Source: Halobacteria archaeon AArc-dxtr1 (GTDB lineage: Archaea; Halobacteriota; Halobacteria; Halobacteriales; Natrialbaceae). Taken from it: a stretch of 64,000 nucleotides of DNA. Location: NCBI GenBank assembly GCA_025517425.1, contig JAOPJY010000001.1, positions 730,217 through 794,216 of the forward strand. Reading direction: 5' to 3'. The notes beneath the pieces were generated by a model, which had not been told where the DNA came from, made no database searches, and saw nothing but the letters and a program-made list of their open reading frames with translations. Positions 1-64,000 of this stretch are shown here, piece after piece (within the stretch, counting starts at the first letter, position 1; each line of letters opens with the position of its first letter). The position numbers and the translations under genes were made by a program.

Positions 1-1
1 C

Positions 2-1162
2 CTCTTCGAATACCAGCTTGAACAGAGGTTACACCACGGCGCCCAGCTTGCGGTCTACGATGGGGATGAGCTCGTCGTCGACCTCGCCGGGGGAACCACC
101 GGAACCGAAGACGGCGAGGGGCTGCCGACGGACGACGCCGAACCCGAGGGAATCGAGACCGAACCCGACTCGCGGTTCGTCCTCTTTTCGAACACGAAAC
201 CGCTCGCGGCGGCGTGTGTCCACGTGCTCGTCGACGAGGGAGATCTCGAGTTCGACGATCCGATCGTCGACCACTGGCCCGAGTTTGCCGACGACGGCAG
301 CGAGAAAGCCGAGGTGACGGTTCGCCACGTCCTCACCCACCAGTCAGACATTCCCGAAACCCCCGTCGACCAGGAGTACGACGACTGGACCGACCCCGAC
401 GCGCTGTCCGCGGGCGTCGAGGAGGCCGAGCTGCAGTTTTCGCCCGGCGAAGACACCGCCTACCAGTTCTACAGCTTCGGCTGGATCATCGGAGAGCTGG
501 TACGCCAGGTGACGGGCGACCGGATCGACGACTTTGCCCGCGAGAACGTCTTCGAGCCGCTGGACATGGACCGAACCCACATCGGGCGTCCGGATGAGGG
601 TGGGGGAAGCGACAGCGAGGACGGCGGCGAGAACGACGCGTTCGAGGTCGCCACGCTCGTCGGCTTCGACCCCTACGATCGGATCGGGGAGCCGGGGCTA
701 ATGGCCGGCTACACTACCGAAGAGGCCGCCGAGACGTACAACCGCGAGGAGGTCCAGGCGGGAATCAATCCGGCCTGGACCGGCATCGGCCCTACCCGAG
801 AACTCGCGCGGTTCTATGCCTGCTACCGAAACGGCGGCGAACTCGACGGCACCCGACTGGTGAGCGAGGAGATCGTCGAGGAGGCGATCGCCCTTCAGGT
901 CGAGGAACCGCCTGGGGACGACGTTGGCACCGCCTCGCGATACGGCCTGGGCTTTCAGCGCGGCGGCGCGCTCCCGGACCGACGCGGCGTGCCCGCACCA
1001 GCCGGAACCTTCGGCCACGGCGGTCTCGGCAGCAGCATGACATGGGCCGAGCCGGAGACCGGACTCGCGTTCGCATACGTCACCAACGGCATCCGAGACG
1101 GCTACGAACACGACGTCCGGTCGGCGATACTCTCGGAGACGGTTCGATCGGAGCTCTCCTAA
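2..1162 (+). CDS. Serine hydrolase, beta-lactamase/PBP-like family (5' end outside window)
   Basis: The frame is open from the window edge, so the N-terminus is missing and about 386 residues are visible. The family uses an acylated serine and includes class C beta-lactamases, DD-peptidases and esterases. The SxxK nucleophile motif is SNTK at visible residues 63-66 (bases 188-199). A YSF triad at residue 157 stands where YxN is usual, and an HGGLG segment begins at residue 339 near the C-terminal KTG/HxG position. Haloarchaea lack peptidoglycan, so an esterase or peptidase-like role is more likely than a cell-wall role (inference). The substrate cannot be read from the sequence. Confidence 0.85.
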   Translation, partial: LFEYQLEQRLHHGAQLAVYDGDELVVDLAGGTTGTEDGEGLPTDDAEPEGIETEPDSRFVLFSNTKPLAAACVHVLVDEGDLEFDDPIVDHWPEFADDGSEKAEVTVRHVLTHQSDIPETPVDQEYDDWTDPDALSAGVEEAELQFSPGEDTAYQFYSFGWIIGELVRQVTGDRIDDFARENVFEPLDMDRTHIGRPDEGGGSDSEDGGENDAFEVATLVGFDPYDRIGEPGLMAGYTTEEAAETYNREEVQAGINPAWTGIGPTRELARFYACYRNGGELDGTRLVSEEIVEEAIALQVEEPPGDDVGTASRYGLGFQRGGALPDRRGVPAPAGTFGHGGLGSSMTWAEPETGLAFAYVTNGIRDGYEHDVRSAILSETVRSELS

Positions 1163-1277
1163 CCGGTCCGATCGGGAACCGCGTTATCCCATATTCGTGC
1201 ATACCTTTCGACTTCGAACAGGCGAAAGTGAGCACGAACCCGAGCGTTAATGGGTCTCGCGGTCGCCCTCTGACGTA

Positions 1278-2171
1278 ATGACCGAGATTATCGACGGTAA
1301 CGCTGTCGCTGCAGACATTCGCGACGGACTGACTGATGCTATCGAGACGCTCGCCGACGCCGGCTCCCGCCCCGGACTGGCGACCGTGCTGATGGGCGAC
1401 GATCCTGCCAGTCAGACGTACGTGAACATGAAACAGCGCGACTGTGAGGAGGTTGGCATCGAGAGCCACCACGTCGACGTTCCAGGCGACGCCTCGCCGG
1501 GCGTATTGTACGACGCCATCTCCGAGTTGAACGAGGATCCGGAGGTTCACGGCTACATCGTTCAGGCCCCCGTTCCGGACCACGTCGACTACCGCGAAGT
1601 GATCCGCAGGGTCGACCCGCGCAAGGACGTCGACGGCTTCCACCCCGAGAACGTCGGTCGGCTCGTGGCCGGCGACGCTCGATTCCGGCCCTGTACGCCC
1701 CACGGCGTCCAGAAGCTGCTCGAGGCGGCAGGCGTCGAGACCGAGGGCGCAGACGTGACGATCGTGGGCCGCTCTGATATCGTCGGCAAGCCGTTGGCGA
1801 ACCTCCTCGTGCAGAAGGCCGAGGACGGCAACGCGACGGTGACGGTCTGTCACTCCCGGACCGACAATCTCGCCGCGAAGACTCGCAGCGCCGACGTCGT
1901 CGTCGCCGCTGTGGGTGTCCCCGAGCTGATCGACGGCTCGATGATCGACGAGGGCGCCGTCGTGATCGACGTCGGCGTCAACCGCGTCGATGCAGACACC
2001 GAGAAAGGGTACGAACTCGTCGGCGACGTCGAGTTCGAGAGCGCTAAAGAGCAGGCGAGCGCGATCACGCCCGTTCCCGGCGGGGTCGGCCCGATGACGC
2101 GAGCGATGTTGCTCTACAACACGGTTAAAGCCGCCAGCGAGCAGACCGGCGTCGAGGTCGACCTCCCGTAG
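1278..2171 (+). CDS. folD: Bifunctional methylene-THF dehydrogenase / methenyl-THF cyclohydrolase
   Basis: FolD interconverts 5,10-methylene- and 10-formyl-tetrahydrofolate in the cytoplasm, feeding purine and thymidylate synthesis. The 297-residue length is normal for the family. Y48 and K52 (YVNMK) match the conserved catalytic Tyr-xxx-Lys. The segments QAPVPDHV, DVDGFHPENVG and PCTPHGV are folate-site signatures, GRSDIVGKP is the NADP loop, and PVPGGVGPMT is the C-terminal signature. The ATG is preceded by a TTAAT box about 28 nt upstream, consistent with a leaderless transcript. It meets the next gene tail to tail. Related folate genes thyA and dhfr lie 9 kb downstream, and purD is also in the window. 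Confidence 0.97.
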   Translation: MTEIIDGNAVAADIRDGLTDAIETLADAGSRPGLATVLMGDDPASQTYVNMKQRDCEEVGIESHHVDVPGDASPGVLYDAISELNEDPEVHGYIVQAPVPDHVDYREVIRRVDPRKDVDGFHPENVGRLVAGDARFRPCTPHGVQKLLEAAGVETEGADVTIVGRSDIVGKPLANLLVQKAEDGNATVTVCHSRTDNLAAKTRSADVVVAAVGVPELIDGSMIDEGAVVIDVGVNRVDADTEKGYELVGDVEFESAKEQASAITPVPGGVGPMTRAMLLYNTVKAASEQTGVEVDLP

Positions 2172-2193
2172 CGACGCCGTTTTTCCGTTCTCC

Positions 2194-2904
2194 TCAGGCG
2201 AGTTCGTCGAGACGGTCTTGGGCGCGTGCGAGTGCAGCCTCCTCGCCGCGCAGTGCGTCAGCGACCTCGCGAGCGGCGCGTAGAAGCGTCTCTGCCGTCT
2301 CCGGTGACACGTCACCGTCTAACATTCGGATGCGTTTGGCGTGCTCGCCGAGCGCGTCGAACGCACCACGTTCGGCCTCGGTTAGTTCGGATCCCTCGAG
2401 CCAGGTGCGAACGTCACGCCGATACTCCCGGACAGCCTCGGCGGCAGCCAGCCCGCGGGCTGCGCGCAGTGTCTCTGGAACCTCCGTAGCAGGCGGACGG
2501 TCGCCTGCGTCGGCGTCGGCGAGTACGGAGATGAAATACAGTTCCTCGGATTCCTCGAGCTGCCGCGCCCGCGCCAGCGTGTCGGCGACGTGGAGCAACT
2601 CTGCGGCGGCGAGGTAGGTATCGTCGAGGGACTGGAGCTCTCCGCCGCTGATGAATCCACGCTGGCGAACGTACTCTCGGGTGCGGTCACGAGCGCGCTC
2701 TGCGAGTGTTGTCGTCGAGCTGTCGTCGACGGCGTTTCGAACCGGGCTCAGGTCGAATGTCACGGGTGCATCGGTATGCTCGGCACGCTCGTCCGTACCG
2801 ACGCTGCGCAGGCTGCCACAGGCCGGGCAATCGATGCTGCCCGTCTCGTAGTACGACCACTGAGTCCCACACTCGCGACACGTTCGCTCGCCCCGAATCT
2901 TCAT
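2194..2904 (-). CDS. Haloarchaeal zinc-ribbon protein with helical C-terminal region
   Basis: This 236-residue protein starts at the internal ATG giving MKIRGERTC, because the zinc ribbon follows directly; the upstream 14 codons read as non-protein. The N-terminus carries CRECG then CPACG (CxxC-x16-CxxC), a typical zinc ribbon. The remaining 190 residues are acidic, Ala/Glu/Arg-rich and probably all helical, with no membrane segment. Zinc-ribbon proteins with helical tails are common, largely uncharacterised, in haloarchaea. I do not recognise a specific function; a nucleic-acid-linked or protein-interaction role is only inference. It converges on folD with 22 bp between stops and is followed on its own strand by a separate membrane protein gene lying downstream of its start. 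Confidence 0.8.
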   Translation of the reverse strand: MKIRGERTCRECGTQWSYYETGSIDCPACGSLRSVGTDERAEHTDAPVTFDLSPVRNAVDDSSTTTLAERARDRTREYVRQRGFISGGELQSLDDTYLAAAELLHVADTLARARQLEESEELYFISVLADADAGDRPPATEVPETLRAARGLAAAEAVREYRRDVRTWLEGSELTEAERGAFDALGEHAKRIRMLDGDVSPETAETLLRAAREVADALRGEEAALARAQDRLDELA

Positions 2905-2946
2905 GGGCGGTGGTTCGGTCGGGAGCGCTAAATTCCCACCGATCAA

Positions 2947-3954
2947 TTACGCACGCGCGAAAGACCCTGCAGTGAAGGCCCCACCAACGCAGATCGTGAG
3001 CCAGTACGTACAGGCGCGGTAGATCAGTGCGACGGTCAACGCAGTAGCAGGCGTAAGGCCACCGAGTGCAACCAGCGAGGCCGTAACGATGGCCTCGACG
3101 CCACCGGTCCCGCCGGGGGCGGGGACGACCGATCCCAGTTTCCCGAGTGCCACGGCCAGGGCCACGACGGCGATGGGAAGCTCGTGGCCGAGGGCAACTG
3201 CGCCGACGTACACCGGCGCCATTAGAAACGCCATCCCGAGGTGAGCATATATCGTCGCGTGGACGAGGGTCCGCCGATCCGCAGTGATCGTGTCGACCGT
3301 CTCGTAGAAGCCGTCGAGTCGAGAGCGGACGGCTGTGGGGGCGAGCGCGCGGTCTACCCGTGTCGTGAACCGGCCAACTGTGCTTCGAAGGATCGAGGTT
3401 GTCGGAAGTACCAGCCGATAGACGACTGATTCGCGTCGGACGACGACGTAGACGAGCGCCGCAACGAGGACGAACAACCCGCCGAACGCAGTCAGCTGCG
3501 CCCGCATATCGTTTCCGAGGACGTCGTCGGTCGTCATGAACACGAGCGCCAGAAAGCCGAACGTGTAGTAGGGAACGTAGTTGAGCAGGTCTGCGGAGAC
3601 GACGCCCGCGAACCCGTCCTCGACTGCCATCTCGGATCGGCTGGCGACGAGGTAGGCGACGACAGGTTCAGTGGCGACCTGCCCGTACGGAGTTACGTAC
3701 TTCAAAAACATCGCGGTCAGAAAGACCGATCCCACGCTCGCGCGGGTCAGCGTCGGGTCGACCAGCCGGAGAAACCGGCTCCAGACGAGCCCTCGGAACG
3801 TCAGAGCGAGCAGTCCCGAGAGAACGCCGACCGTGAGAGTCGGCCAGTTAGCGTGGGAGAGTTCGGCGACAACGTCGCGTCCGCCGACGAATCCTAGCAA
3901 GACGACGAGCAAGAGCGCGGCGAACCCGAACCCAAGCGCAACTCGCCGTTTCAT
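2947..3954 (-). CDS. Integral membrane protein, lysylphosphatidylglycerol synthase TM-region-like (UPF0104/YbhN)
   Basis: The 335-residue protein is almost entirely hydrophobic with about eight transmembrane segments. The overall pattern, including the late glycine/proline-rich PAPGGTGGVEA segment, is that of the flippase-like UPF0104/LPG_synthase_TM family. Members are fused to or associated with lipid-modifying enzymes, or are thought to move lipids or glycosyl carriers across membranes; the substrate here is unknown. PAPGGTGGVEA corresponds to the family's most conserved loop. The ATG at 3954 begins MKRRVALGFGF, a positive-inside signal anchor. It ends 43 bp before the start of the downstream zinc-ribbon gene on the same strand, so cotranscription is possible. 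Confidence 0.85.
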   Translation of the reverse strand: MKRRVALGFGFAALLLVVLLGFVGGRDVVAELSHANWPTLTVGVLSGLLALTFRGLVWSRFLRLVDPTLTRASVGSVFLTAMFLKYVTPYGQVATEPVVAYLVASRSEMAVEDGFAGVVSADLLNYVPYYTFGFLALVFMTTDDVLGNDMRAQLTAFGGLFVLVAALVYVVVRRESVVYRLVLPTTSILRSTVGRFTTRVDRALAPTAVRSRLDGFYETVDTITADRRTLVHATIYAHLGMAFLMAPVYVGAVALGHELPIAVVALAVALGKLGSVVPAPGGTGGVEAIVTASLVALGGLTPATALTVALIYRACTYWLTICVGGAFTAGSFARA

Positions 3955-4086
3955 ACAATTGATCGTTGTCGTGAGGCGACAATTAGTTTATGACTCGCCC
4001 CCGTGGGCCTCTGCAAGTGGGTGGCGCATCAAGACACGGCAGTTGCAGGCCGCATCGCAACGGACGGGAACATACTATCCGACTGT

Positions 4087-4758
<672 letters not shown>

Positions 4759-5280
4759 TCGAGTCGTCTACACTCGGTCGGTCGAGTTTCGCGTTTCGTA
4801 CGGGCGCTTTTGAAGCCGTCATCGTGCGCCCTCCTCGATCTATAGCCCAACCAGTGGCAAGTCGACGTGTGGGACAGTCAAAGTGACCACCCATACGCGG
4901 CCGGTAGATTTAAGATCACCCAGCGATTTTTTTCGCGTGACGCTTCGCTTGGAGGGCCGAAGCGTCAGCGGGGACCAATTCAGGGCGGCAAGCGGCCGCG
5001 TGGCATTTTTCGCCACGCGGCTTGCTTTCCTGTTATTCGTACCACGAGAGAGCCACAGCTACGTGTTCTCGAGACCGATCTACTCACTCACGAGCACGGA
5101 AATCAATCTTATCAGACATGATTCGATCATTATAGTCCCACGTATCGGCTACTACCCAATCGTGTTATAGATTGCAGCAGTTGCCGTAGGAGTTATCTCA
5201 CCAGCGATTAGCGGACGCTCTCGAAGGGAACCCGATATACTTATTAAAAACCGACAGTAACATACATTCGGTACTTCCCA
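4759..5280. other. 522-bp intergenic region with two hairpins, no supported gene
   Basis: No convincing gene is present; frames here lack the usual acidic, third-position-GC-rich composition. Two strong inverted repeats are visible. GACGCTTCG (4939-4947) pairs with CGAAGCGTC (4958-4966). GCCGCGTGGC (4995-5004) pairs with GCCACGCGGC (5012-5021) around a T-rich 7-nt loop; AAGC/GCTT flanks can extend the second stem. The stretch 5085-5280 is AT-richer and holds the PadR-gene promoter (TTATTAAAAA near 5240-5250). Confidence 0.7.
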
Positions 5281-5559
5281 ATGTACGACTTGACAGGATT
5301 CCAGCGTGACCTGCTCTACGTTATCGCTGGCGAGGAGGAGCCCCACGGACTGGCAATCAAAGACGAACTCGAACAGTACTACGAGAAGGAGATCCACCAC
5401 GGGCGGCTGTATCCAAACCTCGATACGCTCGTCGACAAGGGACTCGTCGAGAAGGGGCGTCGAGACCGACGAACGAACTTCTATACGCTCACTCGCCGCG
5501 GTCGACGGGAGCTCGAAGCTCGCCGTGACTGGGAGACACAGTACGTCGACATCGAGTGA
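5281..5559 (+). CDS. PadR-family transcriptional regulator
   Basis: This 92-residue protein consists of a single winged-helix domain of the PadR N-terminal type. The signature runs LTGFQRDLLYVIAG, then EPHGLAIKDELEQYY, then the recognition and wing region HHGRLYPNLDTLVDKGLVEKG. Length and layout match short haloarchaeal PadR proteins, which bind DNA as dimers and often autoregulate. The ATG lies 30-40 nt after a TTATTAAAAA box in the unusually AT-rich upstream region, consistent with a short leader. No flanking gene shares its strand closely enough to form an operon, so its target is not evident; the hairpins upstream are candidate operators but this is unproven. Confidence 0.92.
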   Translation: MYDLTGFQRDLLYVIAGEEEPHGLAIKDELEQYYEKEIHHGRLYPNLDTLVDKGLVEKGRRDRRTNFYTLTRRGRRELEARRDWETQYVDIE

Positions 5560-5666
5560 CCGATCGACGGCTATCGCAGACGGCACTCGAATATAGCTGA
5601 CCCTGATCGTGCAGCGACCATTTCTGGCCGAGACAACGCTCTCACTGTGACTGGTTCGCCGCGTCG

Positions 5667-5673
5667 TTTATAT
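5667..5673 (+). promoter_or_regulatory. TATA-like box for the MgtC-like gene
   Basis: TTTATAT is centred about 27 nt before the GTG start at 5697, the spacing expected for a leaderless haloarchaeal transcript. This supports choosing the GTG as the start codon. Confidence 0.6.
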
Positions 5674-5696
5674 CCGGTTGTGGGAAACTACAGGGC

Positions 5697-6992
5697 GTGA
5701 ACGAGCTCCCGTTGCAGGTTGGCGCGCAAGCCCTGGACGAGACGGTCGTCCGCATCGGTCTGGCCGGCGCGCTGGGGATGTTTCTGGGACTCGAGCGCGA
5801 GTGGTCACACAAGTCAGCAGGCATTCGCACGTTCTCACTGATCAGCCTGCTTGCCGCCGTCTTTACCATCCTCGCGTTCGAGACGGCAGTCGGTGAGGGT
5901 CTGCTCGTTCTGGGCGGTGTGTTGGTCATCGTACAGGGAGTCTTGCTCGCAGTCCGAGGACTCCTCGACGAGGACGGTGAGGGTGGGCTCTCGTTGACGA
6001 CGTCGGTCTCGATGCTCGTCGCTTACGGCGTCGGCGCGCTCGTCGCCGCTGGCTTCGTCATCGAAGGCGTGACCGTCGCCGTCCTCTCGTCGCTGCTGCT
6101 CGTTCTCAAGCGCGAACTCCACGAGTTCGCCTGGGGACTCTCGCGCGAGGAGATGCGCTCGACGACTGAGTTCGCAATCTTGGCGTTCGTCGTCTACCCG
6201 CTGTTACCCCCGGAGTACACGCTGGAAATCGGCGAGTTGACGATCCCGCTCGAGCCCCAAGTGATCTGGCTCATGGTCGTCGCCGTCGCGGGGATCGGGA
6301 TCGTCAACTACGCGATCGTCTCGACGTACGGCAGCCGAGGAATCGCCGTCACCGGCTTTTTCGGCGGTCTCGCCGCGTCGACCGCCGTCGTCGGAACGAT
6401 GCTCGATCACGTCCGCCAACGCCCCGACGCCGCCTCCTACGCCGTCGCAGCGATCATCCTCGCGGACGCCGCGATGGCGGCGCGAAACTTAGCGATCGCG
6501 ATCGCGTTCACCGCTGGCGGCGGCGTCTCGTTGCTCACCGAGGCGATCGTTCCACTCGGCGCAGTGATCGTCGTTGCGTTCGTCATCGCGGGCGCTACCG
6601 CCGACTGGCGGGAGGCGGCGCCGATGGAACTCGAAAGCCCCTTCTCGATGAAGAACGCGCTCGGGTTCGGCGCTGTCTTCCTCGCGGTGTTGGTTTTTGG
6701 CTCGCTCGCCGAGACCTGGTTCGGCACGCTCGGGTTCTATGTGACCGCGGTCGCGAGTGGCCTCGTCTCGAGCGCCGGCGCGACGACCTCCGCGGTCGTC
6801 CTCTACCGCGGCGGCCAGCTCGGGTCGACGGAGGCGACCATCGCCGTCCTGCTGGCGACCGTTTCGAGTATCGTCGTCAAGGCCCTGCTCGCCGCAGCCT
6901 CGACGAACCAGCGCTTCAAGAGCCGAGTCGCAATCTACAGCGGCGTGTTGCTGCTCAGTGGCGCAGTGGCGTCAGTTGTACTCGTCATCTGA
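5697..6992 (+). CDS. MgtC/SapB-type membrane protein with DUF4010 domain
   Basis: The 431-residue protein begins at GTG, with a TATA-like box at the right distance for a leaderless message. The N-terminal 150 residues are MgtC-like, shown by RIGLAGALGMFLGLEREW and the adjoining helices. The rest, with about nine further membrane segments, matches the DUF4010 architecture common in prokaryotes. In bacteria MgtC proteins are linked to magnesium limitation and modulation of membrane ATPases; the archaeal role is untested. About twelve membrane segments are expected in total. It stands alone on its strand between PadR and a small membrane protein. Confidence 0.88.
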   Translation: MNELPLQVGAQALDETVVRIGLAGALGMFLGLEREWSHKSAGIRTFSLISLLAAVFTILAFETAVGEGLLVLGGVLVIVQGVLLAVRGLLDEDGEGGLSLTTSVSMLVAYGVGALVAAGFVIEGVTVAVLSSLLLVLKRELHEFAWGLSREEMRSTTEFAILAFVVYPLLPPEYTLEIGELTIPLEPQVIWLMVVAVAGIGIVNYAIVSTYGSRGIAVTGFFGGLAASTAVVGTMLDHVRQRPDAASYAVAAIILADAAMAARNLAIAIAFTAGGGVSLLTEAIVPLGAVIVVAFVIAGATADWREAAPMELESPFSMKNALGFGAVFLAVLVFGSLAETWFGTLGFYVTAVASGLVSSAGATTSAVVLYRGGQLGSTEATIAVLLATVSSIVVKALLAAASTNQRFKSRVAIYSGVLLLSGAVASVVLVI

Positions 6993-7092
6993 TGAGTCGG
7001 CGAACGGGCAGCTCTGTTTCGGTCGCGTAACCGTTCATTTCGGACAACGCAGGCGGCGGTTTCTTGATGGCGGCGCTGGTACCACCGTCGCT

Positions 7093-7404
7093 ATGATCGT
7101 CACTGCCATCGCGAAGAAAGCGATGTCCGTCGGCTACCGACGCTACGGCGTTCCGGGCGCGGTCGCACTCGGCGTGCTCACCGTCGCTGGCTACGTGTTG
7201 CTTCGTCGGCTACTCGATACGACCGCGCAAGCAGAACACACCGAGCAACCCATCGACGTCGATACGCTGTGGAGCGCGTTCGATAGCGGCGGTGTTGGCG
7301 CCCTGACCAACCCCGATACGCTCAATGAAGCCATCGACATCGACGCGGTGGCGACCGCAATCGACGACGCGTTCGCTCAGTCCTCGCGCAGTTCGGCGAC
7401 GTGA
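7093..7404 (+). CDS. Small single-span membrane protein of unknown function
   Basis: This 103-residue frame starts at ATG 7093. It has an amphipathic basic N-terminus (AIAKKAMSVGYRRYG), one hydrophobic helix at about residues 22-38 (AVALGVLTVAGYVLLRR), then an acidic soluble tail rich in Asp and Ala. The acidic tail, GC-rich wobble positions and positive-inside pattern all support a real gene. I do not recognise a family. Its 3' end overlaps the 3' end of purD on the opposite strand by 28 bp, an unusually tight convergent arrangement that implies antisense transcript overlap. Confidence 0.65.
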   Translation: MIVTAIAKKAMSVGYRRYGVPGAVALGVLTVAGYVLLRRLLDTTAQAEHTEQPIDVDTLWSAFDSGGVGALTNPDTLNEAIDIDAVATAIDDAFAQSSRSSAT

Positions 7405-8669
7405 TCGATTCGCTGCTGAACGAGGTCGTCGGTTCCGATGTCGTGACGGACGTGCAGTCCCTCCTCACCGGCGACTGCGAGGGCGTCTTCGGCGATCGTC
7501 TCGGCCTCGGCGATGGTGTCCGCGACGCCAACGAGCGCGAACGACCGTGAGGTCGTCGTGTAGATGCCGTCTTCGCGCGCGTCGACGCTTGCGTAGTACA
7601 GCAGCGCGTCACCCGCGCTCTCCTCGTCGACGTTGACTACCGCTCCCGCCTCGGGGTCGGTCGGGTAGCCGGCCGGAACCGCGTACTTACAGACGGTCGC
7701 CTGGGAGGCAAAGTCGAGCGCTGGAGGCGCGTCGCCGTCCCGTGCGGCGGTGAGCACGTCCAGGAAGTCCGTCTCGAGGACGGGCAGCGTGTTCATCGCC
7801 TCGGGGTCGCCAAAGCGGGCGTTGAACTCGATAACCTTGGGGCCCTCGCTGGTGAGCATAAACTGACCGTAGAGGATGCCTCGGTAGTCCTCCAAGGCGT
7901 CGACGGTCGCCTCGATGATCGAGACGGCCGCGTCGTAGTCCCTCTCGGTCATGAACGGGAGAGCGGTCGAAGCGTCGGTGTAGCTTCCCATGCCGCCCGT
8001 GTTTGGTCCCTCGTCGCCCTCGTAGGCACGTTTGTGGTCCTGGACCGCGGGGGCGGTCTCGAAGGCGCCGTTAGCGACGAACGCCTGGACGGTGAACTCC
8101 TCGCCGATCAGGCGCTCCTCCAAGACGATCCGGTCGTAGTCCGAGTCGCGGATGTACTGCTTGCCCTCCTCAGCGGTTACCTGATCGCCGATGACCTTCA
8201 CGCCCTTCCCGCCCGTGAGTCCGGCGGGTTTGATCGCGAGGTCGCCGTCGTACTCGTCGATGAAGTCGCAGGCCGCCTCCGGGTCGTCGAAGGTCTCGAA
8301 GTCCGGACAGCCCGGGATGTCGTTTTCGGCCATGAACCGGCGCTGGAAGGCCTTGTCCGTCTCGATGCGAGCGTCGGCCTCCTTTGGGCCGAAGGCGTAG
8401 ATTCCCGCGTCTTCGAGGGCGTCTGCGACGCCGGCCGCGAGGGGTGCCTCGGGGCCGACGACCGCGATCGTCGCGTCGACGTCCTCGGCGTACTCGACGA
8501 CGGCCTCGGGGTCGGTCGTCTCGAGCGTCTCGAACCCGGCCGCGATTCGGTCGATGCCGGGGTTGCGGTTGCCGGCGCAGGCGTAGAGGTCGGCGTCGCT
8601 CTCTTCTAACGCGCGAGCGATGGCGTGTTCGCGGCCGCCACCGCCGATCAGGAGCACGGTCTCTGTCAT
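7377..8669 (-). CDS. purD: Phosphoribosylamine-glycine ligase (GAR synthetase)
   Basis: PurD joins glycine to 5-phosphoribosylamine with ATP, the second step of purine synthesis. The 430-residue length is standard. The start at 8669 is chosen because MTETVLLIGGGGREHAIARA is the canonical N-terminus; the 15 upstream codons are not conserved in type. ATP-grasp elements include KPAGLTGGKGVKV and the metal-binding segment VIEFNARFGDPE; GPNTGGMGSY is another family signature. A GTTTACA box on the minus strand near 8696-8702 sits about 30 nt upstream, suggesting a nearly leaderless transcript. Confidence 0.97.
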   Translation of the reverse strand: MTETVLLIGGGGREHAIARALEESDADLYACAGNRNPGIDRIAAGFETLETTDPEAVVEYAEDVDATIAVVGPEAPLAAGVADALEDAGIYAFGPKEADARIETDKAFQRRFMAENDIPGCPDFETFDDPEAACDFIDEYDGDLAIKPAGLTGGKGVKVIGDQVTAEEGKQYIRDSDYDRIVLEERLIGEEFTVQAFVANGAFETAPAVQDHKRAYEGDEGPNTGGMGSYTDASTALPFMTERDYDAAVSIIEATVDALEDYRGILYGQFMLTSEGPKVIEFNARFGDPEAMNTLPVLETDFLDVLTAARDGDAPPALDFASQATVCKYAVPAGYPTDPEAGAVVNVDEESAGDALLYYASVDAREDGIYTTTSRSFALVGVADTIAEAETIAEDALAVAGEEGLHVRHDIGTDDLVQQRIDHVAELRED

Positions 8670-8778
8670 GGTCGAAAACGGAGCGCACGAACCTGTAAAC
8701 GTTGCTCTTTCCACGACCGAATCTGTTCACGTCGGTGCACACCCCCGACGGCTCGGCCTCGGGTTCGTCGCCGTCTAA

Positions 8779-9492
8779 CTACTGATTGTCCGGTGCTGTG
8801 GACGATTTGTCGTCGGCCGTTCCTACGGATTCGCCTGCCCTTTCCGCAGATTCGTCTGCCGTCTCCGATGCGCTGCTCGCCGCCTCCGACGAGCCACCCG
8901 CGGTGTCCGCGAGCAGTCGGTCGGTCGCCGCCTCGAGAGAGTGTGCGTCCTCGACGTCGTCGGTCGTCCACCGGTAGAGTTGGCCGCGGCGCTCCAGGTG
9001 GTCGAACAGCTTCGCGAGCATTCCGTCGAAGCGGTCGTGCTCGCGCTCGCGGTCCCGGCTCCCGTCTGCCGCGTAGTAGTCTCGCTTCAAGACGAGGAGG
9101 TCGTCGTTGTCGACCTCGCCCGCTTCGAGTTCGTGGCCGCCGTCGTTGTCCTCGAAAACGGCCACGACATGCGTCGCGCGCCGGAGGAAGACGCGGAACT
9201 TGACGTACCAGTTTTCCCAGGCCTCGTCTGCCGGGTCGATCTCCTCGAGAACGAACGCCTCCGTGTCGGGGCGAGACATCGAGAGTCGGTCTCGGGTTTC
9301 GATCACGCGGTCTTTCCGCCCGTCCGTCTCGTCGTAGCTCCCGATCACGAAGTACAGTACCTCGGCCCGCCCGAGTCGCTCGCAGTCGCGGGCGACGACG
9401 CGGCTAATTTCCGTGAACTGCGCGGGCGTGAGCCCGGCGTCGCGGACGTCCTGCATGTCGGAGAGAAGCTCGGCTGCGAACGGGGATGCCAT
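8779..9492 (-). CDS. Conserved haloarchaeal protein of unknown function
   Basis: The 237-residue acidic protein has a well-ordered region over about residues 1-175 and a low-complexity Ser/Glu/Ala tail (AGGSSEAASSASETADESAE). There is no signal peptide or membrane segment. Recognisable blocks are VARDCERLGRAEVLYFVIGSY near residue 35 and ENWYVKFRVFLRRATHVVAVF near residue 95, which suggest an alpha/beta fold. I cannot assign a family with confidence. It is downstream of nothing on its own strand and is divergent from the ArsR-type regulator that starts 138 bp away, so the regulator could act on the shared region (inference). Confidence 0.75.
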   Translation of the reverse strand: MASPFAAELLSDMQDVRDAGLTPAQFTEISRVVARDCERLGRAEVLYFVIGSYDETDGRKDRVIETRDRLSMSRPDTEAFVLEEIDPADEAWENWYVKFRVFLRRATHVVAVFEDNDGGHELEAGEVDNDDLLVLKRDYYAADGSRDREREHDRFDGMLAKLFDHLERRGQLYRWTTDDVEDAHSLEAATDRLLADTAGGSSEAASSASETADESAERAGESVGTADDKSSTAPDNQ

Positions 9493-9630
9493 CGCACGGA
9501 AGCACTCAGCGCCCCCTCAAAAATGGTCCCCTCGCAGACCGAATCCGTTCCGACCACAGCTGATTCAGCATCAACTGATTCAGGATCGACCAAAACATCT
9601 ATCGGAGTGGACCACGTAGGGTCACTCAAG

Positions 9631-10068
9631 ATGAGCCAACACGACGTCCCCGGCGGCGGTTCGGAGCTAACCTTCAGCCCCGATGCAGAAGCGATCGACC
9701 GGCTGCGCGCCGTTGTCGACGAGACGCGGCTGCGCCTCCTCCAGCAGCTGCTCGCGTCCGACGACGGCGCGCTCTCCGTCGAGGAGTTAGCGTACCGCAA
9801 CACCGACCTCAAGTCGGGGACGATCGACTACCACCTGCGCGAGTTGGAAGCGCGGGACGTCACCCGGCGGCTGAAGGCAGACGAGCCCCGAAACGACCTG
9901 CCAAACACCTACTGGGCCGTCACGGAGAGCGGGGTCGATCTGCTGAAACGACTCGGCTTCTACGAGGAGATTGCGATCCTCTCCGAGGCCGACGACGCCT
10001 TAGAGCGCACCGACCGAATCCGCGAGATCGAGGACTTCGAGGCGCGTCCAGTACCGGACTGGTACTGA
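9631..10068 (+). CDS. ArsR-type winged-helix regulator
   Basis: This 145-residue protein carries one helix-turn-helix domain: IDRLRAVVDETRLRLLQQLL starts the ArsR fold, ELAYRNTDLKSGTIDYHLREL contains the recognition helix, and YWAVTESGVDLLKRLGFYEE forms the wing and dimer helix. No ArsR-type metal-binding Cys cluster is present, so metal sensing is unlikely. The start at 9631 is preferred; an in-frame ATG at 9523 would add a Ser/Thr-rich 36-residue stretch without structure. Proteins of this short haloarchaeal type are abundant and mostly uncharacterised. It is divergent from the unknown gene at 8779-9492. Confidence 0.88.
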   Translation: MSQHDVPGGGSELTFSPDAEAIDRLRAVVDETRLRLLQQLLASDDGALSVEELAYRNTDLKSGTIDYHLRELEARDVTRRLKADEPRNDLPNTYWAVTESGVDLLKRLGFYEEIAILSEADDALERTDRIREIEDFEARPVPDWY

Positions 10069-10137
10069 GGTCTCGCCGCGGCACCAATAGCGATAGACAC
10101 CTTACCGACAGTCGGCGGGAGACCACCGAGTCGCTGC

Positions 10138-10953
10138 TCACCGTACCGTCGCGAGGTCGGCCATCTCTGCGACTTTGAGTGCCACGCCGACGTTGAACGC
10201 CAGTCCGAGTGGCGCGGCGATGCTGACGGCGATCAGGGCACCGGGGAGTCCGGAGTACGCCAGAAACGCGAGCGGAACTGAACAGAGGAGCGTCACGAGG
10301 GCGACGGCGATGAAAAAGCCGACCGGGTTGTGCTCGGTGACGAGGTAATACGCGCGCCGCATCGAAGAGACGAGACTCCGATCTTCGAGGACGAGAATGT
10401 AGACCGTCGGAAACAGCAGGTACGCGGCAACGAGAAGCGCGAGGACGGCGAGAACAAACAGCGGCGGAACGAAAAGTAGTGGGACAAAGATGGCGACGAA
10501 AACGGAGACGACCAGCAGTTCCAGAGCGATGATCCGGGTGGCAAATTGCGCGACACTATCGGCAAAGTCGAACGATCCGGTGGTGATTCCCGCCGCAATG
10601 CTCCCGAAATACCCGGCGCTGAGTATCCCTGAGACGAAGACATAGACGACGAGCAATGGGAGCAAAAGCGTCACCGATTCGACCGTTCCGAACGGGATAG
10701 TGACCGACAGCCCCCCGTCGTCAGGTGCGTCGACGAAACTCCAGAGGTCGTACCGATAGACCGGGAACGAGGCCGTAATCGACAGTCCCCGAGTGTGTGC
10801 CGTTGCGAGCAGATCGCTCACGTTCAGTATCGCCGTCGTGAACGGAACGATCGCCAGCAACAACAGGCGCCTGGAGTGCCAAAGGGTTCGTTCGACGAGC
10901 GGTTCCGATTGGGACACCCCGTTCCGAGTCGGGGCGTCGGGAGTCTGCGTCAT
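10138..10953 (-). CDS. Haloarchaeal multi-pass membrane protein of unknown function
   Basis: The 271-residue product has about six membrane helices, for example VTLLLPLLVVYVFVSGILSA and LFVPPLFVLAVLALLVAAYL. The sequence YILVLEDRSLVSSMRRAYYLV between helices resembles the amphipathic segment of membrane domains found next to glycerophosphodiester phosphodiesterases and in DUF-type haloarchaeal permeases. Start 10953 (MTQTPDAPTRNG) is preferred over two upstream ATGs because the extension is basic and lacks haloarchaeal composition. It is divergent from thyA, with about 150 bp between starts. Function is unknown. Confidence 0.8.
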   Translation of the reverse strand: MTQTPDAPTRNGVSQSEPLVERTLWHSRRLLLLAIVPFTTAILNVSDLLATAHTRGLSITASFPVYRYDLWSFVDAPDDGGLSVTIPFGTVESVTLLLPLLVVYVFVSGILSAGYFGSIAAGITTGSFDFADSVAQFATRIIALELLVVSVFVAIFVPLLFVPPLFVLAVLALLVAAYLLFPTVYILVLEDRSLVSSMRRAYYLVTEHNPVGFFIAVALVTLLCSVPLAFLAYSGLPGALIAVSIAAPLGLAFNVGVALKVAEMADLATVR

Positions 10954-11070
10954 ACCCGCACTGGTACCGGCATGCATAAAGTGTTTTCTTGATGAATGGA
11001 AGATCGAGGTAGTTATCCGATAGCTCTTCGAAATCAATACCCCGGTGCACCGACTTCGAGTAGCGACGAG

Positions 11071-11076
11071 TATAAC
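11071..11076 (+). promoter_or_regulatory. TATA-like box upstream of thyA
   Basis: TATAAC lies about 29 nt before ATG 11102 and 23 nt before ATG 11096. The spacing fits a leaderless thyA transcript beginning at or near the chosen start. Confidence 0.55.
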
Positions 11077-11101
11077 TTGGATCGGTCAGAACGGAATGCC
11101 A

Positions 11102-12118
11102 ATGCGACAGTACCTGGATCTCGTCGATTCGGTCCTCTCTACGGGCGCCTACAAGCCCAACCGGACCGGCGTCGACACGATATCCTCGTTCAGCGAGCAC
11201 TACGAAGTCGACCTCCGGGAGGGCTATCCCCTCCTGACGACGAAGCGAATGGACGGCTACCGCTGGAACTCCCTACTCCACGAGGTCGCCTGGTACCTCT
11301 CGGGCGAAGAGCACATCCGCGACCTGCGCGAGGAGACGAAGATCTGGGACGCCTGGGCCGACGAGGAAGGGCACTTAGACACTGCCTACGGGCGATTCTG
11401 GCGGCGATACCCGATTCCCGAGGAACCGTCTCAGCTTCCCGGCGAGTCCTGGCCCGACGAGAGCCAGCGCTGGGTCACGGAGGAGGCAGACGGCCGGCGA
11501 ACCTTCGACCAGTTACAGTACGTGATCGACACGCTTTCTGACTCGCCGACTTCGCGCCGGCTCGTCGTCAACGCCTGGCACCCCGCGAACGCCGCAGTCT
11601 CGACGCTCCCGCCGTGTCACTACTCGTTCGTCTTCAACGTTCAGGGCGACCGACTCAACTGCCATCTCACGCAGCGCTCGGGGGACACCGCACTCGGCAT
11701 CCCATTTAACATCGCGGCCTACGCGCTCCTGACGAAGATCGTCGCCCAGCAGACCGGCTTCGAGCCCGGCACCTTCGCACACACCGTCGTCGACGCCCAC
11801 GTCTACTGCGGCCGCGGCGCGCGCGGCGAGTGGTACGCCGACAACCTCGACGCGCTACGAGCGCGGCTGGCCGACGTCGACGAGCGCGCAGAGTACCGCG
11901 GGGTCCGCGACTGGCTCGAAGCGGAGGCGCCCGCTGAGGCCGAGGGCGACGAGCGACTCGACCACGTGCCCGGCCTGCTCGAGCAACTCGCTCGTGAGCC
12001 GCGCTCCCGACCGACGCTCTCCGTCGCGGACGTCTCGATCGACGAGTTCTCCGTCGAGGACGTGACGCTTTCGGCGTACGATCCCCACGACGGAATCCGG
12101 TTTTCGGTGGCCGAATGA
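11102..12118 (+). CDS. thyA: Thymidylate synthase (ThyA type)
   Basis: ThyA methylates dUMP to dTMP using methylene-THF, producing dihydrofolate. The frame encodes 338 residues, longer than the bacterial 264 owing to an acidic insert near residues 240-305 (EAEAPAEAEGDERLDHVPG), typical of haloarchaeal forms. Conserved motifs are RTGVDTISSF at the N-terminus, LPPCHYSFVFNV with the nucleophilic C172, THLTQRSGDTALGIPFN-like QRSGDTALGIPFN, and HVYCG. ATG 11102 is chosen from the TATA spacing; ATG 11096 is two codons upstream. The stop overlaps the dhfr start (ATGA), so the two are translationally coupled, and DHFR regenerates the folate ThyA oxidises. Confidence 0.96.
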   Translation: MRQYLDLVDSVLSTGAYKPNRTGVDTISSFSEHYEVDLREGYPLLTTKRMDGYRWNSLLHEVAWYLSGEEHIRDLREETKIWDAWADEEGHLDTAYGRFWRRYPIPEEPSQLPGESWPDESQRWVTEEADGRRTFDQLQYVIDTLSDSPTSRRLVVNAWHPANAAVSTLPPCHYSFVFNVQGDRLNCHLTQRSGDTALGIPFNIAAYALLTKIVAQQTGFEPGTFAHTVVDAHVYCGRGARGEWYADNLDALRARLADVDERAEYRGVRDWLEAEAPAEAEGDERLDHVPGLLEQLAREPRSRPTLSVADVSIDEFSVEDVTLSAYDPHDGIRFSVAE

Positions 12119-12666
12119 CCGAGCGCGGGGCCGACGGCTCAGTTGTGTCTGCGCTCGAAACGGACCGCGAACTCGTCGCCATCGTCGCCGTCGCCGACAA
12201 CGGCGTCATCGGACGCGACGGCGAGATGCCCTGGCACATCCCCGCCGATCTGCGCCACTTCAAGGAGACGACAACGGGCCACCCGGTCATCATGGGCCGC
12301 GTCACCTACGAGGGGATCCTCGAAGCACTCGGCGAACCCCTTCCCGGCCGGACCACCGTCGTCCTGACGAGCCGAGAGAGAGAGACACCCGAGGGCGTCG
12401 TCGTCGCGGAGGGACTCGAGGAAGCCCTCGAGGCGGCCGAGGAGGCCGCACGAGAGCGCCACGACGGTGCGGACCGGATCTTCGTCGCCGGCGGGGCGAC
12501 GGTCTACGAACAGTTCCTGCCCGCGGTCGACCGCCTGATCGTTACCGAAGTCCACGACGAGCCCGAGGGAGACACCGACTTCCCGGCGTGGGATCGCGAG
12601 GCGTTCCTCGAGGTCGAGCGCGAGGAGCGCGACGGGTTCGCCTTCGTCGAGTACGTCAGACGCTGA
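12115..12666 (+). CDS. folA: Dihydrofolate reductase
   Basis: DHFR reduces dihydrofolate to tetrahydrofolate with NADPH. The 183-residue protein has the family order: LVAIVAVADNGVIGRDGEMPW (substrate and Met20 loop), ADLRHFKETTTGHPVIMGR (folate and NADPH contact), and IFVAGGATVYEQFLP (the GG cofactor motif). An extra 18 acidic residues precede the fold. The start overlaps the thyA stop in an ATGA junction, a common haloarchaeal coupling that matches enzyme supply with dihydrofolate production. Confidence 0.97.
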   Translation: MTERGADGSVVSALETDRELVAIVAVADNGVIGRDGEMPWHIPADLRHFKETTTGHPVIMGRVTYEGILEALGEPLPGRTTVVLTSRERETPEGVVVAEGLEEALEAAEEAARERHDGADRIFVAGGATVYEQFLPAVDRLIVTEVHDEPEGDTDFPAWDREAFLEVEREERDGFAFVEYVRR

Positions 12667-12798
12667 CTGGGTCGACGCGTCGAGATCGTCGCGACGACCG
12701 AATGCTACCGCCCACCCTGACAAGCGATAGCACATGTTCGTCCAGATTTTGCCGAATATTCTCGAGGGATTCAAACCCCCCCGTTTCGAAGACCACGT

Positions 12799-15531
12799 AT
12801 GGCAAGCGATTCGTTCTCGGAGGCGATCCGGGAATTCGAACACGATGGCGAGACGTACAAGATGGCGGATCTTACCGTTCTTGAGGAGCAGGGCCTCTGT
12901 GACCTAGAGAAGCTGCCGGTGAGCATCCGTGTACTGCTCGAGGCAGTCCTTCGCAACGCCGACGGCGAGACGATTACGGCCGCAGACGTCGAGAACGCGG
13001 CGTCGTGGGAACCCGACGTGCCGGACGTCGAAGTCCCATTCCAGCCCTCCCGCGTCGTCTTGCAGGACCTGACCGGCGTCCCCGCAGTGGTGGACCTGGC
13101 GGCGCTGCGCTCGGCCGCAGACCGTGCCGACAAGGACCCCTCGATCGTCGAACCCGAGGTCCCCTGTGACCTCGTCATCGACCACTCCGTCCAGGTCGAC
13201 TACTTCGGCTCTGAGGACGCCTACGAGAAGAACGTCGAACTCGAGTACGAGCGAAACGAGGAGCGATACCGCGCGATCAAGTGGGCCGAGCAGGCGTTCG
13301 AAGACTTCAACGTCGTTCCCCCGGGAACCGGGATCGTCCACCAGGTCAACTTAGAGCACCTCGGCCGTGTCGTCCACGCCCGCGAGGAAGACGGCGAGCA
13401 GTGGCTCGTCCCCGACACCCTCGTCGGCACCGACAGCCACACGCCGATGATCAACGGTATCGGCGTCGTCGGCTGGGGTGTTGGCGGGATCGAGGCCGAG
13501 GCCGCACTGCTCGGCCAGCCCATCACGATGACCTTACCCGAGGTCGTCGGCGTCGAGCTCACGGGCGAACTCCCCGAGGGCGCGACCGCGACGGACCTCG
13601 TGCTTCACATCACTGAGAAGCTCCGCCAGGTCGGCGTCGTCGACAAGTTCGTCGAGTTCTACGGCGAGGGCGTCTCCCAGCTCTCCGTCGCCGACCGTGC
13701 GACCATCTCGAACATGTCGCCCGAGCATGGCTGTACGATCTCCATGTTCCCCGTCGACGAGAAGACGCTCGACTACCTCGAGCTCACCGGTCGCGACGAG
13801 GAGCACATCGACCTCGTCCGCGAGTATCTGGAGGCCCAGGGCCTGTTCGGCAAGCACGACCCCGAGTTCACCGAGACGGTCGAGTTCGACCTCGGCTCCG
13901 TCGAGCCCAGCCTCGCGGGCCACAAGAAGCCCCACGCCCGCATCCCGATGGGCGACTTAGACGAGCACTTCCCGACGCTGCTCGAGGAGGAAGGTGTCAT
14001 TGATTCGGGCGCCGCCGAGAGCGACGGCGGACTCGTCAGCAAGGAGCAACACGTACCCGGCTTAGACGAGAAGATCCCCGTCACGCTCGAGGACGGCACC
14101 GAGGTCGAAATCGGCCACGGAGACGTCCTCGTCAGTGCGATCACCTCCTGTACGAACACCTCGAACCCGTCGGTGATGGTCGCCGCCGGCCTGCTCGCGC
14201 GAAACGCCGCCGAGGCCGGTCTCGAGGTGCCCGAGTACGTCAAGACGAGCCTCGCGCCCGGCAGCAAGGTCGTCACGGAGTACCTGAAACAGGCCGACCT
14301 GCTCGACGATCTCGAGGAACTGGGCTACCACGTCGTCGGCTACGGCTGTACGACCTGTATCGGGAACGCCGGCCCGCTCCAGGACCCCATCGAGGAAGCC
14401 ATCGACGAGCACGGCCTCTGGACGACCAGCGTCCTCTCGGGCAACCGAAACTTCGAGGCTCGCATCCACCCGAAGATCCGCGCGAACTACCTCGCTAGCC
14501 CGCCGCTGGTCGTGGCTTACGGCCTCGCGGGCAAGATGGACATCGACCTCGAAGCGGAGCCGATCGGTACGAACGACGACGGTGAGGAGATCTTCCTCGA
14601 GGACGTCTGGCCAGATCCGGAGGAAGTTAGAGAGACGATCCACGAGAACGTCTCCGCCGAACTGTTCGAGGAGAAGTACGCGAGCGTCTTCGAAGGCGAC
14701 GAGCGCTGGGAGTCTCTCGACGCGCCCGAAGGCGACGTCTACGAGTGGGACTCGGAGTCGACGTACATCCGCGAGCCGCCGTTCTTCCAGGACTTCCCCC
14801 TCGAGGAACCCGGTGTCGAGAACGTCGAGGGTGCTCGCGCCCTGCTCACGCTCGGTGACACCGTCACGACCGACCACATCAGCCCGGCCGGACCGTTCGG
14901 CGAGGACCTGCCCGCCGGACAGTGGCTCAGTGAGCGCGGCGTCGAGCCCTACGAGTTCAACACCTACGGCTCCCGCCGTGGGAACCACGAGGTCATGATG
15001 CGGGGTACCTTCGCGAACGTCCGCATCGAGAACCAACTCCTCGACGGCAAAGAGGGTGGCTACACGATCCACCACCCGACCGGCGAGGAGACGACCGTCT
15101 TCGAGGCCTCCGAGCGCTACCGCGAGGACGACACCCCGCTCGTCGTCATGGCCGGCGAGGAACTCGGCACCGGTTCGAGTCGCGACTGGGCGGCGAAGGG
15201 GACCGACCTACTCGGCATCCGCGCGACAATCGGCAAGAGCTACGAGCGCATCTACCGCGACAACCTGCTCGGCATGGGCGTCCTGCCCCTGCAGTTCGAG
15301 GAGGGTGAGGGCTGGGAGGAACTCGGCCTCGATGGCTCCGAGACGTTCGAGATCCGCGGTCTCGAGGATGGTCTCGAGCCAATGGCCGAGCTTACGGTCG
15401 TCGCCGAGGACGACGACGGCGAGACGACGGAGTTCGACGTGACCGCACAGGTCGGCACGCCCGCCGCGGTGAAGTACGTCGAAAACGGCGGTGTGCTCCA
15501 CCTCGTGCTGCGCCGGATGCTCACCGAGTAA
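12799..15531 (+). CDS. acnA: Aconitate hydratase
   Basis: Aconitase isomerises citrate and isocitrate in the citric acid cycle. The 910 residues match the AcnA/IRP1 layout. The [4Fe-4S] ligands are C451 (ITSCTNTSNP), C517 and C520 (GYGCTTCIGN). Other signatures are VGTDSHTPMINGIGVVGWGVG early in the protein, and MRGTFANVRI and GTGSSRDWAAKGT in the C-terminal swivel domain. Aconitases of this class can also bind RNA when the cluster is lost, but nothing here tests that. It is monocistronic, and the class II fumarase at the window end belongs to the same cycle. Confidence 0.97.
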   Translation: MASDSFSEAIREFEHDGETYKMADLTVLEEQGLCDLEKLPVSIRVLLEAVLRNADGETITAADVENAASWEPDVPDVEVPFQPSRVVLQDLTGVPAVVDLAALRSAADRADKDPSIVEPEVPCDLVIDHSVQVDYFGSEDAYEKNVELEYERNEERYRAIKWAEQAFEDFNVVPPGTGIVHQVNLEHLGRVVHAREEDGEQWLVPDTLVGTDSHTPMINGIGVVGWGVGGIEAEAALLGQPITMTLPEVVGVELTGELPEGATATDLVLHITEKLRQVGVVDKFVEFYGEGVSQLSVADRATISNMSPEHGCTISMFPVDEKTLDYLELTGRDEEHIDLVREYLEAQGLFGKHDPEFTETVEFDLGSVEPSLAGHKKPHARIPMGDLDEHFPTLLEEEGVIDSGAAESDGGLVSKEQHVPGLDEKIPVTLEDGTEVEIGHGDVLVSAITSCTNTSNPSVMVAAGLLARNAAEAGLEVPEYVKTSLAPGSKVVTEYLKQADLLDDLEELGYHVVGYGCTTCIGNAGPLQDPIEEAIDEHGLWTTSVLSGNRNFEARIHPKIRANYLASPPLVVAYGLAGKMDIDLEAEPIGTNDDGEEIFLEDVWPDPEEVRETIHENVSAELFEEKYASVFEGDERWESLDAPEGDVYEWDSESTYIREPPFFQDFPLEEPGVENVEGARALLTLGDTVTTDHISPAGPFGEDLPAGQWLSERGVEPYEFNTYGSRRGNHEVMMRGTFANVRIENQLLDGKEGGYTIHHPTGEETTVFEASERYREDDTPLVVMAGEELGTGSSRDWAAKGTDLLGIRATIGKSYERIYRDNLLGMGVLPLQFEEGEGWEELGLDGSETFEIRGLEDGLEPMAELTVVAEDDDGETTEFDVTAQVGTPAAVKYVENGGVLHLVLRRMLTE

Positions 15532-15733
15532 GCGTCTGAGAGTCGACTCCGTTCGACGCGGCTCGAACCATTCTGTTCGGCACAGCCCGAACCGGACCGA
15601 CCCGTCGAGCGATTCCTGGTCGCCGACCAGTTGTCCGTCACGCCGCCGGACCGGTCCGTTTTCGCGATTCATTCCGAAATCGCGAGTGCAGTATATTACC
15701 GTTCGCGACCACTAGGTACGTGGAGGAAACATC

Positions 15734-16327
15734 ATGGTCACACAACCCACTGAAGAACTATCCGCCGAGCATACACTCGGGACGGACTGGCAGCTCATCG
15801 CAATCACTGGCGGGGTTATTGCCCTCCTCGGGATCCTCGCGATCGCGTTCCCGTTCGTCACGGGGCTATCGGTAGCCTACGTGCTAGGGGCCGTGCTCGT
15901 CGTTAGTGGAATCGTCCACGGAGCGGCCGGCATCACTCACCGCCGGTGGACCGGCGCGGTCTGGCAACTCGCCGTCGGCGCCGTCACCGTCATCGCTGGC
16001 CTACTCATGCTCGCGAACCCGGTACTGGGACTCGTCACGCTCACCGTGTTAGCGATCGCCTACCTGCTCGTCGACGGAATCACCGAGCTCGCCGCGAGCC
16101 GGCGCGTGGAGGGGACAGACCGGAGATATATCGTCGCGAGCGGGATCCTCTCGCTCGTGCTGGCTGGCTTGCTCTGGGCTGGATTCCCCGCAAGCGCTGC
16201 CTGGGCCGTGGGCGTCATCGTCGGCGTGAGCCTACTTTCGACCGGAGCCTCGATGTTCGTGATCTCCATGTCGGGCCGCCGCGCCACGAAGGTCGACACT
16301 GGGATGGCCGGCTCCCGAAAGGCCTGA
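15734..16327 (+). CDS. HdeD-like (DUF308) membrane protein
   Basis: The 197-residue protein has six predicted membrane helices, in three pairs, as in the DUF308/HdeD family. Typical elements are LIAITGGVIALLGILAIAFP and GAVTVIAGLLMLANPVLGLV. In enterobacteria HdeD is linked to acid resistance; the archaeal role is unknown. A clear Shine-Dalgarno sequence (GGAGG, 15722-15726) lies before ATG 15734, and TATATTA around 15691-15697 marks a promoter, so this transcript has a leader, unlike most genes here. Confidence 0.9.
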   Translation: MVTQPTEELSAEHTLGTDWQLIAITGGVIALLGILAIAFPFVTGLSVAYVLGAVLVVSGIVHGAAGITHRRWTGAVWQLAVGAVTVIAGLLMLANPVLGLVTLTVLAIAYLLVDGITELAASRRVEGTDRRYIVASGILSLVLAGLLWAGFPASAAWAVGVIVGVSLLSTGASMFVISMSGRRATKVDTGMAGSRKA

Positions 16328-16413
16328 TTCGCACGGCGACCTCGACCGAATCCGCGTTATCGCTCCCATCTACGGACGCCGCGTTTTTACAACCGCCGGC
16401 CCTACGATCGGCT

Positions 16414-18579
16414 ATGACCCCGCCTACCGAGCGAAATCGGCTCGACGAGGAGGAGAGTCCCTACCTGCGCCAGCACGCTGACAATCCCGTCAACTGGCAA
16501 CCCTGGGACGAGCAGGCCCTCGAAGCGGCCCGCGAGAACGACGTGCCGATCTTTCTCTCGGTGGGCTACTCGGCGTGTCACTGGTGTCACGTCATGGAAG
16601 CAGAGAGCTTCGCCGACGAGGCCGTCGCCGAGGTGCTAAACGAACACTTCGTCCCGATCAAAGTCGACCGCGAGGAGCGCCCCGACGTCGACAGCATCTA
16701 CATGACCGTCTGCCAGCTGGTCACCGGCCGAGGCGGCTGGCCGCTGTCGGCGTGGCTCACGCCCGACGGCAGGCCCTTCTTCGTCGGCACCTACTTCCCC
16801 CGGGAGGAAAAACGGGGGCAGCCGGGCTTTCTCGACGTTCTCGATCGACTACGCCAGTCCTGGGAGCAAGACCGTGACGAGATCGAGAACCGAGCCGACC
16901 AGTGGACTGACGCGGCACGGGATCGACTCGAGGAGACGTCAGGCGCGACCGGCGGCGCCGGTGGACCTCCGTCGAGCGAGGTCTTGACCGCAGCCGCTGA
17001 CGCAGCCTTTCGGGGCGCCGATCGACAGTACGGCGGCTTCGGCTCCGGGGGGCCGAAGTTTCCACAGCCACCGCGGCTACACGCGCTGGCCCGGGCGTCC
17101 GACCGGACGGAACACAAGGGGTATCGAGAGGTGCTCGTGGAGGCGCTGGACGCGATGGCCGCCGGCGGACTCTACGACCACGTCGGCGGCGGTTTTCACC
17201 GCTACTGCGTGGATCAGGACTGGACCGTTCCGCACTTCGAGAAGATGCTCTACGACAACGCCGAGATCCCGCGGGCGTTCCTCGCCGGCTATCAGCTCAC
17301 CGGCGAAAAGCGCTACGCCGAGATCGTCGACGAGACACTTTCGTTCGTCGACAGAGAGCTGACTCACTCTGAGGGTGGCTTCTTCAGCACGCTCGACGCC
17401 CAGAGCGAGGACCCGGAGACCGGCGAGCGCGAGGAGGGTGCGTTCTACGTCTGGACGCCCTGGGAGGTGCGCGAGGTTCTCGTCGACGAGGCAAACGCAG
17501 AACTCGCGGACGAAACGAGCGCCGAGCTGTTCTGTGACCGGTACGGGATCACTGAGTCGGGCAACTTCGAGGGGAGCAGCCAGCCCAACCGCGTCCGTTC
17601 GATCGAGAGCCTGGCCGGCGAGTACGACCGCCCCGAAGACGAGATCGAACGTCGACTCGGAGCGGCCCGCCAGGCACTGTTCGAGGCTCGCGAGAAGCGC
17701 CCGCGTCCGAACCGCGACGAGAAGGTACTCGCAAGCTGGAACGGCCTGATGATCGGAACCTGTGCGGAGGCTTCCGTGGTGCTCGGCGAGGACGAGTACG
17801 CCGAGATGGCGGTCGACGCCCTCGAGTTCGTACGAGACCGGCTCTGGGACGAGGACGCAGCCCGACTCTCGCGGCGGTACAAGGACGGCGCTGTCGACGT
17901 CGACGGCTACCTCGAAGATTACGCCTTCCTCGCCCGGGGCGCGCTTCGCTGTTACGAGGCCACCGGCGACGTCGACCACCTGGCGTTCGCACTCGACCTC
18001 ACCCGGGTTATCGAAGTCGAGTTCTGGGACGCAGGGCGAGAGACGCTGTACTTCACCCCCGAAAGCGGCGAGTCACTGGTCACCCGACCACAGGAGATTG
18101 GAGACCAGTCGACCCCCGCCGCGACCGGCGTGGCGCTTGAGGTACTGCTCGCACTCGATGCGTTCGCCGAGGAGGGGTTCCAGGAAATCGCCGCGAGCGT
18201 CCTCGAGACACACGCCAACCGCATCGAAGCAAATCCACTCGAGCACACGACGCTTGCACTCGCCGCCGACCGCCTCGAGTCGGGCGCGCTCGAGGTGACC
18301 GTCGCCGCAGACGAGCTGCCCGCGGCGTGGCGCGAGGCGTTCGCATCGCAGTACCTCCCGGACCGACAGCTCGCGCGCCGACCACCAACAGAAGCAGGGC
18401 TCGAGGCGTGGCTCGACCAGCTGGGGATGGACAGCTCACCACCGATCTGGGCCGACCGAGAGGCTGTAGACGGTGAGCCGACGCTGTACGTCTGCCGGAA
18501 CCGGACGTGCTCGCCGCCGACTCACGACGTCGAAGATGCCCTCGACTGGCTGGACGACGAGGCTGGTGCGCCGCTCTAG
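16414..18579 (+). CDS. DUF255 thioredoxin-fold / six-hairpin glycosidase-like protein (YyaL/SSP411 family)
   Basis: The 721 residues start at ATG 16414, giving MTPPTERNRLDEEESPYLRQ and then the family signature SPYLRQHADNPVNWQPW. A thioredoxin-like domain follows (about residues 15-180) with a CHWC motif at C55-C58 inside VGYSACHWCHVMEAESF. The remainder is an alpha/alpha toroid, with GGIYDHVGGGFHRY-type segment GLYDHVGGGFHRYCVD and HFEKMLYDNAE. The family occurs from bacteria to humans and its reaction is unknown; a redox-linked sugar or cell-envelope function is inference. It lies 86 bp downstream of the HdeD-like gene on the same strand. Confidence 0.93.
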   Translation: MTPPTERNRLDEEESPYLRQHADNPVNWQPWDEQALEAARENDVPIFLSVGYSACHWCHVMEAESFADEAVAEVLNEHFVPIKVDREERPDVDSIYMTVCQLVTGRGGWPLSAWLTPDGRPFFVGTYFPREEKRGQPGFLDVLDRLRQSWEQDRDEIENRADQWTDAARDRLEETSGATGGAGGPPSSEVLTAAADAAFRGADRQYGGFGSGGPKFPQPPRLHALARASDRTEHKGYREVLVEALDAMAAGGLYDHVGGGFHRYCVDQDWTVPHFEKMLYDNAEIPRAFLAGYQLTGEKRYAEIVDETLSFVDRELTHSEGGFFSTLDAQSEDPETGEREEGAFYVWTPWEVREVLVDEANAELADETSAELFCDRYGITESGNFEGSSQPNRVRSIESLAGEYDRPEDEIERRLGAARQALFEAREKRPRPNRDEKVLASWNGLMIGTCAEASVVLGEDEYAEMAVDALEFVRDRLWDEDAARLSRRYKDGAVDVDGYLEDYAFLARGALRCYEATGDVDHLAFALDLTRVIEVEFWDAGRETLYFTPESGESLVTRPQEIGDQSTPAATGVALEVLLALDAFAEEGFQEIAASVLETHANRIEANPLEHTTLALAADRLESGALEVTVAADELPAAWREAFASQYLPDRQLARRPPTEAGLEAWLDQLGMDSSPPIWADREAVDGEPTLYVCRNRTCSPPTHDVEDALDWLDDEAGAPL

Positions 18580-18698
18580 CCGGCATCGATAGCGCTCCGA
18601 ACGACGTGAGAGCAGAAGCGAGCGTGATACATCAATTGTAAAGGATTTCACTATTCCATACTTTTATTCGGCGAGCTTCCTTCTTGTGTGGCATTCAA

Positions 18699-20147
18699 AT
18701 GGGTGTAACACTGGAGACTACCGAAACGGGGATTCCGGGCCTCGACGAGATTCTCCACGGCGGGCTCGTCACCGGTCGTCTCTATCTTGTAACGGGACGT
18801 CCCGGAACCGGAAAAACGCTACTCGGCATGGAGTACCTCCAGACCGGTCTGGAGGCTGGAGAGACCGTTCTTTGTGTCCACGGCGAGGAGTCAGAAGCCG
18901 AAATTCTGGCCAACGCTGCGAGTTTCGGTATCGACATCGAGGGGGCCGAGTTTCTCGACCTCGGTCCCGACTCCGACTTCTTCGACGCCAACCGATCACA
19001 GGACCTGGTCGACACCAGAGATCTCGAGTCAGAGCAACTGATCGCGGCGATCAGAGACGCCATCGAGCAGATCGATCCGGATCGAATCCTGCTCGATCCG
19101 ATCTCGCAGCTCCAGTATATCGAGCCGTCGGAGTACCAGTTTCGAAAGCGTCTGATCTCGTTTATGCGGTTTCTGAAGGGGCGTGGAACGACCGTTATCG
19201 CGACAAAGACCGGCTCGGACACCCGCGGGGATAGTGAGGTTCGGTCGCTCTCCGACGGCGTCGTTGAGCTCGCCCGCGGCGACGGTGGCCGTCGAATCGG
19301 CGTTGCGAAACACCGCGGAATCGGTCAACAGGACGGAACGCATGGGCTCGAAATCAGGAGCAACGGACTCGAAGTATACCCGAATCTCATCCCCGAGCAC
19401 TCGGCGGATCGGTTTACTGGCTTGCAGCTGTCTACGTCGGTTGACGAACTCGACACCTTACTCGGGGGCGGCCTCGAGTGTGGAACGGCGACATTTATCA
19501 GTGGACCGACCGGCGTCGGGAAGACGACGCTCGGGACGCAGATCCTGACGACGGCGGCCAAAGAGGGGTCAAAACCGGTTGCGTATCTCTTCGAAGAGGC
19601 GCCAAAGACGTTCGTTCACCGGTCCAAGTCGATCGGGATGCCGATCTCGGAGCGACGGTCTGCGGGGTCGCTCGCCATCGAAGCAGTCGAGCCCCTGACG
19701 CTCTCGGCCGAAGAGTTCGCCCAGCGGGTCAAACAGCGCGTCGACGAAGCGGGGACGGACGTCGTAATGATCGACGGGGTCGACGGCTACAAGGTGTCGA
19801 TACAGGGTGAAGAAAGCGAGCTCGGACGGCAGCTCCACGCGCTCATCCGCTACCTGAAAAATCGTAACGTCTCGGTCATCCTCTTGGACGAAACTGACCA
19901 AGTCACCGGTATGCCAAGCGCCTCGAGCGCCAACATCAGCTACATCGCGGACAACATCCTCTTTCTCAACTACGTCGAAACCAGCGGCGAACTCACCAAG
20001 GGGATCGGCGTCCTGAAAAAGCGCGCCGGAAATTTCGAGCGAACGGTCCGTGAGTTTGCGATCACACCCACTGGCATTCGCGTCGGCGAGCCCCTAACCG
20101 ACGTCCGGGGCATTCTCGAGGGGACGCCGCGCTCGAGAACGGAGTGA
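18699..20147 (+). CDS. Two-domain KaiC-like RecA-fold ATPase
   Basis: The 482-residue protein has two RecA/KaiC domains. Walker A motifs are GRPGTGKT (residues 33-40) and GPTGVGKT (about 269-276), each followed by a strand ending in paired glutamates (CVHGEES; LFEEAP) as in KaiC. The C-terminal region aligns by eye with cyanobacterial KaiC-CII: SSANISYIADNILFLNYVET matches the segment holding the autophosphorylated Ser-Thr, with S414 kept and the Thr position occupied by Y415. ATG 18699 is preferred; a TTG at 18684 is possible. The next gene, a histidine kinase, starts 2 bp after the stop (or overlaps, from GTG 20144), so the pair is one operon. No KaiA or KaiB gene is visible in the window. 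Confidence 0.92.
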   Translation: MGVTLETTETGIPGLDEILHGGLVTGRLYLVTGRPGTGKTLLGMEYLQTGLEAGETVLCVHGEESEAEILANAASFGIDIEGAEFLDLGPDSDFFDANRSQDLVDTRDLESEQLIAAIRDAIEQIDPDRILLDPISQLQYIEPSEYQFRKRLISFMRFLKGRGTTVIATKTGSDTRGDSEVRSLSDGVVELARGDGGRRIGVAKHRGIGQQDGTHGLEIRSNGLEVYPNLIPEHSADRFTGLQLSTSVDELDTLLGGGLECGTATFISGPTGVGKTTLGTQILTTAAKEGSKPVAYLFEEAPKTFVHRSKSIGMPISERRSAGSLAIEAVEPLTLSAEEFAQRVKQRVDEAGTDVVMIDGVDGYKVSIQGEESELGRQLHALIRYLKNRNVSVILLDETDQVTGMPSASSANISYIADNILFLNYVETSGELTKGIGVLKKRAGNFERTVREFAITPTGIRVGEPLTDVRGILEGTPRSRTE

Positions 20148-20149
20148 CG

Positions 20150-21223
20150 ATGAACGCACGGCAATCCCCAGCCGCGACGGTCCAGTTACTCGTCGAAGAC
20201 GAGGCGAATCGAGAGGCACTTGCCTCGATCATAGAGCAGCAGTATGCGGTTCGGACCGGGAGAGAGCAACTCGATAGCGATCTCTACCTCGTCGACGATC
20301 GGTCGTTCTCGACTTACAAAGCGGATCTTGAAGCACTCAACACGGCAACGACACCGTCGTTTACACCGGTAGTTCTCGTTCGCCGCAACGGAACGCACCT
20401 CGAGCAGTCGGTGCTCGAAGCGGGTTGTGACGTCGAGCAGCCCCTGATCGACGAAGTGGTAGACGCGCCGGTCCGTGGACCGATTCTCCACCGACGAATC
20501 GAGAACCTCCTCTCTCGCCGAGAGCTGTTCCGAGAGCTCGAGGCCCAAAACGAGCGACTAGCGGAGTTTGCGAGCGTCCTCAGCCACGACCTGCGAAATC
20601 CGCTGCAAGTTGCAAGCGGTCGACTGGAGCTGCTCGAGCCGGCCGTTCCGGATGCCGAGGCCGAGCACGTTGAGGCGATCGCAGACTCCTTAGAGCGCAT
20701 GGAGTCGCTCATCGAGAACGTGCTCTCGGTCGCAAAAGAGGGGGCGGCCGTCGACGCCGTCGCCGAAACGGCGCTCGCACCGGTGGTAGAGGAGGCCTGG
20801 TCAGTCGTGGAGTCGCCGTCAGCCTCGGTGGCCATTCGAGACGAGGGGGCAGTAATCCGGGCGAACAGGGAGCAGTTGCTGACGGTGTTCGAGAACCTGT
20901 TTCGAAACGCCGTCGAACACGGCTGTCAGTCGGACGGGCCAGGCAATGAGGAGGGTCCCAGAGCCAACGCTGTGCTGATCGAGGTCTCGGTTACAGAAAG
21001 AGGAGTTGCCGTCACCGATGATGGACCGGGCGTTCCGCCAGCCGAGCGCGAAGCGATCTTCGAACGAGGGTACTCCGCGTCTCCGGACGGAACGGGGCTC
21101 GGGCTCGACATCGTCGCGAACATCGTCGAAGCCCACGGCTGGGAGATTTCGGTGGGCGAGAGCGCTACGGGCGGTGCCCGGTTCGAGATTACCGGAGTTA
21201 CACGCGTCGACCAGAAGGCGTAA
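20150..21223 (+). CDS. Histidine kinase paired with the KaiC-like ATPase
   Basis: The 357 residues comprise a receiver-like N-terminal region (about 1-125), a HisKA domain with the phosphorylated H146 in LSHDLRNPLQVASG, and a HATPase domain with N-box NLFRNAVEHG, G1 DDGPGVP and G2 GTGLGLDIV. There is no membrane segment, so it is cytoplasmic. ATG 20150 follows the KaiC-like stop by 2 bp; GTG 20144 in the same frame would overlap it. The tight linkage implies that the kinase and ATPase act together, perhaps as input and output of one pathway (inference). No response-regulator gene is adjacent. Confidence 0.92.
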   Translation: MNARQSPAATVQLLVEDEANREALASIIEQQYAVRTGREQLDSDLYLVDDRSFSTYKADLEALNTATTPSFTPVVLVRRNGTHLEQSVLEAGCDVEQPLIDEVVDAPVRGPILHRRIENLLSRRELFRELEAQNERLAEFASVLSHDLRNPLQVASGRLELLEPAVPDAEAEHVEAIADSLERMESLIENVLSVAKEGAAVDAVAETALAPVVEEAWSVVESPSASVAIRDEGAVIRANREQLLTVFENLFRNAVEHGCQSDGPGNEEGPRANAVLIEVSVTERGVAVTDDGPGVPPAEREAIFERGYSASPDGTGLGLDIVANIVEAHGWEISVGESATGGARFEITGVTRVDQKA

Positions 21224-21251
21224 CCGTTTGACAACTGCCAACCTCGCCGTC

Positions 21252-21308
21252 TCAGTCTGCGAGCGCCGTCTCAGTCTGCGAGCGCCGTCTCAGTCTGCGA
21301 GCGCCGAC
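21252..21308 (-). repeat. 19-bp tandem repeat at the 3' end of a thioredoxin gene
   Basis: TCAGTCTGCGAGCGCCGTC occurs at 21252-21270 and 21271-21289, with a third copy at 21290-21308 ending GAC. On the minus strand each unit carries the last codons plus TGA of the thioredoxin gene, so two extra copies of the C-terminus and stop lie beyond the real stop. The pattern looks like a small recent duplication. Confidence 0.9.
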
Positions 21309-21679
21309 TCGATCTGCTCGGCGAGCCAGATGGCCGGCGGCAGCTCCTCCTCCTCGACGAACCGTGTGAGTTCCTCGACGTCGCCGTCCGTGGAGTCGCG
21401 CTCGACGACGACCGTCGGGATGTACTCGATGCCGTACTCGTCGACGCCGGGACCCTGCTTGTCCTCGTCGACGGCGATCTCCTCGATCCGGTCGTCGGGC
21501 ACATCGGCGGCGTCTAACGCGGCGCCGAGGTCGGGGAGGAGCTTCCGACAGTCCTTACACCAGTCACCACCCCACACCGTGTAGGTTAGCTCGTCGCTGT
21601 GGACCGCAAGCGTGTCGACTGCGTCCTCGTAGGCGGCCGCGTCCCAGGCGGGGTTTGGCCGCATCGTTTCGAGACTCAT
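21290..21679 (-). CDS. Thioredoxin family protein
   Basis: The 129-residue thioredoxin fold has the redox motif CKDC at C41-C44 within VWGGDWCKDCRKLLPDL, and the cis-Pro loop IEYIPTVVVER. The active site WCKDC differs from classical WCGPC, as in several archaeal thioredoxin-like proteins. MSLETMRPNPAWDAAAY is taken as the start (21679); a further upstream ATG adds twelve non-conserved residues. Its final codons are duplicated in tandem just downstream. It converges on the kinase gene, with 66 bp between stops. Confidence 0.9.
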   Translation of the reverse strand: MSLETMRPNPAWDAAAYEDAVDTLAVHSDELTYTVWGGDWCKDCRKLLPDLGAALDAADVPDDRIEEIAVDEDKQGPGVDEYGIEYIPTVVVERDSTDGDVEELTRFVEEEELPPAIWLAEQIESALAD

Positions 21680-21739
21680 ACCCCCGCGTTGGCACGGGAT
21701 CGGCTTAACCTCCATGTTTCGTCCGATCCCGAGAAGCGG

Positions 21740-21889
21740 CTACTGGATCGTGTAGTGGACAATCTCCTCCGAATTACACGTGGTACAGACCGTCGCCGCC
21801 GGATCGACGGACGTGCCACAGTGTCGACACTCCACGACGGTCGCTTCCCGATTGGGCTGGAACAGCAGCGTCGCCAGTCGTTTCATCAT
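21740..21889 (-). CDS. Small two-CxxC zinc-ribbon protein (49 aa)
   Basis: The minus strand from ATG 21889 (or the adjacent ATG 21886) encodes 49 residues ending at TAG 21740-21742. The N-terminus MMKRLATLLFQPNREAT is followed by CRHC, a 10-residue spacer and CTTC, then an acidic EEIVHYTI end. This is a typical haloarchaeal micro-protein with a rubredoxin-like zinc knuckle. Such proteins are numerous in haloarchaea and a few affect biofilm, swarming or stress, but function here is unknown. It lies 61 bp upstream of the thioredoxin gene on the same strand and could be cotranscribed with it. Confidence 0.75.
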   Translation of the reverse strand: MMKRLATLLFQPNREATVVECRHCGTSVDPAATVCTTCNSEEIVHYTIQ

Positions 21890-22259
21890 CGTCCCCCGCG
21901 ATGCTCGTGTGTCATGTCCACTCGTGAAAACTAGTATATCATAGTTCGTTATTGTCTGACTACCACGACTATCAGTCTTTCAATTAGGTATTATCAATCG
22001 TACAGTCTGGAAATATTATGAATAGTTCTGAGTAGAAACCATACGGCTCCGGTATGATCTCAGATCCGGTCCGACAATCATACTATAATTCAGATGCTTC
22101 ACCGGAGAACTCGAGAAGATGGCCACAATCCTCGTGAGGGGGTCGGTCTGCGACTCCGGGAAATCAGGGGTAGCTCAAGGAAGTCCCACCACGTGGGCCC
22201 CCGGTACGGCCTGCCGTCGTCCAGCACCGGTTTACGTCTCGCCTTCGTAGGGCCGACCG
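21890..22259. other. 370-bp intergenic region, no gene seen
   Basis: The stretch between the small zinc-ribbon gene and the cysteine synthase gene is AT-rich in its first half (21930-22090) and returns to normal GC afterwards. I see no convincing reading frame. TATA-like sequences TAGTATATCATAG (around 21933) and GGTTTACG (around 22229) are probable promoters for the flanking genes. A short CCCAC/GTGGG hairpin lies near 22186-22198. Confidence 0.6.
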
Positions 22260-23276
<1,017 letters not shown>

Positions 23277-23284
23277 TCGAGCGC

Positions 23285-23923
23285 TTATCCGCCGTACTCG
23301 GCTTCTGCGATCCGGACGACCAGTGTCTCCGAGACGTCTCGCAGATCGTACTCGGGCAGGTCGCCGCCGACTCGACGAACGTACAGCGGCTCGACGAGCC
23401 GGCGAGTCGGTCCGCGCTGTGTTGCCGGCGGACGATCGTCTGGGTCCAACGTGTCAGCGGACTCGGCGACTGCGGCCTGGCCGGAGGAGGCAGACTCGCG
23501 GACCGTACTCGCGTCGGCAGGGGACGTGCCCGGAGTTTGTGGGGCCGATCCGTCCCGGTCGGCGTCGGAACCGTCCGAGTCCGGGCTGATTGGCTCGAGG
23601 CCGTAGATCTTGCAGTACTCGCCGGTTTCCTCGGCGTCGATCGTGCCGTTTCGGAGCTGTTGGGCCAGCTCGCGCGAGAGCCACTCCTCGTCGTCGACGC
23701 TTGGTTCCCGGACGAACGCCTCGTCGACGAACCGGGTCAGATACCACTGCAGGTCGTTCAGAAGCGAGACGGCGGCGCCGACGCTAACCGTCCGAACCGC
23801 GAGCGTGTTCTCGAAGGGGCGCGCTAAGTCATAGGTCGCGAGCGCCTCTCTGGAGGTCTCTCGGGAGAGCAGCTCGTAGCTGAGGTCGACGTCGGGGTCC
23901 CCGAGGAGGCAAACGCGGGTCAC
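23285..23923 (-). CDS. Conserved haloarchaeal protein, possibly DUF5804
   Basis: This 212-residue protein has a conserved-looking N-terminal half (MTRVCLLGDPDVDLSYELLSR, then ENTLAVRTVSVGAAVSLLNDL and WYLTRFVDEAFVREPSV) and a low-complexity acidic stretch at about 115-170, before a C-terminal block with VEPLYVRRVGGDLPEYDLRDV. No motif points to a catalytic function. My recollection is of a haloarchaea-restricted family annotated DUF5804, but this needs a profile search. It converges on the cysteine synthase gene with only 8 bp between stops. ThiI lies just upstream on the same strand, 72 bp away. Confidence 0.75.
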   Translation of the reverse strand: MTRVCLLGDPDVDLSYELLSRETSREALATYDLARPFENTLAVRTVSVGAAVSLLNDLQWYLTRFVDEAFVREPSVDDEEWLSRELAQQLRNGTIDAEETGEYCKIYGLEPISPDSDGSDADRDGSAPQTPGTSPADASTVRESASSGQAAVAESADTLDPDDRPPATQRGPTRRLVEPLYVRRVGGDLPEYDLRDVSETLVVRIAEAEYGG

Positions 23924-23995
23924 TGACTTCGAGTGGGTGGGTTCGCCTAATGTGGGTTTCGGCTTTCGCCGGAGAGCAACAGCGTGCCTCCGTGA

Positions 23996-25189
23996 TCACT
24001 GCAGTGCGGCTCGGGGTTCGATGCGGTCGGTGGCCGCTGCGGCCGCGTCGGCCCAGTCCAGCAAGTCGTCGGGTTCGGCCGCGAGAAGCGGGTCGAGCCG
24101 GGCGTTGGTCTCCGCGCGGTCGGGCGCAACGCGGTTGCAACCGGCGTCGATCGTCGAGTCCGTGTAGGTACCGATCTCACGGGCCGTCGCGACGATATCC
24201 TGCTTGTCACGGGTAAGCAGCGGGCGGTGGATCGGGAGTTCGGTAACGCGGCTGGTCACACCCAAATTCTGGGCGGTCTGGCTCGACTTCTGTCCAATGG
24301 CCTCACCGGTGACAATCCCGCTCGCGCCCTCCTCCTCGACAATGTTCTCGGCGATCCGGTAAAAAAAGCGCCGTAAGGAGAGCATCCGACCCTGCTCCAT
24401 CTCGTCGACGAGGTCGGCGACTGCCTCACCGCCGGGGACGCGGTAGACGCGGGTGTCGAAGTTGGGGGCGAACCGGGAGAGCGTCCGGACGGTCTCCATT
24501 GCGCGCGCCTCGTGGTCGACACCGCCGTAGTCGCCGAGGGCAACGTAGACGGGAACGATCGGCGAGCCCCGCTTCATAATCTCGTAGGCCGCCACGGGGG
24601 AGTCGATCCCACCACTGACGAGGGCGACCTGTGGCGCCTGGGAGCCAAGCGGGAGTCCCCCCGGACCCGACACTCGGTCTATGTAGACGTACGCCGACTC
24701 CTCGCGAATCTCGACACCGAACGTGAGGTCGGGGTCGTCTAAGTCGACTGCGGGGTCGAACTCGTCTTCGACCGTCTCCCAGATAATGGTGCCAGCCTCG
24801 CGAGCGACGTCTTCGCTGGTGTAGGGGAGGCGCTTGTCGGCCCGATTGACGTCGACGGCGAACGTGCCGCCGTCGTAGTGGGCGGCCGCACTCTCGGCGA
24901 GTACGTCGTAGATCGCCTCACGCTCGGGAGAGATCGTCACTGCCGGGCTCGCCGAAACGACGCCGAAGGTCTCTGCAGCAGCGGCGGCCGCGTCGGCGAC
25001 CGCGGCCGCCTCGGTATGGATCAGCGGTCGGTTCCACCGCTGGTCGACCGTTCCTGGGATCGATCGATCCGCGAGGATGGCCTCGAGGTTCTCGACGAGA
25101 ATCTCGAGCATGTACCGCTTGACGGTCGTGCTCTTGGTGTTCAGATCCCCGTGACGGACGAGGACCGTATCGGCTCCCGGCGGATGCAT
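23996..25189 (-). CDS. thiI: tRNA 4-thiouridine sulfurtransferase
   Basis: ThiI activates uridine 8 of tRNA with ATP and transfers sulfur; it may also serve thiazole synthesis. The 397 residues comprise an N-terminal ferredoxin-like and THUMP region (1-165), then a PP-loop domain with SGGIDSPVAAYEIMKRG and GEAIGQKSSQTAQN. No C-terminal rhodanese domain is present, as in most archaeal ThiI, so the sulfur donor must act differently from the E. coli enzyme. The start at 25189 follows a TATA-like CTTATACC (minus strand, 25210-25217). It may be cotranscribed with the gene at 23285-23923. Confidence 0.95.
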   Translation of the reverse strand: MHPPGADTVLVRHGDLNTKSTTVKRYMLEILVENLEAILADRSIPGTVDQRWNRPLIHTEAAAVADAAAAAAETFGVVSASPAVTISPEREAIYDVLAESAAAHYDGGTFAVDVNRADKRLPYTSEDVAREAGTIIWETVEDEFDPAVDLDDPDLTFGVEIREESAYVYIDRVSGPGGLPLGSQAPQVALVSGGIDSPVAAYEIMKRGSPIVPVYVALGDYGGVDHEARAMETVRTLSRFAPNFDTRVYRVPGGEAVADLVDEMEQGRMLSLRRFFYRIAENIVEEEGASGIVTGEAIGQKSSQTAQNLGVTSRVTELPIHRPLLTRDKQDIVATAREIGTYTDSTIDAGCNRVAPDRAETNARLDPLLAAEPDDLLDWADAAAAATDRIEPRAALQ

Positions 25190-25343
25190 GGCCCGTCCTA
25201 GACGAGTGTGGTATAAGGCGATTACGAGAGCGGCGGCGGACGACTTCAATGGAGGGACCAGCATCGAGCTGAGAGAGCACCGAACCGTCAGAAAGTGACA
25301 GCATCCTTTATTTTACCTGCGTCGAAACTGGCCGTCGATAAGA

Positions 25344-26519
25344 GTGACCGACGAGATCGGGGCCGACGAGGGGCTCAGCATCGCGCCGGTGAGCGCGGAA
25401 GACGAGCAGACGCGACACCGGCTCAAAGAACTCGCTGCTGACGCGTTCCCGACACCTCAGGACGCGTTCGTTCACCTCTCCGAGGACGTCCTCGCAGCAC
25501 GGGTCGGGGGGACGGTTGTCGGCGGGGTAATCCTCGACCTCGTCGAGGGGAGTAACGGGCCAGTTGGGATGGTCTCGTGGTTGTTTACCGATCCCAGCGC
25601 ACAGGGTCGCGGTGTCGGTCGGCGTCTTCTCGAGGAGGCCGTCGCCTACCTGCAAAAACGTGGCTGTCAGGCAGCCCTGGCGGTCGTCCAGTGGCAGAAC
25701 ACACCGTCGAGTAAACTCTTCGCCCGACAGGGATTCGAACGAATCTCCACACCGACGCTGGTTCGACGGTTCGGGGTGCGACAGAGTGGGCGCATCGTGC
25801 GTAGCTCGTATCACTTCATGAACGTTGGCTGTGATCTCTGGTGTATAGAGTTCGCTAGAACAGTGCCGGCAGACGATACTGCCCATCCCGAATCCACCCA
25901 GGCAGAACGGTCGGATTCCACGGGGCAAACGGGAGGACGGTGGCACTCACTCAGTCAACTGGGTACGACGGTGGTCGTTCACGCACTGTTGCTAGCGATC
26001 GTCGTCGGTGGCGTCACCGGGTTCTCTTGGAGCCAAACGACGCTGCTCATGGGTGGCGTCGGCGGCCTCCTGATCGTGCTCCGAACGCTCCCGTATCTCG
26101 TGGCCACTGCTCGAGACGATCGTCGGTGGTCGTTTCAGAGCTGGGAGAACGTCTTTCCCTTTTCAGGCGTGATTGCACTTCTGGGTGGGTTCTTACCAGT
26201 CCCGGGTAACGTAACGCCCGAGAAACGCGACTGGAGCTATGACTCGGAGTTAGCAGTTCTCGGTCCAGCAGCGGTCGCATGGGGAGTACTGTTGGTCGCT
26301 GGCCTTGCCACCCTCGCCGGCGTTCGCGGGCAGTTCGATGCAGACAGCTGGCAGTCGCTCCGGACGACGCTGCTGGTATTCGTAATCGTCGATCTCTGGC
26401 TCGTCGTCTGGCCGTTCGATGGCTACAACGGCCGTATCGTCTACGACTGGAATCGCGTCGTCTGGGGGCTGCTATCCGTCGCTGCAGCTATCGCCGTGGG
26501 AGTGGTATACGTCGGGTAG
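25344..26519 (+). CDS. GNAT acetyltransferase fused to a membrane domain
   Basis: The 391-residue protein starts with GTG. Residues 13-150 form a GNAT domain; motif A for acetyl-CoA is GRGVGRRLLEEAV (about 88-100), preceded by WLFTDPSAQ and followed by NTPSSKLFARQGFE. After a Ser/Thr linker (about 175-205) there are four to five membrane helices, for example VVVHALLLAIVVGGVTGFSW and LLVFVIVDLWLVVWPF. A GNAT head on a membrane-embedded tail points to acetylation of a membrane-near substrate, lipid or glycan (inference). It is downstream of and divergent from thiI, and I know of no characterised homologue with this arrangement. Confidence 0.85.
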   Translation: MTDEIGADEGLSIAPVSAEDEQTRHRLKELAADAFPTPQDAFVHLSEDVLAARVGGTVVGGVILDLVEGSNGPVGMVSWLFTDPSAQGRGVGRRLLEEAVAYLQKRGCQAALAVVQWQNTPSSKLFARQGFERISTPTLVRRFGVRQSGRIVRSSYHFMNVGCDLWCIEFARTVPADDTAHPESTQAERSDSTGQTGGRWHSLSQLGTTVVVHALLLAIVVGGVTGFSWSQTTLLMGGVGGLLIVLRTLPYLVATARDDRRWSFQSWENVFPFSGVIALLGGFLPVPGNVTPEKRDWSYDSELAVLGPAAVAWGVLLVAGLATLAGVRGQFDADSWQSLRTTLLVFVIVDLWLVVWPFDGYNGRIVYDWNRVVWGLLSVAAAIAVGVVYVG

Positions 26520-26587
26520 TTAGTACAGCACAGACCGACAACGAATGGCTTCGAGATGGCTAGAGGCGACAACTATTCGCCCGACTG

Positions 26588-27757
26588 TTACAGCGACGGC
26601 CAGGCTGCTCGCGCTCGGCTCCAGGAGCTGACGTCGGCGATCCAGCGCGCCGCGATGAGCTTTTTCAGATTCTTTGCCGGGAAGCCACCAAAGGTGTCGA
26701 CCGGCAGGGACATACCGAAGGCGGGCTTGACGCCGTGGGCGACGGCCTTGTCGCCGACCGAGACAACGGTCCCCTTGTTGTCGAACTCCCAGGTCTGCAG
26801 GGGGCGTCCATCCATCGCGCGAGTGATGTTTTCGCCGACGAGTTCGGCAGCCTGCCAGGCGGCCTGGGCGGTCGGCGGTGCGGGCTGGTCGCCCTGATCG
26901 ACGATCGCCGAGTCGCCGATGGCAAAGACGCGTTCGTCCGAGGTCTGGAACGTCGCCTCGGCCTCGACGCGGTTGTGCTGGTTGTCGAGCGCTGTCTCGT
27001 CTAAGGCGTCCCGGCCCGTGATACCGCCGGTCCAGACCAAGACGTCGAACTCGAGGGGCTCACCCTCGTCGAAGTGGATGATGCCGTCCTCGGCTTCCGT
27101 GATGGGGTCGTCGGTGTGGATCTGGACGCCAGCGTCCTCGAGTAGGTCACGAAGGGCTTGCTGGATCTCGGGGTCGTTGCCCGGGAAGATCTCCTCGAGG
27201 GCTTCGACGAGGTGGATCTCGAGAGGGGCGCGGTGATTGTCGCGGAACTCCGCGATCTCGCCTGCGGTCTGGATACCCGAGAGGCCGGCACCGCCGATGA
27301 CGATCTGGGCAGGCTCGCCGCGAGTCGCTTCGCGGCTGGCGTCTGCAACCTGCTCGTGAATCTCCAAGGCGTCGTCTAAGCTCTTTAGCGTCAGCGAGTG
27401 ATCGTCGAGGCCGGGAATGCCGTAGTACGCCGTCTGGCTCCCGAGGGCAACGAGGACGTAGTCGTAGTCGACAGAGTCGCCGTCTTCGAGTTCGACGACG
27501 CGTTCGTCGGTGTCGAGCGCGGTGACGGTGTCCTGAATGAACGTTGTGGTCGGGTCGGCGATCTCGTCGACGGGGATGGTGATGTCTGCGCGGACGTCTG
27601 GATCGCGAATGACGCGGTGGGACTCGTGGAGTACGAGATGGTAATCCACGTCGGCGATCCACGTGAGACGGGTGTCCGGCCCGAGCTCCGACTGTAGCGA
27701 TTTGATAGCCCCGGCGCCGGCATATCCGGCCCCGAGCACGACGACGTTCTCGGTCAT
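26588..27757 (-). CDS. Type II NADH dehydrogenase-like FAD oxidoreductase
   Basis: The 389-residue protein has two Rossmann folds. VVVLGAGYAGAGAIKSL at the N-terminus binds FAD, IVIGGAGLSGIQTAGEIAEF at about 155 binds NAD(P)H, and VFAIGDSAIV closes the FAD site. The pattern fits NDH-2, which passes electrons from NADH to quinone at the cytoplasmic membrane face; sulfide:quinone reductase is less likely because no conserved redox Cys pair is visible. The C-terminal segment FPAKNLKKLIAARWIADVSS is amphipathic and could anchor it. The start at 27757 (MTENVVVLGAG) is well placed. Confidence 0.9.
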   Translation of the reverse strand: MTENVVVLGAGYAGAGAIKSLQSELGPDTRLTWIADVDYHLVLHESHRVIRDPDVRADITIPVDEIADPTTTFIQDTVTALDTDERVVELEDGDSVDYDYVLVALGSQTAYYGIPGLDDHSLTLKSLDDALEIHEQVADASREATRGEPAQIVIGGAGLSGIQTAGEIAEFRDNHRAPLEIHLVEALEEIFPGNDPEIQQALRDLLEDAGVQIHTDDPITEAEDGIIHFDEGEPLEFDVLVWTGGITGRDALDETALDNQHNRVEAEATFQTSDERVFAIGDSAIVDQGDQPAPPTAQAAWQAAELVGENITRAMDGRPLQTWEFDNKGTVVSVGDKAVAHGVKPAFGMSLPVDTFGGFPAKNLKKLIAARWIADVSSWSRARAAWPSL

Positions 27758-27896
27758 GACGTACCCTCGGCAACGCTGTGATACAAAGGTGTTGGAACGA
27801 GCGGTGTTTGTTTCTGAGTCACACACCATACTGAAACGTCACAAAATCGAATGCGAGCGCGACCAACATCGAATATCGTCGACGACAGATTTAGGG

Positions 27897-27910
27897 TTAG
27901 ACGGGGCTAA
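27897..27910. promoter_or_regulatory. Palindromic operator candidate upstream of the DtxR-type gene
   Basis: TTAGACGGGGCTAA lies 11 bp before ATG 27921. It matches the reverse complement of the palindrome upstream of the ZIP transporter gene (28668-28681) at 13 of 14 positions. The position overlaps the expected promoter, which suggests autoregulation of the metal-dependent regulator. Confidence 0.65.
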
Positions 27911-27920
27911 AGTACGCCGA

Positions 27921-28601
27921 ATGATGCTGAGCGACGTGATGGAAGATTACCTAAAGGCGATCTACCAGCTCCAGCGTGGCGGCGACAACCGTATCAAGAC
28001 CTCCGAAATCGCTGCGGAGCTCGACGTCACGTCGCCGACGGTTACGAGCATGTTAGAGAAACTCGCCGAGAGAGAGCTCGTCGACCGCGAGAAGTACCAG
28101 GGCGTGACGCTGACTCCGGAAGGAGAGACGGTCGCACTGGAGGTCGTCCGCCACCACCGGCTGCTCGAGGCCTACCTCACGGAGCATCTCGATTACGACT
28201 GGTCTGAGGTTCACGAGGAGGCCGACACGCTCGAACACCACATCAGCGAGGACTTCGAGCGACGGGTCGCCGCCGTTCTCGACGAGCCCGACGTAGACCC
28301 ACACGGTGCGCCGATTCCAAGCGCCGATCTCCAGCCGCCTGCAGCGCCTGACGGAGACTCGGTCGTCGAGTTCGAGGAAGGTGACGTCGTCGTCGTTACG
28401 GAAGTCGAAGATCACGACTCGGAGATCCTCTCGTACCTCGCAGACCACGGCGTCGAGCCGGGAGTCGAACTCGAGATACTCGAGGTCGCCCCGTTCGGGA
28501 TGGTCACTGCGCGCGCTCGCCACCACGAAGAGCCGGTGTCGCTACCGACGGAGGTCGCCCACCACGTCCGCGTCTCCGAGCCGGTCGAGGCTGAATCCTG
28601 A
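27921..28601 (+). CDS. DtxR/MntR-type metal-dependent transcriptional regulator (SirR-like)
   Basis: The 226 residues form an N-terminal winged helix (MLSDVMEDYLKAIYQLQ, DVTSPTVTSMLEKLAERELV), a metal-binding dimerisation domain (VRHHRLLEAYLTEHLDY, HEEADTLEHHISEDFERR) and a C-terminal FeoA/SH3-like domain (GDVVVVTEVEDHD onward). The His and Glu residues in the dimer domain match metal ligands of the family. Haloarchaeal SirR/MntR proteins repress metal uptake genes when metal is plentiful. The start 27921 or the next ATG at 27924 cannot be separated. A ZIP transporter follows with a similar operator, so this regulator probably controls itself and that transporter. Confidence 0.93.
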   Translation: MMLSDVMEDYLKAIYQLQRGGDNRIKTSEIAAELDVTSPTVTSMLEKLAERELVDREKYQGVTLTPEGETVALEVVRHHRLLEAYLTEHLDYDWSEVHEEADTLEHHISEDFERRVAAVLDEPDVDPHGAPIPSADLQPPAAPDGDSVVEFEEGDVVVVTEVEDHDSEILSYLADHGVEPGVELEILEVAPFGMVTARARHHEEPVSLPTEVAHHVRVSEPVEAES

Positions 28602-28667
28602 CGCGATCCCTTCCCGAGACGGAATTAGATTCGACACAGTCTAAACATTCGTACGAAACAAATAAGT

Positions 28668-28681
28668 TTAGACCCGTCTAA
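28668..28681. promoter_or_regulatory. Perfect palindromic operator candidate upstream of the ZIP transporter
   Basis: TTAGACCCGTCTAA consists of two perfect 6-bp arms around CC. It sits about 50 bp before ATG 28729. Half-sites TTAGA (28625-28629) and TCTAA (28640-28644) occur just upstream. Similarity to the site before the DtxR-type gene suggests a shared metal-responsive operator. Confidence 0.7.
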
Positions 28682-28728
28682 TCTACAGGCAATGACCTTA
28701 TCTCGGATCTCAATTGGAGGGGCGACAA

Positions 28729-29700
28729 ATGCGTACTGACGCCCTGTCGGACGCCCCACGATGGCTCCTCGCGATCGGACCTGCGGTAATCCTCGGAGCG
28801 ATCTTTGTCGTGTTGTATCTGACATCGCCCTTTGGCGATATCTCCGGCGTCGAGAACGCGAGCACGCTCGAAATACTCTGGATGTTGACACTTATCGGCG
28901 CACTCGCCGGGATCGTCCCCGTCGCAATTGGCATGCTCTGGTTTCCGTTCATTCGTGGGCTCGAGCCGCGATACCTCCACGCCTTCCTCGCGCTCGCTGC
29001 CGGTGTTCTCGCGTTCATCGCAGTAGAGATGACCGAAGAGATCTTCGAAAACGGAGCCGAAGCCGAGACGACGTTCCAACTCGCCGGCTCGCTTCCGGAA
29101 CTGGGCCCGATGGTGTTGACCGGCATTTTAGCAGTCGTCGGCGTCGGCGGCACCTTCGCCGTCATGTACGCCGCAAGCGAATGGCGCCAGCGGACGATGG
29201 CCGACACGCAAAAGAGCGGCCTGGAGATCGCGTATCTGGTCGCGCTCGCGCTCGGACTCCACAGCATCGGTGAGGGGCTCGGTATCGGCGTTGCGTTCAT
29301 TCAGGGCGACGCAACGCTGTTGACGCTGCTCGTCCTCGCGTTTATCCTGCACAACGTAATGGAGGGACCGACCGTTGTGGCCGCAGTCGCCCGCGACGCA
29401 GAGGCGCCGCCGCTGCGACACTTCGCCGCGATGGGTGTTATCGCCGGTGGGCCGGTAATCCTCGGAGGCTGGATCGGCAGCTTCGCGGAGGCGCCGCTGT
29501 TGGCCGTCCTCTTTTATGCGATTGCCGTCGGGGCAATCGTGCAGGTCCTCATCGAGGTCGCCGAACTCATTCGGTTCGACGCCGAGGCGGTACTCACCCG
29601 GATCAACGCCGTAACGTTCGCCGTCGGGTTCGTGCTTATGTTTCTACTCGAAGACGTCCTCACGGAGGTCTTACTCGAGGGGTGGCTTGTTCCCGCCTGA
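28729..29700 (+). CDS. ZIP-family divalent metal transporter
   Basis: This 323-residue protein has eight membrane helices with the ZIP metal-site motifs: H178-S-I-G-E182 in one helix and H208-N-V-M-E212 in the next. ZIP proteins import zinc, iron or manganese down their gradient. ATG 28729 is chosen because GGAGGGG (28717-28723) sits at the right distance as a ribosome binding site; a TTG 15 bp upstream would place the start before it. The large extracytoplasmic stretch near residues 100-125 contains acidic residues but no His-rich loop. Likely repressed by the upstream DtxR-type regulator. Confidence 0.93.
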   Translation: MRTDALSDAPRWLLAIGPAVILGAIFVVLYLTSPFGDISGVENASTLEILWMLTLIGALAGIVPVAIGMLWFPFIRGLEPRYLHAFLALAAGVLAFIAVEMTEEIFENGAEAETTFQLAGSLPELGPMVLTGILAVVGVGGTFAVMYAASEWRQRTMADTQKSGLEIAYLVALALGLHSIGEGLGIGVAFIQGDATLLTLLVLAFILHNVMEGPTVVAAVARDAEAPPLRHFAAMGVIAGGPVILGGWIGSFAEAPLLAVLFYAIAVGAIVQVLIEVAELIRFDAEAVLTRINAVTFAVGFVLMFLLEDVLTEVLLEGWLVPA

Positions 29701-29843
29701 TCGGCACACACGGCTGTTCTACCCCAGCCTCTGCGCTCACTCGCGAACGGAACCGATTTCTGTTCACGAGCCGAACGGCGAAATGTCGCAAAAAACCGCC
29801 CCGACCCGCCGGGTTTAAGGAAACCAACTACCAAGTAGATCAT

Positions 29844-30377
29844 ATGTCATCGATTGAACTCACCCCCAGCCAGAAGAAAATACTTCGTGCACTGACGAAT
29901 CTTCACAACAAGAGCAACGACGCGATCAAAGGCGAGGATATCGCGAACCAAGTCGACCGAAATCCCGGAACGATTCGTAACCAGATGCAGAGCCTGAAGG
30001 CTCTCCAACTGGTCGAGGGCGTTCCCGGCCCCAAAGGCGGCTACAAACCGACTGCCGCGGCCTACGAAGCTCTGGAAATCCAGCAGATGGACGATCCGGC
30101 GGCAGTCCCTATCCAGTACGAGGGCGAACCCGTCGACGACGTTATCGTCGAGGAGATCGATCTCTCGAGCGTCCACCACCCAGAACTCTGTCGCGCCGAG
30201 ATCCACCTCCAGGGGTCGATGGATGCCATCGGCGACGAGGCCTCGGTCGTGGTCGGTCCAACCCCGCTCTCGAAGCTACAGATCACCGGTACCGTCGACG
30301 GAAAAGACGACACCAACAACGTGCTGATCCTCCGAATCGACGAGATGGTGGCGCCAGCCGGCGACGCCGAGCACTGA
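29844..30377 (+). CDS. Winged-helix transcription factor, Rrf2-like, with conserved C-terminal domain
   Basis: The 177-residue protein has an N-terminal winged helix (SIELTPSQKKILRALTNLHN, EDIANQVDRNPGTIRNQMQSL, then the wing VEGVPGPKGGYKPT) similar to Rrf2-type DNA-binding domains. The C-terminal 100 residues (from VPIQYEGEPVDDVIVEEIDL) are a second, acidic alpha/beta domain that could sense a ligand. No cysteines suitable for an Fe-S cluster are present, so Rrf2-style redox sensing is unlikely. TTTAA at 29814-29818 gives a leaderless start. CTAC-CAA-GTAG (29828-29838) lies between box and start and is a weak autoregulatory site candidate. Targets are unknown. Confidence 0.85.
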   Translation: MSSIELTPSQKKILRALTNLHNKSNDAIKGEDIANQVDRNPGTIRNQMQSLKALQLVEGVPGPKGGYKPTAAAYEALEIQQMDDPAAVPIQYEGEPVDDVIVEEIDLSSVHHPELCRAEIHLQGSMDAIGDEASVVVGPTPLSKLQITGTVDGKDDTNNVLILRIDEMVAPAGDAEH

Positions 30378-30407
30378 GCCACCCCGTCCTACGCTACTCG
30401 TCCTCGA

Positions 30408-32882
30408 TTAGTCGTCGTCTGCATCGGTTCCCACGGCGGCCGGAACTACGTCGACGCTCGCGACGGCATCATCGGCGTCGACGTCCATGACGGTGACGCC
30501 CATCGTGTTCCGACTCACCGAGGAGATTTCTTCGACCCGCGTCCGCATGATCTGTCCGCGCTCGCTCATCGCGAGCACCTGATCGTCTTCTGCGACGGCT
30601 TTGATCGCCGTCACCGGTCCGTTTCGTTCGTTGGTCTTGATGTCGATCAGTCCTTTTCCGTACCGCGACTGCGTCCGGTACTCGGAGAGGGGCGTACGCT
30701 TTCCGTAGCCGTTTCGCGTCACCGTCAGCAGTGCCCGGTCGTCGCCCTCGTCGGTCGCGACGAGACCGGCGACTGCATCGCTGTCTTGAAGCTTAATTCC
30801 GTTGACGCCACGGGCGTTGCGCCCCATCGACCGCACCTCACTCTCGTCGAATCGGATCGTCATCCCCTGTTCGGTTCCGACAACTAGGTCCGTGGAGCCG
30901 TCGGTCACCTCGACGTCGACGAGCTCGTCACCGTCCTCGAGTTTCGCCGCGATGATCCCCGTCGAGAGGATGTTCTCGAACGCCTCGCCCGGCGTCCGTT
31001 TGACGTAGCCGTGTTTCGTCGCCATCGTAACACACTCGTCGGGCTCGAACTCGTCGGTATCGACGACGGCCGTGATCTCCTCGCCGGGATCGAGATCCAG
31101 GATGTTGACTGCCGACTTCCCGCGGGCGGTCCGGCCCATCTCGGGGATCTCGTAGGTCTTCAGGCGATAGACCTGCCCGTGGTTGGTAAAGCAAAGCAGG
31201 TAATCGTGGGTGTTCGCCCGGAAGACCGTCGTGACGCGGTCGTCGTCTTTGACGTCCGCGCCGATGATCCCCTTTCCACCTCGACCCTGCGGATCGAAGG
31301 TATCCAGAGACATGCGCTTGACGTAATCGTCTTCCGTCATCACGACGACGACCTCCTCCTCCGGAATCAGATCCTCGTGAGTAACCGTCCCGTGGTCCTC
31401 GACGATCGAGGTGCGACGGTCGTCGGCGTACTCGGCTTTCGCTTCGCGCAGTTCGTCCTTGATGACCGAGAGCAACTCCTGCTCGCTCTCTAAGATCGTC
31501 GTTAGGCGTTCGATTTCGGCCTGGACGTCCTCGTACTCGGCTTCGATCTCGGCGGTCTCCATCGAGGTGAGACTACCAAGTTGCATCCGGACGATGTGCT
31601 GGGCCTGGGCCTCGGAGAATCCGAACGCGTCCTGTAACCCGGCTCTGGCGGCCGATCGATCCTCGCTGTTTCGGATCAGTTCGACAACGTCATCTGCGTT
31701 CTCCACCGCCTTCAGTCGCCCCTCTAAGATGTGGGCTCGATCCTCGGCCTCGGCGAGGTCGTGTTCGCTGCGTCGGCGGACGACCTCCCGGCGGTGGCTG
31801 ATGTACTCTTCGAGCGTCTCTTTCAGCGAGAGAACCTGAGGCTGTCCGTCAACCAGTGCGAGGTTGATGACGCCGAAGGTGCGCTCTAAGTGGTTCTCGA
31901 GCAGCTTGTTCTTCACTACCTCGACGTTGGCGCCGCGCTTGCACTCGATGACGACGCGGACGCCGTCGCGGTCGGATTCGTCACGCAGGTCCGAGATTCC
32001 CTCAATCTCGCCCTCGGTGACGTCCTCGGCGATGCGCTCGACGATCCGGGCCTTGTTGGCCTGGTAGGGTAGTTCCGTGACGACGATGCGCTCGCGTCCG
32101 TTCTTCCACTCCTCGACTTCGAACTCGGCGCGGACGCGGATACGACCGCGCCCGGTCTTGTACGCCGAGTAGATGGCATCCCGGCCGACGATGTTCGCAC
32201 CCGTCGGGAAGTCGGGACCCTTGACGTGCTCCATCAGGTCCTCGACCGTCGCCTCGGGGTCGTCGATCAGTTCGATCGTCGCGTCGACGACCTCGCCTAA
32301 ATTGTGCGGCGGAATGTTCGTCGACATGCCGACCGCGATCCCCGAGGAGCCATTTACCAGCAGGTTCGGAAACGCCGCGGGCAAGACCGTCGGCTCCTGG
32401 AGTCGATCGTCGTAGTTCGACTGAAAGTCGACGGTGTCCTTGTCGATGTCCTCGAGTAACTCCTCGGCGATCGAAGCCATCCGAGCCTCGGTATACCGCG
32501 GTGCGGCGGCCGGATCGCCGTCCATCGAACCGAAGTTCCCCTGACCGTCGACCAGTGGGTAGCGCATCGAGAAGTCCTGGGCCATCCGAACCAGGGTGTC
32601 GTAGATCGCGCTGTCGCCGTGGGGGTGGTAGTCACCCATCGTCTCCCCGACGATCGAGGAGGACTTTCGGTGGCTCGACCCGCTCGAGACACCCATCTCG
32701 TGCATCGCATACAGGATGCGCCGGTGGACCGGCTTCAGGCCGTCCCGGACGTCCGGGAGGGCCCGCCCCGCGATGACGGACATCGCGTAGTCGATGTAAC
32801 TCTGCTCCATCTCGTCTTCAATGCGGACGGTCTCTACCGTCTGGGCCGATACGTCGGTTGGGTCGGGTACGTCTGAACTCAT
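30408..32882 (-). CDS. gyrA: DNA gyrase subunit A
   Basis: GyrA carries the DNA-cleaving tyrosine of gyrase, which introduces negative supercoils. The 824 residues begin [14 protein letters not shown] at 32882, where the conserved part ([20 protein letters not shown]) follows in typical spacing. The catalytic Tyr is Y130 in PRYTEARM, preceded by the quinolone-determining region ([15 protein letters not shown]). The C-terminal beta-propeller has a GyrA-box in the form QGRGGKG, the hallmark of gyrase rather than topoisomerase IV. It is downstream of gyrB with 166 bp between them containing three hairpins. Confidence 0.97.
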
Positions 32883-32931
32883 TCGTTTGCTGGGTTTCGT
32901 GGGTTGGTTTGCGAGCACTGCATCCGCGAGG

Positions 32932-32950
32932 GAGTTCGCAACGCGAACTC
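32932..32950. other. Hairpin in the gyrA leader
   Basis: GAGTTCGC (32932-32939) and GCGAACTC (32943-32950) form a perfect 8-bp stem with a 3-nt loop. It lies about 50-68 bp upstream of the gyrA ATG, between gyrB and gyrA. A further stem GCGGGCCG/CGACCCGC lies just beyond at 32954-32974. Confidence 0.7.
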
Positions 32951-32999
32951 GCGAGCGGGCCGACGACCGACCCGCAGGGAAGGGAGGAGTGCTTTTGAT

Positions 33000-33048
33000 C
33001 GAAATTTTGCCGAGGGCCAGCAATGCTGGCCCGCAGAGCAAAATTTCG
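33000..33048. other. Nested hairpin immediately after the gyrB stop codon
   Basis: CGAAATTTTGC (33000-33010) pairs with GCAAAATTTCG (33038-33048), an 11-bp perfect outer stem. Inside, GGGCCAGC (33014-33021) pairs with GCTGGCCC (33025-33032), an 8-bp stem with a 3-nt loop. The structure begins one base after the gyrB stop on the minus strand. No uridine run follows, so it is not a classical intrinsic terminator; RNA processing, partial attenuation or transcript stabilisation are possible. Confidence 0.85.
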
Positions 33049-34980
33049 CTAGATGTCGATCCACTCGGCTTCCGGCGCGTTGTCCTTGATGAACTGCTTG
33101 CGGGGCTCGACGGCGTCGCCCATCAGCACGGAGAACATCTTGTCCGCTGCGGCGGCGTCCTCGATGGTAATGCGTTTTAAGATGCGATTCTCGGGGTTCA
33201 TCGTCGTCTCCCAGAGCTGTTCTGGGTTCATCTCGCCTAATCCCTTGAATCGCTGAACTCGTGTCGGCGAGCCGTCACACTTCTCTTCGACGATCTCGTC
33301 GCGCTCTACGTCGGTCATCGCGTCGTAGGTCTCGCCGCGATACCGAATTCGGTACAGCGGGGGCTGTGTCGCGTAGACGTAGCCGTTCTCCAGCAGCGGG
33401 CGCATATGGCGATAGAAGAACGTCAGCAGAAGGGTTCGGATGTGGGCGCCGTCGACGTCGGCGTCTGTCGCCATGATGATCTTCTCGTAGCGGACGTCCT
33501 CGATGTCGAACTCGTCGCCGATTCCCGCGCCGATGGCGGTGATCAGGTTCCGAATCTCATCGTTCTCCAGAATCCGATCGAGCCGGTGTTTCTCGACGTT
33601 CAAGATCTTCCCCTTTATCGGGAGAACTGCCTGGAACTCGGGGTTTCTGGCCTGCTTTGCACTGCCGCCTGCGGAGTCTCCCTCCGCGACGAACAGTTCG
33701 GCCTCTGTGGGATCTTTCGTCTGGCAGTCGGCCAGTTTGCCAGGTAGGGAGGTCGACTCGAGGGCCGATTTCCGGCGCGTGAGTTCCTCGGCCTTTTTGG
33801 CCGCCTTGCGGGCCTTGGCGGCCTCGACGGCTTTCATCACGATTCCCTGGGCCGTATCTGGATGTTCCTCGAAGTAGGTGCCCAGTCCCTCGTGCATCGT
33901 GCCCTCGACGATGCCCCGCACTTCCGAGTTTCCGAGTTTGGTCTTGGTCTGTCCCTCGAACTGTGGATCGGGGTGTTTCACCGAGATTACTGCGGTGAGC
34001 CCCTCTCGAATGTCCTCGCCTTTGAGGTTCTCCTCTATGTCCGAGAGGAGGTCGTTCTCGTTGGCGTAGTCGTTGACCACGCGCGTGAGCGCGGTCTTGA
34101 ACCCGGTCAGGTGCGTGCCCCCCTCGCGAGTGTTGATGTTGTTCGCGAACGCGTGAATCGAGCCCTGAAGCTCCTCGGTTGCCTGCAGAGCGACTTCGAC
34201 CTGGATGTTCTGATCTTCGCCCTCGAAGTAGACGACGTCGTCGTGGAGCGCAGATCGCGTCTCGTTCAGGTACTCGACGAACTCGCGGATGCCGCCGTCG
34301 TACTCGTAGGTCTCGGCAACGGGATCACCGGACTCGTCGCGCTCGCGCTCGTCGCGAAGCGTGATACGGACGCCGGAGTTCAGGAAGGCGAGCTCCCGAA
34401 GCCGGTTCGAGAGCGTCGAGAACGCGAAGTCGGTCGTCTCGAAGATGTCTTCGTCCGGCCAGAACGTGATCGCGGTACCGTTCTCCTCGTCCGGTTCGAG
34501 GTCTCGAGCGCGTTCCATCTCGCCTGCGGGTTCGCCGCGCTCGAATGCGTGCCGAAAGAGGCCGCCGTCGCGTTTGACTTCGACCTCGAGCCGTCCAGAG
34601 AGGGCGTTGACGACGCTGACGCCGACGCCGTGGAGGCCGCCAGAGACCTGGTAGGACTTGTTGTCGAACTTCCCGCCGGCGTGGAGGACGGTCAGAATGA
34701 CCTCGAGGGCGGGGCGGTCGTACTCGGCGTGGGTATCGACTGGGATCCCACGACCGTCGTCGGCGACGGTGACGCCGCCGTCCTCGCGGATCGTGACGGA
34801 TATCTCGTCGCAGTGGCCGGCTAAGGCCTCGTCGATGGAGTTGTCGACGACTTCGTAGACGAGGTGGTGGAGCCCGCGGGTGTCCGTGGACCCGATGTAC
34901 ATCGCCGGTCGCTTGCGTACGGCCTCCAGCCCCTCTAAGACCTGGATTTGTCCGGCACCGTACTCACTTTCCTGAGACAT
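33049..34980 (-). CDS. gyrB: DNA gyrase subunit B
   Basis: GyrB supplies ATPase and metal-binding activity for gyrase. The 643-residue protein has the GHKL ATP site ([40 protein letters not shown]), then the TOPRIM domain with [20 protein letters not shown] and [16 protein letters not shown]. Size matches the short bacterial type without large inserts. TTTTATAG on the minus strand near 35012-35020 is a likely TATA box, giving a leader of about ten bases. The structure after the stop codon separates it from gyrA on the same transcript. Confidence 0.97.
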
Positions 34981-35167
34981 GAAAACCTGCTTCCGGGTAG
35001 ATGCCCGCCCCCTATAAAACTCACGTACGCGCGCGAGCGCGACTCGGGCAGTACTCTATTACCTGACGTACTCAACTAGCGACTGACGACTTCCCGGCGG
35101 GCGGCCTAAAAACCCGCGTCAGTGACCGGGCCGTCGCTTTCGGCGATCGGGACCGTAGCCTGGCGAA

Positions 35168-36166
35168 ATGCAACCGGTTTTCCTCCTCGTCGGGACCGCC
35201 GTCCTCCTGACGGTGATCGTGGACATTCTCTGGACGACGCTCTGGGTCGACGGGGGCTCTGGCCCCGTCTCGAGTCGCGTGGCGACCTGGACCTGGCGCG
35301 GGCTTCGCTCCGCGAGCAACGATAACCCGAGAGTCCTGAGCACCGCCGGGCCGCTCATCCTCACACTCACGCTCGCGACGTGGATCGCGCTCCTGTGGCT
35401 CGGCTGGACACTCCTGTTCGCTGGCGGTCGAACCGCTCTCGTCAGCGCGCACACGGGCGATCCAGCCACGTGGTCGGGGTACGCCTACTACGTCGCCTAC
35501 ACGATGTTCACGAACGGTAACGGGGACTACACGCCCACGAGCGCTACCTGGGAGATCGCCAGCTCGCTCACGACGGCGACGGGGATGGCCTTGGTCACAC
35601 TGGGGGTCTCGTATATCCTGACCGTGCTCGGCGCCGTCTCCGAGAAGCGCTCGTTCGCCAGCGACGTCACCGGTCTGGGCGAACGAAGTGAGGACCTGGT
35701 GAAAGCAGGCTGGGGTCGCGAGGAGGATTTCGACGGGTTGGCCCTCCCGCTTGAGTCACTGGCAACCCAGCTCAGCTTGCTGGCCGATCAGCACAAGGCG
35801 TACCCGATCCTCCACTACTACCACAGCGAGCGCAGCGACCGCGCCTCGGCCGTGGCCGTCCCGATTCTGGACGACGCGCTCACCGTCTTCGAGCACGGCA
35901 TTCCGGCGGAGGCCGGGCCGAGTTCTACGCTCCTCCGAACTACCCAGGCGAGTGTCGACAGCTACCTCGAGACGCTCGACACCGCCTTTATCGAGCCCGC
36001 CGACGAGGCTCCGCCCCCGCCGGAGCTAGATCGGCTGCGCGAGGTGGGTGTTCCGACAGACGACGAGGCGTTCGGCGACGCCGTCGCCGACCGCCGCGAG
36101 CGCCGCCGGAAGCTTCTCGGCGTGGTGCGGGCAGACGCGTGGCAGTGGCCGCCCGTAGACGACTGA
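35168..36166 (+). CDS. Two-helix ion channel with cytoplasmic C-terminal domain
   Basis: The 332-residue protein has an N-terminal signal-anchor helix, a second helix (LILTLTLATWIALLWLGWTL), a pore loop and an inner helix. The selectivity-filter region TNGNGDYTP (residues 115-123) resembles the TxGxGD filter of two-pore-type potassium channels, with N and D changes. The cytoplasmic C-terminal half contains no recognisable nucleotide-binding RCK fold, so regulation is unclear. It is divergent from gyrB with 187 bp between starts and lies upstream of top6B on the same strand. Its position inside a topoisomerase cluster may be coincidental. Confidence 0.85.
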   Translation: MQPVFLLVGTAVLLTVIVDILWTTLWVDGGSGPVSSRVATWTWRGLRSASNDNPRVLSTAGPLILTLTLATWIALLWLGWTLLFAGGRTALVSAHTGDPATWSGYAYYVAYTMFTNGNGDYTPTSATWEIASSLTTATGMALVTLGVSYILTVLGAVSEKRSFASDVTGLGERSEDLVKAGWGREEDFDGLALPLESLATQLSLLADQHKAYPILHYYHSERSDRASAVAVPILDDALTVFEHGIPAEAGPSSTLLRTTQASVDSYLETLDTAFIEPADEAPPPPELDRLREVGVPTDDEAFGDAVADRRERRRKLLGVVRADAWQWPPVDD

Positions 36167-36237
36167 TCCGGACAGCCCCTTTCACTTTCGCTCCGGTAGC
36201 GCACACCTTTTAGCCCAGCCGCTAGTACAGGGGGACG

Positions 36238-38727
36238 ATGACGTCGTTTCAGTCGACACTCGGCGAGGACGAGGGGATCGCCGAAGAGCTGGCCGAAAAC
36301 CAGCGCGCGATCTCCATCGCCGAGTTCTTCGAGAAGAACAAGCACATGCTCGGCTTCGACAGTGGTGCCCGGGGCCTCGTCACGGCCGTGAAGGAGGCCG
36401 TCGACAACGCCTTAGACGCCGCCGAAGAGGCCAGTATTCTCCCCGACATCTACGTCGAGATCCAAGAGGCCGGCGACTACTATCGGCTGATCGTCGAGGA
36501 CAATGGGCCGGGCCTCACGAAGGAGTCGCTGCCGAAGGTCTTCGGAAAACTCCTCTACGGCTCTCGCTTTCACTCCCGCGAGCAGTCCCGCGGCCAGCAG
36601 GGGATCGGCATCTCCGCGGCCGTCCTCTACGCCCAGCTTACGAGCGGCAAGCCGGCCAAGATCACCAGCCGAACCCAGGGGGCAAGCGAGGCGGAATACT
36701 TCGAACTGATCGTTGACACCGACGAGAACGAACCCGAGATCAGCGTCGAGGAGACGACGAGCTGGGACCGCCCTCACGGGACCCGAATCGTCCTCGAGAT
36801 GGAGGCGAACATGCGTGCTCGCACCCAGCTCCACGACTACATCAAACACACCGCGGTCGTCAACCCCCACGCTCGTCTCGAACTCCGCGAGCCAAGCGCG
36901 CACTTCAAGTTCGAGCGCGCGACCGACCAGCTCCCCGATGAGACCGAGGAGATCCGCCCCCATCCCCACGGTGTCGAGCTCGGAACGGTGATGAAGATGC
37001 TCTCGGCGACCGACTCCCAGACCGTCTCTGGGTTCGTCCAATCCGAGTTTACCCGCGTCGGGAAGAAGACCGCCGAGTCGATCATCGACGGTTTTCGCGA
37101 TCGTCACTACGGCCGCGAGATGCGGTGGCAGCCGCCAGCCGACAGCGAACCAGCCGACATCAGGGCTGCCGTCGAGGCCGCGACCGCCAACAAAGGAGCC
37201 CAGGCCACGGCCACCTTCGCCGAAGGAGTCGCGGAGGCAGTCGCCGAGCGCGACCGAATCGCCCACCACGAACTCGTGGAGGTCGTCGCTTCGGCGGCCG
37301 AGGACGCACAGGCCGACCACGGGACCACCTTCGGTACGACGGTCCGTGAGAACGCCGTCGAAGCGGCGTGGGCCGAGATAACCGGGCTCGAACCCGAGGA
37401 GAGCGAGGGGGATACGGCTGCCAGCGAACGAGTCGACGACGAATCCGGCTCGGAGGACGACTCACCGCTGGTCGCCGACCTGTACAGCCTCGCAGACGAG
37501 GCGACGAGCACCCGAAAGGACGACGCCGTCGTCCACGCCTTCGCCGAGCGCCTGGGGGGAAAATTCGAAGACGAAGACGACCACCGCCACCGGCTCACCC
37601 GCAAGCGCCTGCGCGCCCACGTCGACCGCGCAGCGGAGCTGACCGAAGAGTACGACGACGTTTCCTTCGGCGACACTGCCCGCGAGAACGTCGTCGAGGC
37701 GATCTGGGCGGTGACGGCGACGGTTCCCGACGACCCGCCGCTGGTCCGGGAACTCGCCGGCGACCGAGACGCGGCCAGCGATCTGGTCGACGGGATGCGC
37801 GCGACGGACATCATGGCCCCACCGACGCGGTGTCTCTCGCCCATCTCGGACGAGTTGATCGAGGCCGGACTCAGAAAGGAGTTCGAGGCGGACTTCTACG
37901 CCGCGGCGACCCGCGACGCGGAGGTGTCGGGCGGCGATCCGTTCATCGTCGAAGCCGGTATCGCCTACGGTGGCGACCTGCAGGCGGAAGGAAGCGCCGA
38001 GGTGCTTCGCTTTGCGAATCGCGTCCCGCTCGTCTACCAGCGCGGCGCCTGCGCGACGACCGACGTCGTCAAATCGATCGGCTGGCGCAACTACGGACTC
38101 GACCAGCCCGGCGGTTCGGGGACGCCCAAGGGTCCCGTCGTGATCATGATCCACGTCGCCTCGACGAACGTTCCCTTTACCAGCGAGTCGAAAGACGCGG
38201 TCGCGAACGTCCCGGAGATCGAAGACGAGATCGAACTCGCGATCCGAGAGGCCGCCCGCGAGTTGAAGAGCTACCTGAACGAGCGTCGGTCGATGGAAAA
38301 GCGCCGGAAGAAACAGAACGTCCTCGGGACGATCCTCCCCGAGATGGCGACGAAGGTCGCCGAAGTCACGGGGCGGGACGAGCCCGAGATCGACGACGCC
38401 ATTGCCCGCATCATGAACAACGTCCTCGTCGAACGCGAGGTCGAGCAAAACGGCGATTCGACCGCCGTCTCAGTCGTCGTCGAGAACCACTCGAGTACCG
38501 CCGAGTCGGTCGAACTGACCGATATCGTCTCCGCCGAACCCCGGAACGTGACCGACGGCGCGACCGTCGTCGAGATGGACGGCGAGTGGTTCGTCAAACT
38601 CGAGGCGGACGTCTCGAGTGACGGCGAGACCGCCCTCGAGTACGAGACCGCAGCCGACGCGACGTTCGACCTGAACGTCGACGGCATTACAGAGGAGAAA
38701 CTGACAGTGACGGAGGCGGCAGAATGA
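36238..38727 (+). CDS. top6B: DNA topoisomerase VI subunit B
   Basis: Top6B is the GHKL ATPase subunit of topoisomerase VI. The 829 residues start [20 protein letters not shown] and carry [14 protein letters not shown] (N-box), [13 protein letters not shown] (G1), [17 protein letters not shown] (G2) and the transducer domain with [16 protein letters not shown]. The protein is about 200-300 residues longer than many archaeal Top6B. The added part lies mostly around residues 300-550 and is acidic with two similar helical blocks (see findings). A GGGGGA sequence and a TTTTAG box precede the ATG. It is followed 52 bp later by top6A. Confidence 0.96.
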
Positions 38728-38779
38728 GCGTCACGTCGCGTCCAGCTACGATAGATTGCATCCCCACGGAGAGAGACCA

Positions 38780-39871
38780 ATGAGCGCCGACACCGACCAC
38801 GAAGCCAGAGACCAGCTAATCGACCTCGCCGCACAGTTTTACGACCAGTTCGAGCTCGGGGAGATCCCCCACATGGAGGTCCCCACCAGAACCAAGAGCA
38901 ACATCGAGTACGACGAGGAGAAAGGCGTCTGGGTCTACGGCGACCGGACTTCGAAGCGGACGGCGAACTCCGTTCGTGGGGCGCGAAAACTGCTCAAGGC
39001 AGTCTACACCATCGAGTTCCTCGCGAACCAGCTCGAAGAAGATCGCTCCTCGACCCTGCGTGAGCTCTACTACCTCTCGGAGAGCTGGGACAACGACAAC
39101 GCACAGTTCTCCGATCAGGACGAGTCAAACGGTCTCATCGAGGACTTAGAGATCGTCTCCGGGGTTACCCGCGAGGACTTCCACATGCGTCCCGAGGAGT
39201 CCGGCGCGACGATCATGGGACCGCTGCACCTCCGCGAACAGACCCGACGGGGAGAACGCGAGATCCACTGCCAGGAGGACGTCGGCGAGGGTGGTTACCA
39301 GATTCCGAACAACCCCGACACGATCGAGTTTCTCGACACCGACGCCGACTTTATCCTCGCGGTGGAGACCGGCGGGATGCGCGATCGACTCGTCGAGAAC
39401 GGCTTCGACGACGAGTACAACGCCCTGATCGTCCACTTAAAGGGCCAACCCGCCCGCGCGACTCGGCGGATCACCAAGCGACTCCACGACGAACTCGGCC
39501 TTCCGGTGACGGTCTTCGCCGACGGGGACCCGTGGTCGTATCGCATCTACGGCTCCGTCGCCTACGGCTCGATCAAGTCCGCCCACCTCTCGGAGTACTT
39601 AGCCACGCCCGAAGCCAAGTATATCGGCATCCAGCCCGCCGACATCGTCGAGTATGATCTCCCGACCGACCCGCTTTCGGATTCGGACATCAACGCGTTA
39701 GAGAGCGAACTGGAGGACCCCCGGTTCCAGACCGACTACTGGGAAGAACAGATCGAACTCCAACTCGAGATCGGCAAAAAGTCCGAACAGCAGTCGCTTG
39801 CCGCTCGGGGGCTCGACTTCGTGACGGACACCTACCTCCCCGAGCGGTTAGACGAGATGGACATCATCTGA
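38780..39871 (+). CDS. top6A: DNA topoisomerase VI subunit A (Spo11 homologue)
   Basis: Top6A makes the double-strand break for topoisomerase VI. The 363-residue protein has the catalytic Tyr (Y98 in [11 protein letters not shown]) and a TOPRIM domain with the acidic residues in [13 protein letters not shown] and [15 protein letters not shown] 38780 is preferred since [20 protein letters not shown] begins the family region. It is cotranscribed with top6B. The pair relaxes positive supercoils and decatenates; together with gyrBA the whole set of type II topoisomerases is encoded here. Confidence 0.97.
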
Positions 39872-39904
39872 GCGGCTTCGTTTCTCGAGGGTGAGATGAG
39901 AGCG

Positions 39905-40579
39905 TCAGTTCGAGTCTCGATCCCCGGTCGATTCGTCGAGTGCCACCGGAACGCCACGACTGGCAACGTCGACGACGAACGTACCGGCGTCCGTGTTCTC
40001 GGGATCGTACGCGACCGGAACGACGAGTCCGGGCCGGAACTGTTCGAGAGTCGCCGCCGCGTCACCCCCTACTCCGTCGTCGCCGATCGGTGTCAACAGG
40101 ACATCGGCGTCGAGATCCGCCTCGAGTGCGGTCGACCGGCCGGGCCAAAAGACGCGAACGCCGTCGATCGTGACGGCGTATCCGCAGCCGTCGCCGTCCG
40201 ACTGTCCGCTCGTGCGACGGTTCTCGCGCCCCAGTTGAGTCGTAAAGAGATCGAGCGGTCCGAGGACGAACGATTCGTCGGCGCGAACGCGCTCGATCTC
40301 GTGGGACAGGTCGCCTGGCTCGACGGTAACCGACTCGTGGACGACAACGAGTGTCTCCTCGTGAGCTACGCGGCGGATTGCGTCAGGATCGTAGTGGCGG
40401 CTCTCGGAGACCAGTACGAGATCGGCGTCGTGGCGTCCGAGCCCATCGCCGAGTTCTTCGGCAGCGTCGACGCCAGCCTGCGTCGGGTCGGTGTAGACGA
40501 CGACGCCTAACTCACCCTCCACGCGGGTGGTCGGGCCGCCCAGCCAGTCGAGCGCGACCGCACCGTACCGTACTGTCAT
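39905..40579 (-). CDS. Metallo-beta-lactamase-fold protein lacking the metal motif
   Basis: The 224-residue protein looks like the MBL-fold superfamily of the UPF0173/UlaG kind: MTVRYGAVALDWLGGPTTRV, then GVDAAEELGDGLGRHDADLVLVSESRH and DGVRVFWPGRSTALEADLDADV. Where active enzymes have HxHxDH, this protein has SESRHYDPD (about residues 57-65), so most metal ligands are missing. It may be an inactive paralogue with a binding role. Alternatively it is a real member of a degenerate haloarchaeal group. ATG 40579 is chosen; the ORF upstream is not protein-like. It follows the FAH-family gene on the same strand, with 73 bp between. Confidence 0.75.
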   Translation of the reverse strand: MTVRYGAVALDWLGGPTTRVEGELGVVVYTDPTQAGVDAAEELGDGLGRHDADLVLVSESRHYDPDAIRRVAHEETLVVVHESVTVEPGDLSHEIERVRADESFVLGPLDLFTTQLGRENRRTSGQSDGDGCGYAVTIDGVRVFWPGRSTALEADLDADVLLTPIGDDGVGGDAAATLEQFRPGLVVPVAYDPENTDAGTFVVDVASRGVPVALDESTGDRDSN

Positions 40580-40652
40580 ACGTGGCTGTTCGTCAACGAG
40601 GCCAAAAAGCGTTCGACCGCGGGTGAGTTCGGTACGAATCGACCGCTCCAGA

Positions 40653-41390
40653 TTACGGCACGCGGACCGTATTCGAGAGCGTGCCGACGCCCTCGACTTC
40701 GATCTCGACCGTGTCGCCGTCACCGATCGGTCCGACGCCCTCCGGGGTTCCCGTCGCGATGACGTCCCCAGGTTCGAGCGTGAGGTAGGTCGTGATCTCG
40801 GCGATCAGCTCCGGAATCGGGAAGATCAGCTGCGTGAGCGAGCCATCCTGTTTGATCTCGCCGTTAAGCAGCGTCCGGACGCTCGCGTCGTCGGGCACTT
40901 CGTCTGGCGTCGCGAGCACCGGTCCGAGTGGCGCGGAGCCGTCGAAGGCCTTGCCGCGGATCCAGTTCTGTTCTTCCTCCTGATCGTCGCGGTTCGAGAT
41001 GTCGTTGAGACAGGTGAAGCCGGCGACGATGTCCATCGCGTCGGCTTCGTCGACGTCGCGACACTGCTCGCCGATGACGACGGCCAGCTCAGCCTCGTAA
41101 TCGATCCGATCCTTTCCGGCGGGGGCGGTGACGGTGTCGCCGTGACCTGCGACTGCGTTCGGCGGCTTCAAAAAGAGTAGCGGACGGTCTGGAACGTCGT
41201 CGCCCATCTCCGCGGCGTGCTCGGCGTAGTTGCGGCCCACGCAGACGATCTTCGACGGCTCACACGGCGGGAGAACGTCGATCTCGTCGCCGTCGAATGC
41301 GTACTCTTCGTCTCCGAACCGAACGACGCCGCCGTCGAGCGTTCCCTGGCGCACTGCTCCAGCCGGATCGCGGAATCGGATCTGCTTCAT
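40653..41390 (-). CDS. Fumarylacetoacetate hydrolase family protein
   Basis: This 245-residue protein has the FAH C-terminal fold: KIVCVGRNYAEHAAEMG, LFLKPPNAVAGHGD, the metal-binding DYEAELAVVIG and NDISNRD, and the end motif PGDVIATGTPEGVG. Family members are acylpyruvases, oxaloacetate decarboxylases or aromatic-catabolism hydrolases that need a divalent metal. The general shape is closest to acylpyruvase/oxaloacetate decarboxylase (FAHD1) enzymes; substrate cannot be chosen by sequence alone. The start at 41390 gives MKQIRFRDPAGAV. It is upstream of the degenerate MBL-fold gene. Confidence 0.93.
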   Translation of the reverse strand: MKQIRFRDPAGAVRQGTLDGGVVRFGDEEYAFDGDEIDVLPPCEPSKIVCVGRNYAEHAAEMGDDVPDRPLLFLKPPNAVAGHGDTVTAPAGKDRIDYEAELAVVIGEQCRDVDEADAMDIVAGFTCLNDISNRDDQEEEQNWIRGKAFDGSAPLGPVLATPDEVPDDASVRTLLNGEIKQDGSLTQLIFPIPELIAEITTYLTLEPGDVIATGTPEGVGPIGDGDTVEIEVEGVGTLSNTVRVP

Positions 41391-41477
41391 CGATACTGTC
41401 TCGATTCTGGCGACCCATAAAAAGCGTTGAGGTCGGCGCGCGTCAGTGGCTACCACTCCGGGAGTGGAACGGAACGC

Positions 41478-41484
41478 TTTTTAT
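41478..41484 (+). promoter_or_regulatory. TATA-like box upstream of tRNA-Glu
   Basis: TTTTTAT lies about 60 bp upstream of the mature 5' end of the tRNA. That would give a precursor leader of about 35 nt, to be removed by RNase P. A palindrome CCACTCCGGGAGTGG sits just before it at 41453-41467. Confidence 0.45.
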
Positions 41485-41541
41485 GTGGCCACGGCAAGCG
41501 GGTTGTGTAGCTTGGTCGCGCCGACCGTGCGACTGAGGCAA

Positions 41542-41616
41542 GCTCCGTTGGTGTAGTCCGGCCAATCATTTCGGCCTTTCGAGCCGATGACCTGGGTTCA
41601 AATCCCAGACGGAGCA
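41542..41616 (+). tRNA. tRNA-Glu (TTC anticodon)
   Basis: The 75-nt gene folds with acceptor stem GCTCCGT/ACGGAGC (41542-41548 with 41609-41615) and discriminator A at 41616. The anticodon stem TCGGC/GCCGA encloses loop CTTTCGA with anticodon TTC. The T stem CTGGG/CCCAG encloses TTCAAAT. CCA is not encoded, as is usual. The sequence resembles other haloarchaeal tRNA-Glu genes. A partial copy of its 3' end lies 91 bp downstream. Confidence 0.93.
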
Positions 41617-41706
41617 CTTCTCGGCGAACAACTTCGTGAGCCGAGGATGCGACCCTGGATTTGAATCAGACCAGTCGCGCGCAGCGTAGCAAGCACGTCT
41701 GGGCGT

Positions 41707-41728
41707 GGTTCAAATCTCAGCCGGAGCA
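41707..41728 (+). repeat. Partial duplicate of the tRNA-Glu 3' end (att-like)
   Basis: GGTTCAAATCTCAGCCGGAGCA matches tRNA-Glu bases 41595-41616 at 20 of 22 positions. Duplicated tRNA 3' ends are typical integration scars of tyrosine-recombinase elements. The 91 bp between the copies also hold a T-arm-like sequence in reverse orientation (around 41652-41673). No integrase gene is adjacent; the recombinase in this window lies 17 kb away. Confidence 0.75.
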
Positions 41729-41729
41729 T

Positions 41730-42180
41730 TTTCCGAACGGAGTGAGTAAGAGCGGACGCTCTGCTCGGATTCTCCGTCCCGCTGCTCGCGGTGTTCATCG
41801 CAGTCGCGATCGCGATCCACAACGTTTCCGAGGGGACGGCGATTTCCATCCCGCTGCGCTCGATGGGCGTCTCGAACTGGCGGTTGGTCTGGTGGGCGAT
41901 CTTCTCGAGCCTTCCCCAACCGATCGGTGCGGTTCTGGCGTTCGCGTTCGTCCAGTCCGCCCGGGGGGGTTTCTCCCCTTTGGCTTTGGCTTCGCGGCGG
42001 GCGCAATGCTCTACCTGGTGCTCACGGAGTTCCTGCCTGAGGCACTCGACATTGGCGCCGCCCTTCCTCGTCGCGGAAAGCCGGAGCTCGTGGGTGGCAT
42101 CGTCGCGGGAGTGGGGCTCATGTTACCGCTTGCGGTTATCCAAATCGCAAAAGACGGGTCCAACAGCTCGAGTCGGTGGG
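41730..42180 (+). pseudogene. Broken ZIP-family metal transporter gene
   Basis: Two reading frames together encode the C-terminal half of a ZIP transporter. The first reads FSVPLLAVFIAVAIAIHNVSE and on through GTAISIPLRSMGVSNW, including the HNVSEG metal motif. The frame changes near the G run at 41963-41969, and the second frame continues with PFGFGFAAGAMLYLVLTEFL and VGGIVAGVGLMLPLAVIQIA. The N-terminal half is absent; recognisable sequence begins soon after the duplicated tRNA 3' end. The 3' end runs into rpoL on the opposite strand. Clearly non-functional as it stands. Confidence 0.85.
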
Positions 42181-42181
42181 C

Positions 42182-42466
42182 TCAGACTGCGGCTTCGAAG
42201 GCCTCGCGAAACGCCGTCGTCTTCCCGCGGACGTCGGCTGCGGCCTCCTCTAACGCGTCGAGGGGATCGACGTCTCCCTCGGTTTTGACCGTCAGAATGG
42301 GGTCGGTCTGGCCACCGGACTGTTCGGGGTTCATGTCGTAGGTGGCTGCACTCACGTCGTCGTGTTCGAGCAGCGTTCCCTTGAGGACGTTCATGAACGT
42401 GTGATCTTCGCCGGCGATCTCGATCGACAGCTCGTCGTCGGTGCTCTCGGTGACCCGCAGTTCCAT
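42182..42466 (-). CDS. rpoL: DNA-directed RNA polymerase subunit L
   Basis: Rpo11 (subunit L) pairs with Rpo3 during assembly of archaeal RNA polymerase, like eukaryotic RPB11. The 94 residues match the family: [20 protein letters not shown], the signature [19 protein letters not shown], and [21 protein letters not shown]-type segments. The start at 42466 is the only sensible one. It lies between the ZIP pseudogene and the rhomboid gene, transcribed alone. Confidence 0.95.
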
Positions 42467-42620
42467 ACCCTTCGATCCGTTCGTCCCGGGCTTGTACCTT
42501 TCGAAGCCGCGTCTTTCGACTGGGCTTGTCGTAGGTGCAGAGAGCGTCAGGGTGGGACAGTAGCCCAGGCCGGGCGCAGAAAGTGTAAACCCCTATACCG
42601 CATCGGTCGAACCAACTGGT

Positions 42621-44408
42621 ATGGAACTGGCACAGAGCGCGTTTGCGTTGGTTCTGGGCGCGCTGGTGCTCGGATCGGTTCTCGTGGTTTCCCGGCTCCA
42701 TGACGGGAGGTCGTGGCGAAAGGTGCTCGGCGATCGATTTCTCTATGGCGTCCCCTGGGGATCGCTGATCGTTCTCGGCGGAGTTTTCGGCGTGTACCTC
42801 TTCGTTCAGGACGGGATCACGCACTTCCACGATCCCGTGACGATCCCCTACCGGGCGTGGTCGTACTACTACCCGCTGGGGGTCCTCTCTGCGTCGTTTA
42901 CGCACGCGGGATCGAGCCACCTCCTCAACAATCTCGCCGCTGCAGCGGTCGTCGCCCCGATCGCCGAGTACGCCTGGGGACACTACCCCCGCGGTCGGGA
43001 CGACCACGAGACGACCTCGCGGATGACGACGCCCTGGATCCGTGCCGTGGTCATCTTCCCGCTCGCGGTCGCACTCGTTGCCCTCGCGACGAGTGCGTTC
43101 GCACTCGGACCGGTGATCGGCTTCTCCAGCGTCGTCTTCGCGTTTGCCGGCTTTGCGCTCGTCCGGTATCCGATAGTCACGGTCGTCGCCACGCTCGGCG
43201 GCCAGGGCGTCTTGCTGACGCTCTACCAGGCCGTCCAGTCGCCCGTCTTTGAGTATGTCGCCCAGCCCAGCCCGGCGTCGGCGCCGTCGTGGGCGTCGGT
43301 CGCGATCCAGGGCCACGGGCTCGGACTGGTAATCGGGCTGCTCCTGGGCGCACTCGTCTTTCACCGGCGAGGATACCACCCGGATCCGCTCCGATTCTGG
43401 CTCGCACTCGTACTGTTCGGCTTTGCCCGGAGCCTGTGGGCGATCTACTGGTTCGGCGAGCAAAACACCTACCTGCTGTTCCGGGGGCTCGGCGTGGTCG
43501 TCGTTATTGCACTCGCACTCGTGGTGACGTTGGCGGTGACCGCCTCCGATCGTCCGATACGAATCGCCCGATTCCGAACCGACGACGGTCCGAAGCCGAC
43601 AACCGGCGTCCCGAGAGCGGTTCTCCAGCGAGGGCTCGCCGAGGCACGAGGAGCCGTCGACCGGACCGACCGGATCGCGGCGATCGCCGGGACGTCGCGT
43701 CGCGAGCCAGCGTCAGCCGACGGAGTGAGTCCCCGATCGGTCGCCTTCCTGGCCGTGCTACTGGTTCTGGCTGCGCTGATGGGACCGGCGATTCCGGTGA
43801 ACATGTTCGTCACCGAGGGACCGTCGACGGCCGACGGCGCGGTCGAGGTCCGCGACTACACGGTCTTTTACGACGAGGGTGTCGAGAACGAACTCGTCTC
43901 GTTCGTCGACGTCGAGGCCTTCGATCAGAGCACTGGCCTCGAGACCAGCGGAGTAATCGTCGCGAGCGAGCAGCGAAATATCTGGATGGAAGCGGTGACC
44001 GCACAACGGCTCGCGTTCACCGGCTACGAACGGGTGTCGGTCGGCGGTCCTGGCTGGCGGGAGATCGTTCACGTCGAGCGAACTGGCTGGGAGCCGGTCG
44101 GCAACGCGACCGTCTACCAGGTAGAGACGTGGGCCGACGGCGAGGATCGTGAACTTGCCTACGAGTCGGCGAGTAGCCAGGCGGATGTACGTATCGACGA
44201 CCGAACCATCAGCATCGCCTCCGTCGACGGCACGTTCGCACTCGTCGTCGAGAGCCCGAACGGAGACGAACGTGACGCGGTCGCGATCCCCGAGGAGGGC
44301 GACACGGCAACAGCGGACGGACTTACCTTCGATCGCGAGGACGAGACGATCTACGCCAGCGCGGACGGCACCGAAGTTGCGGTCGCGACGCAGGAAACGT
44401 ACAACTAG
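42621..44408 (+). CDS. Rhomboid family intramembrane serine protease with C-terminal extracytoplasmic domain
   Basis: The 595-residue protein has a rhomboid core with the catalytic serine in GFSS (G167-F-S169-S170, against the usual GxSG) and the catalytic histidine H232 in QGHGLGLVIG. The early THAGSSHLLNNLAA segment matches the rhomboid HxxxHxxxN motif. Additional helices near 265-310 precede a linker (about 310-380), another helix (AFLAVLLVLAALMGPAIPV), and a 200-residue acidic, beta-rich extracytoplasmic domain. The fused domain could bind or present substrates (inference). Haloarchaeal rhomboids affect surface glycoprotein processing. TATA-like boxes lie upstream. Confidence 0.9.
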   Translation: MELAQSAFALVLGALVLGSVLVVSRLHDGRSWRKVLGDRFLYGVPWGSLIVLGGVFGVYLFVQDGITHFHDPVTIPYRAWSYYYPLGVLSASFTHAGSSHLLNNLAAAAVVAPIAEYAWGHYPRGRDDHETTSRMTTPWIRAVVIFPLAVALVALATSAFALGPVIGFSSVVFAFAGFALVRYPIVTVVATLGGQGVLLTLYQAVQSPVFEYVAQPSPASAPSWASVAIQGHGLGLVIGLLLGALVFHRRGYHPDPLRFWLALVLFGFARSLWAIYWFGEQNTYLLFRGLGVVVVIALALVVTLAVTASDRPIRIARFRTDDGPKPTTGVPRAVLQRGLAEARGAVDRTDRIAAIAGTSRREPASADGVSPRSVAFLAVLLVLAALMGPAIPVNMFVTEGPSTADGAVEVRDYTVFYDEGVENELVSFVDVEAFDQSTGLETSGVIVASEQRNIWMEAVTAQRLAFTGYERVSVGGPGWREIVHVERTGWEPVGNATVYQVETWADGEDRELAYESASSQADVRIDDRTISIASVDGTFALVVESPNGDERDAVAIPEEGDTATADGLTFDREDETIYASADGTEVAVATQETYN

Positions 44409-44657
44409 CCCAACGTCACCGAACGCGGCCGCCCTCTCGTAGTGGCCCCGTCCGCACGACAAACGGGCGGCTACTCCACCTGTAACGTGTCCCTTCGACC
44501 CCGCTGAACCCCCCGCGCCGTACGACACTCCCGTGTACTACCACGTTTCCGCGGGAAGTCGGTGGAGAACAATAGCCGACTCCGCCATCGTTTCGGGCGA
44601 GCCCAGACGATGCGCACCAACTTACTGCGGACGGCGGACGCCAAACCCGAGACAGCG

Positions 44658-45365
44658 ATGGACAGCGACGCCACCACCGTCCGTCTCGCAGACGTCACCC
44701 ACGCCTACGGCGCCGGGAGCGCCAGCCGATCCGACGACGGCCGGACGGTTACCGCACTTCGAGACGTCTCGTTCGAGGCGCGGGCCGGCGACGTCGTCGG
44801 CCTCGAGGGGCCGAGTGGGAGCGGCAAGTCGACGGTGTTACACGCGGTCTCCGGGCTGTTGGTGCCGACTGAAGGATCCGTCGAACTGTTGGGGACCGAT
44901 CTCACCGACCTCTCAGATCGCGAGCGGACGCGCCACCGCAGAGAGCACGTCGGTATCGTCTTCCAACGGTTCCATCTCCTCCCCTCGCTGTCGGCTCGTG
45001 CGAACGTCGCCTTACCACTCGTACAGACTGGCATCCCCCGCAGACGCCGACGGGAACGCGCCGAGACCCTCCTCGAGCGCGTCGGCCTCGGCGATCGGAC
45101 TGGACACCTTCCGGGCGAGCTAAGCGGCGGGGAGTGCCAGCGCGTCGCGATCGCGCGGGCGCTTGTCACCGATCCGGACATCGTCGTCGCCGACGAACCG
45201 ACGGGCGAGCTCGATTCCGAGACCGGTGGCGCCGTCCTCGAGTTGCTTACCGACATCGGCCGTGATCGAACCGTCCTGCTAGCTTCACACGACGAACCGA
45301 CACTCGCCGTGGCCGACCGCGTGATCACGCTTCGCGACGGGCAGGTGGTCACGGATGGCACGTGA
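44658..45365 (+). CDS. ABC transporter ATP-binding protein (LolD/MacB type)
   Basis: The 235-residue ATPase has Walker A GPSGSGKST, Q-loop IVFQRFHLLPSLSA, signature LSGGECQRVAIARAL, Walker B DIVVADEPTGELD and switch His in ASHDEPTLA. The ADEPTGELDS extension is characteristic of MacB/LolD/FtsE-type exporters. ATG 44658 is chosen from several upstream in-frame starts because the ABC fold begins at VRLADVTHAYG; ATG 44610 would add 16 residues. It overlaps the next gene by 11 bp, and three genes form one operon. Confidence 0.95.
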   Translation: MDSDATTVRLADVTHAYGAGSASRSDDGRTVTALRDVSFEARAGDVVGLEGPSGSGKSTVLHAVSGLLVPTEGSVELLGTDLTDLSDRERTRHRREHVGIVFQRFHLLPSLSARANVALPLVQTGIPRRRRRERAETLLERVGLGDRTGHLPGELSGGECQRVAIARALVTDPDIVVADEPTGELDSETGGAVLELLTDIGRDRTVLLASHDEPTLAVADRVITLRDGQVVTDGT

Positions 45366-46620
45366 TGACGGCGCCGACGGGTTCGATGCCGACGGCGGCT
45401 CACGAATTGCTCGCTGGCGCGGGCTCGTCGCCATCTCCATCGCGCGGCTCTGGAACCGAACGACGGGAACTCGATCTGGCCGACTGGTGGCCAGCGTCGG
45501 TGCCGTCGCGTTGACGATCGCACTGCTGGTCGTCGTGACCGGTGTCGCGCTCGGACTCGCCGACGCCGGAGCCGTCGACGACACCGACGCGGACGTCACG
45601 ATCGCGCCCGAGGACGGCAACGTGCTCGCCTCGGTCGACGGCGTCGAGGGGCCGCGACTCGGCGAGACGAGCGACCGATCGGCGGACATCGGCTCGCAGG
45701 AGGGAGTCTCTCACGTCTCGCCGGTGCTCGTCGAACCGGTCCGGATCGAGGCAGCCGGCGACGACGAACCGCGGACGGTCCTGCTGGTCGGGGTCGTTCC
45801 CGACGAGGAATCACGAACCGTCGGCGGCCTCCCGACGGACGAGCTCTCTTCTGGCGAGTCAGCCCTCGAAGCCGGCGACCTCACGGGAGAAATCGTCCTC
45901 TCGGCGGTCGCCGCAGATCGTCTCGGCGCAGCGCCCGGCGACGATCTCGTGGCTGCCGACTCGCCCGAGGTTGCCGGCGCCGGCGCGCCGACGGTGACGA
46001 CCACCGCCGTCGAATCGGCCGACGACGAGACGCCGATCGCCCTGGTCCATCTCGACGATCTCCAGCAGTTGTCCGGCGCCGCAGACGGGCAACTCGCCGA
46101 TCGGATTCTCGTCTGGGGCGACGAAGACGCAGCCACTGCCGCAGCCGACGACGCGTATCCGGACGCGACCGTCGAGTCGAGCGCCAGTGCAGATCCGTCA
46201 GCTCTGTTCGGCGACGGGCTCGCGTTCGCGACGAGCGCTCTCGCGTTCGTGGTGAGCGTGGCAATCTGTGCGTCGTTCGTCGCGACGACCGCCGCGATGA
46301 CCGTCAACGAGGATCGGAAAACCCTGGCCGTTCTCACGTCGGTCGGCTTCCCGACCCGCAGTCGGCTCGCGTTCGTCGCCTCGTCGACGCTCGCGACGAC
46401 ACTGTGTGGGGCAGTCGTCGGGACGGCCATCGGCGCCGTCGGCATCTACGGACTCAACGCCGCCGCTGCAGCCACGATCGCACCCGGGGCGATCGCACAG
46501 TTTCATCCTGTATTCGTTCCATACGCCCTCGCAGTCGCACTCGTTTCGGGCCTGGTCGCGATTCCGTATCCACTGACAGTCGCCGCCCGCACGAACGTCC
46601 TCCAGGAGGTGGGACGATGA
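45355..46620 (+). CDS. ABC transporter permease, FtsX/MacB type (first)
   Basis: The 421-residue protein has an N-terminal helix (VGAVALTIALLVVVTGVAL), a large acidic extracytoplasmic domain (about 65-280), and three C-terminal helices (AFATSALAFVVSVAICASF, ASSTLATTLCGAVVGTAIG, YALAVALVSGLVAIPYPL). This is the FtsX/MacB permease topology used for mechanotransmission rather than channel transport. The substrate may be a lipoprotein, lipid or peptide. It overlaps the ATPase gene upstream by 11 bp and the second permease by an ATGA junction. Confidence 0.92.
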   Translation: MARDDGADGFDADGGSRIARWRGLVAISIARLWNRTTGTRSGRLVASVGAVALTIALLVVVTGVALGLADAGAVDDTDADVTIAPEDGNVLASVDGVEGPRLGETSDRSADIGSQEGVSHVSPVLVEPVRIEAAGDDEPRTVLLVGVVPDEESRTVGGLPTDELSSGESALEAGDLTGEIVLSAVAADRLGAAPGDDLVAADSPEVAGAGAPTVTTTAVESADDETPIALVHLDDLQQLSGAADGQLADRILVWGDEDAATAAADDAYPDATVESSASADPSALFGDGLAFATSALAFVVSVAICASFVATTAAMTVNEDRKTLAVLTSVGFPTRSRLAFVASSTLATTLCGAVVGTAIGAVGIYGLNAAAAATIAPGAIAQFHPVFVPYALAVALVSGLVAIPYPLTVAARTNVLQEVGR

Positions 46621-47858
46621 GCGTCCGCGGTGCAGTGGTCCGAACGCGGGCGGTTGTCGGCATCGCGTTCGCCCAGCTTCGGCGCTCGCCAGGTCGAACC
46701 ACGCTCGCGGTCCTTGCCGTCGCGCTCGCGGTCCTCTCGGTGACGTTACTCGCGAGCCTCGGCGTCGGCGTCGCCGAGACGGGCGAGGACGGCCTCGACA
46801 GCGCCGGCCAGGATATCTGGCTCTCGAGTGACCCGGTCGATCCCTCCGCAAGTGGCACCGAAAACCCGGTCGCCGGCGCCCACGCGACCACGAGCGAGAT
46901 CGCCGACCACGAAGACGTTACCTTCGCGACGCCGATCGCGATGCACGAGGTCTACGTCGAACGCGACGGTGACACCGTCCGGACCTCGTCGGTCGGAGTC
47001 CACTATACGCACGACGGCTTCGGCTTCGAGGAGGGCGGCGGCTTCGAAACCGACGTAAACGTCACCGACGAGGCGTCTACGCAGGACCGGTCTACCGACC
47101 CGGAGACAGCAGAGATCGTGTTACACCCGGAGACCGCTGAGACGCTCGGCGTCTCAGTAGGTGAGACGGTGACTGTCGGAACCAGCCACGAGACGGCATC
47201 GGACCACGAGTTTACCGTCGTCGGCATCGCTGCGTACTACTCGCAGTATCTGGGCACTGACGCCCAGGCGATGCCGCTGTTCGACCAGCAGGCGATCGCC
47301 GGCTCCTCGGGGACCGATCGCGCGACGTTCATCACCGCGAGCGTCGCAGACGACGCCGACGCGGCGGCCGTCGCCGCAGAACTCGACGCAGAGTACGACG
47401 AGTACGACGTACGCCCCAGCGACGAGCAAGTCGGTGCGATGTTCGAAGAGCGGCCGCTGGTCCTCGCAAGCGGGGCGACGCTCGTCGCCCTCGCGTTCGT
47501 CGGGGGGCTCGTGTTGACGGTCAACCTATTCGCGCTGGTCACCTACCAGCAACGCGAACAGCTCGCCGCCCTTCGGGCAATCGGACTCTCACGCTGGGTG
47601 CTCGCCGGAACGATCGGCGTCCAGGGGCTGGTCATCGGTCTCCTCGGGGGGGTTCTCGGGCTTGCCGCGACGCTACCGTTAGCGGCGGGGCTGAGTCGAC
47701 TTGCCGCGGCTCTGGTCGGATTCGAAGAGCTACTCCAGACGCCACCCGAGGTGTACGCCGCGGGGCTTGCGCTCGCGCTCGTCGTCGGCACGCTCGTCGC
47801 GCTCGTCACCGGCTGGCGGGCCGGTCGGTACGCCCGCATCGAGCACCTCGAAGGGTAA
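46617..47858 (+). CDS. ABC transporter permease, FtsX/MacB type (second)
   Basis: The 413 residues have the same layout as the preceding permease: one N-terminal helix (TTLAVLAVALAVLSVTLLAS), an acidic extracytoplasmic domain (about 45-280), and three helices near the C-terminus (ATLVALAFVGGLVLTVNLF, LVIGLLGGVLGLAATLPLA, GLALALVVGTLVALVTGW). Two different permeases with one ATPase suggest a heterodimeric exporter complex. The ATGA overlap with the gene upstream shows translational coupling. No dedicated substrate-binding gene is adjacent. Confidence 0.92.
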   Translation: MSVRGAVVRTRAVVGIAFAQLRRSPGRTTLAVLAVALAVLSVTLLASLGVGVAETGEDGLDSAGQDIWLSSDPVDPSASGTENPVAGAHATTSEIADHEDVTFATPIAMHEVYVERDGDTVRTSSVGVHYTHDGFGFEEGGGFETDVNVTDEASTQDRSTDPETAEIVLHPETAETLGVSVGETVTVGTSHETASDHEFTVVGIAAYYSQYLGTDAQAMPLFDQQAIAGSSGTDRATFITASVADDADAAAVAAELDAEYDEYDVRPSDEQVGAMFEERPLVLASGATLVALAFVGGLVLTVNLFALVTYQQREQLAALRAIGLSRWVLAGTIGVQGLVIGLLGGVLGLAATLPLAAGLSRLAAALVGFEELLQTPPEVYAAGLALALVVGTLVALVTGWRAGRYARIEHLEG

Positions 47859-47893
47859 TCGCAGCCCTCCCGGCAGGGAGGCGATCAGCCACC

Positions 47894-48541
47894 TCACGCC
47901 CACTCGATGCGGAAGACTTCCGCCTCAACAGTCCGCGACGCGTCGGCGTGGAACGCAAACCGTCGCTCGATCTCGAAGGGAGCTCGGAACGCGTGGGTGA
48001 CCGTCGCGCCGGCGTCCGCAGCGAACGACTCGACGAACTTCTGGCTTCCCTCGTTGTGGATCGTATAGGAGACGGCGGCGATCGATCTGGCCGTCTCGAG
48101 AAACGCCCGGTCGGCGTGTCGGCTCCCTCGCTGGGCGCCAAACGGCGGGTTCGAGAGGACCGTCACACCGTCTACAGAGAGAGGGAGTTGCGTCGCATCG
48201 GCACGAACCCAGTCGATAGGCGACGCCGTTGCATCCGATTCGAGCTGTGCCCGGACCGTCTGGGCGTTCTCCCGCGCGAGGGCGAGCGCGCCAGCGTCGA
48301 CGTCGACGCCGACGACTCGCGACGGGGCGTAGGCGGCCGCACCGATCGCCAGTAGTCCAGTCCCAGTGCCGAGGTCGACGACGGTTCGACCAGCGAGATC
48401 GGCCTGCAGCTGTGCGAGCTGGCAGACGTGGGCGCCGACTTCTGCGGGCGTCAGGTACTGTTCGAGAGCGACCGACGGGTCCGAGAAGTCGTCGACGAAT
48501 TCGAGTGCTCGTGCGAGCGAGCGACGGTCTGGACCCTCCAT
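47894..48541 (-). CDS. SAM-dependent N6-adenine-type methyltransferase (METTL5-like)
   Basis: The 215-residue enzyme has a class I SAM fold: VVDLGTGTGLLAIGAA binds SAM, VVGVDVDAGAL follows as motif II, and VLSNPPFGAQRGSRHADRAF carries the NPPF catalytic motif of N6-adenine or N-methyltransferases. The early YLTPAEVGAHVC resembles METTL5, which methylates 18S rRNA adenosine. Archaeal relatives may act on 16S rRNA, though tRNA or protein targets cannot be excluded. It is transcribed away from the small zinc-finger gene 109 bp beyond its start. Confidence 0.9.
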   Translation of the reverse strand: MEGPDRRSLARALEFVDDFSDPSVALEQYLTPAEVGAHVCQLAQLQADLAGRTVVDLGTGTGLLAIGAAAYAPSRVVGVDVDAGALALARENAQTVRAQLESDATASPIDWVRADATQLPLSVDGVTVLSNPPFGAQRGSRHADRAFLETARSIAAVSYTIHNEGSQKFVESFAADAGATVTHAFRAPFEIERRFAFHADASRTVEAEVFRIEWA

Positions 48542-48650
48542 CGGCCGACCGTAGGCAGATCAGACAGAAAAGCGTTCGCGAACGCCCGGCTAGCTCGCTG
48601 GTGCAGTCGTGCCAGGATAAAGTTAAGAACGTGCCGCATAATCCCCGTGT

Positions 48651-48836
48651 ATGGACGACTGTCCACGGTGTTCCGCACAGCTTGAGCGGATGAGCCTCGG
48701 GGAGGTGACGACGATCGCGTGCCCTCGCTGTGGATACGCCGACGTGCCGGTCGAACACCTACCTGAGGGGCGAGAGAATGAGTCCTGGCACGATGCGCTA
48801 CACAGGTTCTACGAAGACAGCGAAAAATCGCCCTAA
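48651..48836 (+). CDS. Small zinc-finger protein (61 aa)
   Basis: The 61-residue protein has CPRC at residues 4-7 and CPRC at about 24-27, forming a zinc-ribbon-like site, and an acidic C-terminal helix (SWHDALHRFYEDSEKS). MDDCPRCSAQLERMSLGEVT is typical of haloarchaeal one-zinc-finger micro-proteins. Function unknown. It converges on the actin-like gene with 9 bp between stops. Confidence 0.85.
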   Translation: MDDCPRCSAQLERMSLGEVTTIACPRCGYADVPVEHLPEGRENESWHDALHRFYEDSEKSP

Positions 48837-48845
48837 CGGGGACTG

Positions 48846-49871
48846 CTACTCGTCTGGGGCTGCCGCTTGGGCTTCTTCTTCCTCGTGATCGACGTCCTCG
48901 TCAGAGCGGGCAGCGACCAGGCCACCGCGGGCGACGCTGTACAGCGGTTCGCTCGCGTGGCTCACGCCGCTAATCGAGAACGGAATGTTCGCTTCCTGGA
49001 GGTGGTCGCGGAACAGCGCCTCGAACCCGTCGGGGCTCGAGGTACCGCCAGTGACGACGACAGGGACGTCGAGACCCTCTTCGACGTCCTCATCGTCGAC
49101 CTCGCGGGCGATGTTCTCGATGACGTAGTCCAGTAGGTTCTCGTAGTAGATCGACAGCGCCCCCTCAACGCCGCCGACGTCCGTCGTGAAGTCGAGCTCG
49201 AAGTCGTCCTCTTTGATCGAGGTGACCTTGTCGACGGGCGTGCCGGTCGCGCGGGCTGCGGACTCGTCGACCCAGTCGCCACCGCGGGCGACGGAGAACT
49301 TCATGACGGGAACCGCGTAGTACGCCAGACAGACGTTGGTCATGCCAGCACCGAAGCTGATCCCGAGGCCGGTGAAGTTGTTGTCCGCCAGTTCGCTGTA
49401 AATGACGGACATTCCCTCGTTGATCGGCTCGGCATCGTACCCCATGTCGCCGAGGAACGACTCGATCGTCTTCTGGTGGTACAACGTGGAGAGATCCGAG
49501 TCGATCGGATCCGCGGGCGTCGAGAAGTAGAGCTTCTCGTCCGGATAGGAGGGCTCGCCGACGACCTGCTCGATGATGAGCTTCATCATCGGGATCGCGC
49601 TCTTCTCGTCTGCAGAGAGGATACCGGCTTTCATCGGCCGGCGCGTTTCCTTGTTGAAAATATTCGCGAAGTTGAGGGCGTCGTCACCGACGACGTACAC
49701 CTTGTCGTCCTTTCGGATGTGCAGCACCTCGCTGCGCGAGAGCATCTGCTCTGCCATATCCGAGTACTCGATCTCCACGAAGGAGTTGCGCTGCTGTACG
49801 AACACCGTGTCGGAGCCATCCTGTTGGGCAGACAGGATGTTCATCGTCCCGACGTCTAGGCCTTTCGCCAT
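48846..49871 (-). CDS. Actin-fold cytoskeletal protein of the salactin/volactin type
   Basis: The 341 residues follow actin/MreB-fold order. Phosphate-1 motif GLDVGTMNI is near the N-terminus, phosphate-2 equivalent [11 protein letters not shown] near 171 (Ser in place of the usual Asp), and the adenosine motif [12 protein letters not shown] near 270. There is no membrane segment; the C-terminus is acidic ([17 protein letters not shown]). It resembles the haloarchaeal actin homologues known as salactin and volactin, which form dynamic filaments; the assignment rests on overall sequence pattern. A TATA box (TTATAAAT complement, 49895-49902) 27 bp upstream gives a leaderless transcript. Confidence 0.75.
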
Positions 49872-49894
49872 GATTTGTGAAGGCGTCTGACGGC

Positions 49895-49902
49895 TTATAA
49901 AT
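49895..49902 (-). promoter_or_regulatory. TATA box of the actin-like gene
   Basis: ATTTATAA on the minus strand lies 27 bp before ATG 49871, the ideal spacing for a leaderless transcript. It implies that the actin homologue is transcribed independently of the upstream membrane protein gene. Confidence 0.7.
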
Positions 49903-49964
49903 CTATGTGAATGTACTAGATCTGTTACCTAAATGACTGCGCCAGTATCGTCTGTAGCTGACTA

Positions 49965-50867
49965 TCAGTTTTTCGAAACAAGCGAACGCACGCGAGTTGC
50001 CACCGAAGAGAGCCATCCACGTGCCACAGCAGCCGCCCCGTCGGGACCCTCGGCTGCCTCCGCGCGTTGTTTCTCGCGGAGTTCGCGAAGCTTTGCGGTC
50101 TGATCGTCAACCGTCGAACTGGACGTCGTCGTCTTCTTGTCGCCGCCTTTGAGCCCCTTGAGCCCGGCAACCTGTGCGTCGACACCGGACGACCGAGTCG
50201 TCGTCGCGGCCTCGCCGACGTGGACCTCGTCGAACTCGCTCTCGCTGAACTCGAGACGCCGGTGTTCGGTCTTCTGGACGCCACCCCAAGATAGTTCGAC
50301 GTCCTGCATGGCGTCGTCGATATCCTGGCGGATCTCTTCGTCGGAGTACGACTCCGCCTCCTCATCCTCGCTCTCGATTGCCTCGACCGTTCGAGCCATA
50401 TCGAGATAGTGAGCGATCAGCGCAGCGCCCGTCGAGGCAGTCAGTCCGGCGAGACCAACTGCATAGACGGCGACGACTTCTGCGGTATAGTCGTTTCCGT
50501 ACCCGTTCCAGTCGGCCGGATACGCGTAGAGAAAGCCCACGACAGCGAGGGCAGTGATAGCGACGCCAGCCACCGACGTGTACTGCACTCGCCGCTCGGA
50601 CGGCAACAGGACGACGATACCGAGCATGAGAAGTGGCAACGATAGCAACGCCATCGCGTACGCCGGTTCCGTCCAGGTGAGATACGCTGCCGAGCGCGTC
50701 TCGAAGGTGCTTCCGTACAGAAAGAGGATGAGCGCAGCGGCACCCAGTCCGATCCCACTCAGGAAGACCCCGAACCCGAGATACACGTCGGCCCGATCGT
50801 CCGGCTCACCGATATACCGGCGGTAGAGCTCGAAGAGATAGCCATCCGCAGGTTGGTCTGCTGTCAT
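49965..50867 (-). CDS. Membrane protein with cytoplasmic tail, neighbour of the actin homologue
   Basis: The 300-residue protein has about six membrane helices in the first 155 residues (GVFLSGIGLGAAALILFLYG, YAMALLSLPLLMLGIVVLLP, AVVGFLYAYP and others). A charged cytoplasmic tail follows: DEEIRQDIDDAMQDVELSWGG, then a Thr/Ser-rich linker and a helical region (QTAKLRELREKQRAEAAEG). I do not recognise a family. It sits 93 bp upstream of the actin-like gene in the same orientation, and the tail is the sort that could bind a cytoskeletal partner, but this is inference. Confidence 0.8.
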   Translation of the reverse strand: MTADQPADGYLFELYRRYIGEPDDRADVYLGFGVFLSGIGLGAAALILFLYGSTFETRSAAYLTWTEPAYAMALLSLPLLMLGIVVLLPSERRVQYTSVAGVAITALAVVGFLYAYPADWNGYGNDYTAEVVAVYAVGLAGLTASTGAALIAHYLDMARTVEAIESEDEEAESYSDEEIRQDIDDAMQDVELSWGGVQKTEHRRLEFSESEFDEVHVGEAATTTRSSGVDAQVAGLKGLKGGDKKTTTSSSTVDDQTAKLRELREKQRAEAAEGPDGAAAVARGWLSSVATRVRSLVSKN

Positions 50868-51072
50868 TGGAGACCCGTTTACACTCCAGTACTATGACTG
50901 TTGGGACCAAATATAGGTCCACGTTCTGATGAGTCCAGCCAACGTACCAGCGTCGTGAACATCCACTAAATCAGTACGTTCATTGTAGCTGTCACTGCTG
51001 GGACGCGAACGCGACCGCTGCTCTGGCCCGCAAAGCGTCGGCGTTTTACGTCCGCCCACGAATAGCGGTACA

Positions 51073-52122
51073 ATGAGCCAGGAGTCGGAGTACACCGACG
51101 GTGACCTCCGAAACACGGGGATGCAGTTGAAACACGACCGGGAGTGGGATTACGAACTCGAGCGCATCGTCGACGCGATCGACGAGCGCGACGCGACCAA
51201 GGTCGGCCTTCAGTTTCCGGAGGGACTCAAGCGCCGCGGTCCGTCTGTCGCTGACGACCTCCGCGAACTCGTCCCCGACGACGTGACGATCATGCTCTCG
51301 GGCCAGCCGTGTTACGGCGCCTGCGACCTCGACACCTATCTGATGAAGCGTACGGACGTCTTCGTCCACTTCGGCCACTCGCCGATGAAGAACACGGACA
51401 AGGTAATCTACGTCCCGCTGTTCTCGAACGTCGCGGTCCGCCCGATTATGGAGGAGGCACTCGAGACGCTCGAGGCCCCCGAGGAAACCGGCGACGTCGG
51501 GCTCGTGACGACGGCCCAGCACATGAACCGCTACGAGGAGATGACGGCGTTTCTCGAGGACCGAGGCTACGAAGTTCACAGTCGCCGCGGCGACGACCGC
51601 CTCACCCACGAGGGGCAGGTCCTGGGCTGTAACTACGCAAGCGCGGACGTGCCAGCCGACCAGGTGCTCTACGTCGGCGGCGGCAAGTTTCACCCGCTCG
51701 GGCTGGCGATGGAACACCCCGACAAGCACGTGGTCATTGCCGACCCCGTCAACAACGTCGTTACAGTCGCTGACACGGAGAAGTTCATGAAACAGCGCTA
51801 CGGCGCGGTCCACCGCGCGATGGACGCCCAGAAGTGGGGCGTCATCTTCTGTACCAAGATCGGCCAGGGTCGCTGGGAGATCGCCCAGGACATCCTCGCG
51901 GACAACGACGACGCATACCTGATCACGATGGACGAGGTCACCCCCGACCGCCTCCGGAACTTCGACATGGACGCGTTCGTCAACACCGGCTGTCCGCGGA
52001 TCACGACCGACGATGGCCCGCAGTTCCACAAACCGATGCTCACCCCCGGTGAGTACGAAATCGCCGTCGGGAACAAACCCCTCGAGGACCTGTCGTTCGA
52101 CACCTTCCACGGCACTTGGTGA
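51073..52122 (+). CDS. dph2: Diphthamide biosynthesis enzyme Dph2
   Basis: Archaeal Dph2 is a homodimeric radical-SAM-like enzyme that transfers the 3-amino-3-carboxypropyl group of SAM to a histidine of elongation factor 2. The three cluster cysteines are C84 in YGACDLD, C186 in LGCNYAS and C307 in NTGCPRI, spread over three homologous domains rather than in a CxxxCxxC motif. The 349-residue length is standard. TTTTACG about 30 bp upstream supports a leaderless ATG at 51073. The gene is monocistronic. Confidence 0.95.
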   Translation: MSQESEYTDGDLRNTGMQLKHDREWDYELERIVDAIDERDATKVGLQFPEGLKRRGPSVADDLRELVPDDVTIMLSGQPCYGACDLDTYLMKRTDVFVHFGHSPMKNTDKVIYVPLFSNVAVRPIMEEALETLEAPEETGDVGLVTTAQHMNRYEEMTAFLEDRGYEVHSRRGDDRLTHEGQVLGCNYASADVPADQVLYVGGGKFHPLGLAMEHPDKHVVIADPVNNVVTVADTEKFMKQRYGAVHRAMDAQKWGVIFCTKIGQGRWEIAQDILADNDDAYLITMDEVTPDRLRNFDMDAFVNTGCPRITTDDGPQFHKPMLTPGEYEIAVGNKPLEDLSFDTFHGTW

Positions 52123-52170
52123 ACTGAACCGGCCCCCACCTCGCTTCCGGTCCGGAGACCGTTGTGATCG

Positions 52171-52177
52171 TTTTTTA
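52171..52177 (+). promoter_or_regulatory. TATA-like box for the frameshifted membrane protein gene
   Basis: TTTTTTA is centred 26 bp upstream of ATG 52201. It supports that ATG, which begins a signal-peptide frame, rather than the longer frame starting at 52164. Confidence 0.55.
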
Positions 52178-52200
52178 TGACGTCGATCCGACGCCTCGGT

Positions 52201-52841
52201 ATGTTCAGTTATTTGAGACCGGCGGCTCTGGCTTGCCTGCTCGTACTGGTTCTCCCGAAGGTGGCCAGTGCACAGGGTCAATCTCCGGGGCTCGAGTCGA
52301 AATCGGCGTCCGGTTTCTCGTGTTGGTAGTGGTACTATCACTACTCGGTCTCTTGCTCGTCGCCGCGGCTCCCCACTACACCAACGAGACCGTCTCCGAC
52401 CTCCACGACGATCCCGGTCTCGCGTTCGGATGGGGGCTCTTTGTCGGCGTGCTCGGACCGATCGTCTTCGCGGTCATCGCGCTCACGATCATCGGCCTTC
52501 TCGTCGCGATCAGCATACTGAGCATCGTCGGAACTGCAGTGGCAGTAGTATGGGTCGGTACCACCCTCACCCGCGCCAGTGGCGTCGCCGCGGACCTGAA
52601 AGCCGCGCTAGTCGGCCCGCTCGTCATCTCGGTTCCTGGATCGATACCCGTTCTCGGCGATTTGGTTTTGTGGGCTGTGGGTATGTTCGGTCTCGGCGTC
52701 GTCTCGAAACGCCTCTATCACTCATGGCGCGGCAGTGAGTCGAGTACACCCGACCGGGAGTCGGCGTACGATCGGCGGGACCGCCTCGGTGACGGAAATC
52801 GACAGTACTTATTTCCCACCGCCGCGTGCGCTCACCTATGA
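52201..52841 (+). pseudogene. Signal-peptide membrane protein with probable one-base frameshift
   Basis: ATG 52201 encodes a good signal peptide, FSYLRPAALACLLVLVLPKVASA, followed by QGQSPG. That frame stops at 52324-52326, while the next frame continues with RVEIGVRFLVLVVVLSLLGL and four membrane helices to a TGA at 52839-52841. Adding one G to the run at 52287-52290 joins signal peptide and membrane domain in frame. The product would resemble haloarchaeal membrane proteins with a signal peptide and four C-terminal helices. A sequencing error, a real disruption and programmed shifting cannot be told apart here. The stop overlaps the next gene's ATG. Confidence 0.65.
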
Positions 52842-53671
52842 GCACGAGCGACTGGGACGACTGGCTGCTTCGCGCCGTCGAGGACGCCGATCCGGACGGC
52901 GTCGCGATCTGGTATCTCGGCTGTAACGGCTTCATTCTGAAGGGAGACGAGGGGACGACGATCTTCGTCGATCCCTACGTCGGACTCGGCGACCCGCCAC
53001 GGACGGTCCGGATGATTCCGGTCCCATTCGACCCCGAGGACGTCGCGGAGGCAGACGCCGTCCTCGCCACCCACGAACATACGGATCACGTTCACGGCCC
53101 GAGCCAGGCGCCGATTCTCGCGAACACCGGTGCAGAGTTCTACGCACCCGACGACAGTCTGACCGTCGCCCGAGAAGACGAGAGCTGGACCGACGAGTGG
53201 GACGTCTCCGAAGAGCAGTTCCAGGAACTTTCGGAGGGGGAGACCGTCGAAATCGGCGAGTTCACGATCCACGTCGAACCCGCCTACGATCCGGACGCAA
53301 CCCACCCCGTAAGCTACGTGTTCGAACACGACGCCGGAACGGTCTTCCACGGTGGCGATACGAAGCCGGCCGAAGAGTTCGAGCGTGTCGGCGAAACCTA
53401 CGACATCGATGTCGGCATTCTCGCGTTCGGCACGGTCGGCCAGATTCCCGACAAGGAAACTGGCGAACCGACGCGGACGCGGTGGTACAACGACGAAAAC
53501 CAGATTGTCGAGGCAGCCGCCGACCTCCAGCTCGACCGCCTCGTACCGAGCCATTGGGATATGTGGCGCGGACTGACCTCGGACCCGAAGGTGCTTCACC
53601 ACCACGCCAAGAGCTTTGCTGCACCTAGTCGGCTAGAACTGGTCGAGATCGGAGACCGAATCGACCTGTAG
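52838..53671 (+). CDS. Metallo-beta-lactamase-fold hydrolase, UlaG-like
   Basis: The 277-residue protein has an intact metal motif HEHTDH at residues 79-84, a further His/Asp set (FHGGDTKPAEEF and LVPSHWDMWRG) and the overall pattern of UlaG/L-ascorbate-6-phosphate lactonase-like enzymes. These are cytoplasmic, manganese or zinc-dependent hydrolases of unclear substrate range. ACTTATT at 52807-52813 is a TATA-like box 28 bp upstream of the ATG, so it is probably transcribed on its own although the ATG overlaps the upstream stop. Confidence 0.92.
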   Translation: MSTSDWDDWLLRAVEDADPDGVAIWYLGCNGFILKGDEGTTIFVDPYVGLGDPPRTVRMIPVPFDPEDVAEADAVLATHEHTDHVHGPSQAPILANTGAEFYAPDDSLTVAREDESWTDEWDVSEEQFQELSEGETVEIGEFTIHVEPAYDPDATHPVSYVFEHDAGTVFHGGDTKPAEEFERVGETYDIDVGILAFGTVGQIPDKETGEPTRTRWYNDENQIVEAAADLQLDRLVPSHWDMWRGLTSDPKVLHHHAKSFAAPSRLELVEIGDRIDL

Positions 53672-53783
53672 CCGACCGCTCAGCGCACTCAACGCGATAC
53701 AGCAGGTAGCCTCGATGTTTCGAGTCGGTTTGGATGACTCTCTCGAACGAGTGTCTGTCTGTCGAGACTGACTCCCCGCACAA

Positions 53784-53792
53784 TTTATAATA
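53784..53792 (+). promoter_or_regulatory. TATA box of the coiled-coil protein gene
   Basis: TTTATAATA is centred 27 bp before ATG 53815, matching a leaderless haloarchaeal promoter. It is one of the clearest TATA boxes in the window. Confidence 0.7.
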
Positions 53793-53814
53793 GTGCTCTG
53801 GTAACGTTGTCTTC

Positions 53815-55353
53815 ATGAGTTCGACAGCCGACACAGAAGACGAGATCATCGTCAGCGCCGACGGAGTAACGGTCACCAAGACGTTTACGGCCGACGAGTT
53901 CCCCGTTCCGGCGATTCGCTTCGAGATCGAATCAGAGCGGGCCGAGCCGGTTTCACTGCGCCTCTCAGAAGACATCCCCGAGTCGTTCTCGATGGACCGT
54001 ATCGGGTTTCATCCGGACTACGACAGCGAAGACTGGGTCGCGTACCAGGACCACCACGTCGAGTTTACCAAAACGCTCGACCCCCGTGAGTCACTCGTGA
54101 CTGTCTACGGGATCCGGATCGACGACGCGTCAGAGGCTGCACCCTTCCTCACGGAGCCGTCTATCGCCGACGTCGAGTTAGAAGCCTCCGAGCCGTCCAC
54201 CGCAACCGAGCCTGTCGCCGGGGACGAGGGAGACGCCACCGAGGAGATCGAGGACGGAGAGACAGCGGCTCCCGAGGCGGTCGGGGACGAGACGATCGAC
54301 GGCATTCTCGAAGACGACCGAACGCAGGTTGTAAAGGACATGCTCGCCGGCGAGACCGAAACCGTTCCCGGACTCGAAGACGAGTCCGCCGAGACCGAGG
54401 TTCCAGACGACCCAGACGATCTCGGACTCGACGAGGAGACTGACGGTGAAGACGAACAGGAGGCAGCGGACGCCGACGAAGCCCTCGAGTTCGGTGAAGA
54501 CGATATCTCCGACTCGACGGCGGAAGACGACGCGGCGGATCCCGACGCCGACACTGAAAGTGACGACGAGCCTGGCGACGGCGAGGACGAGGGCGAACCG
54601 GCGGAAATCGACGCTTCGCAGGCCGTTGCCAGCCCCGAGGCCGACGGCTCCATCGCCGCACAGCTCGCCGCGGAGATCCGCGACGGAGCCGTCGACGACG
54701 CGGACCTCGACGCGCTCACGGAGGCACTCGAAGAGGCGTCCGATGGAGAGCCCTCCGGCTCCGAAATTGCACGGATCGACCACCTTCAGACGCGAGTCGA
54801 AGAGGTCGCCGCCTACACAGCCGCGCTCGAATCGTTCCTCGACGAACACGGCTCCGGCGAGCAGATTATCTCGGAGCTCCAGGACGATATCAGCCGCCTC
54901 GACTCCGATCTCGAGGCAGTCGACGAGCGCGTCGGTGCGACCGAGTCCGGCCTCGATGATGTCGAGGAGGACGTGGAAGCGATCGCGACCGACGTTGAGG
55001 CCGTCGAGGACCGTGCGGAGATGGTCGACGAAGACCTCGCGACCGTTACCGAGGACGTAGCAGAGCTTTCGGGAACCGTCGGCGATGTCGAAGCGGCCGT
55101 CGACGAAGTGGAGACATCCGTCGAGACGGTGGCGTCGTCCGTCGACGATGTCGAGGAGACCGTCTCGACCGTGGAGTCGGACGTCGAGTCGGAGCTCGAG
55201 TCCGTTCGCGATTCCGTTGGTTCCGTCGAAGACGAGATCTCCGATCTCGAATCGACGGTCGGCGAGCTCGAAGGCGAGGTCGAATCGGTCCGCGCTGACG
55301 TAACCGAACTCAACGAGTGGCGCGACCAGCTCGGCTCGATGTTCTCCGGATAG
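53815..55353 (+). CDS. Acidic coiled-coil protein with a conserved N-terminal domain
   Basis: The 512-residue protein has three parts. Residues 9-115 form a globular, beta-rich domain (VSADGVTVTKTFTADEFPVP, then SFSMDRIGFHPDYDSEDWVAY and LVTVYGIRIDDA) that I have seen only in haloarchaeal proteins of unknown role. Residues 120-300 are a low-complexity Asp/Glu linker. Residues 320-505 are a long coiled coil with heptad-spaced V and L (DDVEEDVEAIATDVEAVEDR and onward). No membrane segment, signal peptide or ATPase motif is present. The layout suggests a filament, tether or scaffold (inference). It has its own leaderless promoter. Confidence 0.8.
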   Translation: MSSTADTEDEIIVSADGVTVTKTFTADEFPVPAIRFEIESERAEPVSLRLSEDIPESFSMDRIGFHPDYDSEDWVAYQDHHVEFTKTLDPRESLVTVYGIRIDDASEAAPFLTEPSIADVELEASEPSTATEPVAGDEGDATEEIEDGETAAPEAVGDETIDGILEDDRTQVVKDMLAGETETVPGLEDESAETEVPDDPDDLGLDEETDGEDEQEAADADEALEFGEDDISDSTAEDDAADPDADTESDDEPGDGEDEGEPAEIDASQAVASPEADGSIAAQLAAEIRDGAVDDADLDALTEALEEASDGEPSGSEIARIDHLQTRVEEVAAYTAALESFLDEHGSGEQIISELQDDISRLDSDLEAVDERVGATESGLDDVEEDVEAIATDVEAVEDRAEMVDEDLATVTEDVAELSGTVGDVEAAVDEVETSVETVASSVDDVEETVSTVESDVESELESVRDSVGSVEDEISDLESTVGELEGEVESVRADVTELNEWRDQLGSMFSG

Positions 55354-55370
55354 TCGGTCGGTTCTCGCGA

Positions 55371-55724
55371 TCAGCCAAGCACGTTCTCGAACTCGTCGGC
55401 GACTGACTGCTCGGTATCGAAGTGATCCTCGACGAATGCGGTGAGTTCTTGCCCCGTCGACTCGACGACACCGTCGTCAACGCCGTACGTCCGAGTGGTG
55501 TGTTGTGGCTCGCGGTCGTCGTCCGGAAAGTACTGTACGTGGACGCGCAACAGCGGCCGGGTGCGTCCACGATCTAACTCGTAGGTGGTGACGGCGCGCC
55601 AGTCTCCCTCGCGTCGGATTCCCTCGGCGACGCGTTCGTAGCGGTCGTCAGCATTCTCTCGCGTCTCGAAGACGAGGGTTCCGTCGACGTCGGGCGTCGA
55701 ATCGGACTGTGAGTCGTCGCTCAT
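55371..55724 (-). CDS. Small conserved haloarchaeal protein of unknown function
   Basis: The 117-residue protein starts at MSDDSQSDSTPDVDGT (55724). After a disordered, acidic N-terminus it has a compact domain: TLVFETRENADDRYERVAEG, WRAVTTYELDRGRTRPLLRV, then YFPDDDREPQHTTRTYGV and a C-terminal helix. No motif suggests catalysis. It converges on the coiled-coil gene with 17 bp between stops and is divergent from the HisG-like gene. Confidence 0.7.
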   Translation of the reverse strand: MSDDSQSDSTPDVDGTLVFETRENADDRYERVAEGIRREGDWRAVTTYELDRGRTRPLLRVHVQYFPDDDREPQHTTRTYGVDDGVVESTGQELTAFVEDHFDTEQSVADEFENVLG

Positions 55725-55882
55725 ATCGCCCCCTTTCGCCTCCGGCCACAATATCTTTCTGAGGGCACCACGCCGGGAGAACCCACAGGTCGATCGGACG
55801 CCCGCCGCATCGACCCGCGCCGGCGAGGCCGCCACGCCAGCGAAACAGAACGCGTTTAGCTCTCGACGGTAAGTTCGAACCG

Positions 55883-56800
55883 ATGGGCGAGACGATCTCG
55901 ATCGCGGTCCCGCGGAAGGGACGCCCCCTGGAATCGGTGCTCGGCTGTCTGGCGACGCGCCTCGACATCGGGGCGCTCGCAGACGACGTCACCTCGACGT
56001 TACGCCACGAGAAGGCAGTCACGAAGGGCCGAATCAACTCCGAGGAGGGGGTTTACCATCGACTCGCCGACTACAGCGCCGTCGACGAGCCGACGGCCCC
56101 GGAGTACACGCTGGTGCGAGACGACCGCGCCGGCAAACCCCGTCGCATCGTCTTCGACAGCGTGACGATTCCGCTCGAAGGCGTCGATGGCGTCCCGAAG
56201 GGAACGCAGATCCAACTCGTCGGACGCGAAGAGCCCTTCCGGGCGCTTCGGACCCACGAGTTCGGGCTGGGGTTCGACAGCGCAGATCTCGTCTTAGAGG
56301 AGGTCGTCGAGCTTCGGCCTGAGCCCTTAGATCGGATCGCAGATATCAACGCTCGAATCGACCCTGCGGACACGGACGTCCGCGTGGTCGACGGACTCGG
56401 TGATACGGTCTACCACACGCTGATGGGGACGCCTGATGCCACGGCCTCGTCCGTCGACCGATCCTTTCTGCGTGAGTACACCGGCCCGCTGTGTATCGTC
56501 CCGCGGTACGAGCGCCTGGTCCAGGCCGTTCTCGGCACGGGCGCACTCGACGGCATCGAGTTCGAGTATCCACCCAGCGGGATCGAAGAGGAAGCAGCGA
56601 TCGCCGACGCCGGCCTCGGCGTCTACCTCACTGTCAGCGGCTCGACCGCTCGCGAACACGGGCTCTTGCTCGGCGAGCGTCTCTTCCCCAGCGAGACGGT
56701 ACTCCTGGAGAACACCCTCGAGCTCTCGGAGCCGGTCGAAGCCGTTCGGTCTGTGCTCGCCTCCGGCGAGACGGAGACCGAGCTCGCGATCAGCCGCTAG
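55883..56800 (+). CDS. HisG-like protein (ATP phosphoribosyltransferase-related)
   Basis: The N-terminus ISIAVPRKGRPLESVLGCL resembles the first strand and loop of HisG, which starts the histidine pathway by condensing ATP with PRPP. The segment GVYLTVSGSTAREHGLLLGE at about residue 255 corresponds to the HisG GSTxxxxGL element that binds the phosphate of PRPP. The middle is divergent, including an insert around residues 70-120, and no regulatory ACT-like domain is evident. No other his gene is nearby, so it could be a HisG paralogue with another role. GTTTAG about 28 bp upstream supports a leaderless start. Confidence in the family is only moderate. Confidence 0.5.
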   Translation: MGETISIAVPRKGRPLESVLGCLATRLDIGALADDVTSTLRHEKAVTKGRINSEEGVYHRLADYSAVDEPTAPEYTLVRDDRAGKPRRIVFDSVTIPLEGVDGVPKGTQIQLVGREEPFRALRTHEFGLGFDSADLVLEEVVELRPEPLDRIADINARIDPADTDVRVVDGLGDTVYHTLMGTPDATASSVDRSFLREYTGPLCIVPRYERLVQAVLGTGALDGIEFEYPPSGIEEEAAIADAGLGVYLTVSGSTAREHGLLLGERLFPSETVLLENTLELSEPVEAVRSVLASGETETELAISR

Positions 56801-56863
56801 TCAGTCCACCGTCGAACGCTCTCGATCGGAGCACGTTTACCGAATCGAGACGATAGCCAACCT

Positions 56864-57244
56864 ATGAAACGGATCATCAGCACCGACGCCGCGCCCGCCG
56901 CCGTCGGCGCGTACAGCCAGGCCGTCGCGGCCGGCGACCTCGTCTTTACGGCCGGACAGATCCCTGCGACGCCCGACGGTGAGCTGCTCGCAGACGAGCC
57001 GATCGACGTCCAGACCCGCCAGTGTCTCGAGAACGTCCGGAACGTCCTCGACGCCGAGGGACTCAAGCTGGACGACCTCGTCAAGGTGACGGTCTTTCTC
57101 GCGGACATCGAGGAGTTCGACGCGATGAACGAAGCCTACGCGACCGTTTTCGAGGCGGAGCCGCCGGCCAGAAGCGCCGTCGAGGTCGCGAACCTCCCCA
57201 AGGGGGTCGGGATCGAGGTCGAGGCGATCGCGGTCGCGGACTGA
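56864..57244 (+). CDS. ridA: RidA-family enamine/imine deaminase
   Basis: The 126-residue protein belongs to the YjgF/YER057c/UK114 group. Motifs are YSQAVAAGDLVFTAGQIP, RQCLENVRNVLDAEGLKLDD, and the C-terminal PARSAVEVANLPKGVGIEVE, where the Arg is the conserved substrate-carboxylate ligand. RidA hydrolyses reactive 2-aminoacrylate and related enamines formed by PLP enzymes, so the cysteine synthase family enzyme in this window is a plausible source. CGTTTACC about 30 bp upstream is a promoter box. Confidence 0.96.
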   Translation: MKRIISTDAAPAAVGAYSQAVAAGDLVFTAGQIPATPDGELLADEPIDVQTRQCLENVRNVLDAEGLKLDDLVKVTVFLADIEEFDAMNEAYATVFEAEPPARSAVEVANLPKGVGIEVEAIAVAD

Positions 57245-57274
57245 GCCTCGCCCGCCTCGACTCCGCTACCAGAT

Positions 57275-58597
57275 TCAGTCGCGTTCCTCACGATACCTCT
57301 CCAGATCGAGCGACGCCGCCATGTGCCTCGCCTCCCGGCGGACCGCTGGGGCGTCGACGGTCGTTACCTCACCGTCGTCGAGGAGGATCTCGCCGTCGAC
57401 CATGGTAAACGAGACGTCGTCGCCGTGGGCAGCAAAGACGAGGTGAGAGATCGGATCGTGGATCGGCGTCGCCCGCGTGGCATCCGTGTCGAGGCCGATC
57501 ACGTCGGCTCGCCAACCCGGGCGCAGCGCCCCGAGTCGGTCAAAGCCCGCCGCTTTCGCGCCGTTTATGGTCGCCATCTCGAACATTGTCCGGGCCGAGA
57601 GCGCGGTCGGATCGAGTCGGTCTACCTTCTGAAGGAGACTTCCCTGGCGCATCTCGGTAAACGGGTCGAGGGTGTTGTTACACGGTGGGCCGTCGTTGCC
57701 GATCGCGACGTTCACTCCGCGGTCGAGGTAGTCTTCGATCGGCGCGACGCCGCTGGCCAGCTTCATATTCGAGGACGAACAGTAGGTGACGTGGGTCCCC
57801 GTCTCGGCGAGTAGCTGGCGCTCTCCCTCGTCGGTCCAGACGCAGTGGGCGAGGACGACGTCCTCGCCGGTGAGACCGACGGTGTCGAGCCAGCGGACGT
57901 TTGACATCCCCGTGTCGTTCTCGACGGTCTCGATCTCCGAACGGTTCTCGCTCGCGTGCGTGTGAATCCGTACGCCGTCGTAGGCGTCGGCCAGTTCGCG
58001 GGCGCCACGGAGGCACTCTTCCGTACAGGAGACTGCAAACCGCGGCGTCACGGCGTATCTGATCCGGTCGCCGAACGACCCGTGGTACCGCTCGATCAGG
58101 CGCTCGCTCTCCTCGAGCCCCTCCGTGGCGCTCTCGCGTAGCCCCTCGGGTGCGCGCTGATCCATCAACACCTTCCCTAGAAGCCCGCGGATCCCGACCT
58201 CGCCGGCGGCCTCGAACGCTTCCTCAGCGTGTGCGACCGAGAGGTGGTCGATGCAGGTCGTCGTCCCGCTTTCTATCATCTCCAGGTAGCCGAGCGTCGC
58301 GGCGACCGACATCTCCTCGGCCGACAGCGACGCTTCCATCGGTAACACGTACTCGAACAGCCACTCGAGCAACTCCGAGTCGTCGGCGATCCCACGGCCC
58401 AGGCTCTGGACCGAATGGACGTGGCCTCCGACGAGTCCCGGACTGAGCAGGTCGTACTCACGCTCGACGTGATCTGGGTAGCGGTCGCGCATCTCCTCGC
58501 GCTCGTCGACGGCCACGATTTCCGATCCTTCGACAACGACGCTTCCATCCTCGATGACCGTGTCCGCGTCGACGACGACGGTTCCCGACAGTATCAT
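57275..58597 (-). CDS. Amidohydrolase, 5'-deoxyadenosine/S-adenosylhomocysteine deaminase type
   Basis: The 440-residue TIM-barrel enzyme has the metal ligands H59-V-H61 in GGHVHSVQSLGRG, a third His in IRIHTHASEN, a fourth in VVLAHCVWTD and the Asp in IGNDGPPCNNT. These match the Atz/TRZ-MtaD branch that removes amino groups from adenine-ring nucleosides such as SAH, MTA or 5'-deoxyadenosine. The choice among these substrates cannot be made from motifs alone; cytosine-like substrates remain possible. It is convergent with ridA, with 30 bp between stops, so both deaminating activities are adjacent. Confidence 0.9.
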   Translation of the reverse strand: MILSGTVVVDADTVIEDGSVVVEGSEIVAVDEREEMRDRYPDHVEREYDLLSPGLVGGHVHSVQSLGRGIADDSELLEWLFEYVLPMEASLSAEEMSVAATLGYLEMIESGTTTCIDHLSVAHAEEAFEAAGEVGIRGLLGKVLMDQRAPEGLRESATEGLEESERLIERYHGSFGDRIRYAVTPRFAVSCTEECLRGARELADAYDGVRIHTHASENRSEIETVENDTGMSNVRWLDTVGLTGEDVVLAHCVWTDEGERQLLAETGTHVTYCSSSNMKLASGVAPIEDYLDRGVNVAIGNDGPPCNNTLDPFTEMRQGSLLQKVDRLDPTALSARTMFEMATINGAKAAGFDRLGALRPGWRADVIGLDTDATRATPIHDPISHLVFAAHGDDVSFTMVDGEILLDDGEVTTVDAPAVRREARHMAASLDLERYREERD

Positions 58598-58792
58598 CCG
58601 CTCAGACCATCGGCTGCCGGGACAAAAACGGTTTGCCCGTGTTCGGCACTGAGGGGTTCGATTCCACGACTATTTCTGGAACGAGGCGGGGACTCAATTC
58701 AATATAGCAATATATGGTTTGTGTGATGGACTACCGTCACCGGATTCAGCTCCTGCCGTTGCGACGAGGCCGGAATCCTCGACGAAACCCCC

Positions 58793-59830
58793 TCATATCG
58801 GAGTGGTCTGCGGCGGGTCCTCTGCAAGCCGGTAGATATGCTCGAGGTACGTCTCCCGGACGCGATCGCCCCAGTCGTGGGTGTAGGTGTCGATCACGTC
58901 GCTTGCGACGTCACCGCGTAGGTACTGGACGACGCCCCGATCACCGGTTCGATCCCGCAGGTGCGTCGTGAAGAAGTGCCGGAAGTAGTGGGGTGTGACG
59001 TTCTCGGAGGCACCGCCGCCGGTTCGATACCAGCCACGTTCGCGAGCGTAGTCCTCGACGATGTGGTGGACGACGGTGGGCGTCAGCCGCTGTCCCCACC
59101 GGTCGACAGTTCCGAGAAAGAGCGGATCGGCCCGTGATTGAGTGTCGGGTCGGATCGCCAGCCACCGCACGAGCGCCCTCTGTAGCTCTGCATCGATTGG
59201 GACGACGGTCTCACGCTTTCGCTTGTTCGAAGCGGTCCGCGTTTCGCCGCCGGATTCGCTACCGTAGCTGTGTTCTGTCGAGATGTAGATCGAGTCTGGT
59301 CGCCCCGAAATGTGGGCTCTCGGGCGCCAGTGTTGGGCCTCGTGATCGACGTTGAGATCCACGAGATCGAGGTTACAGAGTTCGCCAGACCGTATTCCCG
59401 TCTTCAGCAACGTCATCACAACTGCTCGGTGAAGCGGGTGGCGAATCCCGCCGACGAACGACCGCATCTCCGGCAGCGTCACGTCGCGTCGCGTCGGATT
59501 CGACTCGATCGATTCGTTCATCTCCTCTAACACGACCGTCATCGGATTCGAATCCGTGTGACCCACGCGTTCGAGATAACTGTAAAACCGGTTGAGGTAG
59601 GAGGCGTAGGTCGCCACCGTGCTCTCTGCGTGGTTCGAGCGCAGCTCGTGGACCCACGCCATGCAGTCGCGATACTCAGCCTCCGTCGGCGCCTTTCCGA
59701 AGCGTTCTACGAGGAACTCACGATACTGATTCAGAACGCGCTCGTAGGCCCCCGTCGTCCGTTCGTTTCGGCCGTGATGCTCGATGTCCTGGAGGAAGTA
59801 CGCCACGGGATCCGTCGACTGCTGGCTCAT
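58793..59830 (-). CDS. Tyrosine recombinase (XerC/D-like)
   Basis: The 345-residue recombinase has a SAM-like N-terminal core-binding domain (1-105) and a catalytic domain. Catalytic residues are R147 (TGIRSGEL), lysine K203 or K205 (NKRKRE), H281-Y-F-R284, and nucleophile Y316 in IDTYTH. The usual third-position His/Trp of the H/W motif is replaced, the segment reading YLRGD (303-307). It overlaps the start region of the DUF5805-type gene by an ATGA junction, so the two are translationally coupled. A Xer-type site with inverted arms lies just upstream of the operon. It may serve chromosome dimer resolution or a mobile element. Confidence 0.93.
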   Translation of the reverse strand: MSQQSTDPVAYFLQDIEHHGRNERTTGAYERVLNQYREFLVERFGKAPTEAEYRDCMAWVHELRSNHAESTVATYASYLNRFYSYLERVGHTDSNPMTVVLEEMNESIESNPTRRDVTLPEMRSFVGGIRHPLHRAVVMTLLKTGIRSGELCNLDLVDLNVDHEAQHWRPRAHISGRPDSIYISTEHSYGSESGGETRTASNKRKRETVVPIDAELQRALVRWLAIRPDTQSRADPLFLGTVDRWGQRLTPTVVHHIVEDYARERGWYRTGGGASENVTPHYFRHFFTTHLRDRTGDRGVVQYLRGDVASDVIDTYTHDWGDRVRETYLEHIYRLAEDPPQTTPI

Positions 59831-60228
59831 GCGACCTCCCCCTCGCGTTGCACTCGAAGGACGTAGCCACCCTCCCGACCGCTATAGCGGATCACGTTCT
59901 CGTCCTGCAACCGTTCTAACTCGCGGTCGAGATCCGCCTCGACGTCGTCGACGAGTGCCTCGACGAGTTCGTCCCACCCGAGTGCACCGTTTCGATCGAG
60001 CGCGGCGAGGATTCGATCGCCAAACGCGTCATCCGAGTCGGCCGCTGCAGTCGCCTCCTCGCCAGAGTCGCCATCGCTTGGGATTTCGAAATCCCGCCGA
60101 CCCGCCTGGACCATCGTGCGGACAAACTCGCTCTGACTCATCTCGAGGGTGTCGGCGTGCTCACTCCACGCCTCCTTCTGGTACCGGGGAACGTACGTCT
60201 TCACCGCGACTCTCTCGTCATCCGTCAT
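59827..60228 (-). CDS. Small DNA-binding-like protein, DUF5805 type, partner of the recombinase
   Basis: The 133-residue protein starts at MTDDERVAVKTYVPRYQKEA (60228). Residues 5-50 (VAVKTYVPRYQKEAWSEHAD, MSQSEFVRTMVQAGRR) look like a ribbon-helix-helix domain. Residues 70-125 (RILAALDRNGALGWDELVEA, DRELERLQDENVIRYSGREG) look like a winged helix. Two DNA-binding-like parts suggest an accessory factor or repressor for the recombinase. My recollection is of a haloarchaeal family named DUF5805. The recombinase ATG overlaps its stop. The repeat elements upstream are natural targets. Confidence 0.85.
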   Translation of the reverse strand: MTDDERVAVKTYVPRYQKEAWSEHADTLEMSQSEFVRTMVQAGRRDFEIPSDGDSGEEATAAADSDDAFGDRILAALDRNGALGWDELVEALVDDVEADLDRELERLQDENVIRYSGREGGYVLRVQREGEVA

Positions 60229-60263
60229 ACTCGGGGGCACTCACCCGCAACACATCAATCTTG

Positions 60264-60303
60264 CCCACATTCGAAAATAAATGCCCTTATTTTCCTATGT
60301 AGG
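60264..60303. other. Xer/dif-like recombination site candidate
   Basis: Two inverted copies of a 17-bp element surround a 6-bp centre. The left arm (60264-60280) reads as TTATTTTCGAATGTGGG on the minus strand, and the right arm (60287-60303) reads TTATTTTCCTATGTAGG on the plus strand. The inner borders are AATAA-ATGCCC-TTATT. Known XerCD and archaeal XerA dif sites have 11-bp arms, a 6-bp spacer and ATAA/TTAT borders, so the match is architectural. It lies 36 bp upstream of the operon for a Xer-like recombinase. The same sequence could also be an operator for the upstream-encoded DNA-binding protein. Confidence 0.6.
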
Positions 60304-60369
60304 ACTCCACAGGCGAGGCGTAGAATATGTTAGGTGCCAATATAGTGCTACAAAACACTCTTTTGCAGG

Positions 60370-60386
60370 CCTACATTGGAAAATAA
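60370..60386 (-). repeat. Third copy of the 17-bp element
   Basis: On the minus strand the bases read TTATTTTCCAATGTAGG, matching the plus-strand copy at 60287-60303 in 16 of 17 positions. The two form an inverted pair with 66 bp between. No second arm is seen next to this copy, so it is a half-site or a lone operator element. Confidence 0.8.
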
Positions 60387-61669
60387 CATCGTAATTGACT
60401 CCCCACCAATCGTGACAGCTGACAGGCGAAAATCAATTTCGAGTGATGTTTTGACCCTCGCTCGAATAGTGGTCGTGTTATTGTCATAGTCGGAGAGGGG
60501 CCGGGTCCGAGGCTCCGAAATGCGGCAATATTTGATCGTCATGTTCTGCCCCTCTACCCCAGGGGTCACGGCCGGAAAACCGGGTTGCAGCGAGAGGTGT
60601 TCGATCGGTCACGCAGCGACCGCTCTCGACGAGTGACTGCAGCGGGCGCTGGGGAAGACACAGCGTCGTGGCTTTTGTCGGCGGTCGGGGTGTTCTCTAT
60701 CGACTGGATCTCACAGACGATGGTGTGTGCCGACTGGTGCTCGGAGGCGACGGTGGCTACATTTTGTCAGGGACATCGACGGCCATTCGCTGACCAGCCG
60801 TCATCGCCGGCCACGTCGCCATGGTGTCTGTGACCGGTACATCGTCGAGGTATGTACTGCCTCCTCGAAAACGAACGAGAGACAGCGACAATTCAGTTCG
60901 GCGAGGGAGAGACTCGTCGTTGTAGACGACGATCGAGCGTCCGAGCACAGCCAGATCGGTCCAGGCCGTGTGCGTGCTCACGTGCTGAATGGAGACGAAC
61001 GCCAGAGACATCCATCGAGACTGAATCGATCATGTCCGTGCCAGCCACCACAGTGGCGGACATTGGTAGTGCACCCTCGGATTGTCGCCTGAGGGGTTTT
61101 TGCGAGAGTATCTGCCATGGTGCTATCGCCCTCGGTCCGGTTGGCTGGTTTCGACGTTGCCACGGGATTGACCGAAGAAGATGCATGCGTAATGGGTGTG
61201 TCGTAGCTGGGAAACTGCTTGTTGCCGGCTTCGGGGTGACTCGTGAGCATTACGTCAAACTGGCACCAGCGACGTCACTCAGTGCACTCGATTTCGTACG
61301 GAGAGAGACGGCCGGCCCCGTACAACTCTCCGGAGGGTTTCGTCGTCGGATCACACCAATTCGTGTTTGGTCGGTTGAATCGCCGCTTGGAGACCCATTC
61401 GTCTGTTTTTCGTACTCCAGTTGCGCTCGCAACCACCAGATTGGCGTCCGTGGGCGACCATATAAATCCTATCTTGCTATACCTAACTCACCAACCACCA
61501 GCGTGTCTCGCGACTCACGAGACAGAACAGCGTCGATGCGTCCCGACTTCCGCCGGTTTGTGGGTGCCGTTCCGCCACGCCGACCAGTTCGTGTCTTCAA
61601 CCCAAATCACGGGAAGCGGTTGGAGATGATACAGAACATTCTTGACGTACTCGCCACACACTCGAACGA
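60387..61669. other. 1.28-kb region without a supported gene
   Basis: No frame in this stretch has the acidic, GC3-rich composition of real genes around it, and the longer frames are Arg/Ser/His-rich. Fragments that read as protein occur, such as VAFVGGRGVLYRLDLTDDGV on the plus strand near 60668 and FVSIQHVSTHTAWTDLAVLG on the minus strand near 60985. Both are broken by stops or frame changes, suggesting decayed coding sequence. A TATA-like CATATAAATCC at about 61457-61467 could serve the kinase downstream with a leader of about 180 nt. Confidence 0.55.
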
Positions 61670-63400
61670 ATGGCCGCCGATTTCTCGCTTCAGTGGACGC
61701 TGCACACGCCGATACTCGCGGCATCGTTCCTGATCTGTGTCGGTGTCGCAATCGCCGGCCTGCAGTACCGAGAGCAGCCGGCCACAACTCCGTTCGTCGT
61801 TCTGCTGGCTGGGTGTGCGTTCTACGCTGGAACGACCGCACTCGAGTACACAGTGACCGGTCTGGAAGCGAGCCTGTTCCTGTGGCAGCTACAGTATCTC
61901 GGCTGGGTGGTTATTCCGCCAGCGATGCTCGTGTTCGTACTCAGGTACAGCGGCCGAGACGAACTGGTGACCGCGCCGCTGCTTGCGGCCCTGTCGATCG
62001 TACCGACGGTAACGCTCTCCCTCGCGCTCACCCCGCTGGCTCCCGAACTCGTCGTTGAAAACGTACAGATGGTCGGCGGAGATGGGGCGGTGTTCCTAGG
62101 CTACGACGTCGGACCCTGGTACGTCGTCGACAGGCTGTACAGTCTGGCAGTCATCCTGTTCGGCTTCGGCCTGCTGATTCGAACGTATCTCCAGACCACG
62201 GCGGGACAGCGCGCCCAGGTCGGCGCGCTGGTGGCCGGTTTGGCCCCCTACGTGACCCTCGTTCCGCTGTACTACTACATCGAATCGGGCCTGTTCGCGT
62301 TTGGCGTCGTATACCGACCCGAACCGTTTCTGTTCGCCGTCTCCGGTGTAGTGTTCGCGTGGGCGTTGGTTCGATACGACGTTCTGGCGGCCGTTCCCGT
62401 TCCGTTCGCCCTCTTGATCGAGACGACGCCAAACGGCGTTCTCGTCCTCGACAGGGAGCGCCGCGTCGCCGAGCACAATCAGGTCGCCTGCGAGTACCTC
62501 GAGCTGACCGAGCCGATCGTCGGAAACCGACTGCGGACGCTCTCCGATCCCGCCGAGCGCGTCGATGCGATCGTCGCCGAAGAGACGGACGCAGAGTTAC
62601 AGATCGGATCCCAGGTGTACGCCGTCTCGACGACACCACTGGTCGGTCAGCGAGACGTCGAGTACGGTTCCCACGTCGTGATCCAGGACGTGACCAAACG
62701 CGTCGAGTACGACCGGCTCCTCGAACGACACAACGAACAACTCGAGACGCTAAATCAGATGCTCCGCCACGACATCCGAAACGACGCGATGGTCGCCGTC
62801 GGTTGGAGCGACGTCCTCGACGAGAGGATCGAGGAGACACCGCTTGAAGAGGACGTCTCGCCCCTGCTCCAACACATCTCCGAGGCCGTCGAACACATTG
62901 CAGATCTCACCGAGATCGCCTCGGAACTCTCACAACCGCTGGAAGAACCGGGAGCGGGCGCCGAGCGGTCGATTCCGCTTCGGCAAGTCCTCGAGCGTGA
63001 AGTCGAGAAGGCCGCCAAGACGTATCCTCAGGCCGAGTTCGAACTCCGCGACCCGCCGGCAGTCGACGTTGCTGCCGATCGGGCGCTGTCGTCCGCGGTC
63101 GGTAACTTGCTTCGAAATGCCGTCGTGCACAACGATACGGAAGTTCCACAGATCGACATCTCCGTCGAGACCGTCGACGGGTGCGCCCGTGTACACGTTG
63201 CGGACAACGGCCCCGGAGTTCCCGACGAGATGCGAGCCCGACTCTTCGATCGCGGCATCAAAGGCGAGGAGAGCAACGGCAGTGGGCTCGGCTTACATCT
63301 CGTTCAGACGTTCGTTCGATGGTACGGAGGGTCAGTCGAAGTGACCGACAACGAGCCGGAGGGAGCTGTCTTTACGATCGAACTCCCTCTCGTGGAGTAG
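61670..63400 (+). CDS. Seven-helix membrane histidine kinase with PAS-like domain
   Basis: The 576-residue kinase has an N-terminal seven-helix sensor of the 7TM histidine-kinase type (about residues 1-240; FLWQLQYLGWVVIPPAMLVF is central). A PAS-like region follows (about 245-345, LIETTPNGVLVLDRERRV), then a HisKA with H367 in LRHDIRND and a HATPase with NLLRNAVVHND, DNGPGVPDEMR and GSGLGLHLVQTFV. The ATG at 61670 is the only good start. The signal is unknown; there is no adjacent response regulator, as usual in haloarchaea. Confidence 0.93.
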   Translation: MAADFSLQWTLHTPILAASFLICVGVAIAGLQYREQPATTPFVVLLAGCAFYAGTTALEYTVTGLEASLFLWQLQYLGWVVIPPAMLVFVLRYSGRDELVTAPLLAALSIVPTVTLSLALTPLAPELVVENVQMVGGDGAVFLGYDVGPWYVVDRLYSLAVILFGFGLLIRTYLQTTAGQRAQVGALVAGLAPYVTLVPLYYYIESGLFAFGVVYRPEPFLFAVSGVVFAWALVRYDVLAAVPVPFALLIETTPNGVLVLDRERRVAEHNQVACEYLELTEPIVGNRLRTLSDPAERVDAIVAEETDAELQIGSQVYAVSTTPLVGQRDVEYGSHVVIQDVTKRVEYDRLLERHNEQLETLNQMLRHDIRNDAMVAVGWSDVLDERIEETPLEEDVSPLLQHISEAVEHIADLTEIASELSQPLEEPGAGAERSIPLRQVLEREVEKAAKTYPQAEFELRDPPAVDVAADRALSSAVGNLLRNAVVHNDTEVPQIDISVETVDGCARVHVADNGPGVPDEMRARLFDRGIKGEESNGSGLGLHLVQTFVRWYGGSVEVTDNEPEGAVFTIELPLVE

Positions 63401-63412
63401 GTGGGATCGCTC

Positions 63413-63646
63413 TCAGCGCGAGGCCGGTCGCAGCTCCTCGACCCGGCCGAGATCGTTCTCGATCCCCTCCGCGTCGCAGTCGTCAGCTGGACACGTGTAG
63501 TGCCAGCCGTCTCGCGTCGCGTCGACCTCGCGGAATCGGTTCCCACAGACGCCACAGAAGAGTTCCGCACGCTCGCAGGTATCGCGGTGGAGTTCGAGAT
63601 CGAGTTCGGTAGAAAACGATCGATTGCAGTCACGGCAGGTGTGCAT
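63413..63646 (-). CDS. Zinc-finger protein with C2H2-like and zinc-ribbon motifs
   Basis: The 77-residue protein starts at MHTCRDCNRSFSTELDLELH, a C2H2-like finger (CxxC...HxxxC). A second site follows: CGVCGNRF then CPADDC. In-frame ATG 63697 would add a 17-residue extension without recognisable order. The DGWHYTCPADDCDAEG end is typical of haloarchaeal small zinc-finger families. Function unknown; a nucleic-acid-binding role is likely. It converges on the kinase gene, with 12 bp between stops. Confidence 0.82.
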   Translation of the reverse strand: MHTCRDCNRSFSTELDLELHRDTCERAELFCGVCGNRFREVDATRDGWHYTCPADDCDAEGIENDLGRVEELRPASR

Positions 63647-63732
63647 ACGTTGGCTGACGTGAGCGTCGGGAAAAATGGCTTGGATTCGTTCGTCCAATCA
63701 GCGTTCGGGCCGCACGTACTGCAGCGTCCGGA

Positions 63733-64000
63733 TTAGTGGTCCTGGCCCAAGATACCGCGCTCGGTCATTTTGCGGGGGTCGAGCACCTTGTCGGCTTCCG
63801 CCTCGTCGAGATACTCCTTCTCGAGGACGACCTCTCGAACCGTTTTATCCTCCTTGAGGGCGGTCTTGGCGACCTCGCTGGCCTTGTCGTAGCCGATATG
63901 GACGTTGAGCGAGGTCGCCATCGCCATCGACTGCTCGACGCGGTCTCGGCAGAACTCCTCGTTTGCCTCGAGCGGGTCGACGAAGCGCTCGGCGAAGACC
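63733..64000 (-). CDS. fumC: Class II fumarate hydratase, C-terminal part (5' end outside window)
   Basis: About 88 C-terminal residues are visible. FVDPLEANEEFCRDRVEQSM, ATSLNVHIGYDKASEVAKTA and KTVREVVLEKEYLDEAEADK are typical of the FumC C-terminal domain, and the final segment VLDPRKMTERG agrees. Class II fumarase hydrates fumarate to malate without an Fe-S cluster. Aspartate ammonia-lyase has a related C-terminus, but NVHIGYDKA favours fumarase. Aconitase from the same cycle is encoded 50 kb upstream in the window. Confidence 0.88.
   Translation of the reverse strand, partial: VFAERFVDPLEANEEFCRDRVEQSMAMATSLNVHIGYDKASEVAKTALKEDKTVREVVLEKEYLDEAEADKVLDPRKMTERGILGQDH

Follow-up and report, generated by a model that had tools for sequence, protein, structure and literature searches.

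A dif-like inverted repeat, the two-gene operon that it adjoins and a pair of upstream accessory half-sites probably constitute a single-recombinase, site-specific recombination module that is found across Halobacteria, has a DUF5805 protein as partner, serves chromosome dimer resolution and is likely to be autoregulated. Here, starting from a 64-kb window (the whole stretch of 64,000 nucleotides that was analysed) and extending to orthologous loci, we show by sequence comparison the architecture of this module, its conservation and near-universality, the fixed offsets of the accessory half-sites and a covariation between residue 14 of the DUF5805 protein and base 16 of the site.

Haloarchaea carry many genome copies and, to our knowledge, lack FtsK. 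For Haloferax volcanii, dif sites have been reviewed only as a possibility, and deletion of the XerC/D genes removed so far left viability unaffected (PMC7776575). The open-licence literature, in which work on dif covers Thermococcales, Sulfolobales and bacteria, yielded no earlier description of the haloarchaeal module and no paper on DUF5805. The question of dimer resolution in haloarchaea, a class with good genetics, now has a precise candidate site, together with a single recombinase that is conserved and a partner protein that has a name, and the DUF5805 family acquires a likely role.

The core repeat and its operon

The repeat occupies positions 60264–60303 of the window and consists of two 17-bp arms, complementary at 14 of 17 positions, around a 6-bp spacer. 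A preliminary description had given the same coordinates, arm length and centre (ATGCCC), all borne out by the window sequence; it had also placed the repeat 36 bp upstream of the gene pair. The gap measures 35 bp if the gene starts at the likely ATG (60228) and 23 bp if it starts at the GTG further upstream (60240). The features are as follows.

58793–59830, minus strand: 345-aa Xer-like tyrosine recombinase with Pfam matches to PF02899 and PF00589 (E = 5.7e-17 for the latter)
59827–60240, minus strand: DUF5805 protein (Pfam PF19121, E = 1.5e-24); the ATG at 60228 is the likelier start, the GTG at 60240 the alternative
60250–60261, minus strand: AGATTGA-type conserved element, AAGATTGATGTG in gene sense, between the start codon and the core (logo positions R+21 to R+29)
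60264–60280, minus strand: gene-proximal half-site CCCACATTCGAAAATAA, the right arm when read in gene sense; its outer box is CCCA, or TGGG in that sense
60270–60297, minus strand: 28-bp dif-like core, TTCGAAAATAA ATGCCC TTATTTTCCTA on the plus strand (11-bp arm, 6-bp spacer, 11-bp arm)
60281–60286, no strand: spacer ATGCCC (GGGCAT in gene sense), spacing of 6 conserved; presumed strand-exchange region
60287–60303, minus strand: gene-distal half-site TTATTTTCCTATGTAGG, the left arm when read in gene sense; on the plus strand its outer box is TAGG
60330–60346, minus strand: accessory half-site B, TTAGGTGCCAATATAGT on the plus strand; scores 9.4 bits against the half-site profile; distance upstream from the outer edge of the core, 43 bp
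60370–60386, minus strand: accessory half-site A, CCTACATTGGAAAATAA on the plus strand; scores 15.8 bits; distance upstream from the outer edge of the core, 83 bp

Inner ATAA/TTAT bases with 6-bp spacing are the hallmark of dif (PMC2958812, PMC5357621), and the site combines them with two 11-bp inverted arms. No other 6-bp-spaced repeat in the 64-kb window has at least 14 of 17 pairs. AATAA-N6-TTATT occurs once in the 2.8-Mb genome, and the half-site CCYACATWSGAAAATAA occurs three times with zero mismatches, as both core arms and at 60370–60386, all inside 60264–60386. The single copy expected of such a site is thus found in this genome and, at one exact match each, in those relatives whose site exactly matches the searched core. 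The ~1.3 kb from the site to the next clear gene (60303–61670) contains no convincing coding sequence; searches returned zero Rfam matches across 55000–64000 and zero PADLOC matches.

Both genes lie on the minus strand, that of the DUF5805 protein first and that of the recombinase second, and the operon is as the preliminary description had it, as are recombinase residues R147, H281, R284 and Y316. These four and K203 are invariant in the 176 loci, whereas Asp307, a feature absent from the preliminary description, occupies the His/Trp active-site position in ~99% of the 176 recombinase orthologues, so that the R-K-H-R-[H/W]-Y hexad of Xer recombinases (XerA, XerCD) is incomplete owing to D307. 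The invariance of five of the six catalytic residues argues for retained catalysis. The recombinase scores 113 bits with the NCBIfam XerA model NF040815 (cut-off 220) and 41.8 bits with the XerS model PRK05084 (cut-off 267), and across 20 complete or near-complete Halobacteria no protein exceeds the cut-off of the XerA equivalog. Its predicted fold matches XerA, the Tn1549 integrase and Cre, with the C-terminal catalytic region modelled at low confidence; a helix at residues 251–264 of the predicted structure bears T252, H255 and H256.

Weak profile matches and predicted helices suggest that the DUF5805 protein has a ribbon-helix-helix-like N terminus, followed by the DUF5805 domain in its C-terminal part. 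Among 34 family members, the best of the weak ribbon-helix-helix matches were E = 1.4e-4 (NikA-like) and E = 0.0077 (RHH_1). In the ATG form, helices are predicted at 15–27 and 32–45 after an extended segment (mean pLDDT 72). A Foldseek search with the model gave no match with E < 0.001, and the C terminus weakly resembles winged helices.

Conservation of the array across Halobacteria

Orthologous operons retain the inner TAA-N6-TTA of the core upstream. Of the 176 haloarchaeal loci studied, 142 have an exact TAA-N6-TTA no more than 140 bp upstream of the operon, and any other spacing from 0 to 15 is found in at most 12; in an earlier set the corresponding figures were 77/96 loci and 1–6. The 34 loci without an exact near site include 14 with a well-scoring site 153–988 bp upstream, six with a CTTA-N6-TAAG variant and one with a single-base variant. 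Once shifted and variant sites, added after inspection, are included, ~163/176 loci have a site and 13/176 lack a recognisable one; the conserved upstream repeat for which the preliminary description had proposed to look in orthologues is thus present. A dif-like site paired with a single recombinase gene, the arrangement that characterizes XerS/difSL, stands upstream of the operon in ~163/176 loci.

The sequence logo consists of the inner ATAA/TTAT, a symmetric outer box at 14–17 bp (CCYA/TRGG), conserved at these positions in the gene-proximal half-site, and, towards the gene, an AGATTGA element, which in the window (60250–60261) is probably promoter or leader. The arms vary in sequence between loci with their symmetry retained. 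In one clade (L189, L192, L200, L212 and L213), both arms have changed, so that the site reads CTTA-N6-TAAG instead of ATAA-N6-TTAT, still with 6 bp between the arms. Relatives share spacer hexamers in either orientation, for example ATGCCC/GGGCAT and ACATCC/GGATGT: exact inverted matches number 48, where column shuffles, uncorrected for ancestry, predict 8.3 (highest value in 500 shuffles, 20); strand exchange or template switching could alike produce such flipping. A second dif-like match, CAAATAA-N6-TTATTCG, in four loci of one genus (L140–L143) was rejected as a tRNA-Tyr promoter that mimics the core pattern.

The two accessory half-sites were absent from the preliminary description. Half-site A is identical to one core arm at 16 of 17 positions. 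In scans with the arm profile, A recurs at about −82 in the same sense as the right arm in 70/133 loci, and B at about −43 in the opposite sense in 66/133, with control bins mostly at 0–2 and two bins near −105 to −110 at 7 and 10. In L138, L258 and L099, whose core is shifted, both half-sites retain their offsets from it, and in several loci they move with the core hundreds of base pairs away from the promoter, which argues that core and half-sites form a unit, more than a feature of the promoter.

That behaviour bears on whether the array could be an operator only, that is, a repressor cluster through which one or both proteins autoregulate the operon, with recombination taking place elsewhere or not at all. 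Such an operator would suit half-sites near the promoter, the position of the core centre, which in 77/96 loci precedes the start codon by 52–76 bp, and the better conservation of the gene-proximal arm than of the gene-distal arm; promoter-proximal half-sites also persist in L059, L060 and L099 despite their shifted cores, and MrpR of prophage SP-beta, reported as a repressor with a recombinase fold, offers a precedent (PMC10516654). An operator would, however, need neither strict 6-bp spacing nor dif-like inner bases nor five invariant catalytic residues, and the 6-bp-spaced core persists 150–990 bp from the gene in 14 loci, several of them with accessory half-sites. As autoregulation is compatible with recombination, we consider an operator alone unlikely.

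The breadth of the distribution weighs on a second alternative. A protein search finds DUF5805-type proteins in 292/292 sampled Halobacteria genomes, usually as one copy, and with the Pfam DUF5805 model applied phylum-wide the domain is present in 23/24 listed members of the haloarchaeal order and in no genome outside it. The recombinase adjoins the DUF5805 gene in 176/176 loci. An attachment site with the integrase of an integrative element, or a domesticated remnant of one, rather than a dimer resolution system, might account for the general resemblance of the recombinase to phage integrases (PHROG, E = 2.8e-27) and for Natrinema-type loci (L051, L022, L024, L144, L146 and L148) in which a second, divergently transcribed recombinase and a truncated DUF5805 open reading frame lie across the site, the second recombinase having decayed in L144 and L148. 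Next to the site in the window, tblastn gave no convincing remnant of such a decayed recombinase. We regard this origin as very unlikely, given that the module is in all sampled genomes, usually as a single copy, that neither element boundaries nor duplicated sites were seen around it, that phage records and viral contigs contained no close relative at the sensitivity used and that, among plasmids, only two records at >60% identity, each near 1 Mb, carry the gene pair. A viral contig match (L188) was rejected, as neither operon gene is present in the locus and its arms are not conserved. The 987-kb replicon of Natrinema thermotolerans (CP031304.1) has its own copy of the module, with the site at −55.

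That the repeat is a chance or neutral palindrome beside an AT-rich promoter, conserved through shared ancestry, is scarcely credible: the loci are indeed related, and promoter constraint would act at the short distance of the site from the start of the gene, but a spacing of 6 is more than tenfold above every other spacing, the divergent arms change with their symmetry intact, and the CTTA clade has altered the inner bases of both arms at unchanged spacing.

Covariation between the two proteins and the site

Protein residues and site bases of 133 loci (~460 by 30 pairs) were compared by mutual information with average-product correction. The top-ranked pairs join recombinase residues T252, S148 and H255 to inner positions 5 and 7; also at the top are the pairs of positions 16 and 17 with residue 14 of the DUF5805 protein (Lys14, numbered from the GTG start). 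Because a tree-based null indicates that single z-scores of up to ~10 can arise through ancestry alone, the sole covariation that we claim as significant is the two-arm concordance between DUF5805 residue 14 and position 16, for which the minimum z of 8.77 exceeds all 300 tree-based simulations. On the right arm, Lys14 pairs with G16 in 104/105 loci and Met14 with C16 in 5/5. Among 66 disjoint sister pairs, each arm shows the residue-14 association (p = 6.5e-5 for one, 7.2e-5 for the other), whereas that of recombinase H256 with position 9 is seen on one arm (p = 1e-4; 8720 tests, uncorrected throughout).

By two-arm rank, recombinase S148 and H255 at position 5 are second and third, H256 at position 9 fifth and T252 at position 7 seventh; individually these lie inside the tree-based null (at most 5.07 against a 95th percentile of 5.64). 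An average over all motif residues and inner positions gives no excess, so that the signal for the recombinase comes from single residues. In the alignment, the counterpart of T252 in the Pyrococcus abyssi XerA motif is the lysine at the key position of the published XerA/XerD dif-binding motif (PMC2958812), and we regard the covariation of inner bases with dif-binding-motif residues of the recombinase as suggestive. The accessory half-sites also track recombinase residue 255 (p = 1e-9) and DUF5805 residue 14 (p = 1e-5), with p values that are not tree-corrected.

XerH covers only 10–11 bp per arm (PMC5241119), and an outer box at 14–17 bp therefore suits a second protein. The covariation suggests that both operon proteins read the site. 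It also makes the repeat look unlike a site for the DUF5805 protein alone, the case that the preliminary description had set against its own reading: inner positions appear to covary with the recombinase and outer positions with the DUF5805 protein. Together with the conserved site, these patterns support, on sequence grounds, the earlier reading, in which a dif-like site is encoded next to the recombinase that would act on it and the small protein serves as cofactor or repressor.

Proposed mechanism, known Xer systems and chromosome position

We propose that the recombinase would bind the inner ~11 bp of each half-site and resolve chromosome dimers by strand exchange over the 6-bp spacer, while the DUF5805 protein would bind the outer CCYA/TRGG boxes, 14–17 bp from the spacer, and the two upstream accessory half-sites, aiding assembly of the complex or its timing. 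Binding, cleavage, the part played by the DUF5805 protein and dimer resolution itself are what we infer from the features above. The same binding would regulate the operon, with the array doubling as a control region in most species; autoregulation is probable because the site overlaps or adjoins the operon promoter in most species. In its most specific form, the proposal is that Halobacteria resolve dimers by a lineage-specific Asp307 recombinase acting on a four-half-site dif with a dedicated DUF5805-family partner, which we put forward tentatively, as plausible rather than probable.

Archaeal XerA/dif (Thermococcales and Sulfolobales; PMC2958812, PMC3646895) is alike in its single tyrosine recombinase, one site per chromosome, 11-bp arms, 6-bp spacer and inner ATAA/TTAT, and the haloarchaeal site may share its terminus-side position. 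The haloarchaeal system differs in a recombinase at 113 bits, below the XerA cut-off, with Asp in place of His/Trp, in arms that diverge between species, in a site normally upstream of a DUF5805 gene and in fixed accessory half-sites. In Sulfolobales, dif lies near xerA with a conserved 13-bp flank. Cortez et al. left room for a partner protein bound at such flanks of archaeal dif (PMC2958812), and the DUF5805 protein is a concrete candidate for that part.

XerS/difSL of streptococci and lactococci (PMC5357621, PMC2731167) shares the pairing of a recombinase with an adjoining dif-like site in a single genetic module, which in those bacteria lies at the terminus, but the central region of difSL is 11 bp long and its arms are unequal, there is no DUF5805-like partner and the recombinases are not close. 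XerH/difH of epsilon-proteobacteria (PMC2731167, PMC5241119) has a single recombinase, a 6-bp central region and a usually linked site; XerH, however, acts with FtsK and has no known small partner from the same operon. The plasmid sites cer and psi, used by XerCD with ArgR or ArcA and PepA (PMC5357621, PMC2958812), likewise combine a core with accessory DNA bound by partners, although these partners are unrelated regulators and two recombinases are involved. In its proposed way of working, the haloarchaeal module is of the XerS/difSL or XerH/difH kind; we do not file the recombinase as XerA because it departs from the catalytic hexad and falls short of the curated model.

In all 19 single-contig genomes, the site lies 122–178 degrees from oriC1, taken as the best Orc1 gene match in each genome. 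This position opposite oriC1 fits a terminus site and is suggestive, weakened once control genes are added. The mean deviation from the antipode (180 degrees) is 20.2 for the site and 29.8 for fumC, its neighbour in this genome, and the two do not differ significantly in the eight genomes that lack linkage between them (p = 0.07); as fumC is also biased opposite oriC1, regional conservation explains part of the position. A second control neighbour deviates by 49.1 degrees and differs from the site where unlinked (p = 0.008). The site may lie outside a fork-fusion zone in several Natrialbaceae (G000:C1:813568, G051, G063 and G027), because a second Orc1/Cdc6 gene is found 20–41 kb from it in these genomes.
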